A stretch of DNA of 64,000 nucleotides from Bacilli bacterium (GTDB taxonomy: Bacteria; Bacillota_I; Bacilli_A; RFN20; CAG-826): contig JAFUHI010000009.1 in NCBI GenBank assembly GCA_017468925.1, forward strand, positions 400,162-464,161. The letters are read 5' to 3'. The translations under genes were made by a program, and so were the position numbers. A model generated the notes under the pieces. It was not told where the DNA came from. It was given only the letters and a program-made list of their open reading frames with translations, and made no database searches. Shown here piece after piece: positions 1-64,000 of this stretch; position 1 is the first letter of the stretch, and each line of letters starts with the position of its first letter.

Positions 1-1537
1 TGCCTCATATTTCGAAGATAGAAGCTTGGGTGCGATGGATGGATATTACATAAGTTCCATAGTCGGCATCGGGATAGATGAAACAAAGGCTCAAGAGGAT
101 GTTGATGCATTGATTGCCCTAATCAGTTCGCTTGATGAAAACGACCCTGACGAAGAGGCTGTTTTAGAGGCGAGAGAAAAATACGATGAGCTTCTTGATT
201 TATATTCTGCTGAGTGGCAAGGAAAGGTCACAAACATCGACAAATTGACTAGATGCGAGGCAATCGTATCGGTCAGGATGATAAACAGAATGATCGTGAC
301 TGCGAATTCTTTGTCTTTGGAAGAAGAAGCAAAAATCGCTCAATTTGCGATGCTTTCGGATAGAATTGACTCAATTTTTGATACACTTGACGCTTCAAAA
401 GCCGCTTTGGTTGAAGGGTATGAAACATACTTGGCCAAAAAAGATAATATCGTTTCAGAAGCGGAAATCGCCTATAGTGGCGACTATCGTTTCTGGGATG
501 GAAGCAAAGACAATTATTTAAAGGAAGCCGACGATGCGGAATTTGGCAAACTCTATTCGCATGTATTTGATAGAGCCCGCTCTGGAGAAGATAGCGATTC
601 TATCGCAGTCTATCAAAGCAACCAGGGGCAGGATTGGACCAAATACAAAAAGATTGGCTTTTTTGCGAGATTTGATAAGCCAAACCCGAAGAATGATTTC
701 TTCGTTGTCACGCCTGATTGGGCTGAAACGGTATATATCGTCCCGACATTGGTTGATGAAGCCACCAATCTATATTATTTCTCAATCGATTTGTCTTCCC
801 TTGCTCATTCTTTTGCCTCGGATACGCAGCTTCAAGTGTATTTCGTAGAGGGAGTTGAAAAAGTAGATGTTAGTGCGATGGTCGGTTTCCTAAAGATGGA
901 TATCAGCGGATTGGTGCAACTAGCAAACGAGCTTGATACGGCCACAAACGCAGCAATCGCCCGCTTTACCTTGTTAAGCGAGCAAATTGAATCGATATAC
1001 AATACGCTTGGGGAAGAGAGAAAGGCACTTGTTGAAGGATATGACGAGTATGCCATAAAACGCGATGAGTTAGCCGCTAGATGCTCAATACTTTACAATC
1101 AAATCTTTACGACTTACGATCCGCAGAATGAAGATCAATGGCCCATTATGCCAGTAAAAGAATCATCTGATTTCGGCATAGTCCACGGCTATGATTTTGG
1201 AAGAGATGTAAATGGCGGAATCAATATCTTCTTCAATGACGCGAAAGGAGATAATTGGGTAGGGAAGAAAGTTGGAATATTCATCCAATTAGATGAAGTT
1301 ACATCTGACCGTGCCGCCATGATTGGTGATGATTCCTGGAGCGAATGCTCTTGGAGCAGCCCGCTTCTATATGATGAAGCGAAATATATACATTATTATG
1401 AGTTCGATTTATCAAGCGGACTCACACACGCCTTCGAGACAAACCCATATCTTTATGTATATTTGAAAAGAGCAGGCGGAGTCGAAGGTAACACCGCCTA
1501 TGCAAATGTTTCAAATTTTGTTGTGTTCAACGATTAG
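1..1537 (+). CDS. Large modular surface protein, C-terminal part (5' partial)
   Basis: The frame is open to the left edge of the window, so this is the end of a longer protein; the first internal start-like codon (TTG at 26) is probably not the real start. About 510 residues are visible and form two tandem copies of one two-part module. Each copy has a helical part with the shared pattern ALVEGY(E/D)xY, then a beta-rich part ending in Y-(F/E)-x-(I/F)-DLSS. The beta parts (about residues 150-275 and 365-500) resemble carbohydrate-binding or other beta-sandwich domains, but no family is recognised. No sortase motif or C-terminal membrane anchor is seen. The gene ends 8 nt before a glycosidase-like gene, so a role in glycan binding or breakdown outside the cell is inferred from context only. 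Confidence 0.6.
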   Translation, partial: ASYFEDRSLGAMDGYYISSIVGIGIDETKAQEDVDALIALISSLDENDPDEEAVLEAREKYDELLDLYSAEWQGKVTNIDKLTRCEAIVSVRMINRMIVTANSLSLEEEAKIAQFAMLSDRIDSIFDTLDASKAALVEGYETYLAKKDNIVSEAEIAYSGDYRFWDGSKDNYLKEADDAEFGKLYSHVFDRARSGEDSDSIAVYQSNQGQDWTKYKKIGFFARFDKPNPKNDFFVVTPDWAETVYIVPTLVDEATNLYYFSIDLSSLAHSFASDTQLQVYFVEGVEKVDVSAMVGFLKMDISGLVQLANELDTATNAAIARFTLLSEQIESIYNTLGEERKALVEGYDEYAIKRDELAARCSILYNQIFTTYDPQNEDQWPIMPVKESSDFGIVHGYDFGRDVNGGINIFFNDAKGDNWVGKKVGIFIQLDEVTSDRAAMIGDDSWSECSWSSPLLYDEAKYIHYYEFDLSSGLTHAFETNPYLYVYLKRAGGVEGNTAYANVSNFVVFND

Positions 1538-1545
1538 GGAAAAAT

Positions 1546-2724
1546 ATGGATAATGAATTCAAATTTGGTTTCTGGAATTACCTTACTGTCGGGACGATAG
1601 ATAAGAAAATCGTTCATGAATGGAAAGAGCTTGGCTGCAATCTCTTTATGTCTTTCCGTTTCCTAAAAGGGAAAAGCGACAAAAATAAGATGATCGAACT
1701 TCTCGATGAAGCCCAAAAAGTCGGTGTAAAAGTCATAATAAACGACGAAAGAACAGAATATCTTCGATTGAAGGAGATGAGCAAAGAAGAATTTATCGCA
1801 AACATAAAAGAAGCGGTGGATGATTTCGGCTCTCATCCTGCCACATATGGATTTTATGGCGGGGACGAGCCTTTTTCTGATCAAGAAGGCAATTTCGCCT
1901 TTACCATGTCGTTATTAAAGAATTTGATGCCAAACAAAACACATTTTGGGAATTTGCTGCCGTATTGGTCGGGGCTTTTGGGTGAGCCAGACGAGAATAA
2001 CCGCGAAAATTCGTTTTATTACAAAAAAATAAATCGAATGATACGGGATGGCAAATTAGGTATTCTCGCTTTTGATCAATATACCCAATGCTACGATGAA
2101 ACAAGAGACCAAGAAGATGGATTGAGGCGTTTCTTCCTTGGGATGCATCATTTTTTGACTCTGGCGAAGTGGAATAATATTCCTTTATACGTCTCACTTC
2201 TTTCAATCGGTCATTATTGTTATCGCGATCCAAGCGAAATTGATATAAGATGGCAAATCAATGTCGCCGCGGCAATGGGCGCGAAAGGCGTCATATGGTT
2301 CTATTTCCACCAAAACGCTTTGGACTATGGGTTCTTCAATCCGCCATTTTTAGGCGAAAAAGCTTACAAAACCCCCATGTTTGGGAAAATCCAGAGACAA
2401 CAATATATATTCAACGAAAGATACAAAACGGTTTTCGATAACATCGAAATCGACCATTGTTATTTCAAGGAGGGCGACTATGGGTTGCCTAAATATACTC
2501 CTGATAAGAAATTCGTTGAGAGATTAGATGTGTTTCACAAAGACTACACAACCATTGTTTCCCTGGGACATTATAGAGACGATAAGAAACACAAAGTCAT
2601 GATTGTTTTGAACGCAAACCAATATCATAGCAATGCCTTTTCATTATATCGGATGAATGGTGATGCCACGCATTTTGATTTATGCGCAGGCGATATGAGA
2701 ATATTTGATTTTTTTGAAGAATAA
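1546..2724 (+). CDS. Cytoplasmic glycoside hydrolase-like TIM-barrel protein
   Basis: The 392-residue product has no signal peptide or membrane segment. Its look is that of a TIM-barrel glycosidase: an N-terminal strand (FGFWNY), aromatic-rich strand ends, and a GGDEPF motif near residue 106 whose acid could be catalytic. The same architecture, including a G-x-DEP motif, occurs in the lipoprotein at 16549-17994, so the two are probably distant paralogues. It starts 8 nt after the upstream surface-protein gene and is followed by a Gfo/Idh/MocA oxidoreductase, a pairing typical of sugar catabolism clusters. Substrate and exact GH family cannot be read from the sequence; it could also be a non-catalytic member of the fold. 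Confidence 0.6.
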   Translation: MDNEFKFGFWNYLTVGTIDKKIVHEWKELGCNLFMSFRFLKGKSDKNKMIELLDEAQKVGVKVIINDERTEYLRLKEMSKEEFIANIKEAVDDFGSHPATYGFYGGDEPFSDQEGNFAFTMSLLKNLMPNKTHFGNLLPYWSGLLGEPDENNRENSFYYKKINRMIRDGKLGILAFDQYTQCYDETRDQEDGLRRFFLGMHHFLTLAKWNNIPLYVSLLSIGHYCYRDPSEIDIRWQINVAAAMGAKGVIWFYFHQNALDYGFFNPPFLGEKAYKTPMFGKIQRQQYIFNERYKTVFDNIEIDHCYFKEGDYGLPKYTPDKKFVERLDVFHKDYTTIVSLGHYRDDKKHKVMIVLNANQYHSNAFSLYRMNGDATHFDLCAGDMRIFDFFEE

Positions 2725-2793
2725 AAATATTGATTCGTGCAATCGATTATCTTTTTGCTAACTCCGTTTCTATACTATTGGTGGAGATAAAAT

Positions 2794-4056
2794 ATGAAAA
2801 AAGTTTTTAGCGTGGCGATAATCGGTTGTGGCTCTAGAGGCCTTGATGTCTATGCCTTCAATATGGTTGAAACCAAAGGGTTTGAAATCGTATCCGTTTG
2901 CGACAAAAGAGAAACTCGCATAGAAAGAGCGAAAGAACTATATTCGATTAATCCAGATAACTGTTTCCTGGACGAGAACGAATTCTTCAAAGAAAAAAGA
3001 GCAGATGTCCTTGTTATAGCCACTCAAGATAGAGACCACGTAAGACAATGCATTAAGGCGTTAGAGAAAGGGTATGACGTCCTTTTGGAAAAGCCAATTA
3101 GCCCAAGCAAAGATGAATGCTTAGCTTTATTAGCCGCCCACAAGAAATACGGCGGGAAAGTGATTGTATGCCACGTTCTAAGATATGCGCCCGCATATAA
3201 GAAGGCCGCAGAATTAATCGATTCTGGCGCAATAGGCAAATTAATTGATATAAACGCTTTGGAGCAAGTTGGGTATTGGCATATCGCCCATAGTTTTGTC
3301 CGTGGCAACTGGAGAAATTCAGAAGAAACATCTCCTATGATTTTGGCCAAATGCTGCCACGATATGGATTTGCTTCAATATTTCGCCAAAAGCAAAGCCA
3401 AAAGTGTCTCCTCTATAGGCGACCTCTCTTATTTCAAGAAAGAGAACCAGCCCAAAGACGCTGCCGATAAATGCGATGAATGCAAATATGATAAGACTTG
3501 CCCATATAGTGCTTACCGCACATATGTCGAAAGATGGAAAGAGGCTGGAATGCCTGATACGATGTGGCCGCAAAACGTTGTCTGTCTGGAACATCCTCTT
3601 ACCGAAGAAAAAATAATTAATGCCTATAAGCACAATAAATATGGCCGCTGCGTATTTGCTTGCGACAATAATGTCGTTGACCATCAAACAACCAACATAT
3701 TGTTTGAAAATGGTGTCACCGCTAATCTGACGATGCTTGGCTTTACCCAAACAAATAGCAGGATTTATCGATTCCATGGCTCTATAGGAGAAATAGTCCT
3801 TGATGAGGAGAGAAAGGAATTGGTTTATAAGCCATTTGGCGGCCAAAGTGAAATATTCCCATTCTCCAAAATATTGAAAACAGAAGTGGGACATGGCGGA
3901 GGAGATTTGGCCCTTATTGAAGCTTTATACGATTCACTCACCAATCAAAGCGGCCTTTCTACAGTTTTAGAATCATCGATAGAAAGTCATTTGATGGCTT
4001 TTGCCGCTGAAGCAAGCAGATTAAAAGATGGCAAGGCGATAAATCCACACGAATGA
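2794..4056 (+). CDS. Gfo/Idh/MocA family oxidoreductase
   Basis: The 420-residue product has an N-terminal Rossmann fold with the dinucleotide loop GCGSRG (about residues 11-16) and the family's LLEKPIS motif near residue 96, where the lysine is the usual catalytic residue. A CHDMD motif near residue 187 matches the catalytic His-Asp position. A Cys-x2-Cys-x5-Cys cluster (about residues 228-238) forms an insertion seen in one branch of the family and may bind metal. Such enzymes oxidise or reduce sugars or cyclitols with NAD(P). The ATG has a good ribosome site (GGTGGAG, 10 nt upstream). Its position after a glycosidase-like gene suggests it acts on the released sugar, which is an inference. 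Confidence 0.88.
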   Translation: MKKVFSVAIIGCGSRGLDVYAFNMVETKGFEIVSVCDKRETRIERAKELYSINPDNCFLDENEFFKEKRADVLVIATQDRDHVRQCIKALEKGYDVLLEKPISPSKDECLALLAAHKKYGGKVIVCHVLRYAPAYKKAAELIDSGAIGKLIDINALEQVGYWHIAHSFVRGNWRNSEETSPMILAKCCHDMDLLQYFAKSKAKSVSSIGDLSYFKKENQPKDAADKCDECKYDKTCPYSAYRTYVERWKEAGMPDTMWPQNVVCLEHPLTEEKIINAYKHNKYGRCVFACDNNVVDHQTTNILFENGVTANLTMLGFTQTNSRIYRFHGSIGEIVLDEERKELVYKPFGGQSEIFPFSKILKTEVGHGGGDLALIEALYDSLTNQSGLSTVLESSIESHLMAFAAEASRLKDGKAINPHE

Positions 4057-4068
4057 AAACATTAGTCG

Positions 4069-4074
4069 TATAAT
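4069..4074 (+). promoter_or_regulatory. -10 element for a probably leaderless mRNA
   Basis: A perfect TATAAT lies 7 nt before the ATG at 4082, and there is no Shine-Dalgarno between them. The usual transcription start distance puts +1 at or next to the start codon. No convincing -35 is visible. Confidence 0.5.
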
Positions 4075-4081
4075 AGATATA

Positions 4082-4948
4082 ATGTTCGACCCGAAAACAA
4101 CTAAATTCCCATATCCGATTGACACCGATAAACATTATTTAATCGTCAAGAAAAATGACGGCACTGTTTTCGATGACAAATACCCATATATTGACAAATC
4201 TAAATGGTTCAGATTTAAGCGATGGGTGATGAGGGTTTTGCTTTATATCCTCATGTTCCCTGTATCAGGAATCAGGATGGGATTGAAAGTCGAAGGCAAG
4301 AAGAATCTAAAGAAATATAAAGATGTCATAAACAACGGAATAATATCGGTCTGCAATCACGTCCATATGTGGGATTATGCCTCGATTTTGCACGGAATTA
4401 GACCATATAAGCCATATATCCTTTCTTGGGCGCCTGATATCAGTGGAGAAAACGGAAAGATAATAAGACTTGTTGGCGGAATCCCAATCCCAGAAAATGA
4501 CTTAAGAGCAACCGTAACATACCTTAAAGCAGTGCGGGATTTATTGACGAAAGATAAAGGTTGGCTTCACATATATTCAGAAGGCAGCATGTGGGAATAT
4601 TATCAGCCAATTAGACCGTTCAAAAGAGGTGCGGCTTATTTCGCCTGCAAATATGACAAACCAATTCTGCCGATGGCCTACTCATATAGAAAGCCAGGCT
4701 GGATTAGAAGAAAAATATTCCATCAGATCGCTTTATATACCTTGCACATTGGAGAGCCAATCTATCCAAACAATTCTCTAGAAATCAAAGCGAGAGAAGA
4801 AGATCTGACAATCAGAAGTCACGAGGCTGTTTGCCTTTTGGCGGGAATAGACCCAAAAGAAAACATCTATCCTCCGGTTTTCAATGATTCCAAACGCATT
4901 GATTATTACACCAAAGAATATGGAAAAGGCTACAAAGGTTCATGGTAA
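4082..4948 (+). CDS. PlsC-like lysophospholipid acyltransferase
   Basis: This 288-residue protein belongs to the PlsC/LPLAT acyltransferase family, which acylates lysophosphatidate or related lipids at the membrane. The HX4D catalytic motif is present (NHVHMWD, about residues 96-102), followed by an EGS motif near residue 165 in the place of the family's EGTR block. A hydrophobic stretch at about residues 50-65 probably anchors it to the membrane. It is longer than minimal PlsC proteins because of a 40-residue N-terminal extension. It could be the housekeeping 1-acylglycerol-3-phosphate acyltransferase or a paralogue with another lipid acceptor. A strong terminator follows, so it ends its transcription unit. 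Confidence 0.8.
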   Translation: MFDPKTTKFPYPIDTDKHYLIVKKNDGTVFDDKYPYIDKSKWFRFKRWVMRVLLYILMFPVSGIRMGLKVEGKKNLKKYKDVINNGIISVCNHVHMWDYASILHGIRPYKPYILSWAPDISGENGKIIRLVGGIPIPENDLRATVTYLKAVRDLLTKDKGWLHIYSEGSMWEYYQPIRPFKRGAAYFACKYDKPILPMAYSYRKPGWIRRKIFHQIALYTLHIGEPIYPNNSLEIKAREEDLTIRSHEAVCLLAGIDPKENIYPPVFNDSKRIDYYTKEYGKGYKGSW

Positions 4949-4973
4949 CGCAATTAGCAATCAAAACTGAATG

Positions 4974-5001
4974 AAATCCCTGTGTTTAACGGGATTTTTT
5001 T
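4974..5001 (+). terminator. Intrinsic terminator
   Basis: A 7-bp stem AAATCCC / GGGATTT with a 10-nt loop is followed by a T run. It ends the transcript of the PlsC-like gene before the SipW module. Confidence 0.85.
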
Positions 5002-5136
5002 CTTTGCCTATATATAAATATATAGATTGTAAGCGGTATCAAAATTGTAAAAATTGTAAAACAATAGTCAAATTCATTATTTTTGTCAATTTAGTGTTTA
5101 TAATTACGCTTATTTGCTAAATAGGAGGAGAACGAA

Positions 5137-5691
5137 ATGAAAATCTCAAGCAAAATCACAATCATCGGGGGTATTGGTGCCCTCGCGTTGATCGGCACTG
5201 GCTTCGCTGCCTGGCAATTCAACGAATCAAAAACCGAAACACAAGACAGCAATGTCATCATCACCCCAGAGGTCAAAGATGGTTCTTTGGTCATTTCCGA
5301 TCACCCAACATTCTATTTGACACTCGACCAAGATGGCGCTTTCTGGACAACAGTCGACTATTCCGCCAAAGAAGAAGCTGTTGCAGATGCGGACAAGATC
5401 ACCACTTTCGAACTCAAATACACCGGATCTGCAAAAGCCCAGAATGTATCTGATGTCACTTTGGAAGTCACATTCACCAAAGATTCCGCCATTGATACTT
5501 ATGTAACACTTGGAGCTGGATCGTTAGGTGATGCAACCGCCAATGGAAATGTCAAAACAGCAACATACACCCTTCCAACATTGACCTACACATCTAGCAA
5601 GCCAACAACCGAAGCTGCTTACAAAACAATGAAAACAGCTTTGGCTAGTGCAAAAGTCACCTTCACCTTGAAGGCTACCGTTGCTGCTTAA
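5137..5691 (+). CDS. SipW-dependent secreted protein (TasA/camelysin-like)
   Basis: The 184-residue product starts with a signal peptide whose hydrophobic core (ITIIGGIGALALIGTG) runs into FAAWQFNES. This matches the SipW-dependent class, where cleavage falls after a small residue just before an aromatic-rich start of the mature chain. The mature part is Thr- and Ala-rich, beta-rich and about 155 residues long, like TasA/camelysin-type fibre or matrix proteins, although no conserved active residue is seen. The ribosome site is strong (AGGAGG, 8 nt upstream). It directly precedes a SipW-type peptidase gene, and another protein with the same AWQFN-type end follows it. A structural role at the cell surface is inferred. 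Confidence 0.78.
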   Translation: MKISSKITIIGGIGALALIGTGFAAWQFNESKTETQDSNVIITPEVKDGSLVISDHPTFYLTLDQDGAFWTTVDYSAKEEAVADADKITTFELKYTGSAKAQNVSDVTLEVTFTKDSAIDTYVTLGAGSLGDATANGNVKTATYTLPTLTYTSSKPTTEAAYKTMKTALASAKVTFTLKATVAA

Positions 5692-5709
5692 TTTTTTCTC
5701 AGATAAACA

Positions 5710-6534
5710 ATGTCAACGTTATTGCTGATCACCATTATAGTGGTGGCGGTAGTAACTTGCTTAGTTATCGGATTAACTCTCCTCGCATATAGCACTGTGT
5801 TGAAGTCAGCCAAAAGGCTGGCTTCCACCGGTGTGTTGGACGAGGAATTCTTAAGGGATGAAGCCACATCCAAACACCCGATCAAGAAGGTATTTGGAAT
5901 CATATTGCATGCATTATCAATATTGTTGTGTGTAGGCTTAGTCTCGTTAGCAGTGGTCGCCGGTGTCTATAAGGCAAAAGGCGAGCAATTCGTATATAAC
6001 GATCATGTGTCTTTGGTCATTGCCTCTGATTCCATGAAGGAATACTGGGATGATGACTACAAAGAGGAACTGATCGGAGAATATAGCGTCTTCGCTGGAG
6101 TTTCTGCTGAAGAATCGGATAAAAAGCTATTCTCAGAGCAATTTGAGAAAGGCGATTTGCTTGATTTTAAGGTAGTTGAAGCGGAAGAAGAGCTAAATCT
6201 TTACGACGTATACGGCTATAAGAATAAGAAGAACCAGATTATCACGCATCGACTAATCGGTGTGGCTACGGATGGATCTCTCATCTTTAGGGGTGATAAT
6301 ACTGGAGGTAGAGACACTTTAGTGTCTAGAGAGCAGGTTGTATACCGCTACGAAGGCCAAAAAGTAAAAGGACTTGGAATACCCGTCCTATTCTTTGGGT
6401 CAGGTTTTGGAATTTATTCCATTATTTCAGTATTGGCGATGTACACCATAAGCGATATAGCTATATATAAATATAATAAGATAAAGAAAGATAGGCTAGA
6501 GGCCATAAAGGAGTACCATTATGGCAGCAGGTAG
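5710..6534 (+). CDS. sipW: SipW-type (ER-type) signal peptidase I
   Basis: A 274-residue membrane protein of peptidase family S26. It has an N-terminal membrane helix (about residues 1-25), a second one near residues 58-80, then the catalytic serine motif SDSM (about residue 108). In place of the bacterial catalytic lysine there is a histidine in the motif THRLI (about residue 179), the hallmark of the archaeal/ER-like SipW branch. The RGDN motif near residue 197 is also of ER type. A C-terminal membrane helix lies near residues 224-248. It sits between two genes whose products share the same unusual signal peptide end, so it very probably processes them. Its 3' end overlaps the next gene by 14 nt. 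Confidence 0.9.
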   Translation: MSTLLLITIIVVAVVTCLVIGLTLLAYSTVLKSAKRLASTGVLDEEFLRDEATSKHPIKKVFGIILHALSILLCVGLVSLAVVAGVYKAKGEQFVYNDHVSLVIASDSMKEYWDDDYKEELIGEYSVFAGVSAEESDKKLFSEQFEKGDLLDFKVVEAEEELNLYDVYGYKNKKNQIITHRLIGVATDGSLIFRGDNTGGRDTLVSREQVVYRYEGQKVKGLGIPVLFFGSGFGIYSIISVLAMYTISDIAIYKYNKIKKDRLEAIKEYHYGSR

Positions 6535-7342
6535 AAAGATCAAATACATAACTCTAGCATCTTTATTTGCAATATCCTTATCCATAGGCATTGGATATGC
6601 TTCTTGGCAATTTAACGACAGCCAATCGTCGTCATTAAATAACAATGTTGGAATCAATTCATGGAGATTCAGCCAGGCTTTGCCAATAGAGCCAGGACAA
6701 ACGATTGATATTTCAAGCAACGGAACGGTTTCGATTGATGGCGAAGTTATAGAAGATGCGGATATCGAATATCCTGGCGGAGATCCAGAAACTGGTGGCG
6801 GTCAGGTTAGCATGAAGATCGGTGTTGACGATGATGGCAATCTTGTCGTGAGCGAGTATTCGGCAACTAATATAGGTTCAGAATTTTTAAATTATACACA
6901 AAATCTTACGTTCCCCCAGTCAATATCAATTGACGGAAATGAATATAAAATTCTTGGCATCTCAGAGCCAATTACGTTAAGTGCACGAGGAGCGTATTGG
7001 ATTGGCGACAAAACACTGACAATTAATGTTCCAGAAGGATATGAGTATGTGTGTGATGGCGTATTTGAAAGTTTTACTTTTAGTAATGCAAGCAATCTAA
7101 ATGTTGTTTACAATCTTCCTTCATCTTTGGCATATCTAGGAAATAATGCATTTAATTTCGCCACATCTGCCACGATTTCTATCAAATACTCCGGAACTGT
7201 AGCGCAATGGAGAGAATTGATTGCAAATTCTGCCGCTGCATACGGAAGCGGATATAAATTCTTCTCTGGCGCGACAGGGAACATAACAATAACCTGTTCC
7301 GATGGAAATGTTAGATACAACAAGAATGGTGTTGAGCAGTAG
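6521..7342 (+). CDS. SipW-dependent surface protein with BspA-like leucine-rich repeats
   Basis: This 273-residue protein has a signal peptide ending in GYASWQFNDS, almost the same as FAAWQFNES in the protein at 5137, which marks it as a second SipW substrate. After a linker with acidic Gly-rich sequence (about residues 75-95), the C-terminal half (about 140-260) has irregular repeats of the BspA type: a gene-product pattern of strand, Asn-rich turn, LPSSLAYLGNNAF. Such repeats usually mediate contact with other cells or host molecules. There is no anchor motif. The ATG at 6521 has an AAGGAG ribosome site inside the sipW reading frame, so translation is coupled. Confidence 0.78.
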   Translation: MAAGRKIKYITLASLFAISLSIGIGYASWQFNDSQSSSLNNNVGINSWRFSQALPIEPGQTIDISSNGTVSIDGEVIEDADIEYPGGDPETGGGQVSMKIGVDDDGNLVVSEYSATNIGSEFLNYTQNLTFPQSISIDGNEYKILGISEPITLSARGAYWIGDKTLTINVPEGYEYVCDGVFESFTFSNASNLNVVYNLPSSLAYLGNNAFNFATSATISIKYSGTVAQWRELIANSAAAYGSGYKFFSGATGNITITCSDGNVRYNKNGVEQ

Positions 7343-7370
7343 TTGTTTTTATAGCCACATCAGATATAAT
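7343..7370 (+). promoter_or_regulatory. Promoter of the SemiSWEET gene
   Basis: TTGTTT, 16-nt spacer, TATAAT. The expected start is near 7377, giving a leader of about 8 nt with no Shine-Dalgarno before the ATG at 7385. Confidence 0.6.
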
Positions 7371-7384
7371 TTGATTTTGAATTT

Positions 7385-7684
7385 ATGGAATTTAATACAA
7401 TAGATATCATTGGATACGTTGCGACAGCGCTCATCGCAATATCATCATTGCCACAAGTTATAAAGACAATAATTACCAAAAACACAAAAGGCATCTCTAT
7501 TTTGATGTTTCTTTTGCTTTTCGTTGGCAACTCGATGTGGTTTGCATACGGCATAGCATTAAAGAATTTGCCTATGATTATAGGTAATGCGATAAGCATC
7601 CTCCTTTACGCAATCATGATCACATTCAAAATAGTGAATATAGCTAGAGGCAAAGACACTTTGCTCAAAAAAGAAGAAGATTAG
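7385..7684 (+). CDS. SemiSWEET-type PQ-loop sugar transporter
   Basis: The 99-residue product has three predicted membrane helices and the PQ-loop motif SSLPQ near residue 20, as in bacterial SemiSWEETs, which dimerise to make a sugar uniporter. The length fits the family (about 85-100 residues). The second helix carries the conserved Asn-rich turn (VGNSMWFAYG), where the asparagine of the family contacts sugar. It is monocistronic: its own promoter lies upstream and a terminator follows inside the convergent gene. The substrate is unknown; glucose or sucrose are known for relatives. Confidence 0.85.
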   Translation: MEFNTIDIIGYVATALIAISSLPQVIKTIITKNTKGISILMFLLLFVGNSMWFAYGIALKNLPMIIGNAISILLYAIMITFKIVNIARGKDTLLKKEED

Positions 7685-7697
7685 TAACGATATTTGC

Positions 7698-8696
7698 TTA
7701 TTTTGACCCAATCACATCGTTGGATTGGGTCCTTTTTGTCGCTTTGTTAAAGAAGTATGCAATTAGCTGAACAATGCACGCGAAAACGATTGTGAATAAT
7801 ATCGCAAGAAGCGCCTTCAAAGAAAAGATAGATACCAAGACGGTAACATTCATCGCCCCACACATAAAAGTCTGATTCATCAAATATAATGGATAACAAA
7901 TTCCATCAATCGTTTTAAGGAACGGCATTTTCAGCCTATTGAGGAAACGCAATGGCAGAATAAAAAGGAAGAAGCTTGCGAAACCTAATGCTGATGAAGG
8001 GATGTTCGTTAACAAAAAGAACAGATATTTATGCAAATTATCTTTATACGTTATGGCAAGGAAGAAACCAAAGAATGAGATAATGGCGATTATTAACCAA
8101 ATCAGAAATTTAGATATTTTCCATTTCTCATTCGTTTCAGCGTAATCAGAGAAGGATTGCCTGCCTATTAGATACGCCGCAATATAGAAGGTTACTATGA
8201 AGGCGGTTCCGAAGAAGAGGCAAATTATTCCTTCGACTAATATCGCTGCACCAAGAAGTATGTATGGAGTCGTATCTTTTCTTTGCAGAAGCGGTGTCAA
8301 CGCATAGCAAATCGCAATATAAGCTATGTAATAGAAGTTCCCGAATTGGATGAGGAAGCCTCCATCTGCGACTCGTGAGCCCACAAACAAATCAAAGTAA
8401 TTGAAATTATTTGTCACAATCATCGCCACAAAATTCCAGATGATCATAATAAGCAAGCAAATCCCCGCAGGAATAAGGAGTTTCTTTAGGTTTTTGAGGT
8501 AAAAACCTTTAATATCTGTGATTGCTTTCTGTGAATAAAGAAATCCGGACAAGGCGGTTAGACCCTGCACGCCTTTGCTTAAAAGAGATTCATAATCTAT
8601 CTCTCTTTCCAAGAGAATGAAGAATACATGAAATAGCAACACGCATAAAGTTGCTATAATCCTGTATACCGATAGATTATTGTATCGTTTCATCAT
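7698..8696 (-). CDS. Acyltransferase-3 family membrane protein
   Basis: A 332-residue integral membrane protein with about ten hydrophobic helices. The N-terminus has the family signature VYRIIATLCVLLFH, with the Arg and His that mark OafA/YrhL-type O-acyltransferases. These enzymes move acetyl or other acyl groups onto surface sugars or peptidoglycan using a membrane-embedded active site. Its start lies within the 3' end of the MATE gene upstream (20-nt overlap), so the two are translated from one mRNA. The acceptor is unknown. Confidence 0.8.
   Translation of the reverse strand: MMKRYNNLSVYRIIATLCVLLFHVFFILLEREIDYESLLSKGVQGLTALSGFLYSQKAITDIKGFYLKNLKKLLIPAGICLLIMIIWNFVAMIVTNNFNYFDLFVGSRVADGGFLIQFGNFYYIAYIAICYALTPLLQRKDTTPYILLGAAILVEGIICLFFGTAFIVTFYIAAYLIGRQSFSDYAETNEKWKISKFLIWLIIAIISFFGFFLAITYKDNLHKYLFFLLTNIPSSALGFASFFLFILPLRFLNRLKMPFLKTIDGICYPLYLMNQTFMCGAMNVTVLVSIFSLKALLAILFTIVFACIVQLIAYFFNKATKRTQSNDVIGSK
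7705..7737 (+). terminator. Intrinsic terminator inside the convergent acyltransferase gene
   Basis: A 9-bp stem GACCCAATC / GATTGGGTC followed by TTTTT serves the SemiSWEET transcript. It lies within the last codons of the minus-strand acyltransferase gene (stop at 7698). Confidence 0.85.
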
Positions 8697-10080
8697 TTGT
8701 TGATTGTATCATATCGCTTTGCTTTTTGGACTTGAAATAGCCATAACGGTTTTTATACGCGAATAAGAAGACGAAGGCTAATATTACCGACACAACCTCG
8801 GCAACTATGATTGACCACCAAATTCCTTCTCCCCCAAACCATAGAGGCATTATCAACACAAAAACGATTTCACACACTAACGTTCTAACTAAAGAAGTAA
8901 TCGCGGATATAAGGCCATTATTTAAGGCAGTGAAGAAAGATGATATATAAATTGAGAAGCCATTCACCAAGAAGGAGATGGAAAAGACCCTCATCGCCAA
9001 AGTGGAAAGTTCTATTAATTCATCATTACCTCTAGCAAATATCCTGGAGAAAAGATTCGCGCTGGCGAAAGACAATACGAACATTACAATTCCAGTAATC
9101 CCGATGATTATCATGCTTTTGGCGAACACGTTTTGTAATTCTTTCTTGTTTTTGGCGCCGTAATTAAATCCCACAATAGGAGCCATACCGATTGAATACC
9201 CGATGAATATGGCAACAAAAATAAAGGAGACATACATTATGATGCCATAGGCTGAAACACCATTGACGCCATAATATTTTAGAAGCTGAATATTGTATAC
9301 AATAGACACGATTGAAGCGGATATATTGGAAAGAAATTCAGAGAAGCCGTTGCTTGATGATTGGAGGAGTGGCCTTAAAACGAATTTGCATCTAGTCAAA
9401 TGGATCAAACCATCTTTTTTGACAATAAAGTATATTAATGGTCCAACGCCACCGACTAAATACCCCAAAATCGTTGCAAAAGCCGCGCCAATTACGCCCC
9501 AATGGAAAACACCGATGAATAAGGCGTCCAATGCCATATTCGTTATCCCCGCGGCTAAAGTGAATATAAATCCTAGATTCTGTCTTTCCGCAACCACAAG
9601 GAAGCTCTGGAAGACATTCTGCAACATAAAGATGCTTTGGCCTAATATTAATATTTTTCCATAGATTATCGCTTGTTGGACCATCTCTTCAGATGTCCCT
9701 TCGGTGATGGAGCCCATCGCCCTAGATATTGGCTCAATGGAGAAGAACAATCCTATAGAAATGATGAGCCCTAACACAAAGTTTGCATATACGATTAAAG
9801 AGAATGTTCTTGAAGCTTCTTCGTTTTTCTTCTCGCCCAACAATTTCGATACCAGCGCGGAGCCACCAGTTCCAAACATAAACCCTATTCCGCCTACGAT
9901 CATTATTATTGGGAAGATTAAATTAACTCCCGCGAAAGCGTCATTCCCCGCGAAATTTGAGACAAAGATGCCATCGACGATGGAATAAAGCGAAGTGAAA
10001 ACCATCATGAGGATAGGGGATATTGTCATGAGGAGAATTTTCTTGAATGTGAAATGATCAGATAGATGCGCTCTTTCCAT
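8677..10080 (-). CDS. MATE family efflux transporter
   Basis: A 467-residue protein with twelve predicted membrane helices in two related halves of six, the pattern of the MATE (NorM/DinF) family of Na+ or H+ coupled drug and metabolite exporters. The N-terminal stretch (PILMMVFTSLYSIVDGIFVSN) and GGIGFMFGTGGSALVSKLLGE are typical of this family. It is the first gene of a two-gene unit with the acyltransferase and is divergent from the GH95 operon. An 18-nt palindrome lies 3 nt before its ATG. The substrate cannot be inferred. Confidence 0.92.
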   Translation of the reverse strand: MERAHLSDHFTFKKILLMTISPILMMVFTSLYSIVDGIFVSNFAGNDAFAGVNLIFPIIMIVGGIGFMFGTGGSALVSKLLGEKKNEEASRTFSLIVYANFVLGLIISIGLFFSIEPISRAMGSITEGTSEEMVQQAIIYGKILILGQSIFMLQNVFQSFLVVAERQNLGFIFTLAAGITNMALDALFIGVFHWGVIGAAFATILGYLVGGVGPLIYFIVKKDGLIHLTRCKFVLRPLLQSSSNGFSEFLSNISASIVSIVYNIQLLKYYGVNGVSAYGIIMYVSFIFVAIFIGYSIGMAPIVGFNYGAKNKKELQNVFAKSMIIIGITGIVMFVLSFASANLFSRIFARGNDELIELSTLAMRVFSISFLVNGFSIYISSFFTALNNGLISAITSLVRTLVCEIVFVLIMPLWFGGEGIWWSIIVAEVVSVILAFVFLFAYKNRYGYFKSKKQSDMIQSTNDETIQ

Positions 10081-10083
10081 ATA

Positions 10084-10101
10084 ATCGCCTAAATAGGCGA
10101 T
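10084..10101. promoter_or_regulatory. Palindrome directly upstream of the MATE gene
   Basis: ATCGCCTAAATAGGCGAT has perfect 8-nt arms around a 2-nt centre and lies 3 nt from the MATE start codon. No Shine-Dalgarno is present there. It could be an operator at the promoter or a hairpin in the 5' end of the mRNA. Confidence 0.6.
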
Positions 10102-10152
10102 AGATAGGCTAGCAAAAATAATCTAATTAATCAACTTGGTCTTTAATTATAT

Positions 10153-10181
10153 TTGATTGGTTCTTTCGTTTCTTCTATGAT
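10153..10181 (+). promoter_or_regulatory. Promoter of the GH95 operon
   Basis: TTGATT, 17-nt spacer, TATGAT. Only 9 nt separate the -10 from the ATG at 10191, so the transcript would have a leader of about 0-3 nt. Confidence 0.65.
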
Positions 10182-10190
10182 AAATGCGAT

Positions 10191-12329
10191 ATGGATGATT
10201 GTTTCTCATTAGATTTGCCAATTTTAAAAAAAGATGGTCGCATAAGCGAATGGGTTGACGCTTTGATGCTAGGCAATGGGTTTTTCGGCGCCTTGCTTTA
10301 TGGCAAAAATAAATTGATGTTTTCCTTGGATCGCATCGATTTATGGGACACTAGGCCTTATGAAGTATCCAAAAGAAAAGATTTCACTTTTGATTCGATG
10401 TTGAATTACATCAAAAACGATTGGGATAAATACATCGACGTTTTTGATAATTGTTATAACTCACCATACCCAAGCAAATTGCATGCCGGCTCAATCGTTC
10501 TGGATTTAGAAATAGATGATGATACCGAATGGAGCCTCGATCTTAGTGATGGTAAATTCAAAGTCGTTTCTTCCGACTACAAACTGAATGGATATATAGA
10601 CAAAAATAAAGATGTATTGGTAATCCTCGGCCTTCGTAAAGATATCAAGATAGATTTCTCAATGCCAGAATATTTGACAAGCAATGAAATCGATGGACCA
10701 AATAAAGGTCTTGGCTATGAAAAAACCTTATTTGTGGAGGAAGGGGACTTTTCTTATTCGGTCCAAAAAACGATAATCGATGGCTATTTTGGTATTGTTA
10801 TATATAGGGCGGATAACGCTGCATACGTGACTGTTTATAAAGGGAATGATGATAAAAAAGCAATTGAAGAGGCTAAAGACTTATTGAAAGAATACCATCT
10901 CTATAGGAATTCGTTTCTCATTAAGCACATAGAAAATTGGAGGGAATATTATTCGACTTCCTCCATTTCTATTCCCGATAAAGAATTGAAACGCCAATAC
11001 GATTTAGGAAGATATTTCTTTGGCTGCAATTCTAACCATGATTATCCCGTCTCTCTCCAAGGAGTGTGGACCAAAAACGATGGACAAATGCCACCTTGGA
11101 AGGGTGATTATCATGCGGATATCAATCTGCAGATGTCATATGAATCATATATGAAAAACGGCAATTTCTTAGAAGGAAAAGTCGTCATCGATTACCTTTG
11201 GAGGATGAGACATAAATATAAAGAGAATGCCAAAACATTCTGCGAGACCGATGGATATTTTATTCCAGGGGTAATGAGCATTGACGGACAAATACTAGGC
11301 GGTTGGCCGATGTATTCAATAAACCCTGCATGCGGCATATGGACCGCTAAAGCCTTTGATGACTATTATAGATACACAGGCGATATAGATTTCCTAAAAG
11401 AATACGCTTTCCCGTTTTTAAGCGAGGTGGAGAAAAACATCTCTGGATTGATGGAAAGGTATGGAGGATTGCCATTCCATTCCTCACCAGAGCTCGGCGA
11501 TAACTCTAAGGATTCCATCTTCTCAACACAAAGCAATTTCGAGACTGGCTTATTGAATTATTTGTATAGAACGTTAAGCGAATATTGTTCAATCCTTGGA
11601 ATCGAAGATAAATATAAAGATAAGAAGTGGGAGTATTCCATAAACGATAAAGGCGAGATGCGCATATGTGAAAGCAAAGATTATAGCGAATCCCATCGAC
11701 ATTTCTCGCATATTTTATCAGAGAAAAACCTTGAGAATCTCACCCCTTTTGAAAATTATGACCAGATTTGCAGGGATTTTGCGGTTTTGGAAAAATACGG
11801 TACATCAGAGTGGGTGGCTTTTTCCTTCACTGAGATGAGCCAGTTTGCAAGTTATATAGGCAAAGGAGAAGAGGCGTATAAATATTTAGATATTTTCGTA
11901 AAAGCCTTTGTGAATGATAACGGCTTCGACATGAATGAGGATTTCAAACATCTAGGCTATAGTGAGATCAGTTCACACGCCTTCACACTTGATGCCGACA
12001 TCGCTTTTGTAAAATCCATAAACGATATGCTTTTAGGGACGGTAAGAGGAGTAATTTGTTTATTCCCAGCGATACCCCAAAAATGGAAAGATGAAGGCGT
12101 TTCTTTCACTAATTTAAGAGGCTTCAATTCAACGATGATCAGCGCTTCCCACAAAGATGGAATCCGTTTTGAGATCGTGAATCCACTCAATAAACCGATA
12201 AAAATTTACAACAATCTAGGCGAGACAATCAAACTTGAAATAGATGGTCAAATCAGAACGATAAACGCAAAACTCGGTGACATAATTGAATTGGAAGGTT
12301 GCAAAATAGTAAGGCGTGGCGCAATGTGA
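10191..12329 (+). CDS. Divergent GH95-family glycoside hydrolase
   Basis: This 712-residue protein has no signal peptide and should be cytoplasmic. It matches the GH95 (alpha-L-fucosidase/galactosidase) family: an N-terminal beta-sandwich (LGNGFFGALLYG, near residue 28), the (alpha/alpha)6 barrel with SLQGVW (about residue 287), SSPE (about residue 440), whose Glu matches the general acid of the family, and HRHFSHIL near residue 502, close to the family's HRHxSHL. The NxN pair that activates water in characterised GH95 fucosidases appears as DxN here (ADINLQMSY, about residue 307). It heads the operon with two sugar permeases and a binding protein, so it probably cuts imported oligosaccharides. 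The exact sugar is unsure. Confidence 0.82.
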   Translation: MDDCFSLDLPILKKDGRISEWVDALMLGNGFFGALLYGKNKLMFSLDRIDLWDTRPYEVSKRKDFTFDSMLNYIKNDWDKYIDVFDNCYNSPYPSKLHAGSIVLDLEIDDDTEWSLDLSDGKFKVVSSDYKLNGYIDKNKDVLVILGLRKDIKIDFSMPEYLTSNEIDGPNKGLGYEKTLFVEEGDFSYSVQKTIIDGYFGIVIYRADNAAYVTVYKGNDDKKAIEEAKDLLKEYHLYRNSFLIKHIENWREYYSTSSISIPDKELKRQYDLGRYFFGCNSNHDYPVSLQGVWTKNDGQMPPWKGDYHADINLQMSYESYMKNGNFLEGKVVIDYLWRMRHKYKENAKTFCETDGYFIPGVMSIDGQILGGWPMYSINPACGIWTAKAFDDYYRYTGDIDFLKEYAFPFLSEVEKNISGLMERYGGLPFHSSPELGDNSKDSIFSTQSNFETGLLNYLYRTLSEYCSILGIEDKYKDKKWEYSINDKGEMRICESKDYSESHRHFSHILSEKNLENLTPFENYDQICRDFAVLEKYGTSEWVAFSFTEMSQFASYIGKGEEAYKYLDIFVKAFVNDNGFDMNEDFKHLGYSEISSHAFTLDADIAFVKSINDMLLGTVRGVICLFPAIPQKWKDEGVSFTNLRGFNSTMISASHKDGIRFEIVNPLNKPIKIYNNLGETIKLEIDGQIRTINAKLGDIIELEGCKIVRRGAM

Positions 12330-12393
12330 AAGCATGTAAAGCCTACATTTCCGCCAGATGCATTAACCAATAGTTGTTTGGCTAATCGAATAC

Positions 12394-12422
12394 TTGATTG
12401 CTAATATTTATAACATTAAAAT
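12394..12422 (+). promoter_or_regulatory. Possible internal promoter before the ABC permeases
   Basis: TTGATT, 17-nt spacer, TAAAAT in the 112-nt gap after the GH95 gene. It would give the transporter genes their own transcript with a leader of about 13 nt and no Shine-Dalgarno. Confidence 0.5.
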
Positions 12423-12441
12423 TAAGCATATATACGTCAAC

Positions 12442-13338
12442 ATGAAATTTTTTGAAGACTTTCGGTTCAAAAGATCGCTGAGGGATAAAGTTGCTCAAAG
12501 CAAAAACGAAAAGGCAGTGATGATTGTCATCTGCGTTTTGATGTCTCTTTACGCTTTGTCTTTGGTTGTCCCTTTTTTCTTTTTGGTGATTAATTCATTC
12601 AAAGATGATTTGGAATGGCTTAACAATCCTCTTGGTTTTTCTACCAAGCCAACCATAGATACTTACATTTTTGTATTCGAGGAGCTTAGGATTAATGGTG
12701 TTGGATTAGGCGAGATGTTTTTGAATTCCGTCCTTCTTTCGGCGGGATTGACCGTTTTTTCTATGGCGTTGACTACCGCTGCGGCCTACGTTCTTGCTAA
12801 ATATCAATTCAAAGGAAACAAGCTAATCTATTCCATCGTCTTGATAAGCTCTATGTTCCCGACTATTGCTGCATTGCCTGCCACATATCGATTTATGCAG
12901 CAAACTCATTTGCTAAACACATATATTGGTATGCTATTGCTGCAAGGCGGTGCTTTCGGAGGTGCTTTCCTATATCTTCACGCTTATTTTAAGCAAATAC
13001 CTTGGGACTATGCTGAATCAGCAATGATAGATGGAGCAAGCGACTTTAAGATTTTTGTTCGCATAATGATTCCTCTAGCGAAGAATGGAATCATTACTTT
13101 CACAATAACAAGATTCCTCGGATTCTGGAATGATTATTGGTATCCTTCCTTGTTCTATAACGAGCATCCGACTTTGGCGGTTGGTTTGTCCTTGATCAAT
13201 GAATGGGCGTTCCATCAATTGAGATATACCGAAATGTTCGCGGCGATGGTCATAACCATCATCCCGGTTTTGGTTTTCTACGCCATATTCCAAAAGCAGT
13301 TGCTATCAAATACGGTTGATGGAGGAATCAAATCATGA
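12442..13338 (+). CDS. Carbohydrate ABC transporter permease (MalG/LplC type)
   Basis: About 298 residues from the ATG at 12442, which is preferred to an in-frame TTG at 12394 because the extra residues do not look like the family. It has six predicted membrane helices and the EAA loop that docks the ATPase (AESAMIDGASDFKIFVRIMIP, about residue 190). The C-terminal end (QKQLLSNTVDGGIKS) closely matches MalG/LplC-type permeases, where the last residues support the substrate channel. Its stop overlaps the start of the second permease gene by 4 nt (ATGA). Together they form the membrane part of an oligosaccharide importer. Confidence 0.9.
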   Translation: MKFFEDFRFKRSLRDKVAQSKNEKAVMIVICVLMSLYALSLVVPFFFLVINSFKDDLEWLNNPLGFSTKPTIDTYIFVFEELRINGVGLGEMFLNSVLLSAGLTVFSMALTTAAAYVLAKYQFKGNKLIYSIVLISSMFPTIAALPATYRFMQQTHLLNTYIGMLLLQGGAFGGAFLYLHAYFKQIPWDYAESAMIDGASDFKIFVRIMIPLAKNGIITFTITRFLGFWNDYWYPSLFYNEHPTLAVGLSLINEWAFHQLRYTEMFAAMVITIIPVLVFYAIFQKQLLSNTVDGGIKS

Positions 13339-14273
13339 GCGGATCATTTACCCCAAAAACCAAATGGAGAAAGAAGCAACTTGTTTTTGTTTGGCTTATG
13401 CTAGCCATCCCAATCCTTCAGTTCCTTGTTTTCTTTGTCTATGTAAATATCGATTCATTTATTATCGCTTTCCAGAATTTTGATTACACAAACCAAGTTA
13501 CTGAATGGACTACGGACAATTTCCGTTTCTTTTTTGCGGATCTGACCCAAAAAGAAGCAATAAAAACCGCGATGTTCAACTCGTTGCTGGTTGGACTAAA
13601 TGACGCAGTTCTCGTCATTGTCTCCGCAATGCTTGCCTATTTCTTCTTTAAGAAAGTTCCTGGAAGAAATATATTCAGGATTATATTCTTCCTCCCATCA
13701 ATTATCTCGATTGTCATATATACGATGGTGTTCAAATACATGTTCAGCGCTGACATGCACGGTTTGATACCGGAAACTTTGATGGCGTTTGGTGTTCCTG
13801 AGGGTGATTTGCCATTATGGTTCTCTGACCCATGGTTAGCGAGATCGCTTATCTTGATATATTGTTTATGGGTTGGAACTGGCTATAACATCTTGATTTT
13901 AGGCGGATCGATGGCGAACATTCCAAGCGATGTGATGGAATATTCAAAACTAGAAGGAGTATCGATGTTTAGGGAATTATTCCAAATTGTCATCCCGATG
14001 ATATGGCCAACCATTTCAGTCGCATTTATCGGTTCAATCTCGGTCTCATTCACCTTATTTATGCAGGTGAACCTCATCACAGGCGGTTTGCCTCATCTCA
14101 TCGATGGGTCGGGCGGGGCGACTGCGACAATATCTTTCCTTGTCAACTCAATGATTGGCAGCAATAGGGAGCGGGCTGCAGCTTATGGTTTATGTTTCAC
14201 CGCCATCTCTATCCCAATCATTTTGATTGCGAGAAAAATAATGGACGTTGTAAACAAGAAATTAGGTTTCTAA
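13335..14273 (+). CDS. Carbohydrate ABC transporter permease (MalF/UgpA type)
   Basis: A 312-residue protein with six predicted membrane helices. The N-terminal segment (WLMLAIPILQFLVFFVYVNIDSF) and the EAA loop (MEYSKLEGVSMFRELFQIVIPMIWP, about residue 200) assign it to the binding-protein-dependent sugar permease family. It overlaps the first permease gene by 4 nt. The solute-binding protein of the system is encoded three genes later (18021-19424). No ATPase gene is found in the operon, so a shared MsmK/MsiK-type ATPase encoded elsewhere is probably used, as is common in Gram-positive bacteria. Confidence 0.9.
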   Translation: MSGSFTPKTKWRKKQLVFVWLMLAIPILQFLVFFVYVNIDSFIIAFQNFDYTNQVTEWTTDNFRFFFADLTQKEAIKTAMFNSLLVGLNDAVLVIVSAMLAYFFFKKVPGRNIFRIIFFLPSIISIVIYTMVFKYMFSADMHGLIPETLMAFGVPEGDLPLWFSDPWLARSLILIYCLWVGTGYNILILGGSMANIPSDVMEYSKLEGVSMFRELFQIVIPMIWPTISVAFIGSISVSFTLFMQVNLITGGLPHLIDGSGGATATISFLVNSMIGSNRERAAAYGLCFTAISIPIILIARKIMDVVNKKLGF

Positions 14274-14294
14274 TAGATTTAAGGAGGAATTTCT

Positions 14295-16556
14295 ATGAAA
14301 AAGATGAAATACGCTTTAAGCGCTATCGCGGTAATGGCTGCAGGATTAAGTGTCGCTTTGGCTTCAATTCAACCAAATCAAGCAGATGCTGGAAGCAGCA
14401 GGAAACTACTAATAGACGAATCGTTCAACGATGTAAGATATAGCGGCTCCTACAACAGCAATATCTGGGATTATAGTGGTTCTGCCGATGGAATAGTTCA
14501 AAGCACCAGCACAAACGTCTATTTGGAAGCTCCTGTCAATAAAACGCCAGGCGATACGTTTTATTTTGGGACTGTTGTCAAATTGGAGAATATCGAATTT
14601 GTTCAATTCGATTTGATGATAACCACCTCGAGAGATAGAGATAACTGGGTTGGCGTTAATTTCATAAATGGAGCAATAGATAACGCAAATCTAGCAGATT
14701 ATACATACGAATTCCCAATCTCATTCACCGCCGAAACTCTCAACACTTCGCTTACATCAACATTTGTTGGTGAAAGAAGCTTCAGCTATCAATTCGGTGA
14801 AAGCAGCATGCAAAACAAATGGTTTACCTGCCGCATTACTCCGACAAGCGATTTATCAGCAGAGATATTGCTTGCAAAGCAAGGCGGAGAATTCGATGAA
14901 GCAAAGAAAATCGTTTGCACGTTCGATTCCTCTCACCAAGACCGCTCATTCAAAAACGCTTATGTCGGTTTCCAAGCTTGCAATCCTAATCCAGGATACT
15001 GCATCGATAATATTCACTTCAAAGAAGGTGGTGAGGGCGGAAATGAAATCACAGAAGATTTCACTGATAACATAATGTCAGAAGAACTTGGTTTCTATTC
15101 GTTAGAAGGAAGAGCGACCACATATTCAAGAAACGATAACAACTATCTTACCTTGAATGGGGCAAGGGCTAACGACAAATTGATTAGCAAAGCGATTGTC
15201 CCGGTTGATGAATCGGTTGCAGAGGATTTTGTCATTTTCGATGCCTCTTTCAACGTTAAAATCCCTTCATCTTCCTCGGGGGAAGCCGCTTTTGCATACG
15301 CCATAAAGAACCAAGCTGCCATAACCCAAGATTCATCGATGATGGTGTTTTCTTCCTCTGGTGCCACCTTGCGTAGATTCGTTAATGGGGAGCAAACCAG
15401 CGATGATTCGCATAATCATGTCTCCATTCCTTCTATAAGCAGCCAAGAAGGCGCGAATATATACATCAAGGTAAGAAAGACTGGCACGCTTGTTCTTTCT
15501 GTTAATGAAGAAGAGGTTGCCACATTAGATGAAATTGAAGGATATGCTGGAAAATTAGGCTTTATCGCTTTATCCAATATCGATGACGATATTAGATTTG
15601 ATAATCTTGTTGTCTACCATTCGACCTATTATGTGCCTGTGACTAAATCAGTAACCCACAATTTTTCCAACAATTATTGGGGGAATGCAGGCCATGAAGA
15701 TTTCTTCATTGCCAATAACGGTGGCGGCTCGATGCGAGCGGAAAATGGGAGACTCAAGTGGAGTGGCTGCTCCGATGGCTCTTTCTTTGGATCCGCCCAT
15801 CAATATGATGAATTCATAATGGATTACAAAGTCTGCTCGATATATGTTGGGACAGATGATGTGAGGGAGCAGCAAAAAACCAAGGTCGGTTGCTGGCTCG
15901 GTTTGGACTTCTCCAGAAGCTCCTTGACCAAAACTGAATACGGAACCTTTGGCAATTACTACATTTTGATCAATAGCCCTCGCGACTATGATAATGTCTA
16001 TTTCTATAAGCAAAGCGGCTCACCATATGATGAAGATATCGTCAAAACCAAGCAATATAAGCAGATACCTGCCTCTTTATTCAACGCCTTGCATTATGAC
16101 GATGTAAGGACCATGAAAAGCGATATCAAGGATGGCGACCATGTATGCGTAAGATGGGTTTCTACTGGTAATACATTGTCTTTATATTTAAAGAAGGCCA
16201 GCGAGCCAACATTTGATTTGTATTTCACCGCGACGAATGTCGAACTAAATGGATATTTCGCCTTATGCTGCACAGGCTTCACCTACCTTGAATTGGATGA
16301 TTTCTCGATGGCTAATACTTCACCAATCTATGTCTGCGCGGATAATGATGTTCCTGAAACCGTCATCGAGACCGAGACGATAACGATCTATGATGACGCT
16401 AATGTCGACGTCAATCTCGATGAAGAGATTAATTTAACAGGAAAAGGCGGATGTGGAGGTGCGATTGTAGCATCGGGAATTGTTGCAGGAATTGCGCTCA
16501 TTTCCGTCGGTGTTATCGCATTTGCCCGCAAGAGAAAGGGGGATAGAAATGAATAG
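14295..16556 (+). CDS. Membrane-anchored surface protein with three jelly-roll-like domains
   Basis: A 753-residue protein with a strong ribosome site (AAGGAGG) and a signal peptide (KYALSAIAVMAAGLSVALA). The middle holds three similar beta-rich domains, each opening with a pattern like (F/H)-x-(D/N)-(N/D), at about residues 36-255, 256-450 and 455-680. They resemble LamG/concanavalin-like jelly rolls or DUF1080-type domains and are likely to bind glycans. A C-terminal helix (IVASGIVAGIALISVGVIAFA) followed by RKRKGDR anchors it in the membrane, without a sortase motif. Its end overlaps the next gene by 8 nt. As part of the sugar import operon it probably captures glycan at the surface; catalytic activity cannot be shown. 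Confidence 0.72.
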   Translation: MKKMKYALSAIAVMAAGLSVALASIQPNQADAGSSRKLLIDESFNDVRYSGSYNSNIWDYSGSADGIVQSTSTNVYLEAPVNKTPGDTFYFGTVVKLENIEFVQFDLMITTSRDRDNWVGVNFINGAIDNANLADYTYEFPISFTAETLNTSLTSTFVGERSFSYQFGESSMQNKWFTCRITPTSDLSAEILLAKQGGEFDEAKKIVCTFDSSHQDRSFKNAYVGFQACNPNPGYCIDNIHFKEGGEGGNEITEDFTDNIMSEELGFYSLEGRATTYSRNDNNYLTLNGARANDKLISKAIVPVDESVAEDFVIFDASFNVKIPSSSSGEAAFAYAIKNQAAITQDSSMMVFSSSGATLRRFVNGEQTSDDSHNHVSIPSISSQEGANIYIKVRKTGTLVLSVNEEEVATLDEIEGYAGKLGFIALSNIDDDIRFDNLVVYHSTYYVPVTKSVTHNFSNNYWGNAGHEDFFIANNGGGSMRAENGRLKWSGCSDGSFFGSAHQYDEFIMDYKVCSIYVGTDDVREQQKTKVGCWLGLDFSRSSLTKTEYGTFGNYYILINSPRDYDNVYFYKQSGSPYDEDIVKTKQYKQIPASLFNALHYDDVRTMKSDIKDGDHVCVRWVSTGNTLSLYLKKASEPTFDLYFTATNVELNGYFALCCTGFTYLELDDFSMANTSPIYVCADNDVPETVIETETITIYDDANVDVNLDEEINLTGKGGCGGAIVASGIVAGIALISVGVIAFARKRKGDRNE

Positions 16557-17994
16557 CAAAAGAACGATAATTCTTCTCGCTTCTTTAAGTGCTCTTCTTT
16601 CTTCTTGCACCGGTTCTTCCAATGCAAGACTAGAGGCGCCAACCTTTGAAAAGGCATCAAGCCCGATGCATTTCACGGCCTATGCCTGCCCCACGGTGGA
16701 GAATTGGTCAGGCACCTCAAATAATGTCAATTGCGCTACCGAGGAGCATTATAGAAAACTTGCGGAAGCGGGTTTCACAAAGGCTTTGGCTTTATACGAA
16801 GGAGCGCCAGGCGGAGCAAGAACAACCGCAGAGCATGTTAGAAAATCCCACGCTGCAGCAGAGCAGGACGCTATGAAAATTCTTGAGCAGGCCGAGAAAT
16901 TCGGAATCAAATATTATGTCAGGGATTGGTCTTTCTATGGATTAGTCAAAAACTATAGCGACATCACGACCAAAGAACAATATGAAGAAATAATCCGCAG
17001 TATGCTGCATGAAGATAATCCGTATATCAATTCTCCTTCTTTTCTTGGAAATTATGGCCATGACGAACCCAATTATGATGAGCTTGCAAAAATAAAAGAC
17101 CAGGTTGAGATATACAATCGCGTGATGAAGGAGCTTGGAAAAGAAGGGGCAGAGTGTGTAATAAACCTTAACCCCTCTTATGTTTCCGGCGCTGGATTGA
17201 ATTTCCACACTTATAGCGAATATGTCGATTATTATTTCGAGAACATCGCCCCGTTGGTGGGGTATGGCTCTTTTGATTTCTATCCCTTCCTTTTTGATTA
17301 CGTAGATGGAAGCTATATGAGGCAGATGTATCTATATAACATCGAGCTTTTCGCTAGAAAATGCAAAGAAGGCGGATATGAGCTTAGATCTTATATTCAA
17401 GACAAGGGTGATTTCACCGGAACGAGGGATATGTGTGGAATAGGCGATTTTAGATTCCAGATCTACACTCTTATGGCTTTTGGAGCGAGGGATATAACCT
17501 ATTACACATATTCAGGCGAAGAAAGTGAAAGCGAAGGTGGTTTCGCTTTGATGAATTTCATGGATGGGACATATAATTGGACATATGATTTGGCTAAGAA
17601 AGTCAATAATGAGGTTCATGCGTTTGAGGATGCATATCTATCTTATAAGTGGGACGGTGTTATGTATAAAAATGCGAATATCCTCATTGATAATCAGAAT
17701 TTCGCCAACTTGGTTGATCCCTTGGAATCACACGATAGGGTATCTTTTGGCGATGTAAGCGAAGATACGCTTCTAACCTCGTTTAAAAACGATGAGGGAG
17801 ATGATGCGTTTATGCTGGTCAATTTCACCGATCCATATTTCAAAAAGAGCGACACAGTCACTCTCAAATTCAATAACGCAAGAGGCCTATTGATGTATCG
17901 CATGGGGCAAAAAATGGTAGTGCCTTTGAATAATGGCGAATACACCTTCAAACTTTACCCAGGCGAAGGAAGATTTATCATTCCAATCAAATAA
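16549..17994 (+). CDS. Lipoprotein glycoside hydrolase-like TIM-barrel protein
   Basis: The start chosen is the ATG at 16549 (481 residues), because it gives a proper lipoprotein signal: MNSKRTI, a hydrophobic core and the lipobox LLSSC (Cys near residue 22). An earlier in-frame start would only add residues from the previous gene's frame. The mature part looks like a glycosidase TIM barrel: FTAYACPT, a GHDEPNYDE motif near residue 160 with a candidate catalytic acid, and FDFYPF. A small beta domain follows (about residues 390-480). It is probably a paralogue of the cytoplasmic protein at 1546-2724. It should sit on the outer face of the membrane beside the importer and trim glycans before uptake. 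Confidence 0.7.
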   Translation: MNSKRTIILLASLSALLSSCTGSSNARLEAPTFEKASSPMHFTAYACPTVENWSGTSNNVNCATEEHYRKLAEAGFTKALALYEGAPGGARTTAEHVRKSHAAAEQDAMKILEQAEKFGIKYYVRDWSFYGLVKNYSDITTKEQYEEIIRSMLHEDNPYINSPSFLGNYGHDEPNYDELAKIKDQVEIYNRVMKELGKEGAECVINLNPSYVSGAGLNFHTYSEYVDYYFENIAPLVGYGSFDFYPFLFDYVDGSYMRQMYLYNIELFARKCKEGGYELRSYIQDKGDFTGTRDMCGIGDFRFQIYTLMAFGARDITYYTYSGEESESEGGFALMNFMDGTYNWTYDLAKKVNNEVHAFEDAYLSYKWDGVMYKNANILIDNQNFANLVDPLESHDRVSFGDVSEDTLLTSFKNDEGDDAFMLVNFTDPYFKKSDTVTLKFNNARGLLMYRMGQKMVVPLNNGEYTFKLYPGEGRFIIPIK

Positions 17995-18020
17995 TCTATA
18001 ATTCTAGGAGGAGAAAATAT

Positions 18021-19424
18021 ATGAAAAACGTCAAAGGAATATTATTAATGACCGCTCTACTATCTTCTGTAGCGGCTCTTTCCGCATGCGGAAGCAAAGA
18101 AGAAGAGGTGCAAGAAGGAAAGACATTGCTTAATTTTGAATATCTTCAAGCAGGTTTTGGCGACGCCCCATATCAGGCTCTTGCCGAAGCTTTTATGGCG
18201 GAGCACGATGATGTTTTGGTGAAGCTTAGACCAAATAAAGACATCAACACCACGACCGCCTCCCGCTTGGAGACAAAAAACAATATGTCTGATATCTATA
18301 TCGTTAGAGATGTATTGGAAATTCAAAGATGGGCCGCCAAAGGCTGGGTTCATGATTTAAAGGACGATGTTTATTCCGCGAAGATAGATGGGGAAGAGAC
18401 ATTGATGGATTTGATGGATGAGGATGCTTTGGAATATTCCAAGGTAAACGACCATTTCTATTCAGTTCCTGAATATTACAACATCGATGGTTTTGTTTAT
18501 GATGCGGCTTTGTGGGAGAAAAACGGCTGGGAAGTGCCGACAACCACTAAAGAATTAGAAGAGCTTTGCTTGAAAATAAAAAGCGATAGCACTGTCGCCC
18601 CAATCGTTTATTGCGGCGGGCCTAATTCCGCAGACGGATATTTATATTTCGCCACAGATGGTTGGATGACCGCCTTTGAAGGAAGGACTAACCTCAAGAG
18701 ATTCTATGCCTTTGAATCGCCCGATGTATTCAAGCCAGAGAATTCAAGAGGCAAGTGGCACGGATTAACAAACCTCAAAACATTCTTCTATGGCGATTAT
18801 GTCATGGCGAGATCGCAAGATAAAGACTTTATGACCGCTCAAAAAGACATAATAGACGGGAAAGCCGCCATGATGTTAAACGGTTCTTGGTTCATCAATG
18901 AAAACAAAAGAATGCTGGATGTCAATCCAAAAGCCAACATGAAGATGTTCAAGGTGCCTGAGGTATCCGATAGCAACAATGTCAAATTGCGCGCAGAAGG
19001 TTATGCGACTGTGACCGGAAAAGAATTAATCTGCGCCGACGTAGGTGCATCATATTTCATCCCAGAATACGCCCCACATAGAGATTTAGCCGTCGAATTC
19101 CTCAAATTTATCAATAGGCGTTCCAGCAGCGTTCTCTACACTTTGAATTCCAATGCCCCAAGGCCTCTTGATTACAATATCGATCCGACTTCGGAAGCAT
19201 ATAAAGACATGACTGATTTCGGAAAATCAGTTTTGGATATCGTAAGAAACAATGAACTATTCCTCGCGTTTTCAAAAAGTCCATTAATGTTAGAAGGACA
19301 TGTTGGATTGTATGCCAAAGGAAGAAGGGAATCTTCAATCTATCAGAAAATGACTCCAGATGAGGTTTTGGAAGACGAATACAATTACGTCTTGAATAAC
19401 TGGGATTCCTGGACTAAAGCCTAA
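18021..19424 (+). CDS. Extracellular sugar-binding lipoprotein (ABC solute-binding family 1)
   Basis: A 467-residue protein with an AGGAGG ribosome site, a lipoprotein signal and lipobox (LSACG, Cys near residue 23). The body is a type-1 solute-binding protein: LLNFEYLQAGFG at the start, the hinge region with MLNGSWFINE (about residue 280) and the typical PRPLDYN segment near residue 375. It delivers an oligosaccharide to the two permeases at 12442-14273. It is the last gene of the operon; a weak hairpin with a T run follows. Confidence 0.92.
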   Translation: MKNVKGILLMTALLSSVAALSACGSKEEEVQEGKTLLNFEYLQAGFGDAPYQALAEAFMAEHDDVLVKLRPNKDINTTTASRLETKNNMSDIYIVRDVLEIQRWAAKGWVHDLKDDVYSAKIDGEETLMDLMDEDALEYSKVNDHFYSVPEYYNIDGFVYDAALWEKNGWEVPTTTKELEELCLKIKSDSTVAPIVYCGGPNSADGYLYFATDGWMTAFEGRTNLKRFYAFESPDVFKPENSRGKWHGLTNLKTFFYGDYVMARSQDKDFMTAQKDIIDGKAAMMLNGSWFINENKRMLDVNPKANMKMFKVPEVSDSNNVKLRAEGYATVTGKELICADVGASYFIPEYAPHRDLAVEFLKFINRRSSSVLYTLNSNAPRPLDYNIDPTSEAYKDMTDFGKSVLDIVRNNELFLAFSKSPLMLEGHVGLYAKGRRESSIYQKMTPDEVLEDEYNYVLNNWDSWTKA

Positions 19425-19444
19425 TAGATTATTTATGCAAAATC

Positions 19445-19466
19445 GCTCCAGAAATGGGGCTTTTTT
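19445..19466 (+). terminator. Weak intrinsic terminator of the glycan operon
   Basis: A 5-bp stem GCTCC / GGGGC (one G-U pair) with a 6-nt loop, followed by six T. It lies just after the binding-protein gene and before the convergent CPBP gene. Confidence 0.6.
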
Positions 19467-19483
19467 GATTTTGAAAATCAAGT

Positions 19484-20230
19484 TTATGATTCTAGATTCT
19501 TTTCGTCAATGCTTTCTTTGATATGCCAGAAAGCCGCATAGCCCACGAAAACGACACCAAAGGCGATGTTGACTAGGAAGAATTTATAATTCCATTCGCT
19601 TCCGCCTAACGCTAAATAGACATCTGTTTCAAGGAAATTGAATAAGAAGTGGAACAACAACGCCAAAGGCAAGTCGTCTATCGTGGCAAAATACCCACAG
19701 ATTAGCCCGATAAAGAAAGTGTATCCTATTTGGGCAAAAGTCGTGCCTATATCCATTCCTGAGAATAGATTGAATATATGGCAAATAGCAAATATTCCAG
19801 CACTTATCAAAATGCTTAGATGCTTATTGAATTTCATTCTTAACGAAGGAAGAAGAGAATATCTGAAAACCGTTTCTTCGCATAACACCGTTAGCAATGT
19901 GATTAAACCGCTTTGATATAAAAGCGACATATTCCCACTTTGGTAGCGATCTGCAGGGAAAACAAGGTAAATAAATAGATTTGAGAAGCATAGAAGCAAC
20001 GTTGGCCAAAGATATGGATGAATCTTTACGGATGGCTTATAAAGCGATTTGTCAAAGAATTGAATCAGGATAACTGCAATCAAAACGGCGACCCTAAGCG
20101 AAGCGTCATAAATCCATTTATAAGCAGCATCCCCATACCAAGGTATTGAGACAACGCCTATATACAAAAGAATCAATATAAGCGATCCGAGAAATCTATA
20201 TGTGAATGTTCTTTCTTTAGTATCTGCCAT
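19484..20230 (-). CDS. CPBP-family intramembrane metalloprotease
   Basis: A 248-residue membrane protein with about seven helices. All CPBP (Abi/CAAX-like) motifs are present: EETVFR (EExxxR, about residue 113), FAICH (FxxxH, about residue 146) and HFLFN (HxxxN, about residue 193). Members cut or process peptides in the membrane, and some work in bacteriocin maturation or immunity, but there is no bacteriocin gene nearby. It is divergent from lgt with only 35 nt between start codons. A TATACT hexamer 6 nt before the ATG suggests a leaderless mRNA. Confidence 0.85.
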   Translation of the reverse strand: MADTKERTFTYRFLGSLILILLYIGVVSIPWYGDAAYKWIYDASLRVAVLIAVILIQFFDKSLYKPSVKIHPYLWPTLLLCFSNLFIYLVFPADRYQSGNMSLLYQSGLITLLTVLCEETVFRYSLLPSLRMKFNKHLSILISAGIFAICHIFNLFSGMDIGTTFAQIGYTFFIGLICGYFATIDDLPLALLFHFLFNFLETDVYLALGGSEWNYKFFLVNIAFGVVFVGYAAFWHIKESIDEKNLES

Positions 20231-20236
20231 ATGTAA

Positions 20237-20259
20237 AGTATAATCTAAAAGATTAAAAT
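20237..20259. promoter_or_regulatory. Overlapping divergent -10 elements (CPBP gene and lgt)
   Basis: On the minus strand TATACT (20242-20237) lies 6 nt before the CPBP ATG. On the plus strand TAAAAT (20254-20259) lies 6 nt before the lgt ATG, and TATAAT occurs at 20239-20244. Neither gene has a Shine-Dalgarno. No good -35 was seen. Confidence 0.45.
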
Positions 20260-20265
20260 ATTGTT

Positions 20266-21036
20266 ATGTTTCCTTACGCGTTTGGCTGGCTAGACATGTA
20301 TGCGGTGATGATTGGGATAGGCATTATCTCGTGTTTTGTATTTCTTGAGATATATTATCGCAAGCAAAAAGTAAGAAAACTTCTAATATCTTATTTTGAG
20401 ATTTTGGGCACGTTAGCGATTGGCTTGGGTTTACTTTTCGCGGTTCTTTTCCAAAATCTATATGATTTCATCGAAAACCCAGAGACTTATTCGTGGTCAT
20501 GGTCAATGACTTTCTATGGTGGTCTTATCGGTGGGGTTGTTTTATTCCTGCTTGGCTATTTCTTTGTGATAAGAAAGAAATTCGGTCCGCAGATGAGAAA
20601 TCTTTTGACTATTGCGCCCGCTTGTATAACGATTGCTCATGCTTTTGGAAGAATTGGATGCTTCCTTTCAGGATGCTGCTATGGAATAGAGACTGATTCT
20701 CCTTTGGGGGTGTTGTTCCCAGGCCATAATCACGCGGTGTTGCCAACCAATTTATTTGAAGCAGTTTTCTTATTTGTTTTATCTGGTACTTTATTTTTCT
20801 TATCGCTTAAGATTAATTTCAAATACAACATGGGTGTTTACCTGGTATCCTATGGAATTTGGAGATTCATAATCGAATTCTTTAGGGATGACCATAGAGG
20901 CGAATTTATCCCAGGACTCTCCCCAAGCCAGTTTTGGAGCATCATCATGATTGTTGGGGGAATTGTTTTTTTCTTCATTTATCATTTTGTGGAAAAAAGA
21001 ATTGTTAGCAAAAAAGAAGCTCAACAAGAAAATTAG
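20266..21036 (+). CDS. lgt: Prolipoprotein diacylglyceryl transferase
   Basis: A 256-residue integral membrane protein of about seven helices. The Lgt signature lies near residue 126: HAFGRIGCFLSGCCYG, with the conserved His and Arg of the family; the variant with CFLSGCCYG rather than NFxNxExxG is common in Gram-positive Lgt-like enzymes. SWSMTFYGGLIGG near residue 80 and the terminal FIIEFFRDDHRG with its essential-type Arg/Glu are also typical. It adds diacylglycerol from phosphatidylglycerol to the lipobox cysteine, and this window alone has four likely lipoprotein substrates. It is the only gene of its unit. Confidence 0.87.
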   Translation: MFPYAFGWLDMYAVMIGIGIISCFVFLEIYYRKQKVRKLLISYFEILGTLAIGLGLLFAVLFQNLYDFIENPETYSWSWSMTFYGGLIGGVVLFLLGYFFVIRKKFGPQMRNLLTIAPACITIAHAFGRIGCFLSGCCYGIETDSPLGVLFPGHNHAVLPTNLFEAVFLFVLSGTLFFLSLKINFKYNMGVYLVSYGIWRFIIEFFRDDHRGEFIPGLSPSQFWSIIMIVGGIVFFFIYHFVEKRIVSKKEAQQEN

Positions 21037-21151
21037 ATATAAAATCCCCGCCAAAGCCCCTTCAATTTGTGTATAAGAGGTGAAAAGGAGGGATTTATTT
21101 AGTAGCAAAATCACTTTGTACGCATATATCATATGCACAAAATAGTCTTTT

Positions 21152-21182
21152 TTGACGCTTAAGCGTCAGAATTTGCTATAAT
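21152..21182 (+). promoter_or_regulatory. Promoter with perfect 16-nt palindrome (operator)
   Basis: TGACGCTTAAGCGTCA (21153-21168) is a perfect palindrome that overlaps a TTGACG -35. The -10 is an extended TGCTATAAT (TATAAT at 21177-21182), spacer 19 nt. The next ATG is 6 nt after the -10. Confidence 0.65.
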
Positions 21183-21188
21183 TTCTAT

Positions 21189-21860
21189 ATGGGCAATAAA
21201 ATTCCTTCTTCCTGGGTTCATGATATCGAGGCTTTCGAGAAAGCATTCCGTTTGGGCGAAGTCATAAAAGACGAAGTTTTTGTGAATAATCTTTATTCTT
21301 CGATTAACCTATTGGAATTTTTAGCCGCCTCATATTCCTTTTGGGATATTAATGAAAGCTTCGCTCCTGTCTATTGCCAGAATTACCTCATAGTGCTAGG
21401 CAGCCTATATGAAGGCATCATCCAGGCTGCATTTAAAGAAAAAGAAAGAAGATGCCTTGCTATATGCAACGTTTGTTCCAGAGGAGGAGATTGTCCTTTT
21501 TATTGGGCTAAAGACGAAAAAGGCATCAAAGTCATAGGCAGCGAGCTTAGGTTCATCGATCTAATTGAAAGAGCATCGTATCTAGGGATGTTAAAAGGGT
21601 TGAGCGAAGATGACGTTAATGGCATAAGAAAGATAAGGAACAACGTCCATTTGAATAGGCTAAATAGGCGTTTCCAAGACTTTGATACACTCAGCACCGA
21701 AACAATAAACGCCTATCAAGCAACGCTTAAAAAATTATTCTTCGCAGTCTATAAATGGCTTAAAAACAATGGCGACATCTGTCTATATGATGAGAACAAA
21801 TCCTCACTTAAGAAAAGAAATATCGATATAGATTCGTTAGAGGATAGATTTGGGATGTAA
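21189..21860 (+). CDS. Unknown protein, possibly HEPN-like
   Basis: A 223-residue soluble, mainly helical protein that I do not recognise for certain. Near residue 150-157 it has RKIRNNVH, which fits the R-x(4-6)-H pattern of HEPN domains (RNases or scaffold proteins in toxin-antitoxin, defence and DUF4145 families). A Cys cluster, C-x-x-C-x5-C (about residues 90-98), could bind zinc. The C-terminus is charged. Its promoter carries a perfect palindrome and the ATG sits at the likely transcription start, so it is tightly regulated and read from a leaderless mRNA. No MNT-type partner lies next to it. A function should not be assigned from this alone. Confidence 0.5.
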   Translation: MGNKIPSSWVHDIEAFEKAFRLGEVIKDEVFVNNLYSSINLLEFLAASYSFWDINESFAPVYCQNYLIVLGSLYEGIIQAAFKEKERRCLAICNVCSRGGDCPFYWAKDEKGIKVIGSELRFIDLIERASYLGMLKGLSEDDVNGIRKIRNNVHLNRLNRRFQDFDTLSTETINAYQATLKKLFFAVYKWLKNNGDICLYDENKSSLKKRNIDIDSLEDRFGM

Positions 21861-21861
21861 T

Positions 21862-23277
21862 ATGGCGAAAGAGAAGAAGAAAATAAATTCCAAAATCAAA
21901 TACGCCATATCAATTGGATTGGTGTTATTTCTCACGGTGTTTTCGCTTATTTTCTCCCTCTATGGTGCAGGTGAAGGAGACGTAGGGAAAGGATATCAAA
22001 TCGTCAGCAGCTCCTTGGTTTCGGCCGATCCGATATATTTGCTTATAATATTTGGCTTGATTCTAGTTTCATATTTGATTGATGGCCTGATCATTCTTGT
22101 TTTTTGTCGTTTGTACACCAGACATTATAAATTCCATCAAGGGCTCGCCAATGCGATGATAGGCGCTTTCTATAGCGCTGTCACCCCAGCATCAAGCGGA
22201 GGCCAAGTGATGCAAGCCTACACAATGAAAAAGCAAGGCGTAGAGGTTTCAAATGCCGCCTCAATCCTGGTCATGTGGTTTATTATTTATCAATCTAGCT
22301 TGGTGGCGTTCGACGTTGTCGCCGTTTTGTTTGAGTGGACCACGATTGGATCAATCACCGCGTTTAAAATACCAGGGGTAGAGGTTGGCTCATGGGATGG
22401 AACAATCCCGATGTTACCAATGATTATAGTGGGATTTGCTTTGAATGTCGGGGTTATCTTGATTCTATTCTTAATGAGTTACAACTCCAAAGTTCATAAC
22501 TTCATCATGCATTATGGCATTGATATATTGGCTAAATTAAAGATTCTTAAGAACCCGGATAGAACTAGAGAGAATTTAAGAGTCCAGGTCGAGAACTTCA
22601 AAATTGAATTGCGAAGACTTCAATCGAATTTCCCTGTAACGATTTTGATTTTCTTGTTGTTTACAATCAACCTATTCATTAGATTCTCCCTTCCGTATTT
22701 TGCCGGTGCTGCTTTGAGCGATGCATATTATTATGAAGTTGGAAATGCCTATTTCGATCCGGGATACAGGCCTTTATTCTATGTTCTTTTCGACGCCGCG
22801 TGTCGGAGCTCATTCCACCAAATGGTAACTGGTTTGCTTCCTTTGCCGGGTGGCGCGGGAGTCTCGGAATTATTCTTTGCTATTATGTTCAAGGATTTCT
22901 TTACGACCGCAGATATCGCTTCTACCCAGATTCTTTGGAGAACCGCCTCATTCCATATTGTCGTTATGGCGTCTGGCTTGGTTGCTGCTCTATATCATTC
23001 TAGACCAAGAGAAGATTATAAATTCGCCAATAGAGAAACATACATCAATTTGCAGCTTGAAACATTTGATGAAAGAAAACGTTCCTCTGACACAATCTAT
23101 GAAACAAGCATGCTTTCTAGAAAAGCATTGAGGGAACAATTGTTTGCGATTGGGTTTAAAAATAATGAATATCTTACGGGGGACGCCGAAGGATATCTAA
23201 AAGAGTTGAATAGAATCGGTGACAATAGAAAGCGTAGACCGATGATTAAGAAAACCAAGAAAGAGGAAAACAGATGA
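21862..23277 (+). CDS. YbhN/UPF0104-type membrane protein (MprF-like flippase domain)
   Basis: The ATG at 21862 (471 residues) is preferred to an in-frame TTG at 21850, which overlaps the previous gene. The protein has about eight membrane helices and the lysylphosphatidylglycerol-synthase transmembrane (YbhN) fold: SAVTPASSGGQVMQAY near residue 110 and LLPLPGGAGVSELFF near residue 325 are the two family motifs. Such proteins often flip lipids or work with glycosyltransferases. The next gene, a GT4 glycolipid synthase, overlaps by 4 nt, so it may move glycolipid or lipoteichoic acid anchor across the membrane. There is no lysyl-transferase domain. Confidence 0.82.
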   Translation: MAKEKKKINSKIKYAISIGLVLFLTVFSLIFSLYGAGEGDVGKGYQIVSSSLVSADPIYLLIIFGLILVSYLIDGLIILVFCRLYTRHYKFHQGLANAMIGAFYSAVTPASSGGQVMQAYTMKKQGVEVSNAASILVMWFIIYQSSLVAFDVVAVLFEWTTIGSITAFKIPGVEVGSWDGTIPMLPMIIVGFALNVGVILILFLMSYNSKVHNFIMHYGIDILAKLKILKNPDRTRENLRVQVENFKIELRRLQSNFPVTILIFLLFTINLFIRFSLPYFAGAALSDAYYYEVGNAYFDPGYRPLFYVLFDAACRSSFHQMVTGLLPLPGGAGVSELFFAIMFKDFFTTADIASTQILWRTASFHIVVMASGLVAALYHSRPREDYKFANRETYINLQLETFDERKRSSDTIYETSMLSRKALREQLFAIGFKNNEYLTGDAEGYLKELNRIGDNRKRRPMIKKTKKEENR

Positions 23278-24452
23278 GAATCGCAATCTTTTCTGATACA
23301 TTCACCCCAGAAATCAATGGTGTAGCCACCTCGACTTATAACCTCTTTTTGACGTTAAGAGCCCACGGCGAAGAGGTTGTGGTGGTCACCACCAATCATT
23401 TCGATAATCAATTCAAATATGAAGATGGAGTGATGAGAATCCCTGGTATCACGATTCTTAAAAAAGCATACGGCTACAAATTAGCGGGCTTCTATAACGC
23501 CGAAGCTGCAAAGATATTGAAGGAATTTAAACCTGAAGTCATTCATATCCAAACGGATGGAGGAATAGGTCAGTTTGGTTTCATCACCGCTTCAGCGCTT
23601 AAATGCGCATCGGTCTACACTTTCCACACAATGCTTGAGGATTATGCTTATTATGTGACTAGAGGCGTGTTCTTAGAAAGGGTGAGCAGGGGCATATTGC
23701 GTGGCTATGTAAGATACAAATCAACCGAAGCCGATGAATTTATCACCCCATCGAAGAAGATTCAGGATTATATGCGCTCAATCGGAGTTGATTCGTATAT
23801 AAATGTCATCCCTACAGGCATTAATTTCAAAGCGTTCGATAGAAACGATGTGGATCCAGCCAAAGTCAAAGAAATCAAAAAGAAATATGGAATAGAGGGG
23901 AAGAAGGTTTTGCTTTCCCTGGGAAGGGTCGCCAAAGAAAAATCCATCGATATTTGCATTGAAGGGTACGCAAAATACCTTTCTACGGCAAAAGATGATA
24001 ATTCCATTATGATGGTCGTAGGGGGAGGCCCGGCCATAGATGAATTAATCAAATTCAGCGAGAAACTTGGCATAAAGGACAAAGTGATTTTCACCGATAA
24101 AGTTCTGCCTAGTGAGGCGCCACTATATTATTCTTTGGGCGATGTATTCTGTTCCGCCTCGATCACCGAAACCCAAGGGCTTACATTCATGGAATCAATG
24201 GCCTCTTTCAACATCCTTTTCGCTAGATACGACGATAGTTTAACCAGCCTAATAAAAGATGGGCAAAATGGATTTTTCTTCTTTGATTCTGATGATTTCG
24301 CCGCAAAACTCCCCTCTTTATTTGGTTTGAAGCCAGAAGAAAAAGAAAAAATATTATTGGAGGCGATGAAATCAATCGACCCTTATTCGCTCGATGTGTT
24401 TTATTCAAGTGTCATGGAGGTTTATAGACGTGCAATACGCAAAAAGTGGTAA
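23274..24452 (+). CDS. GT4 glycosyltransferase, probable diacylglycerol glucosyltransferase
   Basis: A 392-residue GT-B enzyme. The N-terminus (MRIAIFSDTFTPEINGVATS) is typical of 1,2-diacylglycerol 3-glucosyltransferases (alMGS type) of low-GC bacteria. The C-terminal half has the GT4 donor-site loop GRVAKEKSIDI near residue 217 and the EX7E motif ETQGLTFME near residue 302. It is likely to glucosylate diacylglycerol on the inner leaflet, making glycolipid for the membrane or an anchor for lipoteichoic acid. The start codon overlaps the stop of the YbhN-like gene (ATGA). Confidence 0.85.
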   Translation: MRIAIFSDTFTPEINGVATSTYNLFLTLRAHGEEVVVVTTNHFDNQFKYEDGVMRIPGITILKKAYGYKLAGFYNAEAAKILKEFKPEVIHIQTDGGIGQFGFITASALKCASVYTFHTMLEDYAYYVTRGVFLERVSRGILRGYVRYKSTEADEFITPSKKIQDYMRSIGVDSYINVIPTGINFKAFDRNDVDPAKVKEIKKKYGIEGKKVLLSLGRVAKEKSIDICIEGYAKYLSTAKDDNSIMMVVGGGPAIDELIKFSEKLGIKDKVIFTDKVLPSEAPLYYSLGDVFCSASITETQGLTFMESMASFNILFARYDDSLTSLIKDGQNGFFFFDSDDFAAKLPSLFGLKPEEKEKILLEAMKSIDPYSLDVFYSSVMEVYRRAIRKKW

Positions 24453-24459
24453 TAAGCCC

Positions 24460-25227
24460 ATGACAATAATCGACATAAAAAGAAATAAGAAAAAGCAAAT
24501 TGTGGTCTGCTTTACTGATGAAGAAATCGTTATGAGTGAGAATGTTTTCTCCTCGTTCTTGCTTTATAAAGGAAAAACTTTATCCCCAAAAGAAATAAAG
24601 AACATAAAGGAGACGAACGATAAAGAAAGTTTATATAACTACGCTTTGTCTTCACTCAATAGAGGCTCATTCTCCGTCAATGAAATGAAAGCCAAATTAT
24701 TAAAAAGATGCGATGATTCGGATAGGGTTGATGAGATTTTATTCTCTTTGACAAATATTGGCTTGCTTGATGATAAGCAATATGCGATTGACTATGCCGA
24801 AATGATGGGAAACAAATTGTATGGAAAGCAACATATCATAAACAAATTGCTTCATGAGAAGAGGATCTCCAAGCCATATGTCGATTCGCTAAAATTCAAA
24901 AACGAAAAAGCTCATGCCGAAAAGGCCCTTGCTTTAAAGGAAAAAAGCTATGCGTCGCTTCCATATAAACAAAAAAGAAACAAACTTAACGCATATTTGG
25001 AAAGGCGAGGCTATGAAAGAAGCACGATAGAGGAGGTTTTATCTTCCATCAAGGAAAATCCCAAGGAAGTGCAAAAACGTCTTCTAAACGAAGCGGAGAA
25101 AGCGAAAAAGAGGTATTCTAGAAAATATAGCGGATACGATCTCAAACAGAAGATATATTCTTTTTTGCAAAGCAAAGGATATTCAAATAACGATATAAGC
25201 CAAGTGCTAGAAAGGATAAAATTATGA
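24460..25227 (+). CDS. recX: RecX-family regulator of RecA
   Basis: About 255 residues from the ATG at 24460, 7 nt after the previous stop; an earlier start would lie inside the glycosyltransferase gene. It consists of repeated three-helix units: YALSSLNRGSFSVNEMKAKLLKR, then GLLDDKQYAIDYAEMM and GKQHIINKLLHEKRI, the classic RecX pattern. RecX binds within the RecA filament groove and limits recombination. recA itself lies 25 kb away at 49662. The protein is of the long Bacillus type rather than the 150-residue proteobacterial form. It overlaps yhaM by 4 nt. Confidence 0.88.
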   Translation: MTIIDIKRNKKKQIVVCFTDEEIVMSENVFSSFLLYKGKTLSPKEIKNIKETNDKESLYNYALSSLNRGSFSVNEMKAKLLKRCDDSDRVDEILFSLTNIGLLDDKQYAIDYAEMMGNKLYGKQHIINKLLHEKRISKPYVDSLKFKNEKAHAEKALALKEKSYASLPYKQKRNKLNAYLERRGYERSTIEEVLSSIKENPKEVQKRLLNEAEKAKKRYSRKYSGYDLKQKIYSFLQSKGYSNNDISQVLERIKL

Positions 25228-26186
25228 ATTTTGAAAAAGGACAATTTGTCTCCTCACTAAAAAGTGGAGACCATGTTGAAGGGGTGTTTTTGATCACATC
25301 ATGCGCTCAATGTGTCAACAACAAAGGAAAGCCATATCTGAATATAGAATTGCAGGATTGCACAGGATCCGCTGACGCAAAGAAATGGGATGTGTTTGAA
25401 GGCGATTTAGATATTTTGCATTCAAAGAAGCTAGCCTTCATTGAGGGCGAGGCCAATGAATACAATGGCAAAGTGCAAATAAAGATTGTTAAAGCCGCCC
25501 CGATCGATGCATCAATCGAAGAGATGGATAATTCGCTATTCGCCATCAATGCCCCAGTCAAAAAGGAAGATTTGGTGGCGAGATTGAATTATTTTCTTGA
25601 TTCATTTACGAATGAAGACATCAAAAAGATGGTTAATCATCTAATTGAGAAGAATTACAAGGCCTACATTGATTATCCTGCAGCGACTAGAAACCATCAT
25701 AATTATGTATCTGGCTTGCTTTACCATTCTTTATGCATGGCAAAACTTGCCGAGAAAGTCGCCTCACAATATAAAAGTCTTAATAAAGATTTGCTAATTG
25801 GAGGCTGTTTGATACACGATATTGGCAAAGTCAAAGAATTAAGCGGCCCGCTTGCTACTGAATATACGACCGAAGGAAGATTGCTAGGTCACATTTCAAT
25901 CGGTCAGGCCGAAGTGAGGATAGCCGCAAAAGAATTGGGGTTAGAAGGAACTGAAATAGCGTTGTTATTGGAGCATATGATCATTTCTCATCATGGACAA
26001 AGCGACTATGGCTCGCCAATCGCGCCAGAGACTAGAGAGGCTCTTGCTTTATCAATAATCGATGATTTCGATGCGAAGATGGCGATGCTTGATAATGTAT
26101 TCTCCGATATGAAACCAGGGGAGTGGAGTGAAAGACTCAAAACAATGGACAATAGAATGTTCTATTTGCCAAAATTCGATAAATAA
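25224..26186 (+). CDS. yhaM: 3'-5' exoribonuclease YhaM
   Basis: A 320-residue protein with an N-terminal OB-fold (about residues 10-95, FLITSCAQCVNNKGKPYLNIELQD) for nucleic acid binding and an HD metal-dependent phosphohydrolase domain (about 155-290). HD ligands are seen in NHHNYVSGLLYHS, LIHDIGK and HMIISHHG. YhaM trims single-stranded RNA, and in streptococci removes short 3' tails; it may also act on DNA. It is the last gene of the run from 21862 and ends 16 nt before a bidirectional terminator. Confidence 0.9.
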   Translation: MNFEKGQFVSSLKSGDHVEGVFLITSCAQCVNNKGKPYLNIELQDCTGSADAKKWDVFEGDLDILHSKKLAFIEGEANEYNGKVQIKIVKAAPIDASIEEMDNSLFAINAPVKKEDLVARLNYFLDSFTNEDIKKMVNHLIEKNYKAYIDYPAATRNHHNYVSGLLYHSLCMAKLAEKVASQYKSLNKDLLIGGCLIHDIGKVKELSGPLATEYTTEGRLLGHISIGQAEVRIAAKELGLEGTEIALLLEHMIISHHGQSDYGSPIAPETREALALSIIDDFDAKMAMLDNVFSDMKPGEWSERLKTMDNRMFYLPKFDK

Positions 26187-26201
26187 TGTGTTAATTAATG
26201 A

Positions 26202-26232
26202 AAAAGCGAGGTTCTAAGTGAATCTCGCTTTT
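26202..26232. terminator. Bidirectional intrinsic terminator
   Basis: A 13-bp stem (AAAAGCGAGGTTC / GAATCTCGCTTTT, one G-U pair) with a 5-nt loop. The A and T tracts let it end both yhaM and the convergent HIT gene. Confidence 0.88.
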
Positions 26233-26235
26233 GCT

Positions 26236-26649
26236 TTATAAACCTTCTTTGATGGTGGATGCTAGAAGCGGCATATCAATTCCGCTTATATCATTTTCCT
26301 TCATCGTGATGGCGAATGTGTTTTCGGCATTCGTATACCTTGGAATGACATGAACATGGAAATGAGGGACGCTTTGACCTGCAATTTCGCCGCAATTCGC
26401 AAGGATATTGGTGCCAACTGCCCCAAGCATCTCCCTTTGAGCCTGCCCAATTCTTTGAGCGACATCCATCACTTTATGCATAATGTCTTTTGGACATGAT
26501 AGGAAATTGTCATAATGCTCCTTTGGCATTACAAGCGTATGACCTTTTGTGACTTGCGAAATATCTAGAATCGCAATCACATCATCATCCTCGTAAATCA
26601 CAGTTGAAGGAATCTCTTTATCGATTATGCGGCAGAATACATCTTTCAT
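26236..26649 (-). CDS. HIT family (Hint-type) nucleotide hydrolase
   Basis: A 137-residue protein of the histidine triad family with the CRIIDKEIPSTVIYEDDDVIAI start and the active-site motif HFHVHVIPR near residue 98. Hint-type enzymes hydrolyse nucleoside phosphoramidates and acyl-adenylates. The ribosome site AAGGAGAT lies 9 nt before the ATG. It is transcribed alone; a terminator for the lipoprotein gene lies upstream of it. Confidence 0.93.
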   Translation of the reverse strand: MKDVFCRIIDKEIPSTVIYEDDDVIAILDISQVTKGHTLVMPKEHYDNFLSCPKDIMHKVMDVAQRIGQAQREMLGAVGTNILANCGEIAGQSVPHFHVHVIPRYTNAENTFAITMKENDISGIDMPLLASTIKEGL

Positions 26650-26690
26650 AAATCTATCTCCTTATATTATTAATATATATAGATATATAA

Positions 26691-26714
26691 AAGGGCGGAT
26701 TATAGCCCGCCCTT
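26691..26714 (-). terminator. Intrinsic terminator of the PrsA-like operon
   Basis: A perfect 8-bp stem AAGGGCGG / CCGCCCTT with an 8-nt loop. Read on the minus strand it is followed by TTTTAT and ends the two lipoprotein genes. Confidence 0.8.
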
Positions 26715-26730
26715 ATTATAGCCCTTTATT

Positions 26731-28434
26731 CTAGAAGAGGTCTGGGAATGTTTTCACGAAATAGTTATAGACGTATGTATCGTGGAATGTCACAGCCATC
26801 TTGTCGATGAAATATTTGTTCGAGCTTGTTTTGTATGTGTCTTGGCTAGCCATCGTCAAGGCAACTTGTCTAGCAATATATTCAGTGTAATCGTATGGAG
26901 AATCCTTGTGGGCATCCATTTCGCTATATTTGCTAGCAGAAGCTAAAGCGAGTTTTGGACCTTTGACAGCTTCATCAACTCTTACGATATACCAATCAGA
27001 GCCGTTATGCATGACATATGGGGTGGTATCGATGTCTTTTTGATAGACTTCTGGGACAAGATAATAATGTCCATTTCTATACCAACCATAGGTTCCTGCA
27101 TGGTTTTCATCTGGTCTAGTGTCGACTTCGTTAGCAACACCCATCTTGAATAGACGATCTTTCATCGGAAGAGAATCTAAACCGCTGGAGTTTGCATACC
27201 ATCCATCGGTGACGGCGGAGGTTGAATAGAGGCTGTTGGTCTTTATGGTTAAGCCGGTCATTATGTTATAGGCGCCGCTGCCGGTGAAATCTGAACGGAT
27301 ATCGGTGACATCTGATTCTAGATATCTATCGGTGGATGATAAGAGCCTATTGAATGAGGTGTAATAGCTCCCTAAGGTCGATTGATCTGGGGCGGAGAAT
27401 TCCTTGCCTTCGACTTCGAATTTCCCTTTGCCATCGCTTGCAACCCAGTTGGCTTCTTTGTAGATATTGCCAATGAGAGTGTTGTCGGCATCTGCACTTT
27501 CGCCATAAAGCTTTTCATCAGCGACTTTCTTCAAAGCAACGCCCTTATAGAGGTCATCTAAGAAGGTAAGGCCATAAACATCGGCGTCAAGGCCCTTTTC
27601 GATAACTAATTTGGCGTAGGCTTTAACAAGGTTTTCTGTCGCGCCGCTATAAGCAGCGTTATCGCTTAATTTGATGTATCTGACTTTTCTAGCGAAGGTG
27701 TTTCCTAGAGTCCTATAGTTCTCTTTATATAGATATTGAGAAATCAAAAGTGTTCTATAGATGTCTGGTAAGACAGCTTTCTCGATATATTCGCCATAAT
27801 TGCCGAAGATATCTTTGAAGAATTTGCCTTCGCCGCTGATGACGGATGGATCACTGGTGATTCTGATTGAGCCATCGACCAATACGCCATCTTCGAAATA
27901 GTCATCACCAATGGTGTAATAGGACTTTCTTTGCGCATCGACGAATTTCTTTTCGATGAATTCATTGCGGACTTGATATGAAGAATTGGTGACATAGCCA
28001 TGGAAGACTTTCAACACTCTATACATGAATTCGTTATAGAACATCTCAAGTTTGGCTGGCACGGCATTACCGTCGGCATCTTTGTAAGCGCCGTATTTAG
28101 CGGCAAAAGCAGCCTTTTCTTCATCGGTTCCGCTTTCATAAACAGTCTTTAACCCTTTTGTTTCGCCATCATCGAAGAATGGTCCAAAGAATGATTTGGA
28201 ATAAATCAAAAGGATATTATTGAGGACCTTTTCTGAGCTGCTATCGCCAGAGGTGACAACAGCATCATATATGGCCTTCATGGTGTTATTTGGGATATCA
28301 TCGCTTTCAGCGATTAATGCCTGGTTGTAGACATCATCAGTTGGCTTGGCGACGACATCGTCACAGCCTGCTAGAGTTGCAACGCTAGCAAGTCCAAGCA
28401 AAGTTAGCAATAAAGTCTTTTTCTTATTTAGCAT
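26731..28434 (-). CDS. Large lipoprotein, probable divergent PrsA-like foldase
   Basis: The start at 28434 (567 residues) has an AGGAGG ribosome site and gives a clear lipoprotein signal (LNKKKTLLLTLLGLASVATLAGC, Cys at about residue 23). An earlier start at 28473 would put charged residues before the signal. The body is Tyr-, Asp- and Lys-rich and helical in its first half, like the SurA/PrsA N-domain. VRYIKLSD and, near the C-terminus, SDWYIVRVDEAVKG look like the first and last strands of a parvulin domain, though the active-site residues are not clear. It follows another PrsA-like gene with an 11-nt overlap. A foldase or chaperone role for secreted proteins is inferred. Confidence 0.55.
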   Translation of the reverse strand: MLNKKKTLLLTLLGLASVATLAGCDDVVAKPTDDVYNQALIAESDDIPNNTMKAIYDAVVTSGDSSSEKVLNNILLIYSKSFFGPFFDDGETKGLKTVYESGTDEEKAAFAAKYGAYKDADGNAVPAKLEMFYNEFMYRVLKVFHGYVTNSSYQVRNEFIEKKFVDAQRKSYYTIGDDYFEDGVLVDGSIRITSDPSVISGEGKFFKDIFGNYGEYIEKAVLPDIYRTLLISQYLYKENYRTLGNTFARKVRYIKLSDNAAYSGATENLVKAYAKLVIEKGLDADVYGLTFLDDLYKGVALKKVADEKLYGESADADNTLIGNIYKEANWVASDGKGKFEVEGKEFSAPDQSTLGSYYTSFNRLLSSTDRYLESDVTDIRSDFTGSGAYNIMTGLTIKTNSLYSTSAVTDGWYANSSGLDSLPMKDRLFKMGVANEVDTRPDENHAGTYGWYRNGHYYLVPEVYQKDIDTTPYVMHNGSDWYIVRVDEAVKGPKLALASASKYSEMDAHKDSPYDYTEYIARQVALTMASQDTYKTSSNKYFIDKMAVTFHDTYVYNYFVKTFPDLF

Positions 28435-30550
28435 GGTAGCAAACTCCTCCTTTTTCCCAGGCGGCACCATCATGATTCTTATATCCGATGGCGCAGTATT
28501 CAGAGATCAAAGTTCCTTTTCCAGTACCTTTGCCAAGATTTCTGGCTTCTTCCTGTGCTTGAATCATTTCAGCATAGGTCTTCCAGTTATTCGCCCAAGT
28601 GTTGAAATGATCAGCCTTGGTGTTCTTGCGGTTCTCTGAAGTGTAGTTTTTGATTTTGGCTTCGATAGCGGCTGAATTGAAGACGATTTTCTGCTCTTTG
28701 ACGAGATTCTGGAAAATGTAAGTCGACAATGAGCTGTTATAGTTCTTCAAATCTGTGGTGATTGTTCCGCTTCTTGTCTGCCATTCAGACTGTGAGGTCT
28801 GGTTGTAATTGACATAGGTTGTTGCAGCAGTCTTGTCCTCGCCATAGGTTGGATATCCTTCAAGGCCTGGACGGGTTGTGCTGTAATAATCATTTAAATC
28901 AACGGTATTTGATTTGTAATTTGTTCCGCTTTCTTCTTTGTTGGAGGCGGTATTCTCAGTGACTTTCTTGGCCTCTTTATCATATGTTGAGCCATATAAA
29001 GATAAGGCATCTCTTTGGACGACAATGAAGTGAATTCCTTGATAGCTGGAAGCGCCAGCGCGAACTGCTAGAACGATTTGACCTTCGGAGTTGGACAAAA
29101 CATTTTCGCTCAATCCTGTGACGTCTTTGTTATCATTTTGGAATCCAGGCAAAGCCTTATATACATCGGAAACTGTGCCTTTTTCATCCTCGAAATCGCT
29201 GCTGAATGTGCTAGGCAAGGAGCCCCCATCGTACAAGTTGTAAGGAACTTCGTTCGGTGTGATGACGCAGATATTGTGTTTGTTGAAATATTTGTTGAAC
29301 AAGATATTTCTTGGGTAGTAAATAGCGTTGCCATCGTTTACTGGGTTACCTTCGCTATCCTTGGTGACTTTGGCGGCTTTATATAAAGCGACTGCGGCAC
29401 CATAAGGAATTTGGCCTAGACCAATATCTTCTTTGAAGTAATTGTAGATGGTTTCTTCACTGCCATCAGCCTTGATGACTGTCTGGGTTGGATCGATGTT
29501 TTCCTCAGAAACTTCAGTGGCATCATCCTTTAATCCAGGGGTGACTCTGAAAATATTTTCTTTGGCCCAAGTGGTTGCATTTTCGCCTGTGTATGTCTTG
29601 TTATACAAGGAATCAAAGGCGTATGTGCCAAGTTTGAATTCAGGAACGAAATCGCTGGACATGACTTTGGTAACAATGCTGGTTTCGCCAAAGTTCTTAG
29701 CGCTGCTCTCGTCTTCTGATTGGGCAACGGCGATTTCGCCAAAGCTCTTCCAAGTGGTATCGCGTACTGTACCGGCTGCATCTCCATTATCGGTAACGCT
29801 AGTGACTGCACCGGCTAATTGGAAGATAACACTGGACAATTTTGTGGCTTCACCACCTTTGGTGGCATCGCTATCTTCGGTGATTTGTCCTTGGGTGAAG
29901 GCTCCGCTAGAAGCAGAGACTTTGACCAATATATGGCGGAAATGATAAGGCATTTGCTCCTTGATCCAACCGTCATTGCCGATTCCATATCCTTCAGCGT
30001 CTTCTGGGAAAATCCTATTTTCTTCAGCGACTTCTCCGGAATAAAGACCGTTGGTAGCACCATCTCTTACAGCGTTGATGTTGTCGTTGTAATAATGGTT
30101 CTCAAAAGCTTCCTTCTCTTTTTGATATAAATGATATTCAAATAAATCATTCAAGTTTTCACATTTGTGGCTTGAAAGGATCGATTCGAATTCGGTTTGA
30201 TAGCTAGTGCCATTATTGTTGGCGTTTTGACGAGCGTTTGACTCATCCTCCAATACTAAGTTCTTGGCCTTGACTTTCAAATCCTCTAATTCTGTAGCTT
30301 TGGCAGGGCTGTTGTAGTATTTACGTACCAAGACTTCATAGAGCTTATCGAAGTATGTCGAGGCTGTTGTGCCAGATCCTTCGTAATCTCCTAATAATTC
30401 TTCGGCAGTATAACTCACAACATTTCCGCTGTCATCGACGAAGGTTAATATGCCACCTTTGTCATCTTTTGTTGGTCCGTTACAACCCGCTAAAGATGAG
30501 ATGGAAGCAGCTAAACCAATCAATCCAAGAGCGTGTTTCATTCTCTTCAT
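28424..30550 (-). CDS. PrsA-like parvulin-type lipoprotein with long insertion
   Basis: A 708-residue lipoprotein (lipobox SLAGC, Cys23). RHILVKV at residues 205-211 is the first strand and motif of a parvulin (PpiC) prolyl isomerase domain. KSFGEIAVAQSEDESSAKNFGE (269-290) and DFVPEFKLGTYAF (300-312) correspond to the family's F-x-D-L-A-x-x-x-S-x-D and the F-x-x-A-x-F segments. The closing strand YQGIHFIVV is only at 503-511, so about 190 extra residues are inserted into the domain. It probably helps fold secreted proteins outside the membrane. Ribosome site AGAGGAG, 12 nt upstream. The promoter contains an inverted repeat between -35 and -10. Confidence 0.7.
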   Translation of the reverse strand: MKRMKHALGLIGLAASISSLAGCNGPTKDDKGGILTFVDDSGNVVSYTAEELLGDYEGSGTTASTYFDKLYEVLVRKYYNSPAKATELEDLKVKAKNLVLEDESNARQNANNNGTSYQTEFESILSSHKCENLNDLFEYHLYQKEKEAFENHYYNDNINAVRDGATNGLYSGEVAEENRIFPEDAEGYGIGNDGWIKEQMPYHFRHILVKVSASSGAFTQGQITEDSDATKGGEATKLSSVIFQLAGAVTSVTDNGDAAGTVRDTTWKSFGEIAVAQSEDESSAKNFGETSIVTKVMSSDFVPEFKLGTYAFDSLYNKTYTGENATTWAKENIFRVTPGLKDDATEVSEENIDPTQTVIKADGSEETIYNYFKEDIGLGQIPYGAAVALYKAAKVTKDSEGNPVNDGNAIYYPRNILFNKYFNKHNICVITPNEVPYNLYDGGSLPSTFSSDFEDEKGTVSDVYKALPGFQNDNKDVTGLSENVLSNSEGQIVLAVRAGASSYQGIHFIVVQRDALSLYGSTYDKEAKKVTENTASNKEESGTNYKSNTVDLNDYYSTTRPGLEGYPTYGEDKTAATTYVNYNQTSQSEWQTRSGTITTDLKNYNSSLSTYIFQNLVKEQKIVFNSAAIEAKIKNYTSENRKNTKADHFNTWANNWKTYAEMIQAQEEARNLGKGTGKGTLISEYCAIGYKNHDGAAWEKGGVCYHAK

Positions 30551-30589
30551 GTGTGATATACTCCTCTCATAAGAATGCTAAAGCATTGC

Positions 30590-30625
30590 GAGAATGATTT
30601 TATTCTCTTACGAGAATCTTATCAA
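30590..30625 (-). promoter_or_regulatory. Promoter of the PrsA-like operon with GAGAAT/ATTCTC operator
   Basis: On the minus strand TTGATA (30625-30620), 17-nt spacer, TAAAAT (30602-30597). The spacer holds the inverted repeat ATTCTC-N4-GAGAAT (30602-30617), and a further GAGAAT at 30590-30595 forms a second inverted pair across the -10. No known regulator consensus is recognised. Confidence 0.68.
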
Positions 30626-30683
30626 CAATAAATTTTCATCTTTTGAAAAATAATCAAAAAAAGCGGATTATTTATCGTATTAT

Positions 30684-30712
30684 TTGTTGCTTTTGAAATA
30701 CTGTTTTACAAT
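30684..30712 (+). promoter_or_regulatory. Promoter of the suf operon
   Basis: TTGTTG, 17-nt spacer, TACAAT; leader of about 16 nt to the sufC ATG with a GAGGA ribosome site. Confidence 0.65.
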
Positions 30713-30734
30713 ACATTCGGTTTGAGGAATTGAA

Positions 30735-31556
30735 ATGGCTACTCTAAAAATTGAAAATCTACACGCCTCAGTCAAGGGACGTGAAATACTCCATGGTGTC
30801 AATCTGGAAGTCAAAGAAGGCGAGACCTTAGCTCTACTAGGACCCAACGGACATGGCAAAAGCACTTTGCTAGCATGCATCATGGGGAATCCCGCCTTTG
30901 AAGTAACTGAAGGCAAGATATTGTTTGATGGGGTTGATTTAACTGTTCTAACACCTGATAAACGTAGTCTTGCTGGTATCTTTTTGGCTATGCAGTACCC
31001 CAGTGAAATACCTGGACTAAATTCTGCCGACTTCCTCAAAGCCTCTATGAATGCCAGAAGAGAAAAGCCATTAAGCTTATTCCAGTTTTACAATTCATTG
31101 CAAAACGCTTATAAAGACTTGAATATTCCTTTTGAGATGAGCAACAGAAATTTAAATGAAGGATTCTCTGGTGGAGAAAAAAAGAGAAACGAAATCCTCC
31201 AAATGAAACTATTAAAACCAAGAGTCGCCATGCTTGATGAAATTGACTCCGGTTTGGATGTGGACGCTATGCAAATCGTATCTGATTCTATAAATGAAGA
31301 GCAACAAAGAGGCTGCGGATTTATGATAATCAGCCATTACGCGCGCTTATATAGTATGCTTCATGTAGATAAAGCCGCCATTATGATCAATGGAAGAATT
31401 GTATGCACTGGCGGACCAGAACTAATAGAAAAGATAGATAAAAATGGCTATTCCTGGATTAAAGATGAATTTGGCATATCTATAGATAAAGAGCAGGATG
31501 CCGGATTGAATAATGTTTCAATAGGCGTATGCGCTACAAGGGAAGCAACAAAATAA
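30735..31556 (+). CDS. sufC: Fe-S cluster assembly ATPase SufC
   Basis: A 273-residue ABC-type ATPase of the SUF system. Walker A GPNGHGKST (about residues 36-44), signature SGGEKKRNE (about 149-157) and Walker B LDEIDSGLD are present; the SufC-typical FLAMQYPSEIPG (about 82-93) is the SufB/SufD contact region. SufC powers the SufBCD scaffold that builds iron-sulfur clusters. It heads the order sufC-D-S-U-B, the usual one in Firmicutes. The cluster targets seen in this window include MiaB, Nth and ferredoxin. Confidence 0.97.
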   Translation: MATLKIENLHASVKGREILHGVNLEVKEGETLALLGPNGHGKSTLLACIMGNPAFEVTEGKILFDGVDLTVLTPDKRSLAGIFLAMQYPSEIPGLNSADFLKASMNARREKPLSLFQFYNSLQNAYKDLNIPFEMSNRNLNEGFSGGEKKRNEILQMKLLKPRVAMLDEIDSGLDVDAMQIVSDSINEEQQRGCGFMIISHYARLYSMLHVDKAAIMINGRIVCTGGPELIEKIDKNGYSWIKDEFGISIDKEQDAGLNNVSIGVCATREATK

Positions 31557-31557
31557 A

Positions 31558-32238
31558 ATGATAAATATTGACTATATAGACAATTTACCATCAATTTTGG
31601 ACCTAAAAGTCCCTGCTGGAGAAACGTTAAACCTTAGGATTTGCGCATTTTCATCTTTACAGGACACAATAATCAATGTCGATGTTGATGAAAATGGATA
31701 TTTCAACGGGGTACTCGCTGATTTCACTGATAATTCCTTTAAATTTATTGTTAATATTTCATTAAAGTCAAGAGGTTCTGGTTGTGAGTGGCACGCAGCA
31801 TCGCTTGCAAAAAACAAGACAAAAAAAGTATTTGAACCATCTGTAACGCATAACGATACTCATCAATATGCTTTAATGAGCAATTATGGCATTGCAAGAG
31901 ACGAATCCGAGCTTGTTTTTGCCGGTTGTAGTGAAATTATCAAAGGTGCGAAAGCCACAAACACCCGCCAAGAAGCCAAAATCATTGTGTTTGATGAAAA
32001 ATGCAAGGCCAAGGCATCGCCAATACTTAAAATCGGAGAGAATGACATATCCGCTTCCCATGGTGCGGTTGTTGGCAGATTAAACGATCAGCATTTATTC
32101 TATTTGGAAAGTAGGGGTATTTCTGAAGAGCAAGCAAAGAGACTCATAACTCTTGGATATCTTAAACCTATTACAAATTACTTTACGGACGAAAAATTGA
32201 AAGAAAGAATTGTTGAGTCAATTGAAAAAGGTATTTAG
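31558..32238 (+). CDS. sufD: Short SufD scaffold subunit
   Basis: A 226-residue protein, about half the usual SufD length (around 430). The C-terminal SufBD core is kept: RQEAKIIVFD, then ASHGAVVGRL with the conserved His near residue 184, and LFYLESRGISEEQAKRLIT near 200. The N-terminal helical region and much of the beta-helix are missing. SufD pairs with SufB and SufC to form the scaffold. Because position, C-terminus and operon context all fit, it is called SufD, but the reduced size is unusual. It starts 1 nt after the sufC stop. Confidence 0.85.
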   Translation: MINIDYIDNLPSILDLKVPAGETLNLRICAFSSLQDTIINVDVDENGYFNGVLADFTDNSFKFIVNISLKSRGSGCEWHAASLAKNKTKKVFEPSVTHNDTHQYALMSNYGIARDESELVFAGCSEIIKGAKATNTRQEAKIIVFDEKCKAKASPILKIGENDISASHGAVVGRLNDQHLFYLESRGISEEQAKRLITLGYLKPITNYFTDEKLKERIVESIEKGI

Positions 32239-32245
32239 TAAATTT

Positions 32246-33472
32246 ATGATTGACGAAAAATTGATAAGAAAAGAATTCCCAATGTTATCCAACCCTCCAT
32301 TAATGCAGGGTCATCCTTTAGTGTGGCTTGATAACGCTTCAACAACACTTAAACCACAATGTGTTCTTGATGCTGTTTCTTCTTATTACATTTCTAGAAC
32401 CAGCAACAGCCATCGTGGGGACTATGATCTTTGCTATTCAATGGATGTTGAAACTGAACTAACAAGAAAAGCAGTTTCTAAACTTATCAATTGTTCCCCA
32501 AATGAAGTCGTGTTCACAAGCGGAACAACAGATTCGTTAAATAGACTTGCCCAATCTCTTCAATACAGCTTGAAGAAAGGGGATGAAATAATCATCAGTC
32601 TATCTGAACATGCTTCAAATGTTCTCCCATGGTTCCAAATCGCCAAGCATACCGGCGCTGTTATCAAGTACGTTGAATTGCAAAAGGATGGACTCATAAC
32701 TCTTGAAAATCTTCGCAAAACCCTCTCAAAAAGAACCAAAATAGTATCTTTGGCCCAAGTTGGTAATGTTTTAGGTCAAATCCAGCCCATAAAAGAATTG
32801 GTGGCGGAAACTCATAAATTTGGCGCCATTTTCATTGTCGATGGGGCACAGTCTGTACCTCATATGCCAGTAGATGTAAAAGACCTCGATTGTGATTTCC
32901 TATGCTTCTCTGGACATAAGATATGTGGTCCTACTGGAATTGGTGTCTTGTATGGCAAATATAAATTGCTTGAAGACCTTGAACTTAATTCGGTCGGCGG
33001 CGGAATGAACGATAAATTTTATCTCGATGGCACAATAAAACCTTCAAAAGCACCAGCTAAATTTGAAGCGGGAACTCAGAATCTTGAAGGCATATTGGGA
33101 TTGCGTGCTGCAATTGAATTTATAATGAAAATTGGGCTAGAAAACATTGCAGAACACGAACATAAACTAAAAAAATACGCGGTTGAAAGAATTAAGGAAC
33201 TTGGCAATTCTGTAATCTATAATGCTGATGTCAAATCTGGAATCGTAACATTTAATATAAATGATGTTTTCGCTCAAGATGCAGCGACATACCTTAATAG
33301 CAAGGGGATTGCCTGCAGAAGCGGCCAACACTGCGCTAAGCTGCTAAATGATTTTATTGGCACGCCAGCAACAATCAGGGCGAGTTTTTATTTCTATACC
33401 ACAAAGGAAGATATTGATAAATTGGTTGATGCGGTCAGCCACGGAAAGGAGTTTTTGGATGCCTACTTTTGA
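32246..33472 (+). CDS. sufS: Cysteine desulfurase SufS
   Basis: The ATG at 32246 (408 residues) lies 7 nt after the sufD stop and begins the family's (M)IDEKLIRKEFPML; an earlier start would overlap sufD. It is a PLP-dependent group II desulfurase. The PLP lysine is in SGHKICGPTG (about residue 226), and the catalytic Cys lies in ACRSGQHCA near residue 356, with the RxGxHC motif of SufS. It takes sulfur from cysteine and passes it to SufU. Overlaps sufU by 14 nt. Confidence 0.95.
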   Translation: MIDEKLIRKEFPMLSNPPLMQGHPLVWLDNASTTLKPQCVLDAVSSYYISRTSNSHRGDYDLCYSMDVETELTRKAVSKLINCSPNEVVFTSGTTDSLNRLAQSLQYSLKKGDEIIISLSEHASNVLPWFQIAKHTGAVIKYVELQKDGLITLENLRKTLSKRTKIVSLAQVGNVLGQIQPIKELVAETHKFGAIFIVDGAQSVPHMPVDVKDLDCDFLCFSGHKICGPTGIGVLYGKYKLLEDLELNSVGGGMNDKFYLDGTIKPSKAPAKFEAGTQNLEGILGLRAAIEFIMKIGLENIAEHEHKLKKYAVERIKELGNSVIYNADVKSGIVTFNINDVFAQDAATYLNSKGIACRSGQHCAKLLNDFIGTPATIRASFYFYTTKEDIDKLVDAVSHGKEFLDAYF

Positions 33473-33914
33473 GTTAACTCCCTCGATGATGAGGGAAATA
33501 ATAATGGACCATTATCAAAATCCGCGTCACAAGGAAAAGCCATCCCAAGATGGATATAAGACGCTTCATGCATCAAGCACGAATTGCATCGACGATTTTG
33601 ATTTATTTGTCAAAGAAGAAAATGGTGTTATCAAAGACGCCTTGTGGGATGGAGTCGCATGCACAATCTCCACAGCTTCAACTGATATTCTATGCGACCT
33701 CGTCATAAACGAGGATTCAAGCAAAGCCTTATACATAATAGACCAATACCTAAAAATGATAGGCGAACAGCCTTACGATGAGTCGGTATTGGATGAGGCA
33801 TTAGTATTCGTTAACACATCAAAACAGGCGGCTAGGATTCATTGTGCGACGATGGGTTGGACGACATTAAAAGAGATAATAGAGCAAGACGAGGATCATC
33901 ATGGCGGACACTGA
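33459..33914 (+). CDS. sufU: SufU sulfur-transfer protein
   Basis: Starts at the ATG at 33459 with a GAAAGGAG ribosome site, giving 151 residues. Three zinc-ligand cysteines are seen: NCIDDF (about residue 43), ACTIST (about 67) and IHCATMGW (about 129), as in Bacillus SufU, which is a zinc-dependent sulfur acceptor for SufS. The first motif reads NCID rather than the usual NPx[19 protein letters not shown] is the standard N-terminus. Overlaps sufB by 14 nt. Confidence 0.93.
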
Positions 33915-35298
33915 TTTCTTAGACGAAAAATACAAATATGACTTCAAAACCGACGCAAAAGTCGTCTTTTCTACCGGAAAAGGCATAAATGAAGAAGTTG
34001 TCAAAGCAATCTCAAAAGCTAAGAATGAGCCGGAATGGATGCTTGAATACAGACTGAAGTCTTTTAGGGCTTTTATGAAAATGCCTATGCCTTCATATGG
34101 TCCAGATCTTTCCTTCATTGATTTTGATAGCTATACCTATTTCACAAGGGTTGCCACAGGGGAAGAAAATTCTTGGGATGAGGTGCCTGAAGCGGTAAAA
34201 GAAACATTCCAGAAACTTGGTATCCCCGAGGCTGAACAAAAATATCTTTCTGGCGTAACTACCCAATACGAAAGCGAAGTCGTATATCACAATATGTTGC
34301 AGGAAGTAACTGAAAAGGGTGTTATTTTCCTTTCGACAGATATGGCCCTCCAATTATTCCCTGACATAATGAAGAAATATTTTGGAACTGTCGTGCCTTA
34401 TGCAGACAATAAATTCGCAGCCTTGAATGGTGCAGTTTGGAGCGGTGGCTCCTTCATTTATGTTCCAAAAGGAGTCCATTTGGATAAGCCATTACAGTCT
34501 TATTTTAGGATCAATAATGAAAAGAGCGGGCAGTTTGAAAGAACTTTGATAATTGTGGATGAGGGCGCCGATTTGCATTATGTTGAAGGATGCACCGCCC
34601 CATTGTATTCAAAAGAATCGCTCCACGCTGCGGTGGTGGAAATAGTTGTATTAAAGGACGCTAAATGTAGATATACAACTGTCCAAAACTGGTCCAGCAA
34701 CATTGTTAATATGGTTACCCAGAGAGCGCTTGTTGAAGAAAACGGGTTGATGGAATGGGTTGATGGCAATATCGGAAGTTATAGAAATATGAAATATCCT
34801 GCCTGCATTTTGCATGGCGATAATTCTAAAGGATCTGTTATTTCAATTGCAGTCGGCGGAAAAAATCAATTCCAAGACAACGGAGCTAGGATGATTCATC
34901 AAGGCAAAAACACAAGTTCAACAATAATATCAAAATCCATCTGCAAAAACGGGGGAACTGCAAACTATAGAGGAACCGTTCGAATGGAGAAATGCGCGGA
35001 TAATGCCCATTCTCATGTCGAATGTGACACTTTAATGCTTGATGAATTAAGTTTTTCAGATACTTTGCCAAAGAATGAGATTTTGAATTCTTCATCATAT
35101 ATAGAACATGAAGCAACCGTATCTAAAATCAGCGAGGATCAACTATTCTATTTGATGTCTAGAGGTATAAGCAAAAAGGACGCTACCCAGATGCTTGTTA
35201 TGGGATTCATAGAACCATTCAGCAAAGAGTTACCAATGGAATACGCCGTCGAGTTGAATCAATTAATCAAACTCGATATGTCGGATTCGATAGGTTAG
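33901..35298 (+). CDS. sufB: Fe-S cluster scaffold SufB
   Basis: A 465-residue protein of full SufB length. [18 protein letters not shown] at the start, [19 protein letters not shown] (about residue 195), the [19 protein letters not shown] segment (about 378-396) and [21 protein letters not shown] (about 404-424) are typical. It is the main scaffold on which [4Fe-4S] clusters form with SufC and SufD. Last gene of the operon; mnmG follows at once with its own -10. Confidence 0.97.
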
Positions 35299-35302
35299 TG
35301 GC

Positions 35303-35308
35303 TATAAT
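35303..35308 (+). promoter_or_regulatory. -10 element of mnmG (leaderless)
   Basis: Perfect TATAAT, 6 nt before the mnmG ATG, no Shine-Dalgarno between; -35 not clear. Confidence 0.5.
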
Positions 35309-35314
35309 AGACCC

Positions 35315-37186
35315 ATGGATTATGAAATAATTGTCGTAGGAGGTGGTCATGCTGGAGTTGAAGCGGCTTTAGCCTCGGCCCATAAAGGTCATAGAACCCT
35401 TTTATGCACATTAAATAAAAAGATGATGGCCAATATGCCATGCAATCCCCATATAGGCGGCTCCGCCAAAGGGATTGTCGTTAGGGAAATTGATGCGTTG
35501 GGCGGAATAATGGGCATCGCCGCGGATCATCATCCTTTGCAAATGAAAATGTTAAATACCGGCAAAGGCCCCGGCGTCCAATGCCTTAGAGCTCAAGAAG
35601 ATAAATACGGATATCCAGAATACGTCCAATCGATTGTATTAAACACAGAAAATCTCGATGTTATAGAAGCAGAGGTCAAGGGTGTTTTAAACGAAGATAA
35701 AACGATCAATGGGATTGTCTTAGAGGATGGAAGAAAAATCTATTCAAAGGCTATTATCCTCACAGTTGGCACATATTTAGAGTCCACAATCATATCTGGA
35801 ACAAGCGTTATTCCCAGTGGACCAGATGGAGAAAAACCAAGTCATGGTCTTTCAAAATCATTATCAGATTTAGGCATAGGAATGTTTAGGCTAAAAACCG
35901 GAACACCTCCTAGATTAAAGAAGGAAACAATAGACTTTTCTGTGTCCTCAATTCAACCAGGAATGGATGGACAACTTGCCTTTTCATATACGACTAAAGA
36001 ATATGTTCCTCTTGAGAAGCAGCTTCCATGTCACTTGATTTACACAAGCGATGAGACGATAAGGATTATTAAAGATAATATTGATAAATCAGCTTTATAT
36101 AATGGAACGATAAAAGGGATTGGTCCTCGTTATTGCCCCGCCATAGAAAGCAAAGTGATGCGTTTTGCCGATAAACCCCGTCATCAATTATTCTTGGAAC
36201 CAGAAACAGAATTCGGAGATTCTATATATCTACAAGGTTTTTCTACTGGAATGCCACACGATATTCAAGAGAGAATGGTGCATTCATTGCCAGGCTGCGA
36301 AAATGCAGAAATTCTTAAATATTCATATGAGATAGAATATGATGCTCTTAAGCCTTTGCAGTTTGATGACACACTTAAAATCAAAGGATTTGAAGGGCTA
36401 TATGTTGCCGGGCAAATATGTGGAACATCAGGATATGAAGAGGCTGCCGCATTAGGCTTGATGGCAGGCATAAATGCATCGCTAAAAATAGAAGGCAAAG
36501 ATCCTTTAATCCTTTCTAGAGATGAGTCATATATAGGCGTTATGATTGACGATTTAGTAACAAAAGGCGCGGATGAACCTTATAGACTATTATCTTCTAG
36601 AGCAGAATATAGACTTTTATTAAGGCATGACAATGCGGATTTGAGGCTATGCAAATACGGGTATCAAGTTGGGTTGATAAATGAAAATAGATATAATGAT
36701 TTCATCAAAAAATACAAAGAAATCGATGAGATAATTGGTATTTTATCAAACAATTTAATATCTGATAGAGAAGGGTTAAAGACATTACTTTTATCAAGAG
36801 GATATGACGATATAAATGAAGGACACAGAGGAATTGAAATCCTAAAAAGACCGAGAATTGGATATAAAGATATAAAGCCATTAATGAAGGAACTTGATGA
36901 ATTTTATATTGACGATTCCTCAATATTATCTTTAGAGACAAAAATTAAGTTCGATGGTTATATTAAAAAAGAGAAACGTCAGGCGGAAAGCAATAGAAAA
37001 TTAGATAATATGTTGCTACCGAATGACATTGATTATTTATCAATGGACGGATTGAGATTAGAAGCCAGGACTAAATTAAACGAAACAAAGCCAAGAACCA
37101 TTGGTCAAGCCGGAAGAATCAGTGGAGTTAATCCCGCAGATGTCTCTGTTCTTGTTTTATACTTAATGAAGAATAAAAAGATATGA
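35315..37186 (+). CDS. mnmG: tRNA uridine-34 carboxymethylaminomethyl-modifying enzyme MnmG
   Basis: A 623-residue flavoprotein. FAD-binding GGGHAGVEAA (about residues 8-17), GGSAKGIVVREIDALGG (about 50), GTYLEST (about 152) and the C-terminal helical domain ending in GRISGVNPADVSVLV match MnmG (GidA). With MnmE it modifies U34 in the wobble position of several tRNAs. mnmE is not next to it, as it often is near the origin in other Firmicutes. It overlaps rsmG by 4 nt. Confidence 0.97.
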   Translation: MDYEIIVVGGGHAGVEAALASAHKGHRTLLCTLNKKMMANMPCNPHIGGSAKGIVVREIDALGGIMGIAADHHPLQMKMLNTGKGPGVQCLRAQEDKYGYPEYVQSIVLNTENLDVIEAEVKGVLNEDKTINGIVLEDGRKIYSKAIILTVGTYLESTIISGTSVIPSGPDGEKPSHGLSKSLSDLGIGMFRLKTGTPPRLKKETIDFSVSSIQPGMDGQLAFSYTTKEYVPLEKQLPCHLIYTSDETIRIIKDNIDKSALYNGTIKGIGPRYCPAIESKVMRFADKPRHQLFLEPETEFGDSIYLQGFSTGMPHDIQERMVHSLPGCENAEILKYSYEIEYDALKPLQFDDTLKIKGFEGLYVAGQICGTSGYEEAAALGLMAGINASLKIEGKDPLILSRDESYIGVMIDDLVTKGADEPYRLLSSRAEYRLLLRHDNADLRLCKYGYQVGLINENRYNDFIKKYKEIDEIIGILSNNLISDREGLKTLLLSRGYDDINEGHRGIEILKRPRIGYKDIKPLMKELDEFYIDDSSILSLETKIKFDGYIKKEKRQAESNRKLDNMLLPNDIDYLSMDGLRLEARTKLNETKPRTIGQAGRISGVNPADVSVLVLYLMKNKKI

Positions 37187-37878
37187 CATTATTAGAACTA
37201 AAAAAAGACATATCAAGCGTATTGGTGTTGGACGATTCCTGCATCAGCAAATTTGAAAAGTATATGGATTTGCTTCTTGAATGGAATGAAAGATTTAATT
37301 TGACCGCAATCAAAACCAAAGAAGAGATAATCGAGAAACATTTTTACGATTGTTTGCTCCCTGTTCAAATGATCGATTTGAATGACAAATATATTGCGGA
37401 CCTAGGGACAGGCGCAGGTTTTCCTGGGCTTGTCTGGTCAATATGTTTTCCTTCTTCCAAATTTGTTTTGATTGAATCCACTGGGAAAAAATGCAAGTTT
37501 CTTAAAGAAGTTGTTGATAAATTAGATCTCAAAAACGTCGAGATAATTAATGACAGAGTCGAAAATGTCCATAAATTCGAGACTTTTGATTTGGTGACAT
37601 CTAGGGCAATGAGCTCTCTTCAGATCATTTTAGAAGTCGGCGTACCTCTTCTAAAAATCGGCGGGCACTTTTTGGCGATGAAAGGGAGCAAGGGCGAGGA
37701 AGAAATAAAATCTTCTAAGCATTGTTTGGATGAATTGAAGTGTTCAATTTCCGCCATAAACAAGACGTCTCTTCCAACAGATGATTCAAGAAGAATCAAC
37801 ATATTAGTCAGGAAAGATGCAAAAACACCAAAAAAATATCCTAGAACTTGGTCAAATATCGTCTCCAAGCCATTATAA
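37183..37878 (+). CDS. rsmG: 16S rRNA (guanine-527-N7)-methyltransferase RsmG
   Basis: A 231-residue Rossmann methyltransferase. The SAM-binding motif is DLGTGAGFPG (about residues 68-77), preceded by LLEWNERFNLTAI and HFYDCLLP, typical of RsmG (GidB). Start overlaps the mnmG stop. Loss of this enzyme gives low-level streptomycin resistance in other bacteria. Confidence 0.96.
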   Translation: MTLLELKKDISSVLVLDDSCISKFEKYMDLLLEWNERFNLTAIKTKEEIIEKHFYDCLLPVQMIDLNDKYIADLGTGAGFPGLVWSICFPSSKFVLIESTGKKCKFLKEVVDKLDLKNVEIINDRVENVHKFETFDLVTSRAMSSLQIILEVGVPLLKIGGHFLAMKGSKGEEEIKSSKHCLDELKCSISAINKTSLPTDDSRRINILVRKDAKTPKKYPRTWSNIVSKPL

Positions 37879-37879
37879 T
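37874..37879 (+). promoter_or_regulatory. -10 element of parA (leaderless)
   Basis: TATAAT 6 nt before the parA ATG and overlapping the end of rsmG; no Shine-Dalgarno. Confidence 0.45.
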
Positions 37880-37885
37880 TAATCC

Positions 37886-38653
37886 ATGAGCAAAATTATT
37901 TCAATCGCAAATCAAAAAGGTGGAGTTGGAAAAACAACAACCGCAGTTAATCTCTCTGCCTGTTTTGCTTCTTTGGGATATAAAGTTCTTTTGATTGACA
38001 TGGATCCACAAGGAAATGCAGGAAGAGGACTTGGCATTGATATCACGTCAATGAAAACAACGATATTCGATGTCTTGACTGGTAGTATGCATATAGATCA
38101 AGTCATCATGCCAACAAGGTATCAAAACCTCCATTTGCTTCCATCAAACCTTAAATTAGCAACTCTAGATGGATATTTCGCTGATAGGAATTTCTCCACA
38201 TCCTTCACTTTATTAAAAGAAAAGATTGAAAATATTTCTCTCAGCTATGACTTTATTATCATCGATTGTCCCCCTTCGTTGGGTTTTTTGTCTTTAAATA
38301 GCTTGGCGGCATCCACATCCGTCATAATACCAATACAATGTGAATATTTTGCGATGGAAGGAGTGGCCTCCGTTTTATCCACCATAAACAAGGTTCATCA
38401 TCAATTTAATCAAAAGCTCAGAATCGAAGGCTTTCTCTTGACTATGTACGACTCGAAAGTATCTTTGAATGTCGAGGTTGCAGAAGAAGTAAGGAACGTA
38501 TTTAAGGAAAATACCTTCTCTGTTGCGATACCAAGGAATGTTTCTTTGGCCGAAGCCTGCGCTTTAGGGCAGCCCATTACTACATATAAGCCCACCTCAC
38601 ACGGTGCAACAGCCTATATGTCTTTAGCGAAAGAGGTCTTAGAACGTGGCTAA
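37886..38653 (+). CDS. parA: Chromosome partitioning ATPase ParA (Soj)
   Basis: A 255-residue deviant-Walker ATPase: KGGVGKTTTAVNL (about residues 10-22), DMDPQGNAG, and IIDCPPSLG (about 129-137). Length and motifs fit the chromosomal Soj type without an N-terminal DNA-binding domain. It works with ParB to separate origins. Order mnmG-rsmG-parA-parB is the one normally found near oriC in Firmicutes. Overlaps parB by 8 nt. Confidence 0.95.
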   Translation: MSKIISIANQKGGVGKTTTAVNLSACFASLGYKVLLIDMDPQGNAGRGLGIDITSMKTTIFDVLTGSMHIDQVIMPTRYQNLHLLPSNLKLATLDGYFADRNFSTSFTLLKEKIENISLSYDFIIIDCPPSLGFLSLNSLAASTSVIIPIQCEYFAMEGVASVLSTINKVHHQFNQKLRIEGFLLTMYDSKVSLNVEVAEEVRNVFKENTFSVAIPRNVSLAEACALGQPITTYKPTSHGATAYMSLAKEVLERG

Positions 38654-39488
38654 AAAAACACAATTTATCAAAAATAATTCCCTTAACGACCTTATTCAGA
38701 AGTTCTCTAAGCACGATGTTATTGCCGAAATGGAAAAGGAATACTCCAAAATGGAGTCCAAAACTCTTTCCATTTCTTTGATAGATGACAATAAATTTAT
38801 TGATTCTGTTGCGATGGGTCAACCTTTGGTTGATAGGTTTGCATCCACGATTGAAGAGAGAGGAATCTGGAATCCATTAATCGTAAGACCGTGCGGCGCG
38901 CATTTCGAGTTGATTTTAGGGCGAAAAAGATTTTTTGGCGCAAAAAAGATAGGTCTAGCAGAAGTCCCCGTTGTTGCCATTGATGTGGGGGATGAAGAAA
39001 CATTGCTGATGCTTTTGGCGGATTGCCGTGACCAAAGAGAACCAAATATAGTTGAAATGGCAAATATATATAAGGAACTCGCCAATAGATTTGATTATTC
39101 TCAGTTGACCTTGGCAAAAATATCCCATTTTTCTAGAAGCCAAGTCACAAACATAATGAGAATATTATCACTGCCAAAGAATATAGTGGACCAGATTGCG
39201 ACCGGCAACCTAACTTATGGACATGGTAGGGCGATCGCGACTCTTTCCAATGATCAGATTCAAGAGATTGTTGAATTGATTCATCGAGAAAAATTATCTG
39301 TTAGGCAAACAGAAGAATTGGCGAGGCAATATACAGAAAAGCCAATTGAGAAAATAGAAATCTCCGATTCAGATAAGATGAAAAAGACAACAGGTGCCAA
39401 AGCGGTGACAATAAAAAATAACACCATAACGATGGTCTTCAAAAACGAAAAAGACTTAAAAAACTTTATCAAAACCCACTTAAATTAA
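38646..39488 (+). CDS. parB: ParB-like chromosome partitioning protein (divergent)
   Basis: Starts with GTG at 38646 inside the end of parA (280 residues). It has a ParB/sulfiredoxin-fold domain (about residues 55-125) and an HTH region (about 135-190, QLTLAKISHFSRSQVTNIMRILSLP). The CTP-binding box GERRxxA reads GRKRFFGA and the ENLQR box reads DCRDQREPN, both looser than usual. The C-terminal dimer domain is short and ends in a Lys-rich tail. No parS site (TGTTTCACGTGAAACA type) was noticed in this window. Its position fixes the call; whether it still binds CTP is open. Confidence 0.82.
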   Translation: MAKKTQFIKNNSLNDLIQKFSKHDVIAEMEKEYSKMESKTLSISLIDDNKFIDSVAMGQPLVDRFASTIEERGIWNPLIVRPCGAHFELILGRKRFFGAKKIGLAEVPVVAIDVGDEETLLMLLADCRDQREPNIVEMANIYKELANRFDYSQLTLAKISHFSRSQVTNIMRILSLPKNIVDQIATGNLTYGHGRAIATLSNDQIQEIVELIHREKLSVRQTEELARQYTEKPIEKIEISDSDKMKKTTGAKAVTIKNNTITMVFKNEKDLKNFIKTHLN

Positions 39489-39492
39489 GAAA

Positions 39493-40206
39493 TTAAATAC
39501 CTGCAACCTGCTTACTGTTGATGGTTTTTTCACGCAGATGCGCCGTGTCGTTGTATCTAAGTATTTTGCCGTAATATCTATCATCGACTTCTACAAAATC
39601 TATGATGGTGACAGCGGTTAAATCCATGCATTGGAAAGTAGTGCTAAAAATACTATATGGGATATCTAGCATATTGCTTAGGAAAGAATAAGCAAAACCA
39701 CCATGGGCGACAAGCGCAATATTTCCAGGCAATTCCTTGATTTTTCTATAACAATTGTTTTCTCTATCATGTCTAAGACCGAGGCTTTCCAAGAATTCAT
39801 CAGAAAGTTTTGCCATATGCTCGAAGCCCTCTTTAAATTTATCGTTTTCAAAAGAAGGATCTTCGTAATATTTCAATCCTCTGTTAATCGTTTCCGTTTT
39901 TCTGAAAGCTTTTATGTGATTAGGTTCCCAAAATGGCCATTGGTATTTGTCATTGCCAAGATTCAAAATAAAGAACCTTCCTCCATTATCTTCACGGCTC
40001 CAATCTTGCTGTATAGGCGTGATTTGATGGGGTTTTGCAAGGAAATTGGCGGTTTCCGTTGCTCTTCCTTGAGATGAACAATATATGGCGTCAAACTTGA
40101 TATCTTTATAATATTTGCCTAACTTTTGCGCTTGTTCTTTGCCCAGTTCGGTTAGGCAGTCGAGGGCGTAATTTGGATCGCCATGTCTTATCAAATATAT
40201 TCTCAT
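39493..40206 (-). CDS. Histidine phosphatase family protein
   Basis: A 237-residue protein of the phosphoglycerate mutase-like superfamily. The catalytic RHG motif is LIRHGDP (residues 5-11) with the second His in VAHGG near residue 172. The sequence between, with CSSQGRATETANFL, is typical of the phosphatase rather than the mutase branch. The substrate is not known. Convergent with parB (4 nt apart), with no terminator between them. Confidence 0.85.
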   Translation of the reverse strand: MRIYLIRHGDPNYALDCLTELGKEQAQKLGKYYKDIKFDAIYCSSQGRATETANFLAKPHQITPIQQDWSREDNGGRFFILNLGNDKYQWPFWEPNHIKAFRKTETINRGLKYYEDPSFENDKFKEGFEHMAKLSDEFLESLGLRHDRENNCYRKIKELPGNIALVAHGGFAYSFLSNMLDIPYSIFSTTFQCMDLTAVTIIDFVEVDDRYYGKILRYNDTAHLREKTINSKQVAGI

Positions 40207-40227
40207 GTTAATAATCTTGCACTTTTC

Positions 40228-40255
40228 TTGACTTCATTTCTACACTTACTAAAAT
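40228..40255 (+). promoter_or_regulatory. Promoter of the FMN riboswitch-ribU transcript
   Basis: TTGACT, 16-nt spacer, TAAAAT; start expected near 40262, at the 5' edge of the riboswitch. Confidence 0.78.
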
Positions 40256-40258
40256 AAA

Positions 40259-40371
40259 AGTACTTCAGGGTGACGTTAATTACGTCGACTGGCGGTATAG
40301 CCCGCAAGCTCCTAGAGCACGATTAGGTGAAAATCCTAAGCCAACGGTAAAGTCCGGGTGAGAGAAGTAAG
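40259..40371 (+). ncRNA. FMN riboswitch (RFN element)
   Basis: All conserved parts of the RFN element are seen: the AGGGTGA start (40267), GGCGGTATAGCCCGC, ATTAGGTGAAAATCCTAAGCC, and the end GTAAAGTCCGGGTGAGAGAAG (about 40348-40368). Outer helix P1 is TACTTC (40261-40266) with GAAGTA (40364-40369). Bound FMN should favour the downstream hairpin and lower ribU expression. Confidence 0.95.
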
Positions 40372-40374
40372 CGT

Positions 40375-40403
40375 TCCCCTGGAATATGTTTGGGGGATTT
40401 TTT
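40375..40403 (+). terminator. Riboswitch expression platform: terminator overlapping the Shine-Dalgarno
   Basis: Stem TCCCCT (40375-40380) with GGGGGA (40392-40397), 11-nt loop, then six T directly before the ATG at 40405. The 3' arm GGGGGA is also the only ribosome-site-like sequence, so the same hairpin could stop transcription or block translation. Confidence 0.8.
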
Positions 40404-40404
40404 A

Positions 40405-41229
40405 ATGAATGATGTTCTGAAATATTCCTTGCTTGCCGGTGCAATCGTGCTAGTTGTGGTGGGTGTTATCGTTTCTTTAATCATCGAGCATAAAAAAGAT
40501 AATCGTAGCAATGTTCGTTATATTGCTAGAGTTTCTGTTTTCGGGGCTTTATCCGCCATCCTTTATTGCGTTCCATTTTTGACGTTTAAGCTCCCATTTT
40601 TGCCTTCATTCTTATCCATCCATTTAGATGAAATTCCTATTTTTATTGTGGGTTTTGCTTATGGCCCTTGGTCAGCGGTTGGAGTAATTGTAGTGAAAAC
40701 ATTGATTAAGCTGCCTTTAACTACAACTTTGACGGTTGGAGAATTTGGAGATTTATTTTATTCACTCGTTTTCATTCTTCCTTCTGCGATTTTGTATCAG
40801 AAGAGAAGAAAATTGTCGTCCGTTTTCATAGGCTTCGGCATATCGATGGTCACTCAGTTGCTAGTAGCAATGGTATTTAACGTCTATGTGATGATTCCTT
40901 TCTATATGCTAGTAATGGGTTTGCCAGAAGAGGCCATATTATCGATGTGCCAGGCGGCGAATCCAAACATCAAAGATGTCGGCTGGTCATATGCATTATT
41001 CGCAGTTCTTCCGATGAATGCGATAAAAAACGGCATCGTATTGGTCGCTACATTCTTCATGTATAAAGGACTAAGAAGGTTCTTGAAATTAAGTTGGACC
41101 GCAAAAAGAAAACAAAAAGCATCTGCAGATGTAGAACTGTATCGCCTCCCGCAGTCAAGCACGACTGAAAACAGCATACAAAAAGCACCCGAGATTGACT
41201 CGGATGCTAATGGTTCTGTAATTAATTAG
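40405..41229 (+). CDS. ribU: Riboflavin ECF transporter S component RibU
   Basis: Starts at ATG 40405, just after the riboswitch hairpin (274 residues). Six predicted helices; the ECF S-component signature is in YIARVSVFGALSAILY and LPFLPSFLSIHLDEIPIFIVGFAYGPWSA (about residues 40-95), as in RibU. It binds riboflavin and works with a shared ECF energising module encoded elsewhere. FMN control fits. No riboflavin synthesis gene is in view, so the strain may depend on uptake. Its C-terminal tail encodes the terminator of the convergent ferredoxin gene. Confidence 0.93.
   Translation: MNDVLKYSLLAGAIVLVVVGVIVSLIIEHKKDNRSNVRYIARVSVFGALSAILYCVPFLTFKLPFLPSFLSIHLDEIPIFIVGFAYGPWSAVGVIVVKTLIKLPLTTTLTVGEFGDLFYSLVFILPSAILYQKRRKLSSVFIGFGISMVTQLLVAMVFNVYVMIPFYMLVMGLPEEAILSMCQAANPNIKDVGWSYALFAVLPMNAIKNGIVLVATFFMYKGLRRFLKLSWTAKRKQKASADVELYRLPQSSTTENSIQKAPEIDSDANGSVIN
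41184..41208 (-). terminator. Terminator of ferredoxin gene, inside ribU
   Basis: AGCATCCGAG / CTCGGGTGCT (10 bp, one mismatch-type G-U) with a 5-nt loop; on the minus strand TTTTTG follows. It lies in the last codons of ribU. Confidence 0.8.
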
Positions 41230-41405
41230 GCTTCTTCGATGGCGCCAACTGGGCAAGTGGCAACGGCATCTTCAATGACTTCGTCTTCGGCCTCGGCGTA
41301 AGCTTCAGCTTTTCCTTCGTCGTTGAATTGGAATGCTTCGGAGTGTGAACCAACGCACAACCCGCAACCGATGCAAAGATCGGCATTGACTTTTGCTTTC
41401 TTCAT
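41226..41405 (-). CDS. [4Fe-4S] ferredoxin
   Basis: A 59-residue protein from ATG 41405, which has an AGGAGG ribosome site; earlier in-frame starts would be upstream of it. Ligands are CIGCGLC (residues 11-17) and CP near residue 51, so a single [4Fe-4S] cluster is likely. It is very acidic, as is usual for clostridial-type electron carriers. It is alone in its unit and uses the promoter at 41434-41462. Confidence 0.93.
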   Translation of the reverse strand: MKKAKVNADLCIGCGLCVGSHSEAFQFNDEGKAEAYAEAEDEVIEDAVATCPVGAIEEA

Positions 41406-41433
41406 AACAAAACCTCCTCTAGGTACAAAATGA

Positions 41434-41462
41434 ATTATAGGATAAAAACACCTTTGATTCAA
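41434..41462 (-). promoter_or_regulatory. Promoter of the ferredoxin gene
   Basis: TTGAAT (41462-41457), 17-nt spacer, TATAAT (41439-41434). Confidence 0.8.
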
Positions 41463-41510
41463 TATAACTATTTTAATATGTTTTTCATTTAAGAAAATTC
41501 ATCATAATAG

Positions 41511-41516
41511 TAAAAT
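41511..41516 (+). promoter_or_regulatory. -10 element before a membrane protein gene (leaderless)
   Basis: TAAAAT 7 nt before the ATG at 41524, no Shine-Dalgarno; -35 weak. Confidence 0.4.
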
Positions 41517-41523
41517 CTAATTA

Positions 41524-41835
41524 ATGGTTACTAGAGTAAAAAAGTGGGAAAGATATAGAAAGAAAATCGAGAAAATGCCCGATGGGCGCTTTCCGACTCA
41601 GCAAGGAGTGGAGGTCGAAAAGAAGGCCGCTGATGATTTTGTTCTTGCTTCTGCCTCCCCGGCGATTTATGCAATTGATTCGACAACCATCGGGATAAAA
41701 AGACGGACACCTCATCTATTTTTCAAAGGCAAAAGAAAAAAATTATTAATATTAATCATTAAAGTGTTTATATTAGTTTTGGCAATCGTAGCATTCATTC
41801 TTCTCTGGATGCTATGGGTGGCCAGGGGGAATTAA
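41524..41835 (+). CDS. Small single-pass membrane protein of unknown function
   Basis: A 103-residue protein that I do not recognise. The first 70 residues are basic and soluble (KKWERYRKKIEK, KRRTPHLFFKGKRKK), then one membrane helix (LLILIIKVFILVLAIVAFILL) and a short tail, so the N-terminus should face the cytoplasm. It stands 1 nt before cmk and is probably transcribed with cmk and der. It could be a regulator or a membrane tether, but nothing in the sequence tells which. Confidence 0.6.
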   Translation: MVTRVKKWERYRKKIEKMPDGRFPTQQGVEVEKKAADDFVLASASPAIYAIDSTTIGIKRRTPHLFFKGKRKKLLILIIKVFILVLAIVAFILLWMLWVARGN

Positions 41836-41836
41836 A

Positions 41837-42520
41837 ATGAAAAAATGTGTCGCAATCGCAATTGATGGACCAGCCGCTGCGGGGAAAAGCACCGTGGCGA
41901 AATTAGTCGCTAAAGCCTTAAACATGACTTATATCGACACAGGCGCTATGTACCGTGCCGTGACTTGGGCGACAATCAATGCCGGATTAGACCCCAAAAA
42001 AGAAGAAGACGCCAAAACACTCCTCCCTGGATTAAAAATAGATTTGATGGAGGATGGCAGGGTTTTTTGCAACGGAAATGATGTTACAAAAATCATCAGA
42101 GAGCCAATCGTATCGGGGAATGTAAGTTATATTGCCGCAATGAAATCGGTAAGGCTTGCCCTCATTGATATGCAAAGAGAACTCGCCAAAAGCAAATCGG
42201 TCGTAATGGATGGAAGGGATATTGGCAGCTATGTTTTGCCGGATGCCGAAGTAAAAATATTCCAAATCGCATCTGTTGAGACTAGAGCCCAAAGAAGATT
42301 TATTGAAAATCAAAGCAAGGGCATAGACACCACATACGAAGAAGTGGAAGAGGAAGTCAGGAAAAGAGACTACATTGACTCCCATCGTGATTTCGACCCG
42401 CTTGTGGCGGCGGAAGATAGCATCGAAATCGATACATCCTTCATGACCATCCAAGAAGTGGTAGATGCAATTTTAAAGGTCATTAAAGAAAAAACCGGAT
42501 TGGAGCCTCAATGCCATTAG
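41837..42520 (+). CDS. cmk: Cytidylate kinase
   Basis: A 227-residue P-loop kinase: IDGPAAAGKSTVAK (about residues 9-22), YIDTGAMYRAVTW (about 35) and MDGRDIGSYVLPDAEVKIF (about 125). It phosphorylates CMP and dCMP. The cmk-der adjacency is near the cmk-rpsA-der order of Bacillus; rpsA is missing here. Ends overlapping der by 10 nt. Confidence 0.96.
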   Translation: MKKCVAIAIDGPAAAGKSTVAKLVAKALNMTYIDTGAMYRAVTWATINAGLDPKKEEDAKTLLPGLKIDLMEDGRVFCNGNDVTKIIREPIVSGNVSYIAAMKSVRLALIDMQRELAKSKSVVMDGRDIGSYVLPDAEVKIFQIASVETRAQRRFIENQSKGIDTTYEEVEEEVRKRDYIDSHRDFDPLVAAEDSIEIDTSFMTIQEVVDAILKVIKEKTGLEPQCH

Positions 42521-43818
42521 GAACAGTCGCTATTGTCGGGGCGCCAAGCGTAGGAAAATCCACTATATTCAATCGTATCGTCGGCGAAAGAGCGGCGATT
42601 GTCAGTGAAATCCCAGGAACCACAAGAGATAGGCTATATTCCAAAGCCAGCTGGCTTACGAAAGAATTCACGGTAATAGATACTGGTGGACTACAAATCA
42701 AGGACGCGCCATTCCAAGAAGAAATAAGAGCTCAAGTCGATTTAGCCTTAATCGAAAGCGACTTGATAGTTTTTGTCGTGGATGGGAAAGTTGGCTTAAG
42801 CGGCAACGATAGGTATATAGCAAAACTTCTTTATAAGACAAATAGGCCGATTATTTTAGCGGTCAACAAAGTTGATAACATTAATGAAATATCTTCAATC
42901 GGCGATTTCTATAGATTGGGATTTGGAGATCCTATCGCTACATCAGGCGCCCACGGAATCGGAATAGGCGACTTGCTTGATAGGATAATCGCCTTGCTCC
43001 CAGAACGCGAAGAAATCGATTATGGGAATGCGATAACATTCTCGCTTGTTGGGAGGCCTAATGTAGGCAAATCATCGATCACCAATTATATCCTTGGCGA
43101 ATATAGGCAAATCGTTTCCTCGATCTCTGGCACGACTAGGGATTCTATTGATACCCCGTTCACATATGACGATAAAAATTTTGTCGTTATTGATACAGCT
43201 GGTTTGGTAAAAAGAGGCAAGATTTACGAGGCAATTGATAAATATTCTGCATTAAGAGCCCTTAAAGCAATCGAAAGAAGTGAGATAGCATTGTTTGTTA
43301 TCGATGGCTCAACTGGCATGATTGCCCAGGATGCCCACGTGGTTGGATATGCGGTTGAAGCAAAGAAAGCAGTGGTAGTCCTGGTGAATAAATGGGACGT
43401 GGAAAAACATGGGGTGGACGACCAAAGGAAATTCCTTGAGCTATTGAGAGCGAATTTCAAATTCCTAGAATATGCCCCGGTGATATTTGTCTCTGCAAAA
43501 ACAGGCAAGAATATGGAAAAAGTACTCCCTACCATCATGAACGTGCATGATGCCTATAATCGCAGAATCCCTACATCTATATTAAATAAGATAATATTAG
43601 ACGCGCAGGAGATGAATCCGACTCCAGAATTCAACCATGGAAGGCTTAAGATCATTTATGCTAGCCAAGTAGGCGTTGAGCCTCCAACATTCGTCTTATT
43701 CTGCAACAACCCAGCCTTCGCTCATTTCTCTTACACCAGGTATTTAGAGAACAGGCTTAGGGAGTCGTTTGACTTCGAAGGAACACCTCTAAATATCATC
43801 TATAGAATGCGAAAATAA
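42511..43818 (+). CDS. der: Ribosome biogenesis GTPase Der
   Basis: A 435-residue protein with two tandem GTPase domains, P-loops GAPSVGKST (about residue 10) and GRPNVGKSS (about residue 182), G3 DTGG and DTAG, G4 NKVD and NKWD, and the C-terminal KH-like domain. Der (EngA) helps mature the 50S subunit. Length and order of motifs are as usual. Confidence 0.97.
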   Translation: MPLGTVAIVGAPSVGKSTIFNRIVGERAAIVSEIPGTTRDRLYSKASWLTKEFTVIDTGGLQIKDAPFQEEIRAQVDLALIESDLIVFVVDGKVGLSGNDRYIAKLLYKTNRPIILAVNKVDNINEISSIGDFYRLGFGDPIATSGAHGIGIGDLLDRIIALLPEREEIDYGNAITFSLVGRPNVGKSSITNYILGEYRQIVSSISGTTRDSIDTPFTYDDKNFVVIDTAGLVKRGKIYEAIDKYSALRALKAIERSEIALFVIDGSTGMIAQDAHVVGYAVEAKKAVVVLVNKWDVEKHGVDDQRKFLELLRANFKFLEYAPVIFVSAKTGKNMEKVLPTIMNVHDAYNRRIPTSILNKIILDAQEMNPTPEFNHGRLKIIYASQVGVEPPTFVLFCNNPAFAHFSYTRYLENRLRESFDFEGTPLNIIYRMRK

Positions 43819-43847
43819 TAGTAAAGATTGTAAAGATTTTAAATAAT

Positions 43848-44017
43848 CAAAACATTCGATAGTAGGCTTGTTTTAACTGTCTTATCTTTTGTGATAATTA
43901 AAAATTATTAATCAAAAAATTCAGGAATTATCGAATGTTTTTTATATCCTGAACAAACGTAAAATAATTTAATCAAATTTTCAAAAAATAATAATATAGG
44001 AAACATCGAATGTTTTT
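43848..44017. repeat. Three copies of an ATCGAATGTTTT motif upstream of HU
   Basis: The 291-nt AT-rich gap before the HU gene holds two direct copies (43930-43942 and 44005-44016) and one inverted copy (43848-43860) of ATCGAATGTTTT. The last lies in a near-palindrome ACATCGAATGT. Possible operator or DNA-bending sites for HU autoregulation. Confidence 0.5.
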
Positions 44018-44109
44018 AAAAATAAATTTTTGGTCAAAATATTGTAAAATCATCGATGGTATGTTAATTTATTGATACATACATTTAGCATATAGGAGGA
44101 ATTATCCAA

Positions 44110-44382
44110 ATGAACAAAGCTGAATTAGTATTAAAAGTTGGCGAAGTCGCCCAGCTCTCCAAGAAAGACGCCGAGGCTGCCGTCAATGCCCTTTTCGAAG
44201 CCATCACTGAAGCTTTAGTCGCTGGCGAAGAAGTCAAAGTCACTGGTTTCGGTGGATTCGTCAAAAAGAATCGCCCAGCCCGTGAAGGAACCAATCCAAA
44301 GGATCAGAAGAAGATCACCATCCCAGCTTCTGCCACCGTCGGATTCAAAGTTTCCAAAGCTCTCAAAGAGAAACTCAACTAA
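44110..44382 (+). CDS. hup: HU family DNA-binding protein
   Basis: A 90-residue HU protein. MNKAELVLKVGEVAQLSKKDAEAAV, then the arm GFGGFVKKNRPAREGTNPKDQKKI with the conserved Pro, and FKVSKALKEKLN at the end are standard. It packages the chromosome. Codon use is biased and it has a strong ribosome site (AGGAGGA), so high expression is likely. A terminator follows. Confidence 0.97.
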   Translation: MNKAELVLKVGEVAQLSKKDAEAAVNALFEAITEALVAGEEVKVTGFGGFVKKNRPAREGTNPKDQKKITIPASATVGFKVSKALKEKLN

Positions 44383-44406
44383 TAGTTTCTGAGAAGGAAA
44401 ACAATT

Positions 44407-44433
44407 AGTCCCGCCTATATGGTGGGGCTTTTT
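44407..44433 (+). terminator. Intrinsic terminator of the HU gene
   Basis: 9-bp stem AGTCCCGCC / GGTGGGGCT with a 5-nt loop and T run. Confidence 0.88.
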
Positions 44434-44444
44434 GTATTTGGCCT

Positions 44445-44461
44445 ATAAGTGATAAACTTAT
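44445..44461 (+). promoter_or_regulatory. Palindrome and -10 before the short nucleotidyltransferase gene
   Basis: ATAAGT-N5-ACTTAT covers a possible -10 (TAAACT, 44453-44458) that ends 6 nt before the ATG at 44465. Confidence 0.4.
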
Positions 44462-44464
44462 CGC

Positions 44465-45082
44465 ATGGAAGATTTGGTTTTCGAAGAATTAAAAAAAATA
44501 TTCAAGGGAACAGGTTTTAGAATCTATATGGTCGGCGGGACTGTTAGAGACCTTCTTTTGGGGCTAAAAGTCGCTGATTATGATTTTGTAACGGATGCCA
44601 CTCCAGATGAAATGAAGGGGTTTTTGCCTGGGATTTCATCGGTTTTCGCGAAATTTGGCTGCGTTAGAATGAAAATCTCAGGCTACGATGTTGATATAAC
44701 CACCTTAAGAGAAGAGGGGGAATATGATGATTCTAGACACCCGAGTTACGTCAAGTTTGTCAAAGATTTGGAAATTGATTATCGTAGACGCGACTTCACA
44801 ATCAACGGGATGTATATTGATGAAGACTATAAACTGATTGATTTGTGTGGCGGTTTATCTGATTTGAATAATAAAATTATCCGCTTCATCGGAGACCCCG
44901 AAACAAGGATAAAGGAAGATCCTCTTAGAATACTTAGGGCTAAAAGGTTTGCTATGCTATTTGGGTTTGAAATCGAAGAAAAAAGCAAAAAAGCGTTGGA
45001 AATGAATATGTCTTTGCTAGAAAAACTCAATCCTGAAAAAATAAAAGAAGAAGAAAGAAAGGCCAAAAGAAGTATTATATAG
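44465..45082 (+). CDS. Short class II CCA-type tRNA nucleotidyltransferase (head and neck only)
   Basis: 205 residues, against about 390-450 in the family. Motif A with catalytic acids (GGTVRDLLLG and DYDF, about residues 24-40), motif B (RRRDFTINGM), DLCGG, motif D (EDPLRILRAKRF, about 160) and the start of motif E (LLEKLNPEKIKEE) are all there. The body and tail domains, which bind and measure tRNA, are absent; the next gene starts 2 nt later, so they are not just out of frame. It may be a minimal CCA- or poly(A)-adding enzyme, or a decayed one with a full enzyme elsewhere. Confidence 0.8.
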   Translation: MEDLVFEELKKIFKGTGFRIYMVGGTVRDLLLGLKVADYDFVTDATPDEMKGFLPGISSVFAKFGCVRMKISGYDVDITTLREEGEYDDSRHPSYVKFVKDLEIDYRRRDFTINGMYIDEDYKLIDLCGGLSDLNNKIIRFIGDPETRIKEDPLRILRAKRFAMLFGFEIEEKSKKALEMNMSLLEKLNPEKIKEEERKAKRSII

Positions 45083-45084
45083 AT

Positions 45085-45741
45085 ATGAATAACAAAACTC
45101 TTTTAGAAGCGGTGGACTTCGTAACGGTCCTCCTTGACACATATAAGAAATTCCAAATAACCGAGATGGAGCTTGTGGTTATTTTAGAAACCAATCACCT
45201 AATCCAGCAAGGTAATACCTTGGTCACTGGCGATCTTTTGTCGATGAAGATGAATTTAGCGCCTAAAGAGATAGAGAAAATAATCGTGTCTCTATGCAAC
45301 AAGTCATATCTTTCATATGAGATAGAGGATGGGAAAACCATCACCTCAATCGACGGTCTTAAGAACAAAATATACGCTTCATTCAGAAAAAGCATTCAAG
45401 CAGAGCAATCAAACCTTATGAACGAAGAAAGAAACAACAGGCTTTCTTCACTTATCGTTTTCGCCCAAGATAAATTAGGCCGCACTTTGACTCCACTTGA
45501 GATGGAGACGCTCGGTGAATGGATTGATGCTTTGTTCAAGGATGAAGAAATTAGAACCGCAATTTTAGAGGCAGTCGCCTCCAACAAAAAGAATTTCAGG
45601 GCTATCGATAAGATTTTAAGAACGAATCGCAAAGACAAAGATTTCGCCAAAGAAGGCAATAGTGCAGTCTCCTCATCTTGGAACCTCCCCGTGGAAGAGA
45701 CATTAGAGATTGCAAAAAAGATGTGGGAAGACGATGATTAG
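45085..45741 (+). CDS. dnaD: DnaD-like primosome protein
   Basis: A 218-residue protein with an N-terminal winged-helix DDBH1 domain (about residues 20-95, TEMELVVILETNHLIQQGNTLVTGDLLS) and the C-terminal DDBH2 domain (about 120-190) with the pattern E-x-x-x-L-G-E-W-I-D-A-L-F. In Bacillus DnaD loads helicase during initiation and restart. Order dnaD-nth is conserved, supporting the call. Stop overlaps nth by 8 nt. Confidence 0.87.
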   Translation: MNNKTLLEAVDFVTVLLDTYKKFQITEMELVVILETNHLIQQGNTLVTGDLLSMKMNLAPKEIEKIIVSLCNKSYLSYEIEDGKTITSIDGLKNKIYASFRKSIQAEQSNLMNEERNNRLSSLIVFAQDKLGRTLTPLEMETLGEWIDALFKDEEIRTAILEAVASNKKNFRAIDKILRTNRKDKDFAKEGNSAVSSSWNLPVEETLEIAKKMWEDDD

Positions 45742-46384
45742 TGAAAAAAGCTTTGAATTGAGGGAATTTTTGCACAAAAGATTCCCAAATGCCGGCTGTG
45801 CTTTAATATTCAAAAACGATTTTGAATGTCTGATTTCGATTGTGCTAAGCGCTCAGACAACTGATATATCAGTCAATAAAGTTACGCCTTTATTATTCTC
45901 TTCGTTTCCTAACCCATCATCTTTAGCTTTGGCCTCCCAAGAAGAGGTTGAGCGACTCATAAAAAGCATCGGTTTATATAAGAACAAGGCGTCAAATATC
46001 ATTTCTTTATCAAAAATTCTTGCGGACAAATATAACGGAATGATACCAAAAGACTTTGATACACTTATTTCTCTTCCTGGGGTAGGGACTAAAACCGCAG
46101 GGGTTTTCCTTTTGGAAAGAGGAAACCGGCCCGCAATACCAGTTGATACCCATGTTGCTAGGATTTCCAAAAGGCTTGGATACGCAAAAGAAGAAGATGA
46201 TCCATTAAAAATAGAAAAGAAACTAGAAAAATCCTTTCCCAAAGAAGAATGGACGTTCATGCATCATTCACTCATTTTGTTCGGGAGGCAAATATGTCAC
46301 GCCCAAAAGCCAGAATGTTCATCTTGCCCAATGCAAAAATATTGCCGTTATTTCAAAAAGAATTCATCGACGATTGGCAAATAA
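45734..46384 (+). CDS. nth: Endonuclease III
   Basis: Start at the ATG at 45734 (216 residues), overlapping the dnaD stop. It has the helix-hairpin-helix LPGVGTKTA (Lys near residue 120 is catalytic), VDTHV with the catalytic Asp (about 139), and the [4Fe-4S] ligands C-x6-C-x2-C-x5-C in CHAQKPECSSCPMQKYC near 188-204. It removes oxidised pyrimidines from DNA. The last 37 nt overlap the convergent recU gene. Confidence 0.95.
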   Translation: MISEKSFELREFLHKRFPNAGCALIFKNDFECLISIVLSAQTTDISVNKVTPLLFSSFPNPSSLALASQEEVERLIKSIGLYKNKASNIISLSKILADKYNGMIPKDFDTLISLPGVGTKTAGVFLLERGNRPAIPVDTHVARISKRLGYAKEEDDPLKIEKKLEKSFPKEEWTFMHHSLILFGRQICHAQKPECSSCPMQKYCRYFKKNSSTIGK

Positions 46385-46944
46385 TCGTAGCGAGGCCTAT
46401 ATCCTTCTTTGACCAAGTGGCCTTTTTCTCTAATATCTGAGATTGGTATTGATTTCCTTGGGTGTTCCTCATAGAAATCGCATACATATTTGGCATCAAG
46501 CAAATATGTTTCATTTAAGGATGACATATTGATTAAAAAGAATGCAATTCCGCCTTGTTTCATGACTCTTCTAAGATGCTCAACTTGTTGTTTTGCGATG
46601 TTATTCAAAGGAAACGAAGTCCTGCTTTTGGAAGATTTGGCTTCGAAATCAAGGTATTTGCCCTTGTAAACCCCATTGTAATCGGTGGTGGATTGAGCTT
46701 CAAAGTAGGCATGAGTGATTTTCGCCCCATGGGAATAATCAACGTGGACGACGTTTATCGGAGTGGGCCTTTTGTAAACTAAGGCTAGTCCTTTTTCGAT
46801 ATAAAAAGAATTGGTCTCATTGATGTCCGCTTCAAAAACCATTCCGCGATTCGCCGCGCTTGCGATGATCTTTTTTTGCTTTTTCTCGCAAGGCTTTTCC
46901 ACCGTTTTTCTTGGTTTTACGCCTGGAGGATATTTGACGCTCAT
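46348..46944 (-). CDS. recU: Holliday junction resolvase RecU
   Basis: A 198-residue member of the RecU family: N-terminal basic tail, NRGMVFEADINETN (about residues 32-45), FEAQSTTDYNG (about 83-93), and DFEAKSSKSRTSFPLNNIA with the catalytic E-x-K (about 100). It cuts Holliday junctions and also guides RecA. Its gene overlaps the exonuclease gene upstream by 4 nt. Compared with Bacillus the ponA neighbour is missing. Confidence 0.93.
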   Translation of the reverse strand: MSVKYPPGVKPRKTVEKPCEKKQKKIIASAANRGMVFEADINETNSFYIEKGLALVYKRPTPINVVHVDYSHGAKITHAYFEAQSTTDYNGVYKGKYLDFEAKSSKSRTSFPLNNIAKQQVEHLRRVMKQGGIAFFLINMSSLNETYLLDAKYVCDFYEEHPRKSIPISDIREKGHLVKEGYRPRYDYLPIVDEFFLK

Positions 46945-47666
46945 TCGAATGTACCTCTAATCAATTCTTCCCATTCTTCTGGGCTTACGCCTTTGCCTTC
47001 AGATAAAATAGACGCGACTTTCTTTAAAGGCTGAGGCAAAGCCGGGTGTCTACTAATAGCCTTTTTATAATACTCGGCGACGATGTCTATTTTTTCATAA
47101 AACGCTTTATAAAGAAGCATTAAATTATATGCATCGGCAGAGGCGTTGTGTTTTTTGCCTTGAAAATCGATCTTGAAAGCGTCTAGATAGTGTGACAAGG
47201 ACATCGGATTGCCTTTTTCATCTTTCATGAACTGGGAAATGAAAGAGGCATAGTCGATATAACGCTTATTGATGGTCGCTTCGATTTCTGGGTCGGCGCC
47301 AGGCGAATGGAGATAGCTTTGGGATATGATCCTTAAATCATTGTTGCCGAAGGTGATGAAATTGCATTCGCCCCAATATTTGCTGAGATATTTGCGGAAT
47401 TGGCTCATAGCTTCAACAAAAGGAATGCCCTTGGTTCTCAATGTCTTCTCATCAATCCCAGTCAAATCTCTAACAAATTTACCTATAGGAGTGGTGGCTT
47501 TGACATAAGAAGAAAAACCATTGTCGACTTTTTTGATGGTCCCATCCCTATTGAGTGTGGCGACATACGCGCCGATCTCTATCATCTCAGAGGTCATTTG
47601 AGTGCCCTCTAGGTCAATGAACACAAGATATTTTTTGCCTTTTACAAGCCTTTCGAGTAATTTCAT
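46941..47666 (-). CDS. DEDDh 3'-5' exonuclease
   Basis: A 241-residue DnaQ-like exonuclease. The active-site acids are seen in FIDLEGT (residues 16-22), GNNDLR (about 111) and HNASADAY (about 177), so it is of the DEDDh type. Its substrate could be DNA or RNA. It forms a two-gene unit with recU, which hints at DNA repair. Confidence 0.82.
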   Translation of the reverse strand: MKLLERLVKGKKYLVFIDLEGTQMTSEMIEIGAYVATLNRDGTIKKVDNGFSSYVKATTPIGKFVRDLTGIDEKTLRTKGIPFVEAMSQFRKYLSKYWGECNFITFGNNDLRIISQSYLHSPGADPEIEATINKRYIDYASFISQFMKDEKGNPMSLSHYLDAFKIDFQGKKHNASADAYNLMLLYKAFYEKIDIVAEYYKKAISRHPALPQPLKKVASILSEGKGVSPEEWEELIRGTFE

Positions 47667-47708
47667 CTATTGAATTGTAGCACTCTTTTAAAAAATGAAC
47701 CTCTTTAA

Positions 47709-47737
47709 TTGAAGAAATAATCGATTTTCGATATAAT
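47709..47737 (+). promoter_or_regulatory. Promoter of gpsB with palindrome centred on the -10
   Basis: TTGAAG, 17-nt spacer, TATAAT (47732-47737). TTCGATATAATCGAA (47728-47742) is a palindrome with 6-nt arms around the -10. Confidence 0.75.
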
Positions 47738-47749
47738 CGAAGCGAGGTT

Positions 47750-48166
47750 ATGGAAAAAACAATTCATTTTGAGCCAAAAGACATTGTCGAGAAGAAATTC
47801 AAACCCGATGTCAAAGGCTATTCGGCGATTGAAGTTGACCGCTACTTGGATCTGGTGATAGAGGATTATCAAACCTTCAACGAGGAGATAACCAAACTAA
47901 GGAACGAGATTGCTTCAATGAAGAATTCCTCCGGCGGAGTCTATAAAGAAAATGAATTGCTCATCAAATCCAATGCCGCGCTGATTGAGCAAAAGAAGCA
48001 ACTTGAAATAGAGAACGCTTCAATGAAAAATCAGCTATCAGGCATCAAACCTGGCGATAGCATCAATGCGGAGAACATGGATTACATCAAAAAGATCCGT
48101 CAATACGAATCATTCCTCCACAGCGAAGGCTATAGCCTAAATGACCTCAAAAGCAAAAAGCAATAA
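47750..48166 (+). CDS. gpsB: DivIVA-domain cell division protein GpsB
   Basis: A 138-residue protein with the DivIVA/GpsB lipid-binding N-domain (FKPDVKGYSAIEVDRYLDLVIEDY, about residues 17-40) and a coiled coil (about 45-110). In Bacillus GpsB couples penicillin-binding proteins to division. The gene precedes rnpB as in Bacillus, which favours GpsB over DivIVA. It has a GAGG 3 nt before ATG in a leader of only about 5 nt. Confidence 0.87.
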   Translation: MEKTIHFEPKDIVEKKFKPDVKGYSAIEVDRYLDLVIEDYQTFNEEITKLRNEIASMKNSSGGVYKENELLIKSNAALIEQKKQLEIENASMKNQLSGIKPGDSINAENMDYIKKIRQYESFLHSEGYSLNDLKSKKQ

Positions 48167-48493
48167 TTCCGGCCCAGGTGACTGCTGCCACAAGGTAGAG
48201 GAAAGTCCATGCTCGCACAGCCTGTGATGGTTGTAGTGATTGTGCTAGACGAATAAATAAGTCTAGGTACGCGGGAGCGCGTAACGGCGGATGAATATCT
48301 AATTTAGATAGGAGTCCCTAAGGTGCCACAGAGACGAGCCTAGTGGCGACACTAGGATGAAACGAGGTAAACCCCTCAAGCGAGAAACCCAAAATTGGTA
48401 GGGGAAGAAGACCAATCGAATCGAAGAAAGGCCTTCCTAGTAATCTAGAGATTAATTGTCACCCTCGACAAAACATGGCTTATCGGGCCGGAA
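48167..48493 (+). ncRNA. rnpB: RNase P RNA (Bacillus-type)
   Basis: The core is clear: GAGGAAAGTCCATGCTCGCA near 48200, GCCACAGAGACGAGCC, GAAACGAGGTAAACCCCTC, GAGAAACCCAAAATTGGTAG and ACAAAACATGGCTTA near 48470. Outer helix TTCCGGCCC (48167-48175) pairs with GGGCCGGAA (48485-48493). It is about 327 nt, shorter than the 400-nt Bacillus RNA. It begins at the gpsB stop codon. Confidence 0.96.
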
Positions 48494-48514
48494 ACTCACC
48501 AAAAGGAAAAAGAA

Positions 48515-49135
48515 ATGAACACACCAAACAAAATCACATTCGCAAGAATAATCCTAGCCGCAATGATGATTGCTTTTCTAATAGTCGCCTCATTCATCCC
48601 TGATTTTCATCCATGGGTGGGAAGAGAAGAATATGGGGTAAGCCTAGTCTATGTTATCGTATGCGTTATTTTCGTTTTGGCTTCGGTGACTGACTTGGTT
48701 GATGGCCAAATCGCGAGAAAAACCAATCAAATAACTGATTTGGGGAAATTCCTTGACCCAGTTGCTGATAAATTGCTAATCGACTCGTCTTTGATATTCT
48801 TAGCAATTCCTCTTTCATTTGCCCCTGGAAACGCTTTGATTCCTTGGTTTGTGGTGGTATTAATGATCCTAAGAGACTTGGTTGTCGATGCCTTGCGTTT
48901 TGTTGCCGCTAGCAAGGGAAGGGTTTTGGCCGCCAACGTTTTTGGAAAAATCAAAACGATTTCCCAAATGATTGCCATCCCCTTTGTGTTAGTAAATGGA
49001 TGGCCGTTTGTGTATTTCGACGCTTCCTGGGGATATGGAAGAATCTGCTTGGTCTTTATTTATATCGCATGTTTCTTCTCGTTGCTTTCCGGCATCATCT
49101 ATGTCTATAAAAACCGCGATGTTTTGAAAGGATAA
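48515..49135 (+). CDS. pgsA: Phosphatidylglycerophosphate synthase
   Basis: A 206-residue CDP-alcohol phosphatidyltransferase with the motif D-G-x2-A-R-x8-G-x3-D-x3-D (DGQIARKTNQITDLGKFLD, about residues 68-86) and about five helices. It makes phosphatidylglycerol phosphate from CDP-diacylglycerol. It starts 21 nt after rnpB without a terminator, so its mRNA could carry rnpB. Ribosome site AAAGGAA. Confidence 0.93.
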   Translation: MNTPNKITFARIILAAMMIAFLIVASFIPDFHPWVGREEYGVSLVYVIVCVIFVLASVTDLVDGQIARKTNQITDLGKFLDPVADKLLIDSSLIFLAIPLSFAPGNALIPWFVVVLMILRDLVVDALRFVAASKGRVLAANVFGKIKTISQMIAIPFVLVNGWPFVYFDASWGYGRICLVFIYIACFFSLLSGIIYVYKNRDVLKG

Positions 49136-49608
49136 TGATGGATAAAACCGAGAAACTTATCTCTTTATTAAAAGAGAAAAAGATAACCATTGGTTCGGTT
49201 GAATCATTAACCGCTGGTTTGTTTGGATCGACCTTGTGTTCAATCCCCGGAGCAAGCGCGGTATATAAAGGCGGAATAATCACTTATTCCCCCTCATTGA
49301 AAACAAGCCTTGTTGATGTGCCTGCAGAACTGATTGAAGAAAAAGGGGTTGTCTCAATTGAAGTCGCAAAGGCTATGGCGGAAGGCGGCCTCAAGAAAAT
49401 GGATGTTGGCCTATGTGTCTCTTTCACTGGGAACGCTGGCCCTACCGCAGAAAAAGGTGAGGCCCCTGTGGGGATGGTCTGCATGGCAATTGCTAGAAAA
49501 GATAAAGAAACATATACGTTCTCAAAAATTTTCAAAGGAGATAGAAACAAAGTAAGAACCGAATGTATAAACGAAATGGTAAAGAGAATAATCGATTTGT
49601 GTTCGTAA
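49135..49608 (+). CDS. pncC: CinA C-terminal domain protein (NMN amidohydrolase, PncC type)
   Basis: A 157-residue stand-alone CinA-C domain: TIGSVESLTAGLFGSTL (about residues 18-34), GGIITYSPSLK and SFTGNAGPTAEKGEAPVGMV (about 98-117). PncC recycles nicotinamide mononucleotide. In Bacillus the full cinA gene precedes recA, and the same position is kept here with the short form. ATG overlaps the pgsA stop. Confidence 0.9.
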   Translation: MMDKTEKLISLLKEKKITIGSVESLTAGLFGSTLCSIPGASAVYKGGIITYSPSLKTSLVDVPAELIEEKGVVSIEVAKAMAEGGLKKMDVGLCVSFTGNAGPTAEKGEAPVGMVCMAIARKDKETYTFSKIFKGDRNKVRTECINEMVKRIIDLCS

Positions 49609-49661
49609 TCAAAAGTAAATAACAAAAAATTTTTGTATATCAGTAAGTGGAGGAAGTCAAA

Positions 49662-50675
49662 ATGACAGAAGAACAAAAAGAGCAAGCCCTCAAAGAAGCG
49701 TTGAGGAGCATTGAAAAAGAATATGGCAAAGGAAGCGTCATGCGTCTAGGCGAAAGACCTAAAGTGGATGTGGATGTCATTCCCACTGGATCATTATTGC
49801 TTGATGCAGCCCTAGGCGTAGGCGGTTACCCAAAGGGTAGGATCGTTGAAATCTACGGACCAGAGAGCTCTGGCAAAACAACCTTGGCTTTGCATGCGGT
49901 TGCCGAAACCCAAAAGAAGGGGGGTCGCGCCGCCTATGTTGACGCGGAGCACGCGATTGATCCAGATTATGCAGCTAAATTGGGCGTTGATATCGATCAG
50001 CTTATCCTTTCGCAACCTGATAGCGGTGAGCAAGGATTAGAAATAGTCGAGATGTTAGCCCAATCAGGCGCTATTGACATTATTATTGTCGATTCGGTCG
50101 CTGCCTTGGTGCCACAGGCGGAACTAGATGGCGTTATGGGTGATAATCAAGTTGGTTTGCAGGCCAGATTGATGTCAAAAGCCATGAGGAAACTCGCTGG
50201 AATCTTGGACAAAACAAACTGCTTGGTGATTTTCATCAACCAGCTTCGCGAAAAAGTTGGCGTTGTTTACGGCAATCCCGAAGTCACAACTGGCGGTAGA
50301 GCCCTTAAATTCTACGCATCTATTAGAATCGATATCAGAAGAGCGGAGGCGATCAAATCCGGCTCAGAAATCATCGGCAACACCGCGAAAATCAAAATCG
50401 TCAAAAACAAAGTCGCCCCACCATTCAAATCTTGCACAATCGACGTTATCTATGGCCAAGGCATCTCCAAATATGGCGAGATCCTTGACTTAGGCGTCGA
50501 AAAAGGAATATTGCAGAAAACCGGAAACTGGTTTGTTTTGAACGGGGAGAAAATCGGCAATGGTCGCGATGCGGCTAAAACATATATCAAATCCCATCCG
50601 GAATTAGAAGAAGAGCTGCTAACGAAAATCAAAGACGCCATCAAAAATGATGGTCTTAAAGCCGAAGCGGAATAA
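49662..50675 (+). CDS. recA: Recombinase RecA
   Basis: Starts at ATG 49662 (AGTGGAGGA ribosome site, 8-nt spacing; an in-frame GTG at 49647 is less likely), 337 residues. Walker [10 protein letters not shown] (about 66), Walker B VDSVAAL, L2 loop and the usual NQLREK are present. No SOS (GAACN4GTTC) box was noticed in the 50 nt upstream. A terminator follows. Confidence 0.98.
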
Positions 50676-50690
50676 GGCTATATGAAAAGA

Positions 50691-50719
50691 AGAAGGGCAT
50701 TCAGACGTTTGCCCTTTTT
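50691..50719 (+). terminator. Intrinsic terminator of recA
   Basis: Stem AAGGGCA / TGCCCTT extended by A-T pairs, 10-nt loop, five T. Confidence 0.88.
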
Positions 50720-50762
50720 CTTATAGTCAAGAAAAAACATTTGGTTTAGAATATAGTCGTGT

Positions 50763-50870
50763 CAAAAGGCACGGCCAACCATATAGATCAGGTTTTGGTT
50801 CATTAATTCGGCGAAAGCCGTTCTTATATAACTTAAACATACCGCCATCATTTATGGTGTGTGCCTTTTG
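50763..50870 (+). promoter_or_regulatory. Structured 5' leader of rny (candidate RNA switch)
   Basis: A perfect 10-bp helix joins CAAAAGGCAC (50763-50772) and GTGCCTTTTG (50861-50870). Inside are a hairpin (about 50775-50800, AACCA/TGGTT), CGGC-GAAA-GCCG with a GNRA loop (50809-50820), and CGCCAT/ATGGTG (50843-50859). A TATAGT -10 at 50752-50757 would put the transcript start at the first strand. CCTTT (50864-50868) could instead pair with AAAGG (50878-50882), the rny Shine-Dalgarno. Confidence 0.55.
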
Positions 50871-50893
50871 TGGATATAAAGGAGTTTTAAAAT

Positions 50894-52447
50894 ATGGAAT
50901 GGTACATTGGACTCATAATAGGTGTGGCAGCTGGCGCAATAATAGCTGTTGCCATATTCTTATTGGTCCCGACCTTAAGAAAAAATTCAGCAAAATCCGC
51001 TGCTAATGGAATTATTAGAGATGCTGAAATCAAAGCGGAACACATTACAAAAAATGCTCAATTAGACGCTAAACAGGCGGCTTTTGAAGCGAAACAGCAA
51101 GCCCAAAATGAGATCCGCCAGATGAAAGCGGATGCTCAGATTGAGCAAAAGAAACTAGATGCTAGAGAAGCCTCTATTGATCAAAGAGACGCTGCTCTTT
51201 TGAAAAGAGAAGAAGTTCTCGACCAAAAAAGAGAAGAACTCGAAGGGGGCATCGAAAGCAACAAAAAGAAGTCACAGGAATTATCCGATAAAATTGACTC
51301 CATCATCGCTGAACTAGAAAAAGTCAGCGGCATGTCGGTAAAAGAAGCGCACGATGAAATCATGGCCCGCCTTGAGAATAAGATGAGCGCGGAAATCGCC
51401 GCCTACATCAAAAACGCCGAAGATGAAGCGGAAGCCCAAGCCCAAGAAAAGGCCACTAACCTTCTCGCTTTGGCTTGCGATAAATACGCTCAAGATGTAA
51501 CAACTGAAAGAACTGTGTCTGTCATCGCTCTTCCAAATGACGAACTAAAAGGAAGAATCATCGGTAGAGAAGGAAGAAACATCAAGATTCTTGAACAAAC
51601 TTTAGGTGTTGATCTGGTAATTGATGACACCCCAGAAGTCATAACCGTTTCTTGCTTCGATCCAATCAGAAGAGAAATCGCCAAGCGCACCTTGGAATAT
51701 TTGGTCAAAGATGGACGTATCCAACCTGGAAGAATCGAAGAGGTTTCCGCTAAATTCACTCGCGAGTTAAAACAAGAGACCCAAAAAGCCGGCGAAGAAG
51801 CGGCTTATAAGCTTGGTCTTCCACGAATTAACCGCGAATTGCTGGGATATTTAGGTCGTTTGAAATATAGGACAAGCTTTGGACAGAACGTTTTGCAGCA
51901 TTCTATCGAAGTGGCTCATCTTACTGGAATCATGGCCGCGGAGCTCGGCTTAGACCAAAATCTCGCCAAGCGCGCAGGTTTGCTCCACGACATTGGTAAA
52001 GCAGTCGATTTTGAGCAAGAAGGAAGTCACGTCCAATTGGGATATGACCTCGCTAAAAAATATGGCGAGCCAGAAGTGGTGTTGAACGCTATCGCTTCTC
52101 ACCATGGAGACACCGAATGCAAATTCATAATCTCCCACCTTGTCAAAGCGGGTGATACTTTGTCCGCCGCTAGACCTGGTTCAAGAAGCGAGACGGTAGA
52201 GAATTACATCAAAAGAGTCCAGGAGCTCGAGACGATTGCCAAAGGATTTGATGGTGTTTCCCAAGCCTTTGCCATGCAAGCTGGTAGAGAGATCCGTGTA
52301 ATGGTGGATTACGAAAAAGTGAGTGATGCCGATGCGGTCATTATGGCGACGCAAATCCGTGAAAAGATTGAGAAAGAGATGACATATCCTGGCCAAATCA
52401 AGGTCTTTGTTCTTCGCGAATACAAGGCAATTGAATACGCCAAATAA
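50894..52447 (+). CDS. rny: Ribonuclease Y
   Basis: A 517-residue endoribonuclease with an N-terminal membrane helix (about residues 3-25), a long coiled coil (about 30-200), a KH domain (VSVIALPNDELKGRIIGREGRN, about 208) and an HD domain (LLHDIGK, about 366; SHHGD, about 395). It starts mRNA decay in Bacilli. It has a structured leader and ribosome site AAAGGAG. Next to ymdB and the MiaB-RicA-like fusion, which may modulate it. Confidence 0.97.
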   Translation: MEWYIGLIIGVAAGAIIAVAIFLLVPTLRKNSAKSAANGIIRDAEIKAEHITKNAQLDAKQAAFEAKQQAQNEIRQMKADAQIEQKKLDAREASIDQRDAALLKREEVLDQKREELEGGIESNKKKSQELSDKIDSIIAELEKVSGMSVKEAHDEIMARLENKMSAEIAAYIKNAEDEAEAQAQEKATNLLALACDKYAQDVTTERTVSVIALPNDELKGRIIGREGRNIKILEQTLGVDLVIDDTPEVITVSCFDPIRREIAKRTLEYLVKDGRIQPGRIEEVSAKFTRELKQETQKAGEEAAYKLGLPRINRELLGYLGRLKYRTSFGQNVLQHSIEVAHLTGIMAAELGLDQNLAKRAGLLHDIGKAVDFEQEGSHVQLGYDLAKKYGEPEVVLNAIASHHGDTECKFIISHLVKAGDTLSAARPGSRSETVENYIKRVQELETIAKGFDGVSQAFAMQAGREIRVMVDYEKVSDADAVIMATQIREKIEKEMTYPGQIKVFVLREYKAIEYAK

Positions 52448-52456
52448 GGAGAAACG

Positions 52457-53242
52457 ATGAGAATCCTCTTCTTTGGGGATATAGTAGGCGAGGCTGGGCG
52501 AAAAGCCATCAGCCTCGCTTTGCCTTCTTTGAAGGAAAAATATAAGCCTGATTTTGTTATTGCCAATGCAGAAAACGCAACGCATGGAAAAGGGCTATCA
52601 TATGCTCATTACAACTATTTGATTCAAGCAGGATGCGACTGTTTGACGCTGGGCAACCATTGGAGAAGCAAAGCATCCATTGACGATTACATCGATGATG
52701 CTAGCGACTTGGTTAGGCCGCTCAATGTGAAAGGTGATGCCAAAGGCAAAGGGAGTGTTTCCTTCGATGTCGGCGGCATTGAGGTTAGAGTAACAAATCT
52801 TCTTGGGACAATGTTGATGCGTGATCAAGAAGATTCGCCTTTTGAAAGATTCAACGATTTGCTTGGCAAAACAAAGCCCTGCATCCACATTGTTGATTTC
52901 CATGCCGAAACAACATCGGAAAAAGCGATGTTCGCCCACATGTTTGATGGCAGCGTCAGCGTTATAGTCGGAACCCATACCCACGTTCAGACAAATGATG
53001 CAAAGATATTAGAAAATGGCACTGCATTCATAAGCGATCTTGGAATGTGTGGTGACCCAGATGGCGTCATCGGCTTTGAGAAAAATTCGGTGATAAATCA
53101 CATGGTTTTCGGTGAAAAGACTCATTTCGAGCTTAATCCAAAAGCCAGGAAAATGATAAACGCTGCAGTGATTGATGTGGACGATATGACATATTCCGCC
53201 AAATCGATAACTGCGATAAACTTTATATTAGAGGATAAATAA
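52457..53242 (+). CDS. ymdB: YmdB-type metallophosphodiesterase
   Basis: A 261-residue calcineurin-like phosphodiesterase: FFGDIVGEAGRK (residues 5-16), ANAENATHGKG, GNHW, DFHAE and GTHTHVQTND supply the metal ligands. In Bacillus it hydrolyses 2',3'-cAMP and controls biofilm and other late-growth genes. It follows rny in the same operon, as in Bacillus. Its stop overlaps the next ATG by 1 nt. Confidence 0.95.
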   Translation: MRILFFGDIVGEAGRKAISLALPSLKEKYKPDFVIANAENATHGKGLSYAHYNYLIQAGCDCLTLGNHWRSKASIDDYIDDASDLVRPLNVKGDAKGKGSVSFDVGGIEVRVTNLLGTMLMRDQEDSPFERFNDLLGKTKPCIHIVDFHAETTSEKAMFAHMFDGSVSVIVGTHTHVQTNDAKILENGTAFISDLGMCGDPDGVIGFEKNSVINHMVFGEKTHFELNPKARKMINAAVIDVDDMTYSAKSITAINFILEDK

Positions 53243-54987
53243 TGGCAAAATGCGACTTCCGTTCCTTGCCTTCGATTGACGAAGCTAGAAATAGGCATGA
53301 TAAAACCAAGAAAGAGATAGATTCCAGGGCAGTCCCTCCACGCGTCAAGGCTTTTGCCGTTGGAAAGAAATACTACATCCATACATATGGCTGCCAGGCA
53401 AACATCAGAGATGAAGAGATAATGGCGGGCTATCTAGAAGAAGCGGGATTCTTAAGGACGGAGAATAGAAGCGATGCGGATGTCGCCATCATCAATACAT
53501 GCGCCGTAAGAGAAAACGCGGAAGATAAAGTCTATGGCGAAATAGGCCAATTCAAAGCCAACAAAGAAAAAAACAAAGATTTCATTCTTGCCGTATGCGG
53601 ATGCATGATGCAAGAAGAAGGCAAAGCCCAATATCTTCAGAAAACTTATCCCTTCATTTCTTTGGTTTTCGGCACGCACAATGTCAATCAGCTACTTTCT
53701 TTGATAAACGATGTTTTGATAAACAACAAGAATTTGGTGGATGTCAAATCATTCCCCGGCGCGGTCATAGAGAATCTGCCTTCAAGTAGGTTAGAAGATT
53801 TCAAAGCCTTCGTGAATATATCCTATGGGTGCGACAAATTCTGCACCTATTGCATAGTCCCTTATACCAGAGGAAAAGAAAGAAGCAGAAGTGAGCAAGA
53901 CATCGTTAATGAATGTCTTTCCTTGGTGAAAGATGGCTATAAAGAAATCACGTTGCTAGGACAAAATGTAAATAGCTATGGCTTAGATTTAGGGGATGGG
54001 AGCAATTTTGCATCATTATTAGAAAAAGTTGCAAAGACCGGCATCCCTCGCCTCCGTTTCCTCACTTCTTACCCCAGCCAATTCACCGACGAGATGATTG
54101 AGGTGATGAGGAAATACCCAAACATCATGAAATGGCTTCATTTCCCTGTCCAAAGCGGTTCCTCATCTATGCTAAGAAGAATGGGGAGAAGATACACAAG
54201 AGAAGAATATCTCGATATCGTAAAAAGATTAAGACAGGCAATGCCTGATATAAGTCTTACCACCGATATAATCGTTGGCTTCCCTAACGAAACTGAAGAG
54301 GAATTCGAAGACACTTTATCATTATGCGAAGAAGTTAGATATGCTTCCGCGTTCACTTTCATATTCTCTCCTCGCAAAGGCACTCCAGCAGCCAAAATCA
54401 AAGACGAGACTCCTAATGCTTTAAAACACGAAAGATTCGATAGACTTTTAAAGGTTATTGAAAAAACGACCGGGGAAGATAGCGAAAAAATGATTGGCAA
54501 AACCTATGTCGTTTTGGTTGATGGACCTTCAAAGAAAGATAGCAGTGTTCTAACTGGATATGGCGAGAACAATAAGCCGGTAAATTTCAAAGGCCCATCT
54601 TATCTCAAAGGATGCTTTGTTCCTGTAAAAATAATTGAGTCACATACATATTCTCTTATTGGGGAAATGGTAGGGGATCCGCTTATACATAAGGCAAAAG
54701 ATGTTTCATATTTGATGAGTGTGTCGCCTCTTTTCAAAGAATTCTTATCCATTTCTGAAGAATTAGAAAAAGATGAGGAAATAAAAGAACTTGGCGAAGA
54801 ACTTATCAAATGTAAGAAAGAGATGGCACTTTCTCTCGATGATAAAGAAAAACATAGCAAAGCAAAAGAAGAATATGAAAAGTGCCTTGAGAGAATAAGA
54901 AATCACCCGTTGCTTTCCAATAGAGAAAGCCTCATATCACTCGTAAATGACGAGCTAATGAAAATCAAGGAATTGCTTCAATGGTAA
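53242..54987 (+). CDS. miaB: MiaB tRNA methylthiotransferase fused to a RicA/YmcA-like domain
   Basis: 581 residues, against about 440-510 in the family. Three parts follow in order: the UPF0004 domain with Cys in GCQAN, NTCAV and CGCM (about residues 50-115), the radical SAM domain with CDKFCTYC (about 196-203), and a TRAM domain (about 410-475). Residues 479-581 (54676-54984) are extra and match the YlbF/YmcA family: AKDVSYLMSVSPLF, EKHSKAKEEYEKCLERI, NHPLL. In Bacillus ymcA (ricA) is the next gene after miaB. MiaB makes ms2i6A37 in tRNA; the extra part could affect RNase Y. Confidence 0.88.
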   Translation: MAKCDFRSLPSIDEARNRHDKTKKEIDSRAVPPRVKAFAVGKKYYIHTYGCQANIRDEEIMAGYLEEAGFLRTENRSDADVAIINTCAVRENAEDKVYGEIGQFKANKEKNKDFILAVCGCMMQEEGKAQYLQKTYPFISLVFGTHNVNQLLSLINDVLINNKNLVDVKSFPGAVIENLPSSRLEDFKAFVNISYGCDKFCTYCIVPYTRGKERSRSEQDIVNECLSLVKDGYKEITLLGQNVNSYGLDLGDGSNFASLLEKVAKTGIPRLRFLTSYPSQFTDEMIEVMRKYPNIMKWLHFPVQSGSSSMLRRMGRRYTREEYLDIVKRLRQAMPDISLTTDIIVGFPNETEEEFEDTLSLCEEVRYASAFTFIFSPRKGTPAAKIKDETPNALKHERFDRLLKVIEKTTGEDSEKMIGKTYVVLVDGPSKKDSSVLTGYGENNKPVNFKGPSYLKGCFVPVKIIESHTYSLIGEMVGDPLIHKAKDVSYLMSVSPLFKEFLSISEELEKDEEIKELGEELIKCKKEMALSLDDKEKHSKAKEEYEKCLERIRNHPLLSNRESLISLVNDELMKIKELLQW

Positions 54988-55856
54988 TAGTGATTTCTGG
55001 ACCGACTGGAACGGGCAAAAGCGCCTTAGCCCTCTCTTTGTGTGAGAAAATAGGCGGAGAAATCATCAATTGCGACGCGTTCCAGGTATATGAAGGATTG
55101 AAGATCGCAACCGCTTATCCAAGCGAAGAATCATTTAAAAGAATAAAGCACCATCTATATGGCTTTGTGCCACTTGATGAATCTTATTCGATTGGCCTCT
55201 ATCAAAAAGATTGCCGCAAGAAAATAGAAGAGGTTCTTTCTAGAGGGAAGGTCCCTGTCCTTGTTGGAGGTTCCGGCTTATATATTAGAGCCGCTTTATA
55301 CGATTATGACCTTAATGTCGATACTTCATCAATCGATTTAAGCGGCTTTGATTCATATTCCAATGAGGAATTGCATAGATATTTGGCATCATTAGACAAA
55401 AACGAGTCGGAAAAAATCCATCCAAACAATCGTAGGAGAGTATTAAGGGCTATCGCTATATGTCTAGCTTCAAAAGAAAATAAAACGGACTTCAATAGCC
55501 ATCAATCACACGCCCCAATATACGAGACTAAATTCTTTTGGCTAAGCAAACCAAGAGAGGAACTATACCCACTCGTAGAAAAAAGAGTGGATGAGATGTT
55601 TGATTCGGGTCTTCTAGAAGAAACCATTCCTTTGATTCAAAAATACGGCAGAGAATGCAATGCATTCCAAGCGATAGGGGTGAAGGAATTATTCCCATAT
55701 ATCGACGGAGAGATTGGCCTAGAACAAGCGAAAAAAGAAATTAAAACCCACACTAGGCAATATATAAAAAGACAGGAAACATTCTTGAGACATCAATTTG
55801 ATATGATTGAGGTCAAAGATGTAGAAGAGATATATTCCGTTTTAAGAAACGAATAG
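54981..55856 (+). CDS. miaA: tRNA dimethylallyltransferase MiaA
   Basis: A 291-residue P-loop enzyme: ISGPTGTGKSALA (residues 5-17), CDAFQVYEGLKIATAYPS (about 30-47; the family's DSxQ has Ala for Ser here), VGGSGLYIRA (about 93) and RQYIKRQETFLRH near the end. It adds the isopentenyl group to A37, the step before MiaB, and the genes overlap by 7 nt, so both steps are one unit. Confidence 0.95.
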   Translation: MVIVISGPTGTGKSALALSLCEKIGGEIINCDAFQVYEGLKIATAYPSEESFKRIKHHLYGFVPLDESYSIGLYQKDCRKKIEEVLSRGKVPVLVGGSGLYIRAALYDYDLNVDTSSIDLSGFDSYSNEELHRYLASLDKNESEKIHPNNRRRVLRAIAICLASKENKTDFNSHQSHAPIYETKFFWLSKPREELYPLVEKRVDEMFDSGLLEETIPLIQKYGRECNAFQAIGVKELFPYIDGEIGLEQAKKEIKTHTRQYIKRQETFLRHQFDMIEVKDVEEIYSVLRNE

Positions 55857-55926
55857 AATAATTGAATTATTCTTTAAAAATAGAGTTTGTAGTTTTATCC
55901 TTATTGTTATGTAAGGAGATGCGAGT

Positions 55927-57549
55927 ATGGAAGAGCTTTTAAGAATTAACAAAATTGCCGAGACTGCCGGAATCGGAGAGGAATATCTAATTCCCTATGG
56001 CTTTTACAAAGCCAAAATTGATCCAAGAATCAATGAGTTAAACAAAAACAACAAGGACGCCAAATTGATTTTGGTTACCGCCATTACCCCGACCAAAGCA
56101 GGAGAAGGCAAAACAACGACATCAATCGCTTTAGCCGAAGGGTTTGGAAAGATTGGCCAAAAGGCTATGCTTTGCTTACGCGAGCCTGCTCTAGGACCAG
56201 TTTTCGGTATCAAAGGAGGCGCCACAGGTGGTGGAAAAGCCTCAATTGGTCCAAGCGAAGACATCAATCTTCATTTTACAGGCGATATCCACGCTTTGAC
56301 TTCTTCCGTTAATCTTATCTCCGCGATAATCGACAACCATATATATCAAGGAAACCAATTGAACATCGATCCCAATAGAGTCGTTTGGAGAAGAGCGATG
56401 GATATGAATGATCGCTCTCTTAGGGAAATAAGCATTGCTCATGGGCAAGGCAATGGAGTGATAAGAGATGATGGCTTCCAAATCACAGTCGCCAGCGAGC
56501 TTATGGCCATAATGTGCCTAGCAACAGATGAGAATGATTTCCTTGCTAGATTGGAGAAAATCATCGTCGCATTTGATAAAGAAGGGAAACCTTTAACCGT
56601 CAAAGATTTGAAATGCACCCACGCAGTAATGAGATTAATGAAGGATGCTTTGATGCCTAATTTAGTACAAACACTAGAACATCAGCCAGCATTGATTCAT
56701 GGAGGCCCATTCGCCAATATCGCTCATGGCTGCAATTCGTTAATTGCGACCAAAATGGCCTTAAAAATGGCCCCAATCGTTATCACTGAGGCGGGATTCG
56801 CTGCAGATTTAGGCGCTGAGAAATTCCTCGATATCGCTTCTAGAGAAGGCGAATTGCACCCAGATCTTTGCATCGTTGTCGCAACCATCAGAGCATTAAA
56901 AATGCACGGAGGAGTCAAGTTCGATGATCTATCAATCGAAAATGTGAAAGCACTCGAAGAAGGCATCGAAAATCTGGAAATCCATGTTGAGAATATGAAG
57001 AAATATGGTTTGCCAGTTCTAGTTGCTATAAACCATTTTGCATCCGATAGTGAAGAAGAAATTGAATTCTTGAAGAAGTGGTGTGAGAAAAAAGGATTCA
57101 AATACGCATTCTTGGATGGCTTCATAAACGGCGGAGAAGGATCGGTTGAATTGGCCAAGGCTGCCAAAAAGATGCTAGAAGAGGAAGAATCGAAATATCA
57201 CCCACTATATGACTTGAAACTGCCTCTAAAAGAGAAAATTGAAATCATCGCCAAAGAGATTTATAGGGCTGATGGAGTCATTTACGAAGAAAAAGCTGAA
57301 GAACAACTCAAGGAATATGAAAAACTTGGCTTTGGCGACGCATATATCTGCATGGCCAAAACCCCAAATTCCTTGACTGATGATCCTAAGGTCTATGGTG
57401 CGCCAAAAGGTTTCAAGATAAGAGTGAGAGAAGTTAATCTCTCAGCCGGTGCCAACTTTGTTATACCTCTATGTGGCAAGATTTATACGATGCCAGGATT
57501 AGGAAAAGTTCCTTCCGCCATAAAGATGGAGGATGAGCCGTGGCGCTAA
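55927..57549 (+). CDS. fhs: Formate-tetrahydrofolate ligase
   Basis: A 540-residue enzyme with a P-loop TPTKAGEGKTTT (about residues 54-65), REPALGPVFGIKGGA (about 86-100) and the usual end IYTMPGLGKVPSA. It makes 10-formyl-THF from formate and ATP for purine and fMet-tRNA synthesis. Ribosome site AAGGAGA. Overlaps the next gene by 10 nt. Confidence 0.97.
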   Translation: MEELLRINKIAETAGIGEEYLIPYGFYKAKIDPRINELNKNNKDAKLILVTAITPTKAGEGKTTTSIALAEGFGKIGQKAMLCLREPALGPVFGIKGGATGGGKASIGPSEDINLHFTGDIHALTSSVNLISAIIDNHIYQGNQLNIDPNRVVWRRAMDMNDRSLREISIAHGQGNGVIRDDGFQITVASELMAIMCLATDENDFLARLEKIIVAFDKEGKPLTVKDLKCTHAVMRLMKDALMPNLVQTLEHQPALIHGGPFANIAHGCNSLIATKMALKMAPIVITEAGFAADLGAEKFLDIASREGELHPDLCIVVATIRALKMHGGVKFDDLSIENVKALEEGIENLEIHVENMKKYGLPVLVAINHFASDSEEEIEFLKKWCEKKGFKYAFLDGFINGGEGSVELAKAAKKMLEEEESKYHPLYDLKLPLKEKIEIIAKEIYRADGVIYEEKAEEQLKEYEKLGFGDAYICMAKTPNSLTDDPKVYGAPKGFKIRVREVNLSAGANFVIPLCGKIYTMPGLGKVPSAIKMEDEPWR

Positions 57550-57749
57550 TCCCTTCTTACGACCTTTTCGATATTGTTGAGATGAAAAAAGCCCATCCCT
57601 GTGCTTCTAGAAGCAAGAATTTTCAAATCATCAGGGTTGGCGCGGACATCAAAATCAAATGCCTAGGCTGTGGCAATGTGATAATGATGGACCGCGATAG
57701 TTTCAATAAACGGATAAAGAAGGTCATAGAAAAAAGACAGGAAAAATAA
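57540..57749 (+). CDS. DUF951 family protein
   Basis: A 69-residue protein starting with GTG inside the end of fhs. DIVEMKKAHPCASRS, RVGADIKIKCLGCGNVIMM and DRDSFNKRIKKV match DUF951 closely; members are small, common in Firmicutes, and often near ychF. Cys-x2-Cys and HPC may bind metal. Function is not known. Confidence 0.93.
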   Translation: MALIPSYDLFDIVEMKKAHPCASRSKNFQIIRVGADIKIKCLGCGNVIMMDRDSFNKRIKKVIEKRQEK

Positions 57750-57770
57750 AAAAAGCGGATAATTTTATGG

Positions 57771-57799
57771 AAATCTCTCTATAAGAAGTGGAGGGATTT
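57771..57799 (+). promoter_or_regulatory. Hairpin that contains the ribosome site of the ABC operon
   Basis: AAATCTCTC (57771-57779) pairs with GAGGGATTT (57791-57799), 11-nt loop, then a T-rich stretch and the TTG start at 57804. It looks like a terminator or attenuator whose 3' arm is the Shine-Dalgarno (GGAGGG). Confidence 0.65.
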
Positions 57800-57803
57800 T
57801 TAT

Positions 57804-59825
57804 TTGGAATTAATAAATGTTTCAAAAAGCTTCAAAGAGGCTGGTGGCCAAAATAACGTTTTAAAAAACATCAGTTATTCCTTTGATGACAGGGGAATTG
57901 TCTCAATCGAAGGAAAATCTGGTTCGGGAAAGTCTACCTTGCTCAACCTTATGGCGTCCTTCGATAAGCCAACCAAGGGTGAAATCAAACATAAAGGCCA
58001 TACTATTTCAAAATTAAAGAAAGAAGAGATAAATAACTTCCGAAACAAAGAATGTGGCTTTGTTTTCCAACATTTTAATCTCATATCAAACCTCACTGTT
58101 TTGGAAAACATCATTCTTCCCTTGCTAATAGGCGGGGAAAAGAAGAATGACGCTGAGGAGAAAGCGTTGGGTCTTTTAGATTCATTTGGGCTTAAACAAT
58201 TTAGCGGGCGTGAAGTGTCAACATTATCAGGCGGAGAGAAACAAAGAATCGCCTTGATTAGGGCATTCATCACAAACCCATCAATCTTGCTTTGTGATGA
58301 GCCGACAGGCGCTTTGGATGAAGAAAATTCAGTTTTGGTGATGAAGATGCTGAAAGACTATTCCAAGAAAGCGTTGGTAATTGTCGTAACCCACAACCCT
58401 CTTTTATCGAAAAAGTATTGTGAAACAAGGCTAAAACTCGAAAATGGCCAATTAATCGAAATAAAAAAGAAGAAGAACAAGACAATAAAACAAAGCAAAA
58501 TAGAAACCAATCGAAATAGAAAAAAGTCTTGGCTCAACATGTTTTTAAAGAAAAACATGGTGCTAGATATAAAGAAAAATATATTCGGATTCTTAAGCGT
58601 GTTCTTTGCCTATTTCTCATTGCTTCTATCTTTTTCTTTTATACATGGATCCAATCTATCCATAGAAAGAGAAAGAAACACATCCGCCTTATACGATGTC
58701 TTCACTGTATCTGATAAGAAAATCTATGAGATTCCATCATCTCCGTTGCGATTATCTAGAAGCGAAAGGCCAAGCAAGTTCGAGATTGAGAGGCTATTGG
58801 GGGATAAAGGATATATCGCAAACGATTATTCATACTTTGTCCCGCAATATAGTGCTTTTAAACTTGATGGCAATGAGCAAGATTCATGTGCTTTTTCGCC
58901 AGTAATGAATTTGGATGAAGCTGAAATATTAAGCGGAAACCGCGGGGATTCTGGCAGTTTTTGCGCAATAAATGAGCCTTTTGCCAAAAAATATAGTGCA
59001 AAAATTGGCTCAACAATTTCATTCATATGCGAAAACTCTATCAATCACGAAGGAAAGACCCAAGACATATATATCGAAATGGAGTTCAAGGTGACTGCGA
59101 TTATCCATGAATTCCCTTTTCTATCAACGCCACAAGCTTATTATTCATATTCGGTTTTGGATTCACTTATGGAATCATATGAGCTAAAAAACATCGAAGA
59201 AGGGTTGACAATCAAAAGTTTTGTAGATGCTTCTAAAGGTAATTCTATATGGTCATCGTATAGGTATTATGTTTTTTCTTCTAAAAGAAGCGATTCCAAT
59301 GAAATAAGGAAGATGATTGATGCGCAGGGGAATGAAGGGATCACAATCTCCTCGTTATCATATGAAAGTGAAAAAGCCTTTTCTGACCTTATATCGTCTA
59401 CCGCTTTGTCAATCCTTCCTTTTTTAGTGATAGAAGTGCTTGGGGCAATCTTCATCATTGGCGCGGTTTCTTATTCATCGTTTTTGGAAAGAAGAAAAGA
59501 AAGCGCGATACTCTCTTCCTTTGGGGCGAACAAAAGAGATATTGCCTCCATATATTTAATCGAATCATCCCTTGTTTCGATTGTAGGAGCCTTCGCTTCC
59601 TTGGTTGCGGCAACCGCCTTAACATATGCACTGAATCCTTTGCTAGGAGAGTTAACAGGATTTTCTTCCCTTTTGAACATCCCGCTTTTAGGAATTGGGA
59701 AATATCTTTTTATAGTTGAGTTAGCTTTAGTTTTCATATCCATTGTTTCTTCCATTATCGGAAGCGGTATCCCAATACTGTTCTCAAAGCAAGATAACAT
59801 CATAGAAAGGTTAAAAGACGAATGA
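57804..59825 (+). CDS. MacB-type ABC transporter, fused ATPase and permease
   Basis: A 673-residue protein starting with TTG (GGAGGG 8 nt upstream). ATPase part (residues 1-225): GKSGSGKST, LSGGEKQR, LLCDEPTGALD. Then a membrane helix (about 255-275), an extracellular domain (about 280-520) and three helices of the FtsX permease type (about 530-660). MacB-like pumps export peptides or lipids or drive signalling. It overlaps the next, related gene by 4 nt, so a heterodimer is likely. Confidence 0.87.
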   Translation: MELINVSKSFKEAGGQNNVLKNISYSFDDRGIVSIEGKSGSGKSTLLNLMASFDKPTKGEIKHKGHTISKLKKEEINNFRNKECGFVFQHFNLISNLTVLENIILPLLIGGEKKNDAEEKALGLLDSFGLKQFSGREVSTLSGGEKQRIALIRAFITNPSILLCDEPTGALDEENSVLVMKMLKDYSKKALVIVVTHNPLLSKKYCETRLKLENGQLIEIKKKKNKTIKQSKIETNRNRKKSWLNMFLKKNMVLDIKKNIFGFLSVFFAYFSLLLSFSFIHGSNLSIERERNTSALYDVFTVSDKKIYEIPSSPLRLSRSERPSKFEIERLLGDKGYIANDYSYFVPQYSAFKLDGNEQDSCAFSPVMNLDEAEILSGNRGDSGSFCAINEPFAKKYSAKIGSTISFICENSINHEGKTQDIYIEMEFKVTAIIHEFPFLSTPQAYYSYSVLDSLMESYELKNIEEGLTIKSFVDASKGNSIWSSYRYYVFSSKRSDSNEIRKMIDAQGNEGITISSLSYESEKAFSDLISSTALSILPFLVIEVLGAIFIIGAVSYSSFLERRKESAILSSFGANKRDIASIYLIESSLVSIVGAFASLVAATALTYALNPLLGELTGFSSLLNIPLLGIGKYLFIVELALVFISIVSSIIGSGIPILFSKQDNIIERLKDE

Positions 59826-62611
59826 AGATAATAGAGATAAAAAACTTAAGAAAAAGATACGGAAATAGGGATTTATATTCAAAAGTTAATCTTTCTTTTG
59901 AAGATCGTGGGTTTTATGCAATTGTGGGAGAAAGCGGTTCTGGCAAAACATCTCTACTAGAGATAATAGGAGGGATAGACGCGGATTATTTAGGAAATGT
60001 GTATGTATTCGGCAACAACATAACTTTGATGAGTGAAGAGGAAAGAAGTTCTTTCCGCTTGTCAAAAATCGGATATTTAAGACAACAATTCGATTTATTG
60101 GGAGATGAGTCGTCTCTATTCAATGTTCTATTGCCTTTGAAAAGCAAAAACAATGACCCAAAAAGAATTCAGAATAGAAAAGCGGAAGATCTATTAAGCT
60201 TCGTTGATATAAAAAACAAAAGGGACCAGAAATGCAAAAAGATGTCGGGTGGAGAAAAGCAACGTGTTGCTTTATCCCGTTCTTTGACTTTGGATCCTCA
60301 AATAATTTTGGCGGATGAGCCTACTGGTTCCCTTGATAAAGATAACGGTGAAAAACTATTCTCTCTGCTATCCTCTTTATCCAAAGAACGATTGGTCATT
60401 GTCGTGTCGCATGACTTGGAGATCGTAAAAAGATACGCGGATATTATCTATGTTTTGGAGAATAAACAATTTAGAGAGGTAACGAATGAAAAAGAGACGG
60501 ATGAGAAGAAAAAACCTCTTTCGATTGCCACTCCGCCGAAGAAGAACAAAAACGTTCCTTTTTCCATGTGGTTGAAGCACGCCGCAAATGTTTTAAGAGG
60601 AAAGAAGAAGAGAACGTTGCTTACATTAATGCTATTGGTTTTCTCTTTAGCTTCCTTTGGCGTTTCTATCTATATGGGCAACGACGTCGATAAGGAGATC
60701 AATGGAGCTTTTTCCTCTCTTGTTGGGAGAAATGAGATAGTTATGCAAAAGAAGAATCAAAGCGATTCCCAATTCGGGAAGATTATCTCCGCCAGCGAAG
60801 ACGATGTCATAAAGATAATTGAAGAAAACCAGGGGATGTTTTCTTCGTACGGCGTCTCTTATCTCGTTGATTTAGACTCATTTTTCCCAACCAAAAATGA
60901 GTTCAATATAAAAGTAGATGATTATTTCCATCCAATAAAGGGTTTATCAATGAAATCAATTTGCGATTACAGCGTCATAGATGAAGCCAAATCTTTGCTT
61001 GTTTATCCTTCTATGCCTCCGATGTTGGAAGATGATCAGATAATACTAGGATTATCCTATGAAGCGATGGCCAATTTGGCATACTCTCTAGGAGTTTTTA
61101 GAGATTATCGCTCACTAGGTAATTATCTATTGAACCACGAGGTTTTTCTGGTGTTTTCGGTTGAGAATTCATCATGGGGATATAGCGATGAGGAAATGTT
61201 TAGGATAATGGGCGTGGCAGAAAGCGAAACGACTTCCATTTATCATCATTCGCATTTTTGGAACCGCTATGTCGTGGAAGTCAAAATGAGATTCCATCCA
61301 GGAGATGAGAACATTAATGAAAAACCCTGGGACTTTCAGCAGGTATTTTATATAGTCCCAGAGAATTCATATGACTTTGTTCCTAGCCTTAGGGAAAATG
61401 AGCAACTATCTTCATTCGTGTTTGAAAAAGCCAATAACATTTATTCTCCAATTCAATGCCCAATCGGTAAGCCTTGTTCATTGTCTAGATACTATGTCTA
61501 TATCGCGGATAAGAAGACCATCACCCATAAATTAATCAAGGACGTATCAAACGAAGAAGGGGTTGTTGGACATGTTGTTGGAGCGAATGGCTCCTATGTC
61601 TCTTTTCCAGACTCCACGATGGAAGGATTTTCTTCAAGGTTCTTTATCTCGTCTTCTTTAGAAGAAGTTGAATCGGTCGCAGAACAAATATCCTATATCG
61701 AGGAAGACAAAGCCGATTTGGAACCGGTTCTCAACGATAAGGTCTTGCAAGGATATTATTTACTACCAAAAGCCTCATCAATCACATTATCTTCAGATTT
61801 CACCAAACTCAAAAAAGGGAGGCTGCCTCTGACAAATGATGAGATATGCATCTCTTCATCGTTGGATAAGTTATTTTCTTCTCCATCGGTTTTGTATTCC
61901 GCAGCCTTATTACAAGAAAGAACGATTGGGGATTACATCGCTAGAGACTATTCCTATAACGATTTAAAGATAGTCGGGGTGGTGGAAGAAGAAAGCAAGA
62001 CGCTATTCGTCAAACCATATTGGCCGATAGATTTCTTTAGGGAAAAGGTGGGTGTCTCTTCTTTTAACCTTGAGCCATCTTCTTTGATTTTGAATATCGC
62101 CCAGAATAAAGATGTTGAGAAAATACGTGAAAGTCTATCTAGCAAATACCAAATGGAGAGATTTATAAATCCATCAGAGACGATTGAAAAATCAATCTCA
62201 TCCACGATGAACTTTTTGAAGATTGCTTTGTTATTTGGTTCAATCGGATGTTTAGCGTTATCGCTTATTTTGCTTGTGGTCATCTCGCTTCTGACGATTT
62301 TAGAAAGCGATAAAGAAGGAGAGGCTTTGTTTTTGATGGGATTTTCAAGAAAAGAGATAATGGATAGCTATTTTGCCTCGTCTTTTTCTTTGATTTCCAT
62401 ATCCACATTGATATCGGTTATTTCAATGATAGCGGTGGAGTTTTTCGCCCATATGGAAATAGGCTCTTCCTTAGGGATGAATGGGACGTTCTCATTTTCA
62501 TTAACGCCTCTATTGTGCATAATTAGCGCGGCTTTTGCGGGGTTAATTGTCACATCATTCGTTATTCATCAACTTGTTAGAAGACGTGATTTTGCAAGTA
62601 AAGGAATATAA
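59822..62611 (+). CDS. MacB-type ABC transporter, fused ATPase and permease (long partner)
   Basis: A 929-residue protein of the same build as the one before: ATPase (1-220) with GESGSGKTS, MSGGEKQR, LADEPTGSLD; a helix near 265-285; a large extracellular domain (about 290-790); and three C-terminal FtsX-type helices (about 800-915). The extracellular part is twice as long as in its partner and may take the substrate or a partner protein. Substrate unknown. Ends 56 nt before ychF. Confidence 0.87.
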   Translation: MKIIEIKNLRKRYGNRDLYSKVNLSFEDRGFYAIVGESGSGKTSLLEIIGGIDADYLGNVYVFGNNITLMSEEERSSFRLSKIGYLRQQFDLLGDESSLFNVLLPLKSKNNDPKRIQNRKAEDLLSFVDIKNKRDQKCKKMSGGEKQRVALSRSLTLDPQIILADEPTGSLDKDNGEKLFSLLSSLSKERLVIVVSHDLEIVKRYADIIYVLENKQFREVTNEKETDEKKKPLSIATPPKKNKNVPFSMWLKHAANVLRGKKKRTLLTLMLLVFSLASFGVSIYMGNDVDKEINGAFSSLVGRNEIVMQKKNQSDSQFGKIISASEDDVIKIIEENQGMFSSYGVSYLVDLDSFFPTKNEFNIKVDDYFHPIKGLSMKSICDYSVIDEAKSLLVYPSMPPMLEDDQIILGLSYEAMANLAYSLGVFRDYRSLGNYLLNHEVFLVFSVENSSWGYSDEEMFRIMGVAESETTSIYHHSHFWNRYVVEVKMRFHPGDENINEKPWDFQQVFYIVPENSYDFVPSLRENEQLSSFVFEKANNIYSPIQCPIGKPCSLSRYYVYIADKKTITHKLIKDVSNEEGVVGHVVGANGSYVSFPDSTMEGFSSRFFISSSLEEVESVAEQISYIEEDKADLEPVLNDKVLQGYYLLPKASSITLSSDFTKLKKGRLPLTNDEICISSSLDKLFSSPSVLYSAALLQERTIGDYIARDYSYNDLKIVGVVEEESKTLFVKPYWPIDFFREKVGVSSFNLEPSSLILNIAQNKDVEKIRESLSSKYQMERFINPSETIEKSISSTMNFLKIALLFGSIGCLALSLILLVVISLLTILESDKEGEALFLMGFSRKEIMDSYFASSFSLISISTLISVISMIAVEFFAHMEIGSSLGMNGTFSFSLTPLLCIISAAFAGLIVTSFVIHQLVRRRDFASKGI

Positions 62612-62646
62612 ACTATAATATTTCTTCCAATAGAGATATAATCTCT
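62592..62646 (+). promoter_or_regulatory. Two -10 elements upstream of ychF, one within a palindrome
   Basis: TTGCAA (62592), 16-nt spacer, TATAAT (62614-62619). A second TATAAT (62637-62642) lies in the palindrome AGAGATATAATCTCT (62632-62646). Confidence 0.6.
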
Positions 62647-62667
62647 AATCGGGATAGGAAAAAAGAA

Positions 62668-63783
62668 ATGGCACTTAAAGCAGGAATTGTTGGATTACCA
62701 AATGTAGGAAAATCAACGTTATTTAATGCGATAACAAATTCGCATGTTTTGGCGGAAAATTACCCATTCGCCACAATAAATCCAAACACAGGGGTGGTGG
62801 TTGTCCCCGATGAAAGACTTGATTATCTATCTTCTATTTTTCATCCAGTTAAACAAATAAACGCCACATTCGAATTCTATGATATCGCAGGCTTGGTTAG
62901 AGGTGCCTCTAAAGGAGAAGGCCTTGGTAATCAGTTTTTAGCCGCCATAAGAGAATGCGACGCTATAGTGGAAGTCGTCAGATGCTTTGAATCAAATGAT
63001 ATCCTTCATGTTGATAACACAGTCGACCCGGTTAGAGATATCGAGACAATCAACTTCGAACTCGCCATGGCGGATCTTGATTCAGTCAATAACCGCATTG
63101 GCAAGCAAGAGATTAAGGCCAGAGTCGCCAAAGATAAGGTAGCGGCTTATGAAATGCCTATATTATTAGCATTGAAAGAAGTTCTCCAAGAAGGCATCCC
63201 AGGACGTCTAGCCAAAGGCTTGAACGAAGAACAGAAAGCCTATGCTAGAAAGAATTTCTTCTTGCTCACCACCAAACCAATTCTATATGTCGCTAACGTC
63301 GCTGATTCTGATTATGCCGATCTCGATAATTGCAAATATTACCAGCAAGTCAAAGAAGTCGCGGAAAAAGAAGGAAGCCAATGCCTCCCAGTTTCCTGCG
63401 AGATAGAATATGAGATTTCTGAGCTTTCCAAAGAAGAAAGAAAAGAATTCCTAGAAACTCTGGGCCAAGAACAATCTGGATTGGAGAAATTGACCAAAGC
63501 CGCCTATAAATTGCTTAATCTATCATCATTCTTCACCGCAGGAAGCGATGAATGCAGGGCCTGGACCTTCAAAAACGGCATGACCGCTCCACAATGCGCC
63601 GGAATAATACACACCGACTTTGAAAAAGGGTTCATCAAAGCTGAGGTGTATGATTTTGAAGATATAAAGAAATACGGAAGCGAAGCCGCTATAAAAGAAG
63701 CGGGCAAACTAAGAAGTGAAGGAAAGGAATATTTGATGAAAGACGGGGATGTTGTCTTCTTCAAATTCAACGTGACAAAATGA
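62668..63783 (+). CDS. ychF: Ribosome-binding ATPase YchF
   Basis: A 371-residue P-loop protein: GLPNVGKSTLFNA (residues 8-20), YPFATINPN (about 33), DIAGLVRGASKGEGLGNQFL (about 73) and a TGS domain at the end (AWTFKNGMTAPQCAGIIHTDFEKGFIKAEV). Despite its GTPase family it prefers ATP. It acts on ribosomes and in stress. AGGAAAA ribosome site. Overlaps ispF by 4 nt. Confidence 0.97.
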   Translation: MALKAGIVGLPNVGKSTLFNAITNSHVLAENYPFATINPNTGVVVVPDERLDYLSSIFHPVKQINATFEFYDIAGLVRGASKGEGLGNQFLAAIRECDAIVEVVRCFESNDILHVDNTVDPVRDIETINFELAMADLDSVNNRIGKQEIKARVAKDKVAAYEMPILLALKEVLQEGIPGRLAKGLNEEQKAYARKNFFLLTTKPILYVANVADSDYADLDNCKYYQQVKEVAEKEGSQCLPVSCEIEYEISELSKEERKEFLETLGQEQSGLEKLTKAAYKLLNLSSFFTAGSDECRAWTFKNGMTAPQCAGIIHTDFEKGFIKAEVYDFEDIKKYGSEAAIKEAGKLRSEGKEYLMKDGDVVFFKFNVTK

Positions 63784-64000
63784 GAATCGGATACGGCGAA
63801 GACATACATAGAATAGTCAAAAAAGGTAGACCTTTGATTATTTGCGCCACTCCAATAAGCGAAGATATTCAAATTGACGCTCATAGTGATGGCGATTGCG
63901 CTCTCCATGCTTTATGCGATGCCTTGCTAGGCGCAATCGGAGAAAAAGACATTGGGTATTTCTTCAAAACAAGCGATTCCAAATGGGAAGGCGCACCTTC
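63780..64000 (+). CDS. ispF: 2-C-methyl-D-erythritol 2,4-cyclodiphosphate synthase (3' partial)
   Basis: The first 73 residues are in the window: MRIGYGEDIHRI (Asp8 and His10 bind zinc), AHSDGDCALHALCDALLGAIGEKDIG with the third ligand His near 42. This is the IspF pattern, so the organism uses the MEP route to isoprenoids, which also feeds MiaA. The gene runs off the right edge. Start overlaps the ychF stop (ATGA). Confidence 0.93.
   Translation, partial: MRIGYGEDIHRIVKKGRPLIICATPISEDIQIDAHSDGDCALHALCDALLGAIGEKDIGYFFKTSDSKWEGAP

Follow-up and report, generated by a model that had tools for sequence, protein, structure and literature searches.

A conserved structured RNA dedicated to the RNase Y gene rny in uncultured Bacilli, with two apparently preserved and mutually exclusive pairings

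The leader of rny, the gene of RNase Y, from an uncultured member of the Bacilli contains a cis-acting structured RNA that, judged by sequence comparison, is dedicated to this one gene and was previously uncatalogued. It represents a new RNA family in a job for which a few unrelated examples are known. In the genus of the analyzed organism, the element can adopt either a 5′-terminal hairpin (H0) or a long-range helix (P1b). We lean, with some reserve, toward the reading that this leader toggles between H0 and P1b to adjust the amount of RNase Y, with RNase Y activity being the input.

The DNA analyzed (the window, 64,000 nucleotides) is part of a 1.66-Mb metagenome assembly of uncultured Bacilli. 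The genes around the leader are arranged in the order cinA, recA, rny, ymdB, and a miaB-like gene, names that we presume from recognition of the sequences. RNase Y is thought to initiate most RNA decay in these gut-type Bacilli. Its gene rny (50894–52447, plus strand, as are the promoter and leader features described below; ATG at 50894) codes for 517 amino acids and occurs as a single copy in the genome of the window. The original prediction had placed an element between a recA terminator and rny, which agrees with a terminator-like hairpin GGGCA...TGCCCTTTTT at approximately 50693–50719, 5′ of the leader. It is followed by a predicted rny promoter (50724–50752) consisting of TAGTCA (50724–50729), a 17-nt spacer, and TAGAAT (50747–50752). 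Because this promoter-like pair ends at 50752, the +1 of the rny transcript is predicted at approximately 50758–50759, which is the first base of H0. Among the 25 leaders of the genus set that were examined, a −10-like hexamer likewise precedes the 5′ hairpin by approximately 4 to 7 nt. Elsewhere, the window carries an FMN riboswitch (40257–40373, plus strand, 76.9 bits, above the Rfam gathering score) and a class B bacterial RNase P RNA (48170–48487, plus strand, 252.5 bits).

According to folding, H0 is the hairpin GUGUC-AAAA-GGCAC (50759–50772), which can be extended by the pair C50758–G50773 and whose arms covary across the genus. P1b is formed by the 5′ strand CAAAAGGCAC (50763–50772) and the 3′ strand GUGCCUUUUG (50861–50870; GTGCCTTTTG in the DNA), the latter lying within the switching strand C, UGUGCCUUUUGUG (50860–50872). 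These are the two strands of the perfect 10-bp helix that had been described as closing a 108-nt element; their complementarity is exact, and the CCTTT noted in the 3′ strand is found at 50864–50868. What had been overlooked is that the 5′ arm of this helix doubles as the loop and 3′ arm of H0. Inside P1b lies P1a, the inner closing helix common to the family, with the strands ACCAUA (50778–50783) and UAUGGU (50853–50858), which is backed by the swap test and by two-sided changes (both given below). A conserved junction, AUAUAGAU (50781–50788), is situated between P1a and the inner hairpins and holds a GA dinucleotide in an AU-rich context with hairpins downstream. The P3 hairpin CGGC-GAAA-GCCG (50809–50820), a tetraloop hairpin also recognized earlier, corresponds to helix 4 of the family model, and a conserved AU stretch, UAUAUAA (50825–50831), lies on its 3′ side. 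The P4 hairpin CGCCAU-CAUUU-AUGGUG (50843–50859), obtained by folding, and P1a are rivals for UAUGGU. The Shine-Dalgarno sequence of rny is AAAGGAG (50878–50884). For strand C, alternative partners are predicted in the window, namely 50893–50906 including the AUG, or the Shine-Dalgarno AAAGG by means of CCUUU.

The 115-nt leader folds with −31.8 kcal/mol (z −3.0), and none of 200 shuffles is equally stable. Of 2000 dinucleotide-shuffled leaders, 25 contain a perfect helix of 10 or more base pairs; hence, the 10-bp helix by itself is only moderately unusual. It is the comparative evidence that decides that the leader RNA is real and conserved.

A search of 145 related genomes detected RNase Y in 142, and rny leaders were collected from the upstream DNA. 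These share a common plan, meaning a TATAAT-like box, a few bases, H0 (often GUACC...GGUAC), and then the P1a domain; following H0, the order is UUACCUAUAGAUUCUC-loop-GAGAA...UUAUCAGG-loop-CCUGUUAUAUAUA, a variable hairpin, UUUUAGGUAA, and the Shine-Dalgarno sequence. P1a reads UUACCUA:UAGGUAA in the relatives, with ACCAUA:UAUGGU as its counterpart in the window. A covariance model (R1), built from seven leaders of other genera, matches in 33 of 96 genomes of the family and in 62 of 279 genomes of the order, giving 63 matches, every one of them just upstream of rny and on the same strand. In one genome of the family, G253 (75% complete, 1% contamination), rny is present twice, on separate contigs, and the element precedes both copies (C1:20761–20879, minus strand, and C18:8376–8495, plus strand), reflecting either a duplication or a strain mixture. 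Across 42 aligned R1 matches, 95.9% of the cells are paired and two-sided changes occur in 20 of the 22 modeled pairs, including all seven of P1a and all five of P3. The covariation score of this alignment amounts to 0.278; shuffling lowers it to 0.130, and sliding the partners leaves no more than 0.064. Since the alignment had been fitted to the structure, alignment-free tests were added.

R1 does match relatives in the genus of the window (L200, L206, L218), but it does not score the window leader itself, even with filters off on short upstream loci. Therefore, a second model (R2) was needed, whose seed of nine leaders comprises eight from the genus and one from a neighboring genus, the window being excluded. 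R2 matches the window leader at 50758–50871 with 37.9 bits and an E-value of 3.2e-6; the next best match has an E-value of 1.5, and the genome of the window shows no other match at E ≤0.1. With R2, the element is found in 11 of the 22 genus relatives searched. A covariance search had been proposed earlier as a check on the leader, and with R2 finding the window from other species and R1 giving its 63 matches, it yields a conserved, covarying rny leader.

The pairings were analyzed by a swap test, in which the pairing energy of a leader's own strands is compared with that of strands swapped between species, for 22 distinct leaders (21 from the genus, one from a neighboring genus). RNAalifold on a MAFFT alignment of the genus had recovered only H0 and P3, with the 3′ strands misaligned, which is why alignment-free tests were used instead. 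In the genus set, the arms of H0 give z −6.5 (0 of 50000 swaps), P1b, tested as pairing of the 3′ region with the loop and 3′ arm of H0, gives z −5.0 (0 of 50000), and P1a, taken as the segment after H0 against the 3′ region, gives z −3.9 (6 of 50000); a control segment stays at z +0.8. To account for differences in base composition among the species, dinucleotide-shuffled 3′ regions served as a second reference, resulting in z −13.0 for the whole of P1, −5.3 for P1b, −6.8 for P1a, and −0.1 for the control. The H0 5′ arm against the 3′ region, where no pairing is expected, gives z −1.1. In the window, for example, P1b reads CAAAAGGCAC:GUGCCUUUUG; L201 has AAGGUACUCCA:UGGAGUGCCUU, and L212 has UAAAUG:CAUUUA. 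Hence, the complementarity of the 10-bp helix, which the original prediction had offered for comparative checking, is conserved in the genus by both measures.

As H0 and P1b share the same bases, they cannot coexist, and in the genus, selection appears to keep both. The idea of two exclusive folds thereby stands for the genus in both the swap and the shuffle test; it is, however, H0 that competes with the closing helix. In the rest of the family, P1a is kept (z −5.1 by swap, −8.0 by shuffle), and P1b is absent (z +1.6 and +1.1, respectively). Outside the genus, H0 and the inner closing helix P1a persist, coexisting as adjacent helices, and the H0/P1b exchange is thus probably a later addition to an older element; going by its distribution, it is not essential to the family element. 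Judging by the short Erysipelotrichaceae leaders described below, many of which begin with a small hairpin, the 5′-terminal hairpin may be the most ancient component of the rny leader. Having H0 and P1a without P1b in most of the family would also suit a static leader, in which the fold as such has a role, such as obstructing nucleases, and the pairings are not exchanged in the cell. We regard this as quite improbable, since P1b and H0 use the same bases in the genus and both covary.

Despite a very different sequence, the GC-rich genus leaders L199, L210, L214, and L216 retain the 5′ hairpin as well as the long-range helix. Here, the pyrimidine-rich strand has moved to the 5′ side, and the 3′ strand resembles GGAGG.

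With the known riboswitch classes of Rfam 15, the element has in common a closed domain of several helices ahead of a start codon, and pairings that exclude each other. It could be read as a small-molecule or ion riboswitch with a P1-P2-P3-P4 junction aptamer, H0/P1b as the expression platform, and rny as its sole target. In favor of this, the closed junction retains conserved unpaired AU positions in highly diverged leaders, and the exclusive H0 and P1b resemble an expression platform. These exclusive helices are present in the genus, but the platform is missing in the remaining family; moreover, the element stands before rny only and before no other gene in 62 genomes, and its conserved unpaired positions consist almost entirely of A and U, whereas known aptamers have complex cores. 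Unlike the Rfam 15 classes, it belongs to no family at threshold and is tied to one gene. At the gathering threshold, Rfam 15 returned only the RNase P and FMN matches, located elsewhere, for the whole window; a permissive local scan of the leader gave chance-level matches only, and 20 related leaders gave nothing at gathering level. The earlier statement that the element fits no known riboswitch class thus remains in place. Altogether, we rate the riboswitch reading as improbable. In the literature searched, no description of this rny leader was found, bearing in mind that the supplements of the human-microbiome RNA survey PMC8040213 could hold an unnamed earlier motif prediction.

Under the preferred reading, a toggle would act between two states. 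The rny transcript most likely begins with H0, followed by the P1a-closed domain that holds P2–P4 and the AU-rich conserved junctions, and in the genus of the window P1b extends P1a by taking the loop and 3′ arm of H0. In the H0 state, the 5′ end would be capped and strand C free; in the P1b state, the 5′ end would be unpaired and strand C locked. The toggle could set the translation or the lifetime of the rny mRNA given that strand C, when free, can cover the Shine-Dalgarno sequence or AUG and that the 5′ end is either shielded by H0 or left exposed.

As to translation, folding of the window predicts that the leader alone adopts the P1b state to 98%; with the first codons added (to 50906), H0 is adopted to 98% and the AUG is only 1% unpaired; on folding to 50920 and 50960, H0 amounts to 71 to 72%. 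As the energy balance between H0 and P1b shifts and even changes sign with the chosen 3′ end, these values are not to be over-read. In the H0 state, strand C (50860–50872) is paired with 50893–50906 and covers the AUG. The predicted competitor is thus a duplex of 13 bp at the start codon rather than CCUUU:AAAGG alone. Across the 22 leaders, the pairing of strand C with its own initiation region is not significant (z −1.45 by swap, −0.7 and −1.6 by shuffles), and the Shine-Dalgarno helix alone gives z −0.9 in the genus leaders. Strong Shine-Dalgarno hairpins are seen in the single leaders L191, L193, and L213. The GC-rich subgroup, made up of L199, L210, and near-identical relatives, has a GGAGG-like 3′ strand that is not anti-Shine-Dalgarno. 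Hence, of the original proposal that the opened helix hides the Shine-Dalgarno sequence, the folding of the window leaves a possible case, and the 22 leaders lend it no comparative support; it is possible, as modeled, that strand C hides the Shine-Dalgarno sequence or the AUG when free.

Strand C could instead act during transcription, with strand C and a U tract after P1b or P4 forming an intrinsic terminator. The window does contain a weak terminator-like site, the hairpin 50843–50859 followed by TGTGCCTTTT (to 50869). However, the U tract is only three to four long in the window and several relatives and is absent in the GC-rich subgroup; attenuation was therefore set aside as very improbable.

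A second output, equally natural for the exchange, would be the 5′ end itself, which H0 closes and P1b leaves single-stranded. Taken alone, this leads to an mRNA-stability element, in which H0 blocks 5′-end–dependent decay and P1b removes H0 and exposes the 5′ end, with no direct control of translation. H0 lies at the predicted +1 in the genus leaders, a hairpin is found at the predicted 5′ end of rny leaders across the order and in Erysipelotrichaceae, and the pairing of strand C with the Shine-Dalgarno sequence is unsupported. Additionally, 5′ stem-loops stabilize mRNA in Bacillus subtilis, according to the aprE work as cited in PMC10303841, and the aprE stabilizer resembles the window element in placing a hairpin at the very start of an mRNA; it is, however, a simple hairpin and has no competing long-range helix. 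On the other side, the +1 rests on prediction, the order-wide −10 box was picked partly by the hairpin following it, so that the test of H0 is biased, and the conserved inner junction is left unexplained. We consider a pure stability element unlikely.

Concerning the signal, the preferred reading takes RNase Y activity as the input, meaning autoregulation by binding or cutting of the leader. The strict confinement to rny would favor self-sensing by RNase Y over a metabolite or general ligand. The preferred sites of RNase Y are GA dinucleotides within unstructured, AU-rich stretches that are followed by structure (PMC11780869), and in Staphylococcus aureus, a downstream hairpin positions the RNase Y cut (PMC11321564). 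The conserved AUAGAU junction (AUAUAGAU) loosely resembles such a site as it occurs in B. subtilis; however, about half of the family leaders, 20 of 42 rows, have U in place of the G of its GA. A more far-reaching version, in which the decay endonuclease gauges its own free activity through the leader switch, 5′-end capping and start-codon access are coupled, and a new class of cis-regulatory RNA results, is put forward tentatively and appears rather doubtful.

In B. subtilis, RNase Y controls its own gene through cuts in the 164-nt leader and within the first ∼100 nt of the rny ORF (PMC10303841). That leader resembles the one in the window in belonging to the same gene, in being long (164 nt), in serving RNase Y partly for the control of its own mRNA, and in a ribosome site that can sit in secondary structure reaching into the ORF, as predicted here. 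Its RNase Y cleavages, however, are scattered along the leader and, unlike for the window element, the parts of that paper considered here mention neither a conserved multi-helix domain nor an exchange of helices. The window leader is a structured 5′ UTR of the gene of the main decay endonuclease, and in this it is like the dedicated 5′ UTR of Escherichia coli rne (Schuck et al. 2009, as cited in PMC10303841); there, however, enzyme and RNA are unrelated to those described here, and RNase E binds a stem-loop of the leader, whereas binding is only supposed in the present case.

A conserved, rny-confined RNA with two apparently preserved folds offers a compact target for the question of whether RNase Y senses itself, and the comparative alignments pinpoint the helices to mutate. 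The element would also add a family to Rfam.

Beyond the family, other families of the order (L135, L159, L168, and others) show an apparent 5′ hairpin and long-range closure in unrelated sequence. The order-wide comparison of the 5′ end with the 3′ region gives z −2.6 to −5.4, values from swaps without base-composition control and from a hairpin-biased promoter choice that are not relied on. The rny leaders of Erysipelotrichaceae (L079–L110) are short, and many of them carry a small hairpin, such as GAGAGAAATCTC, right after the TATAAT box.

Follow-up and report, generated by a model that had tools for sequence, protein, structure and literature searches.

A miaB gene fused to ricA in a lineage of uncultured Bacilli

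The tRNA methylthiotransferase MiaB and RicA (YmcA), which is known from the RicA-RicF-RicT complex (Y-complex) and takes part in directing RNase Y, the principal mRNA-cleaving enzyme, are encoded by one gene in the DNA described here, a stretch of 64,000 nucleotides from contig JAFUHI010000009.1 that we call the window. The gene, miaB::ricA (53242..54987, + strand), has an intact open reading frame of 581 aa with matches to MiaB and to the YlbF/YmcA family. We consider it likely that the product is a single two-domain protein, with RicA at the natural C-terminus of MiaB, and that the RicA role is kept, from a MiaB-tethered position. The halves are already known; the joined form is new, and no report of a miaB-ricA fusion was found in searchable open-licence full texts. 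We describe the gene, its distribution among relatives and its probable origin, and weigh what the joining may mean.

The fused gene and its neighbours

MiaB forms ms2i6A in tRNA, and the miaA product makes its i6A substrate. Three domains were found in the MiaB half, all on the + strand: the N-terminal methylthiotransferase domain UPF0004 (Pfam PF00919; residues 43-144, 53368..53673), with C51, C87 and C121; the radical SAM domain (PF04055; residues 191-361, 53812..54324), whose CX3CX2C motif is C197/C201/C204; and the TRAM domain (PF01938; residues 416-477, 54487..54672). These six cluster cysteines are all invariant among 43 aligned proteins. Residues 43-477 match TIGR01574 (MiaB) with 517.9 bits, the NCBIfam equivalog cut-off being 355.3, and an earlier note that had read the gene as MiaB with an extra segment was right in this. 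By alignment, TRAM is the natural C-terminus of separate MiaBs; those of related families stop at SLxGEx, where the extra domain starts. Judged by these features, the MiaB half is a complete, probably active enzyme. What follows it, residues 479-581 (54676..54984, + strand), is a five-helix RicA (YmcA) domain.

Two further methylthiotransferase paralogues (L236 and L237, at G000:C2:51278-52492 and G000:C8:40198-41487) are 33% and 30% identical to MiaB; their frames, 426 and 434 aa, are too short for a RicA domain.

Upstream on the same strand lie rny, encoding RNase Y (50894..52447; TIGR03319, 644 bits), two genes away as the earlier note had it, and a ymdB-like metallophosphoesterase gene (52457..53242; TIGR00282). 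Downstream, also on the + strand, miaA (tRNA dimethylallyltransferase; 54981..55856; TIGR00174) shares its first 7 nt with the end of the fused gene. Of 36 loci of the genus, 31 show such an overlap, of 4 to 7 nt, and miaA is unfused in all of them.

Other features of the window include a CinA-like protein cut down to its PncC amidohydrolase domain (49135-49608, 157 aa), upstream of recA; a small DUF951 protein (57540-57749; PF06107, 88 bits) overlapping the end of formate-tetrahydrofolate ligase; and two neighbouring ABC transporter proteins (57804-62611), both of which begin with an ATPase and end in an FtsX-like permease part.

Family and fold of the extension

Searched alone, the window extension matches PF06133 (Com_YlbF) over residues ~483-560 with E 1.1e-4 and 23.1 bits, a borderline score just below the gathering score of 23.9. 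Fused orthologues score higher: 35.8 bits in G015 (E 1.3e-8), 25.3 in both G020 and G010, and 24.7 in G003, and the fused copy of G207 is likewise above the cut-off. The family assignment of the earlier note is thus borne out by HMM in these orthologues, the window copy itself falling short. Of 32 aligned domains, some fused and some separate, 26 match PF06133, and any other family is matched by at most one; the window extension also has weak Pfam matches to TPR and coiled-coil families.

A model of the domain built from the 32-member alignment has a mean pLDDT of 91.6 and five helices, and in the full-length model (pLDDT 89, pTM 0.86) the five helices come directly after the TRAM domain. Foldseek comparison with the PDB placed YlbF/YmcA-family chains at all of ranks 1-11, with probabilities of 0.99-1.00 and E-values of at least 0.0075. 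Realignment by VIA gave Z of 10.8 for RicF (6prk), 10.7 for YmcA (2pih) and 10.5 for RicA (6prh), values that are not decisive alone, since helical bundles can reach them by chance; other family members gave 8.8 and 8.6, and unrelated helical proteins at most 8.1. The modelled structure therefore agrees with the earlier note, RicA/YmcA and RicF being the best PDB matches.

Both halves are constrained, RicA less than MiaB: in close pairs the RicA domain has a dN/dS of ~0.03-0.2, which places it under purifying selection, and MiaB one of 0.01-0.08. Median identity is 37% for the RicA domain and 61% for MiaB; the domain has diverged in some members, and in several the HPL motif is lost. An unrelated coiled coil is ruled out by the family-specific Foldseek matches together with this conservation. 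Chance does not account for the extension: all genus members that could be scored retain it, under purifying selection.

RicA rather than RicF

Sequence scores alone fail to tell RicA from RicF. The domain profile finds RicA chains of the PDB at E 7.5e-7 and 1.3e-6 and RicF at 0.93, but a control profile, built from genes at the ricF position, behaves likewise (RicA 3.8e-4, RicF 0.11). We therefore discarded these scores as proof of RicA identity and used synteny instead.

Other families of the order carry a separate YlbF/YmcA-family gene of 98-126 aa directly after miaB, and the arrangement rny-ymdB-miaB-ricA-mutS-mutL was seen several times in relatives (mutS, mutL and other neighbours being named by eye from sequence). 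The only other clear YlbF-family gene of the window's genome sits between def and rsmD-coaD, the place of ylbF (ricF) in Bacillus subtilis. A second, separate ricA, which would have spoken against the earlier note, was not found in the window's genome (79.6% complete), where only ricF lies elsewhere. Since a separate orthologue follows miaB in relatives and the other family gene is at the ricF position, position and fold mark the extension as a RicA orthologue, as the note had proposed. Its identity comes mainly from synteny, and it is not a full Bacillus-type RicA.

Distribution and tree

The relatives are largely metagenome assemblies. In the window's genus the fusion is present in all 36 genomes whose contig reaches the junction, a set that includes two in which miaB itself is cut by a contig end. 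G001 had seemed to be a genus member that lacks it; its contig ends inside miaB. In the sister genus of the same family (g21) the gene is fused in 29 of the 30 genomes with a match, G114 having two genes. The earlier note's suggestion of the same fusion in related genomes is thus amply confirmed.

Isolated fusions were found elsewhere in G180 and G203 (g38) and in G207 (g40). Apart from these, miaB and ricA are separate at the loci inspected in other genera, whether of the family or of the order. The same holds for all the matches listed from outside the family in a class-wide sample of 149 genomes, with frames of 104-174 aa. Altogether the fusion occurs in more than 60 separate assemblies or species; the named records of the fused group are uncultured gut and rumen Bacilli and Erysipelotrichaceae, including Candidatus Alloenteromonas.

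A tree was built from the MiaB core, excluding the RicA columns. It unites g1 and g21 in one clade (SH-aLRT 99) and requires five changes of the fused state. On its simplest reading there was apparently one origin and one split within the g1/g21 clade, plus three isolated fusions; the fusions of G180, G203 and G207 and the split of G114 each come from a single assembly. At the G114 locus (L168; G114:C28, ~3180-3540) MiaB ends in GELA followed by a stop, and four bases after that stop ricA begins with an ATG of its own. This is possibly a formerly fused gene that has split again.

Junction and origin

The earlier note explained the fusion by loss of the miaB stop codon. This fails: in separate relatives ricA starts within the last codons of miaB, with an overlap typically of 8 nt, and in 15 of the 16 separate loci inspected it is read in the +1 frame relative to miaB. 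Loss of the stop alone cannot yield RicA; joining the two frames takes the net removal of one base (mod 3). A small deletion would have put the overlapping +1-frame ricA into the frame of miaB in the ancestor of the two genera, and comparable events apparently took place again in other genera of the family. In g38 the fusion of G203 (L218) differs from its unfused relative L216 by an apparent single-base deletion at the overlap; an assembly error may underlie this case.

Partners, tails and iron-sulfur clusters

RicF and RNase Y were each detected in 36 of the 37 genomes of the genus; among the 36 with an RNase Y match, 33 have it on the miaB contig, a short way upstream of that gene. For RicT, 38 of 41 relatives gave a match and the window's own genome none, an absence that is uninformative at 79.6% completeness. 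The separate ricF and ricT genes that the earlier note proposed to look for therefore exist in the genus and in relatives respectively, ricF also in the window's genome. The six cysteines of the RicT motif CX4CCX30CX4CC are kept in all 25 loci examined.

In Bacillus, cluster 2 is held by C141 of RicA and by tail cysteines of RicF, and the 23-residue C-terminal tail of RicA is required for RicT binding in the complex studied (PMC6751060). In B. subtilis the RicT-RNase Y complex requires RicA and RicF, neither of which stays stably bound (PMC10470536). The fused RicA ends at its last helix, and this C-terminal tail and its cysteine are absent. The cluster-2 tail cysteines are absent too from RicA where the order encodes it as a separate gene, and from RicF of the genus. 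Because those separate RicA genes also have no tails, the fusion did not cause their absence.

On sequence grounds, cluster 1 may persist on RicT, and a Bacillus-type cluster 2 is improbable. RicT (L046-L053, L060-L073) with its six cysteines and RicF (L001, L074-L084) and RicA without tails make a natural separation of the two clusters, and a lineage of this kind bears on the purpose of cluster 2. With the RicA and RicF tails absent, delivery of RicT may work differently or not at all. The iron-sulfur argument of the earlier note is accordingly weaker than it appeared, RicA C141 and the RicF tail cysteines being absent here.

What the fusion may mean

Most likely the fused RicA still pairs with RicF and, while tethered to MiaB, helps RicT to reach RNase Y; that both halves are active, that RicA and RicF pair, and that MiaB influences the targeting of RNase Y in any way, we infer. 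The physical coupling of thiomethylation in tRNA with the decay of mRNA, raised in the earlier note, is hypothetical. That the RicT-binding tail is missing makes the connection with RNase Y weaker. A different account shares this anatomy and denies only the importance of the tether: the domains would keep their own jobs, and joining them would merely replace translational coupling, with no regulatory meaning. We put its chances at about even. Accidental fusion is easy where separate genes overlap by ~8 nt and sit one base out of frame, as the apparent single-base deletion in L218 (g38) illustrates, and the sister-genus locus L168 has two genes again. Yet the fused form is kept across two genera in a tree with five changes of state, and the equally tight miaA overlap is never fused in the genus; long retention, apparent recurrence and this contrast are what suggest that the tether may matter.

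It is rather doubtful that the extension is a module of YlbF/YmcA fold which no longer plays the RicA role and works for MiaB instead, for example in dimerisation or as a tRNA- or ribosome-docking arm. The absent RicT-binding tail and cluster-2 cysteine would fit such a module, as would evolution faster than that of MiaB and the missing HPL motif of several members; however, separate RicA genes of the order have no tails either, and RicF, the heterodimer partner, is kept in nearly every genome of the genus. That the fusion is an artefact of assembly or gene calling, or the extension an unrelated coiled coil, is very improbable indeed. The prevalence of metagenome assemblies, the sub-threshold Pfam score of the window domain and its weak TPR/coiled-coil matches might suggest as much, but an identical fusion in so many separate assemblies excludes an artefact for the main clade (G180, G203 and G207 are less secure), and the confident model with its family-specific structure matches argues against a coiled coil.

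Retained in more than 60 species, and with perhaps several origins, the joined form hints that MiaB and RicA act close together. By Rosetta-stone reasoning, a fusion that is long kept and apparently recurrent argues for contact or a common task between MiaB and the Y-complex, and it bears on why miaB and ricA remain adjacent in Firmicutes. For B. subtilis it predicts a MiaB-RicA interaction and an effect of miaB on RicT-RNase Y. A bolder version, which we think unlikely, is that MiaB and RicA form a physical unit in which MiaB, with its Fe-S clusters and tRNA contact, carries an RNase Y specificity factor to its site and so couples RNase Y cleavage to tRNA modification and to iron-sulfur or SAM status; the fusion would then fix covalently a transient MiaB-RicA contact existing in separate-gene bacteria, Bacillus included.

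Comparison with known systems

The adjacency of miaB and ricA has been described as fairly well conserved synteny, in a paper that does not mention a fusion (PMC6751060). The fused gene resembles miaB and ricA (ymcA) of B. subtilis in its MiaB domains, cluster cysteines, RicA fold and neighbourhood. It differs in that the B. subtilis genes are adjacent and separate, whereas here there is one polypeptide, its RicA part is without tail and cysteine, and miaA is directly next. Compared with the RicA-RicF-RicT complex of B. subtilis, members of the genus have RicF, RicT with the CX4CCX30CX4CC motif and RNase Y, a likeness of co-occurrence only; unlike in that complex, RicF and RicA here are without the cluster-2 tail cysteines and RicA is tethered to MiaB. 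Close counterparts too are the unfused miaB-ricA pairs within this order and family (L034-L044, L176-L181), which are directly homologous and occupy the same place. These remain two genes, with ricA overlapping the end of miaB and nearly always in the +1 frame.
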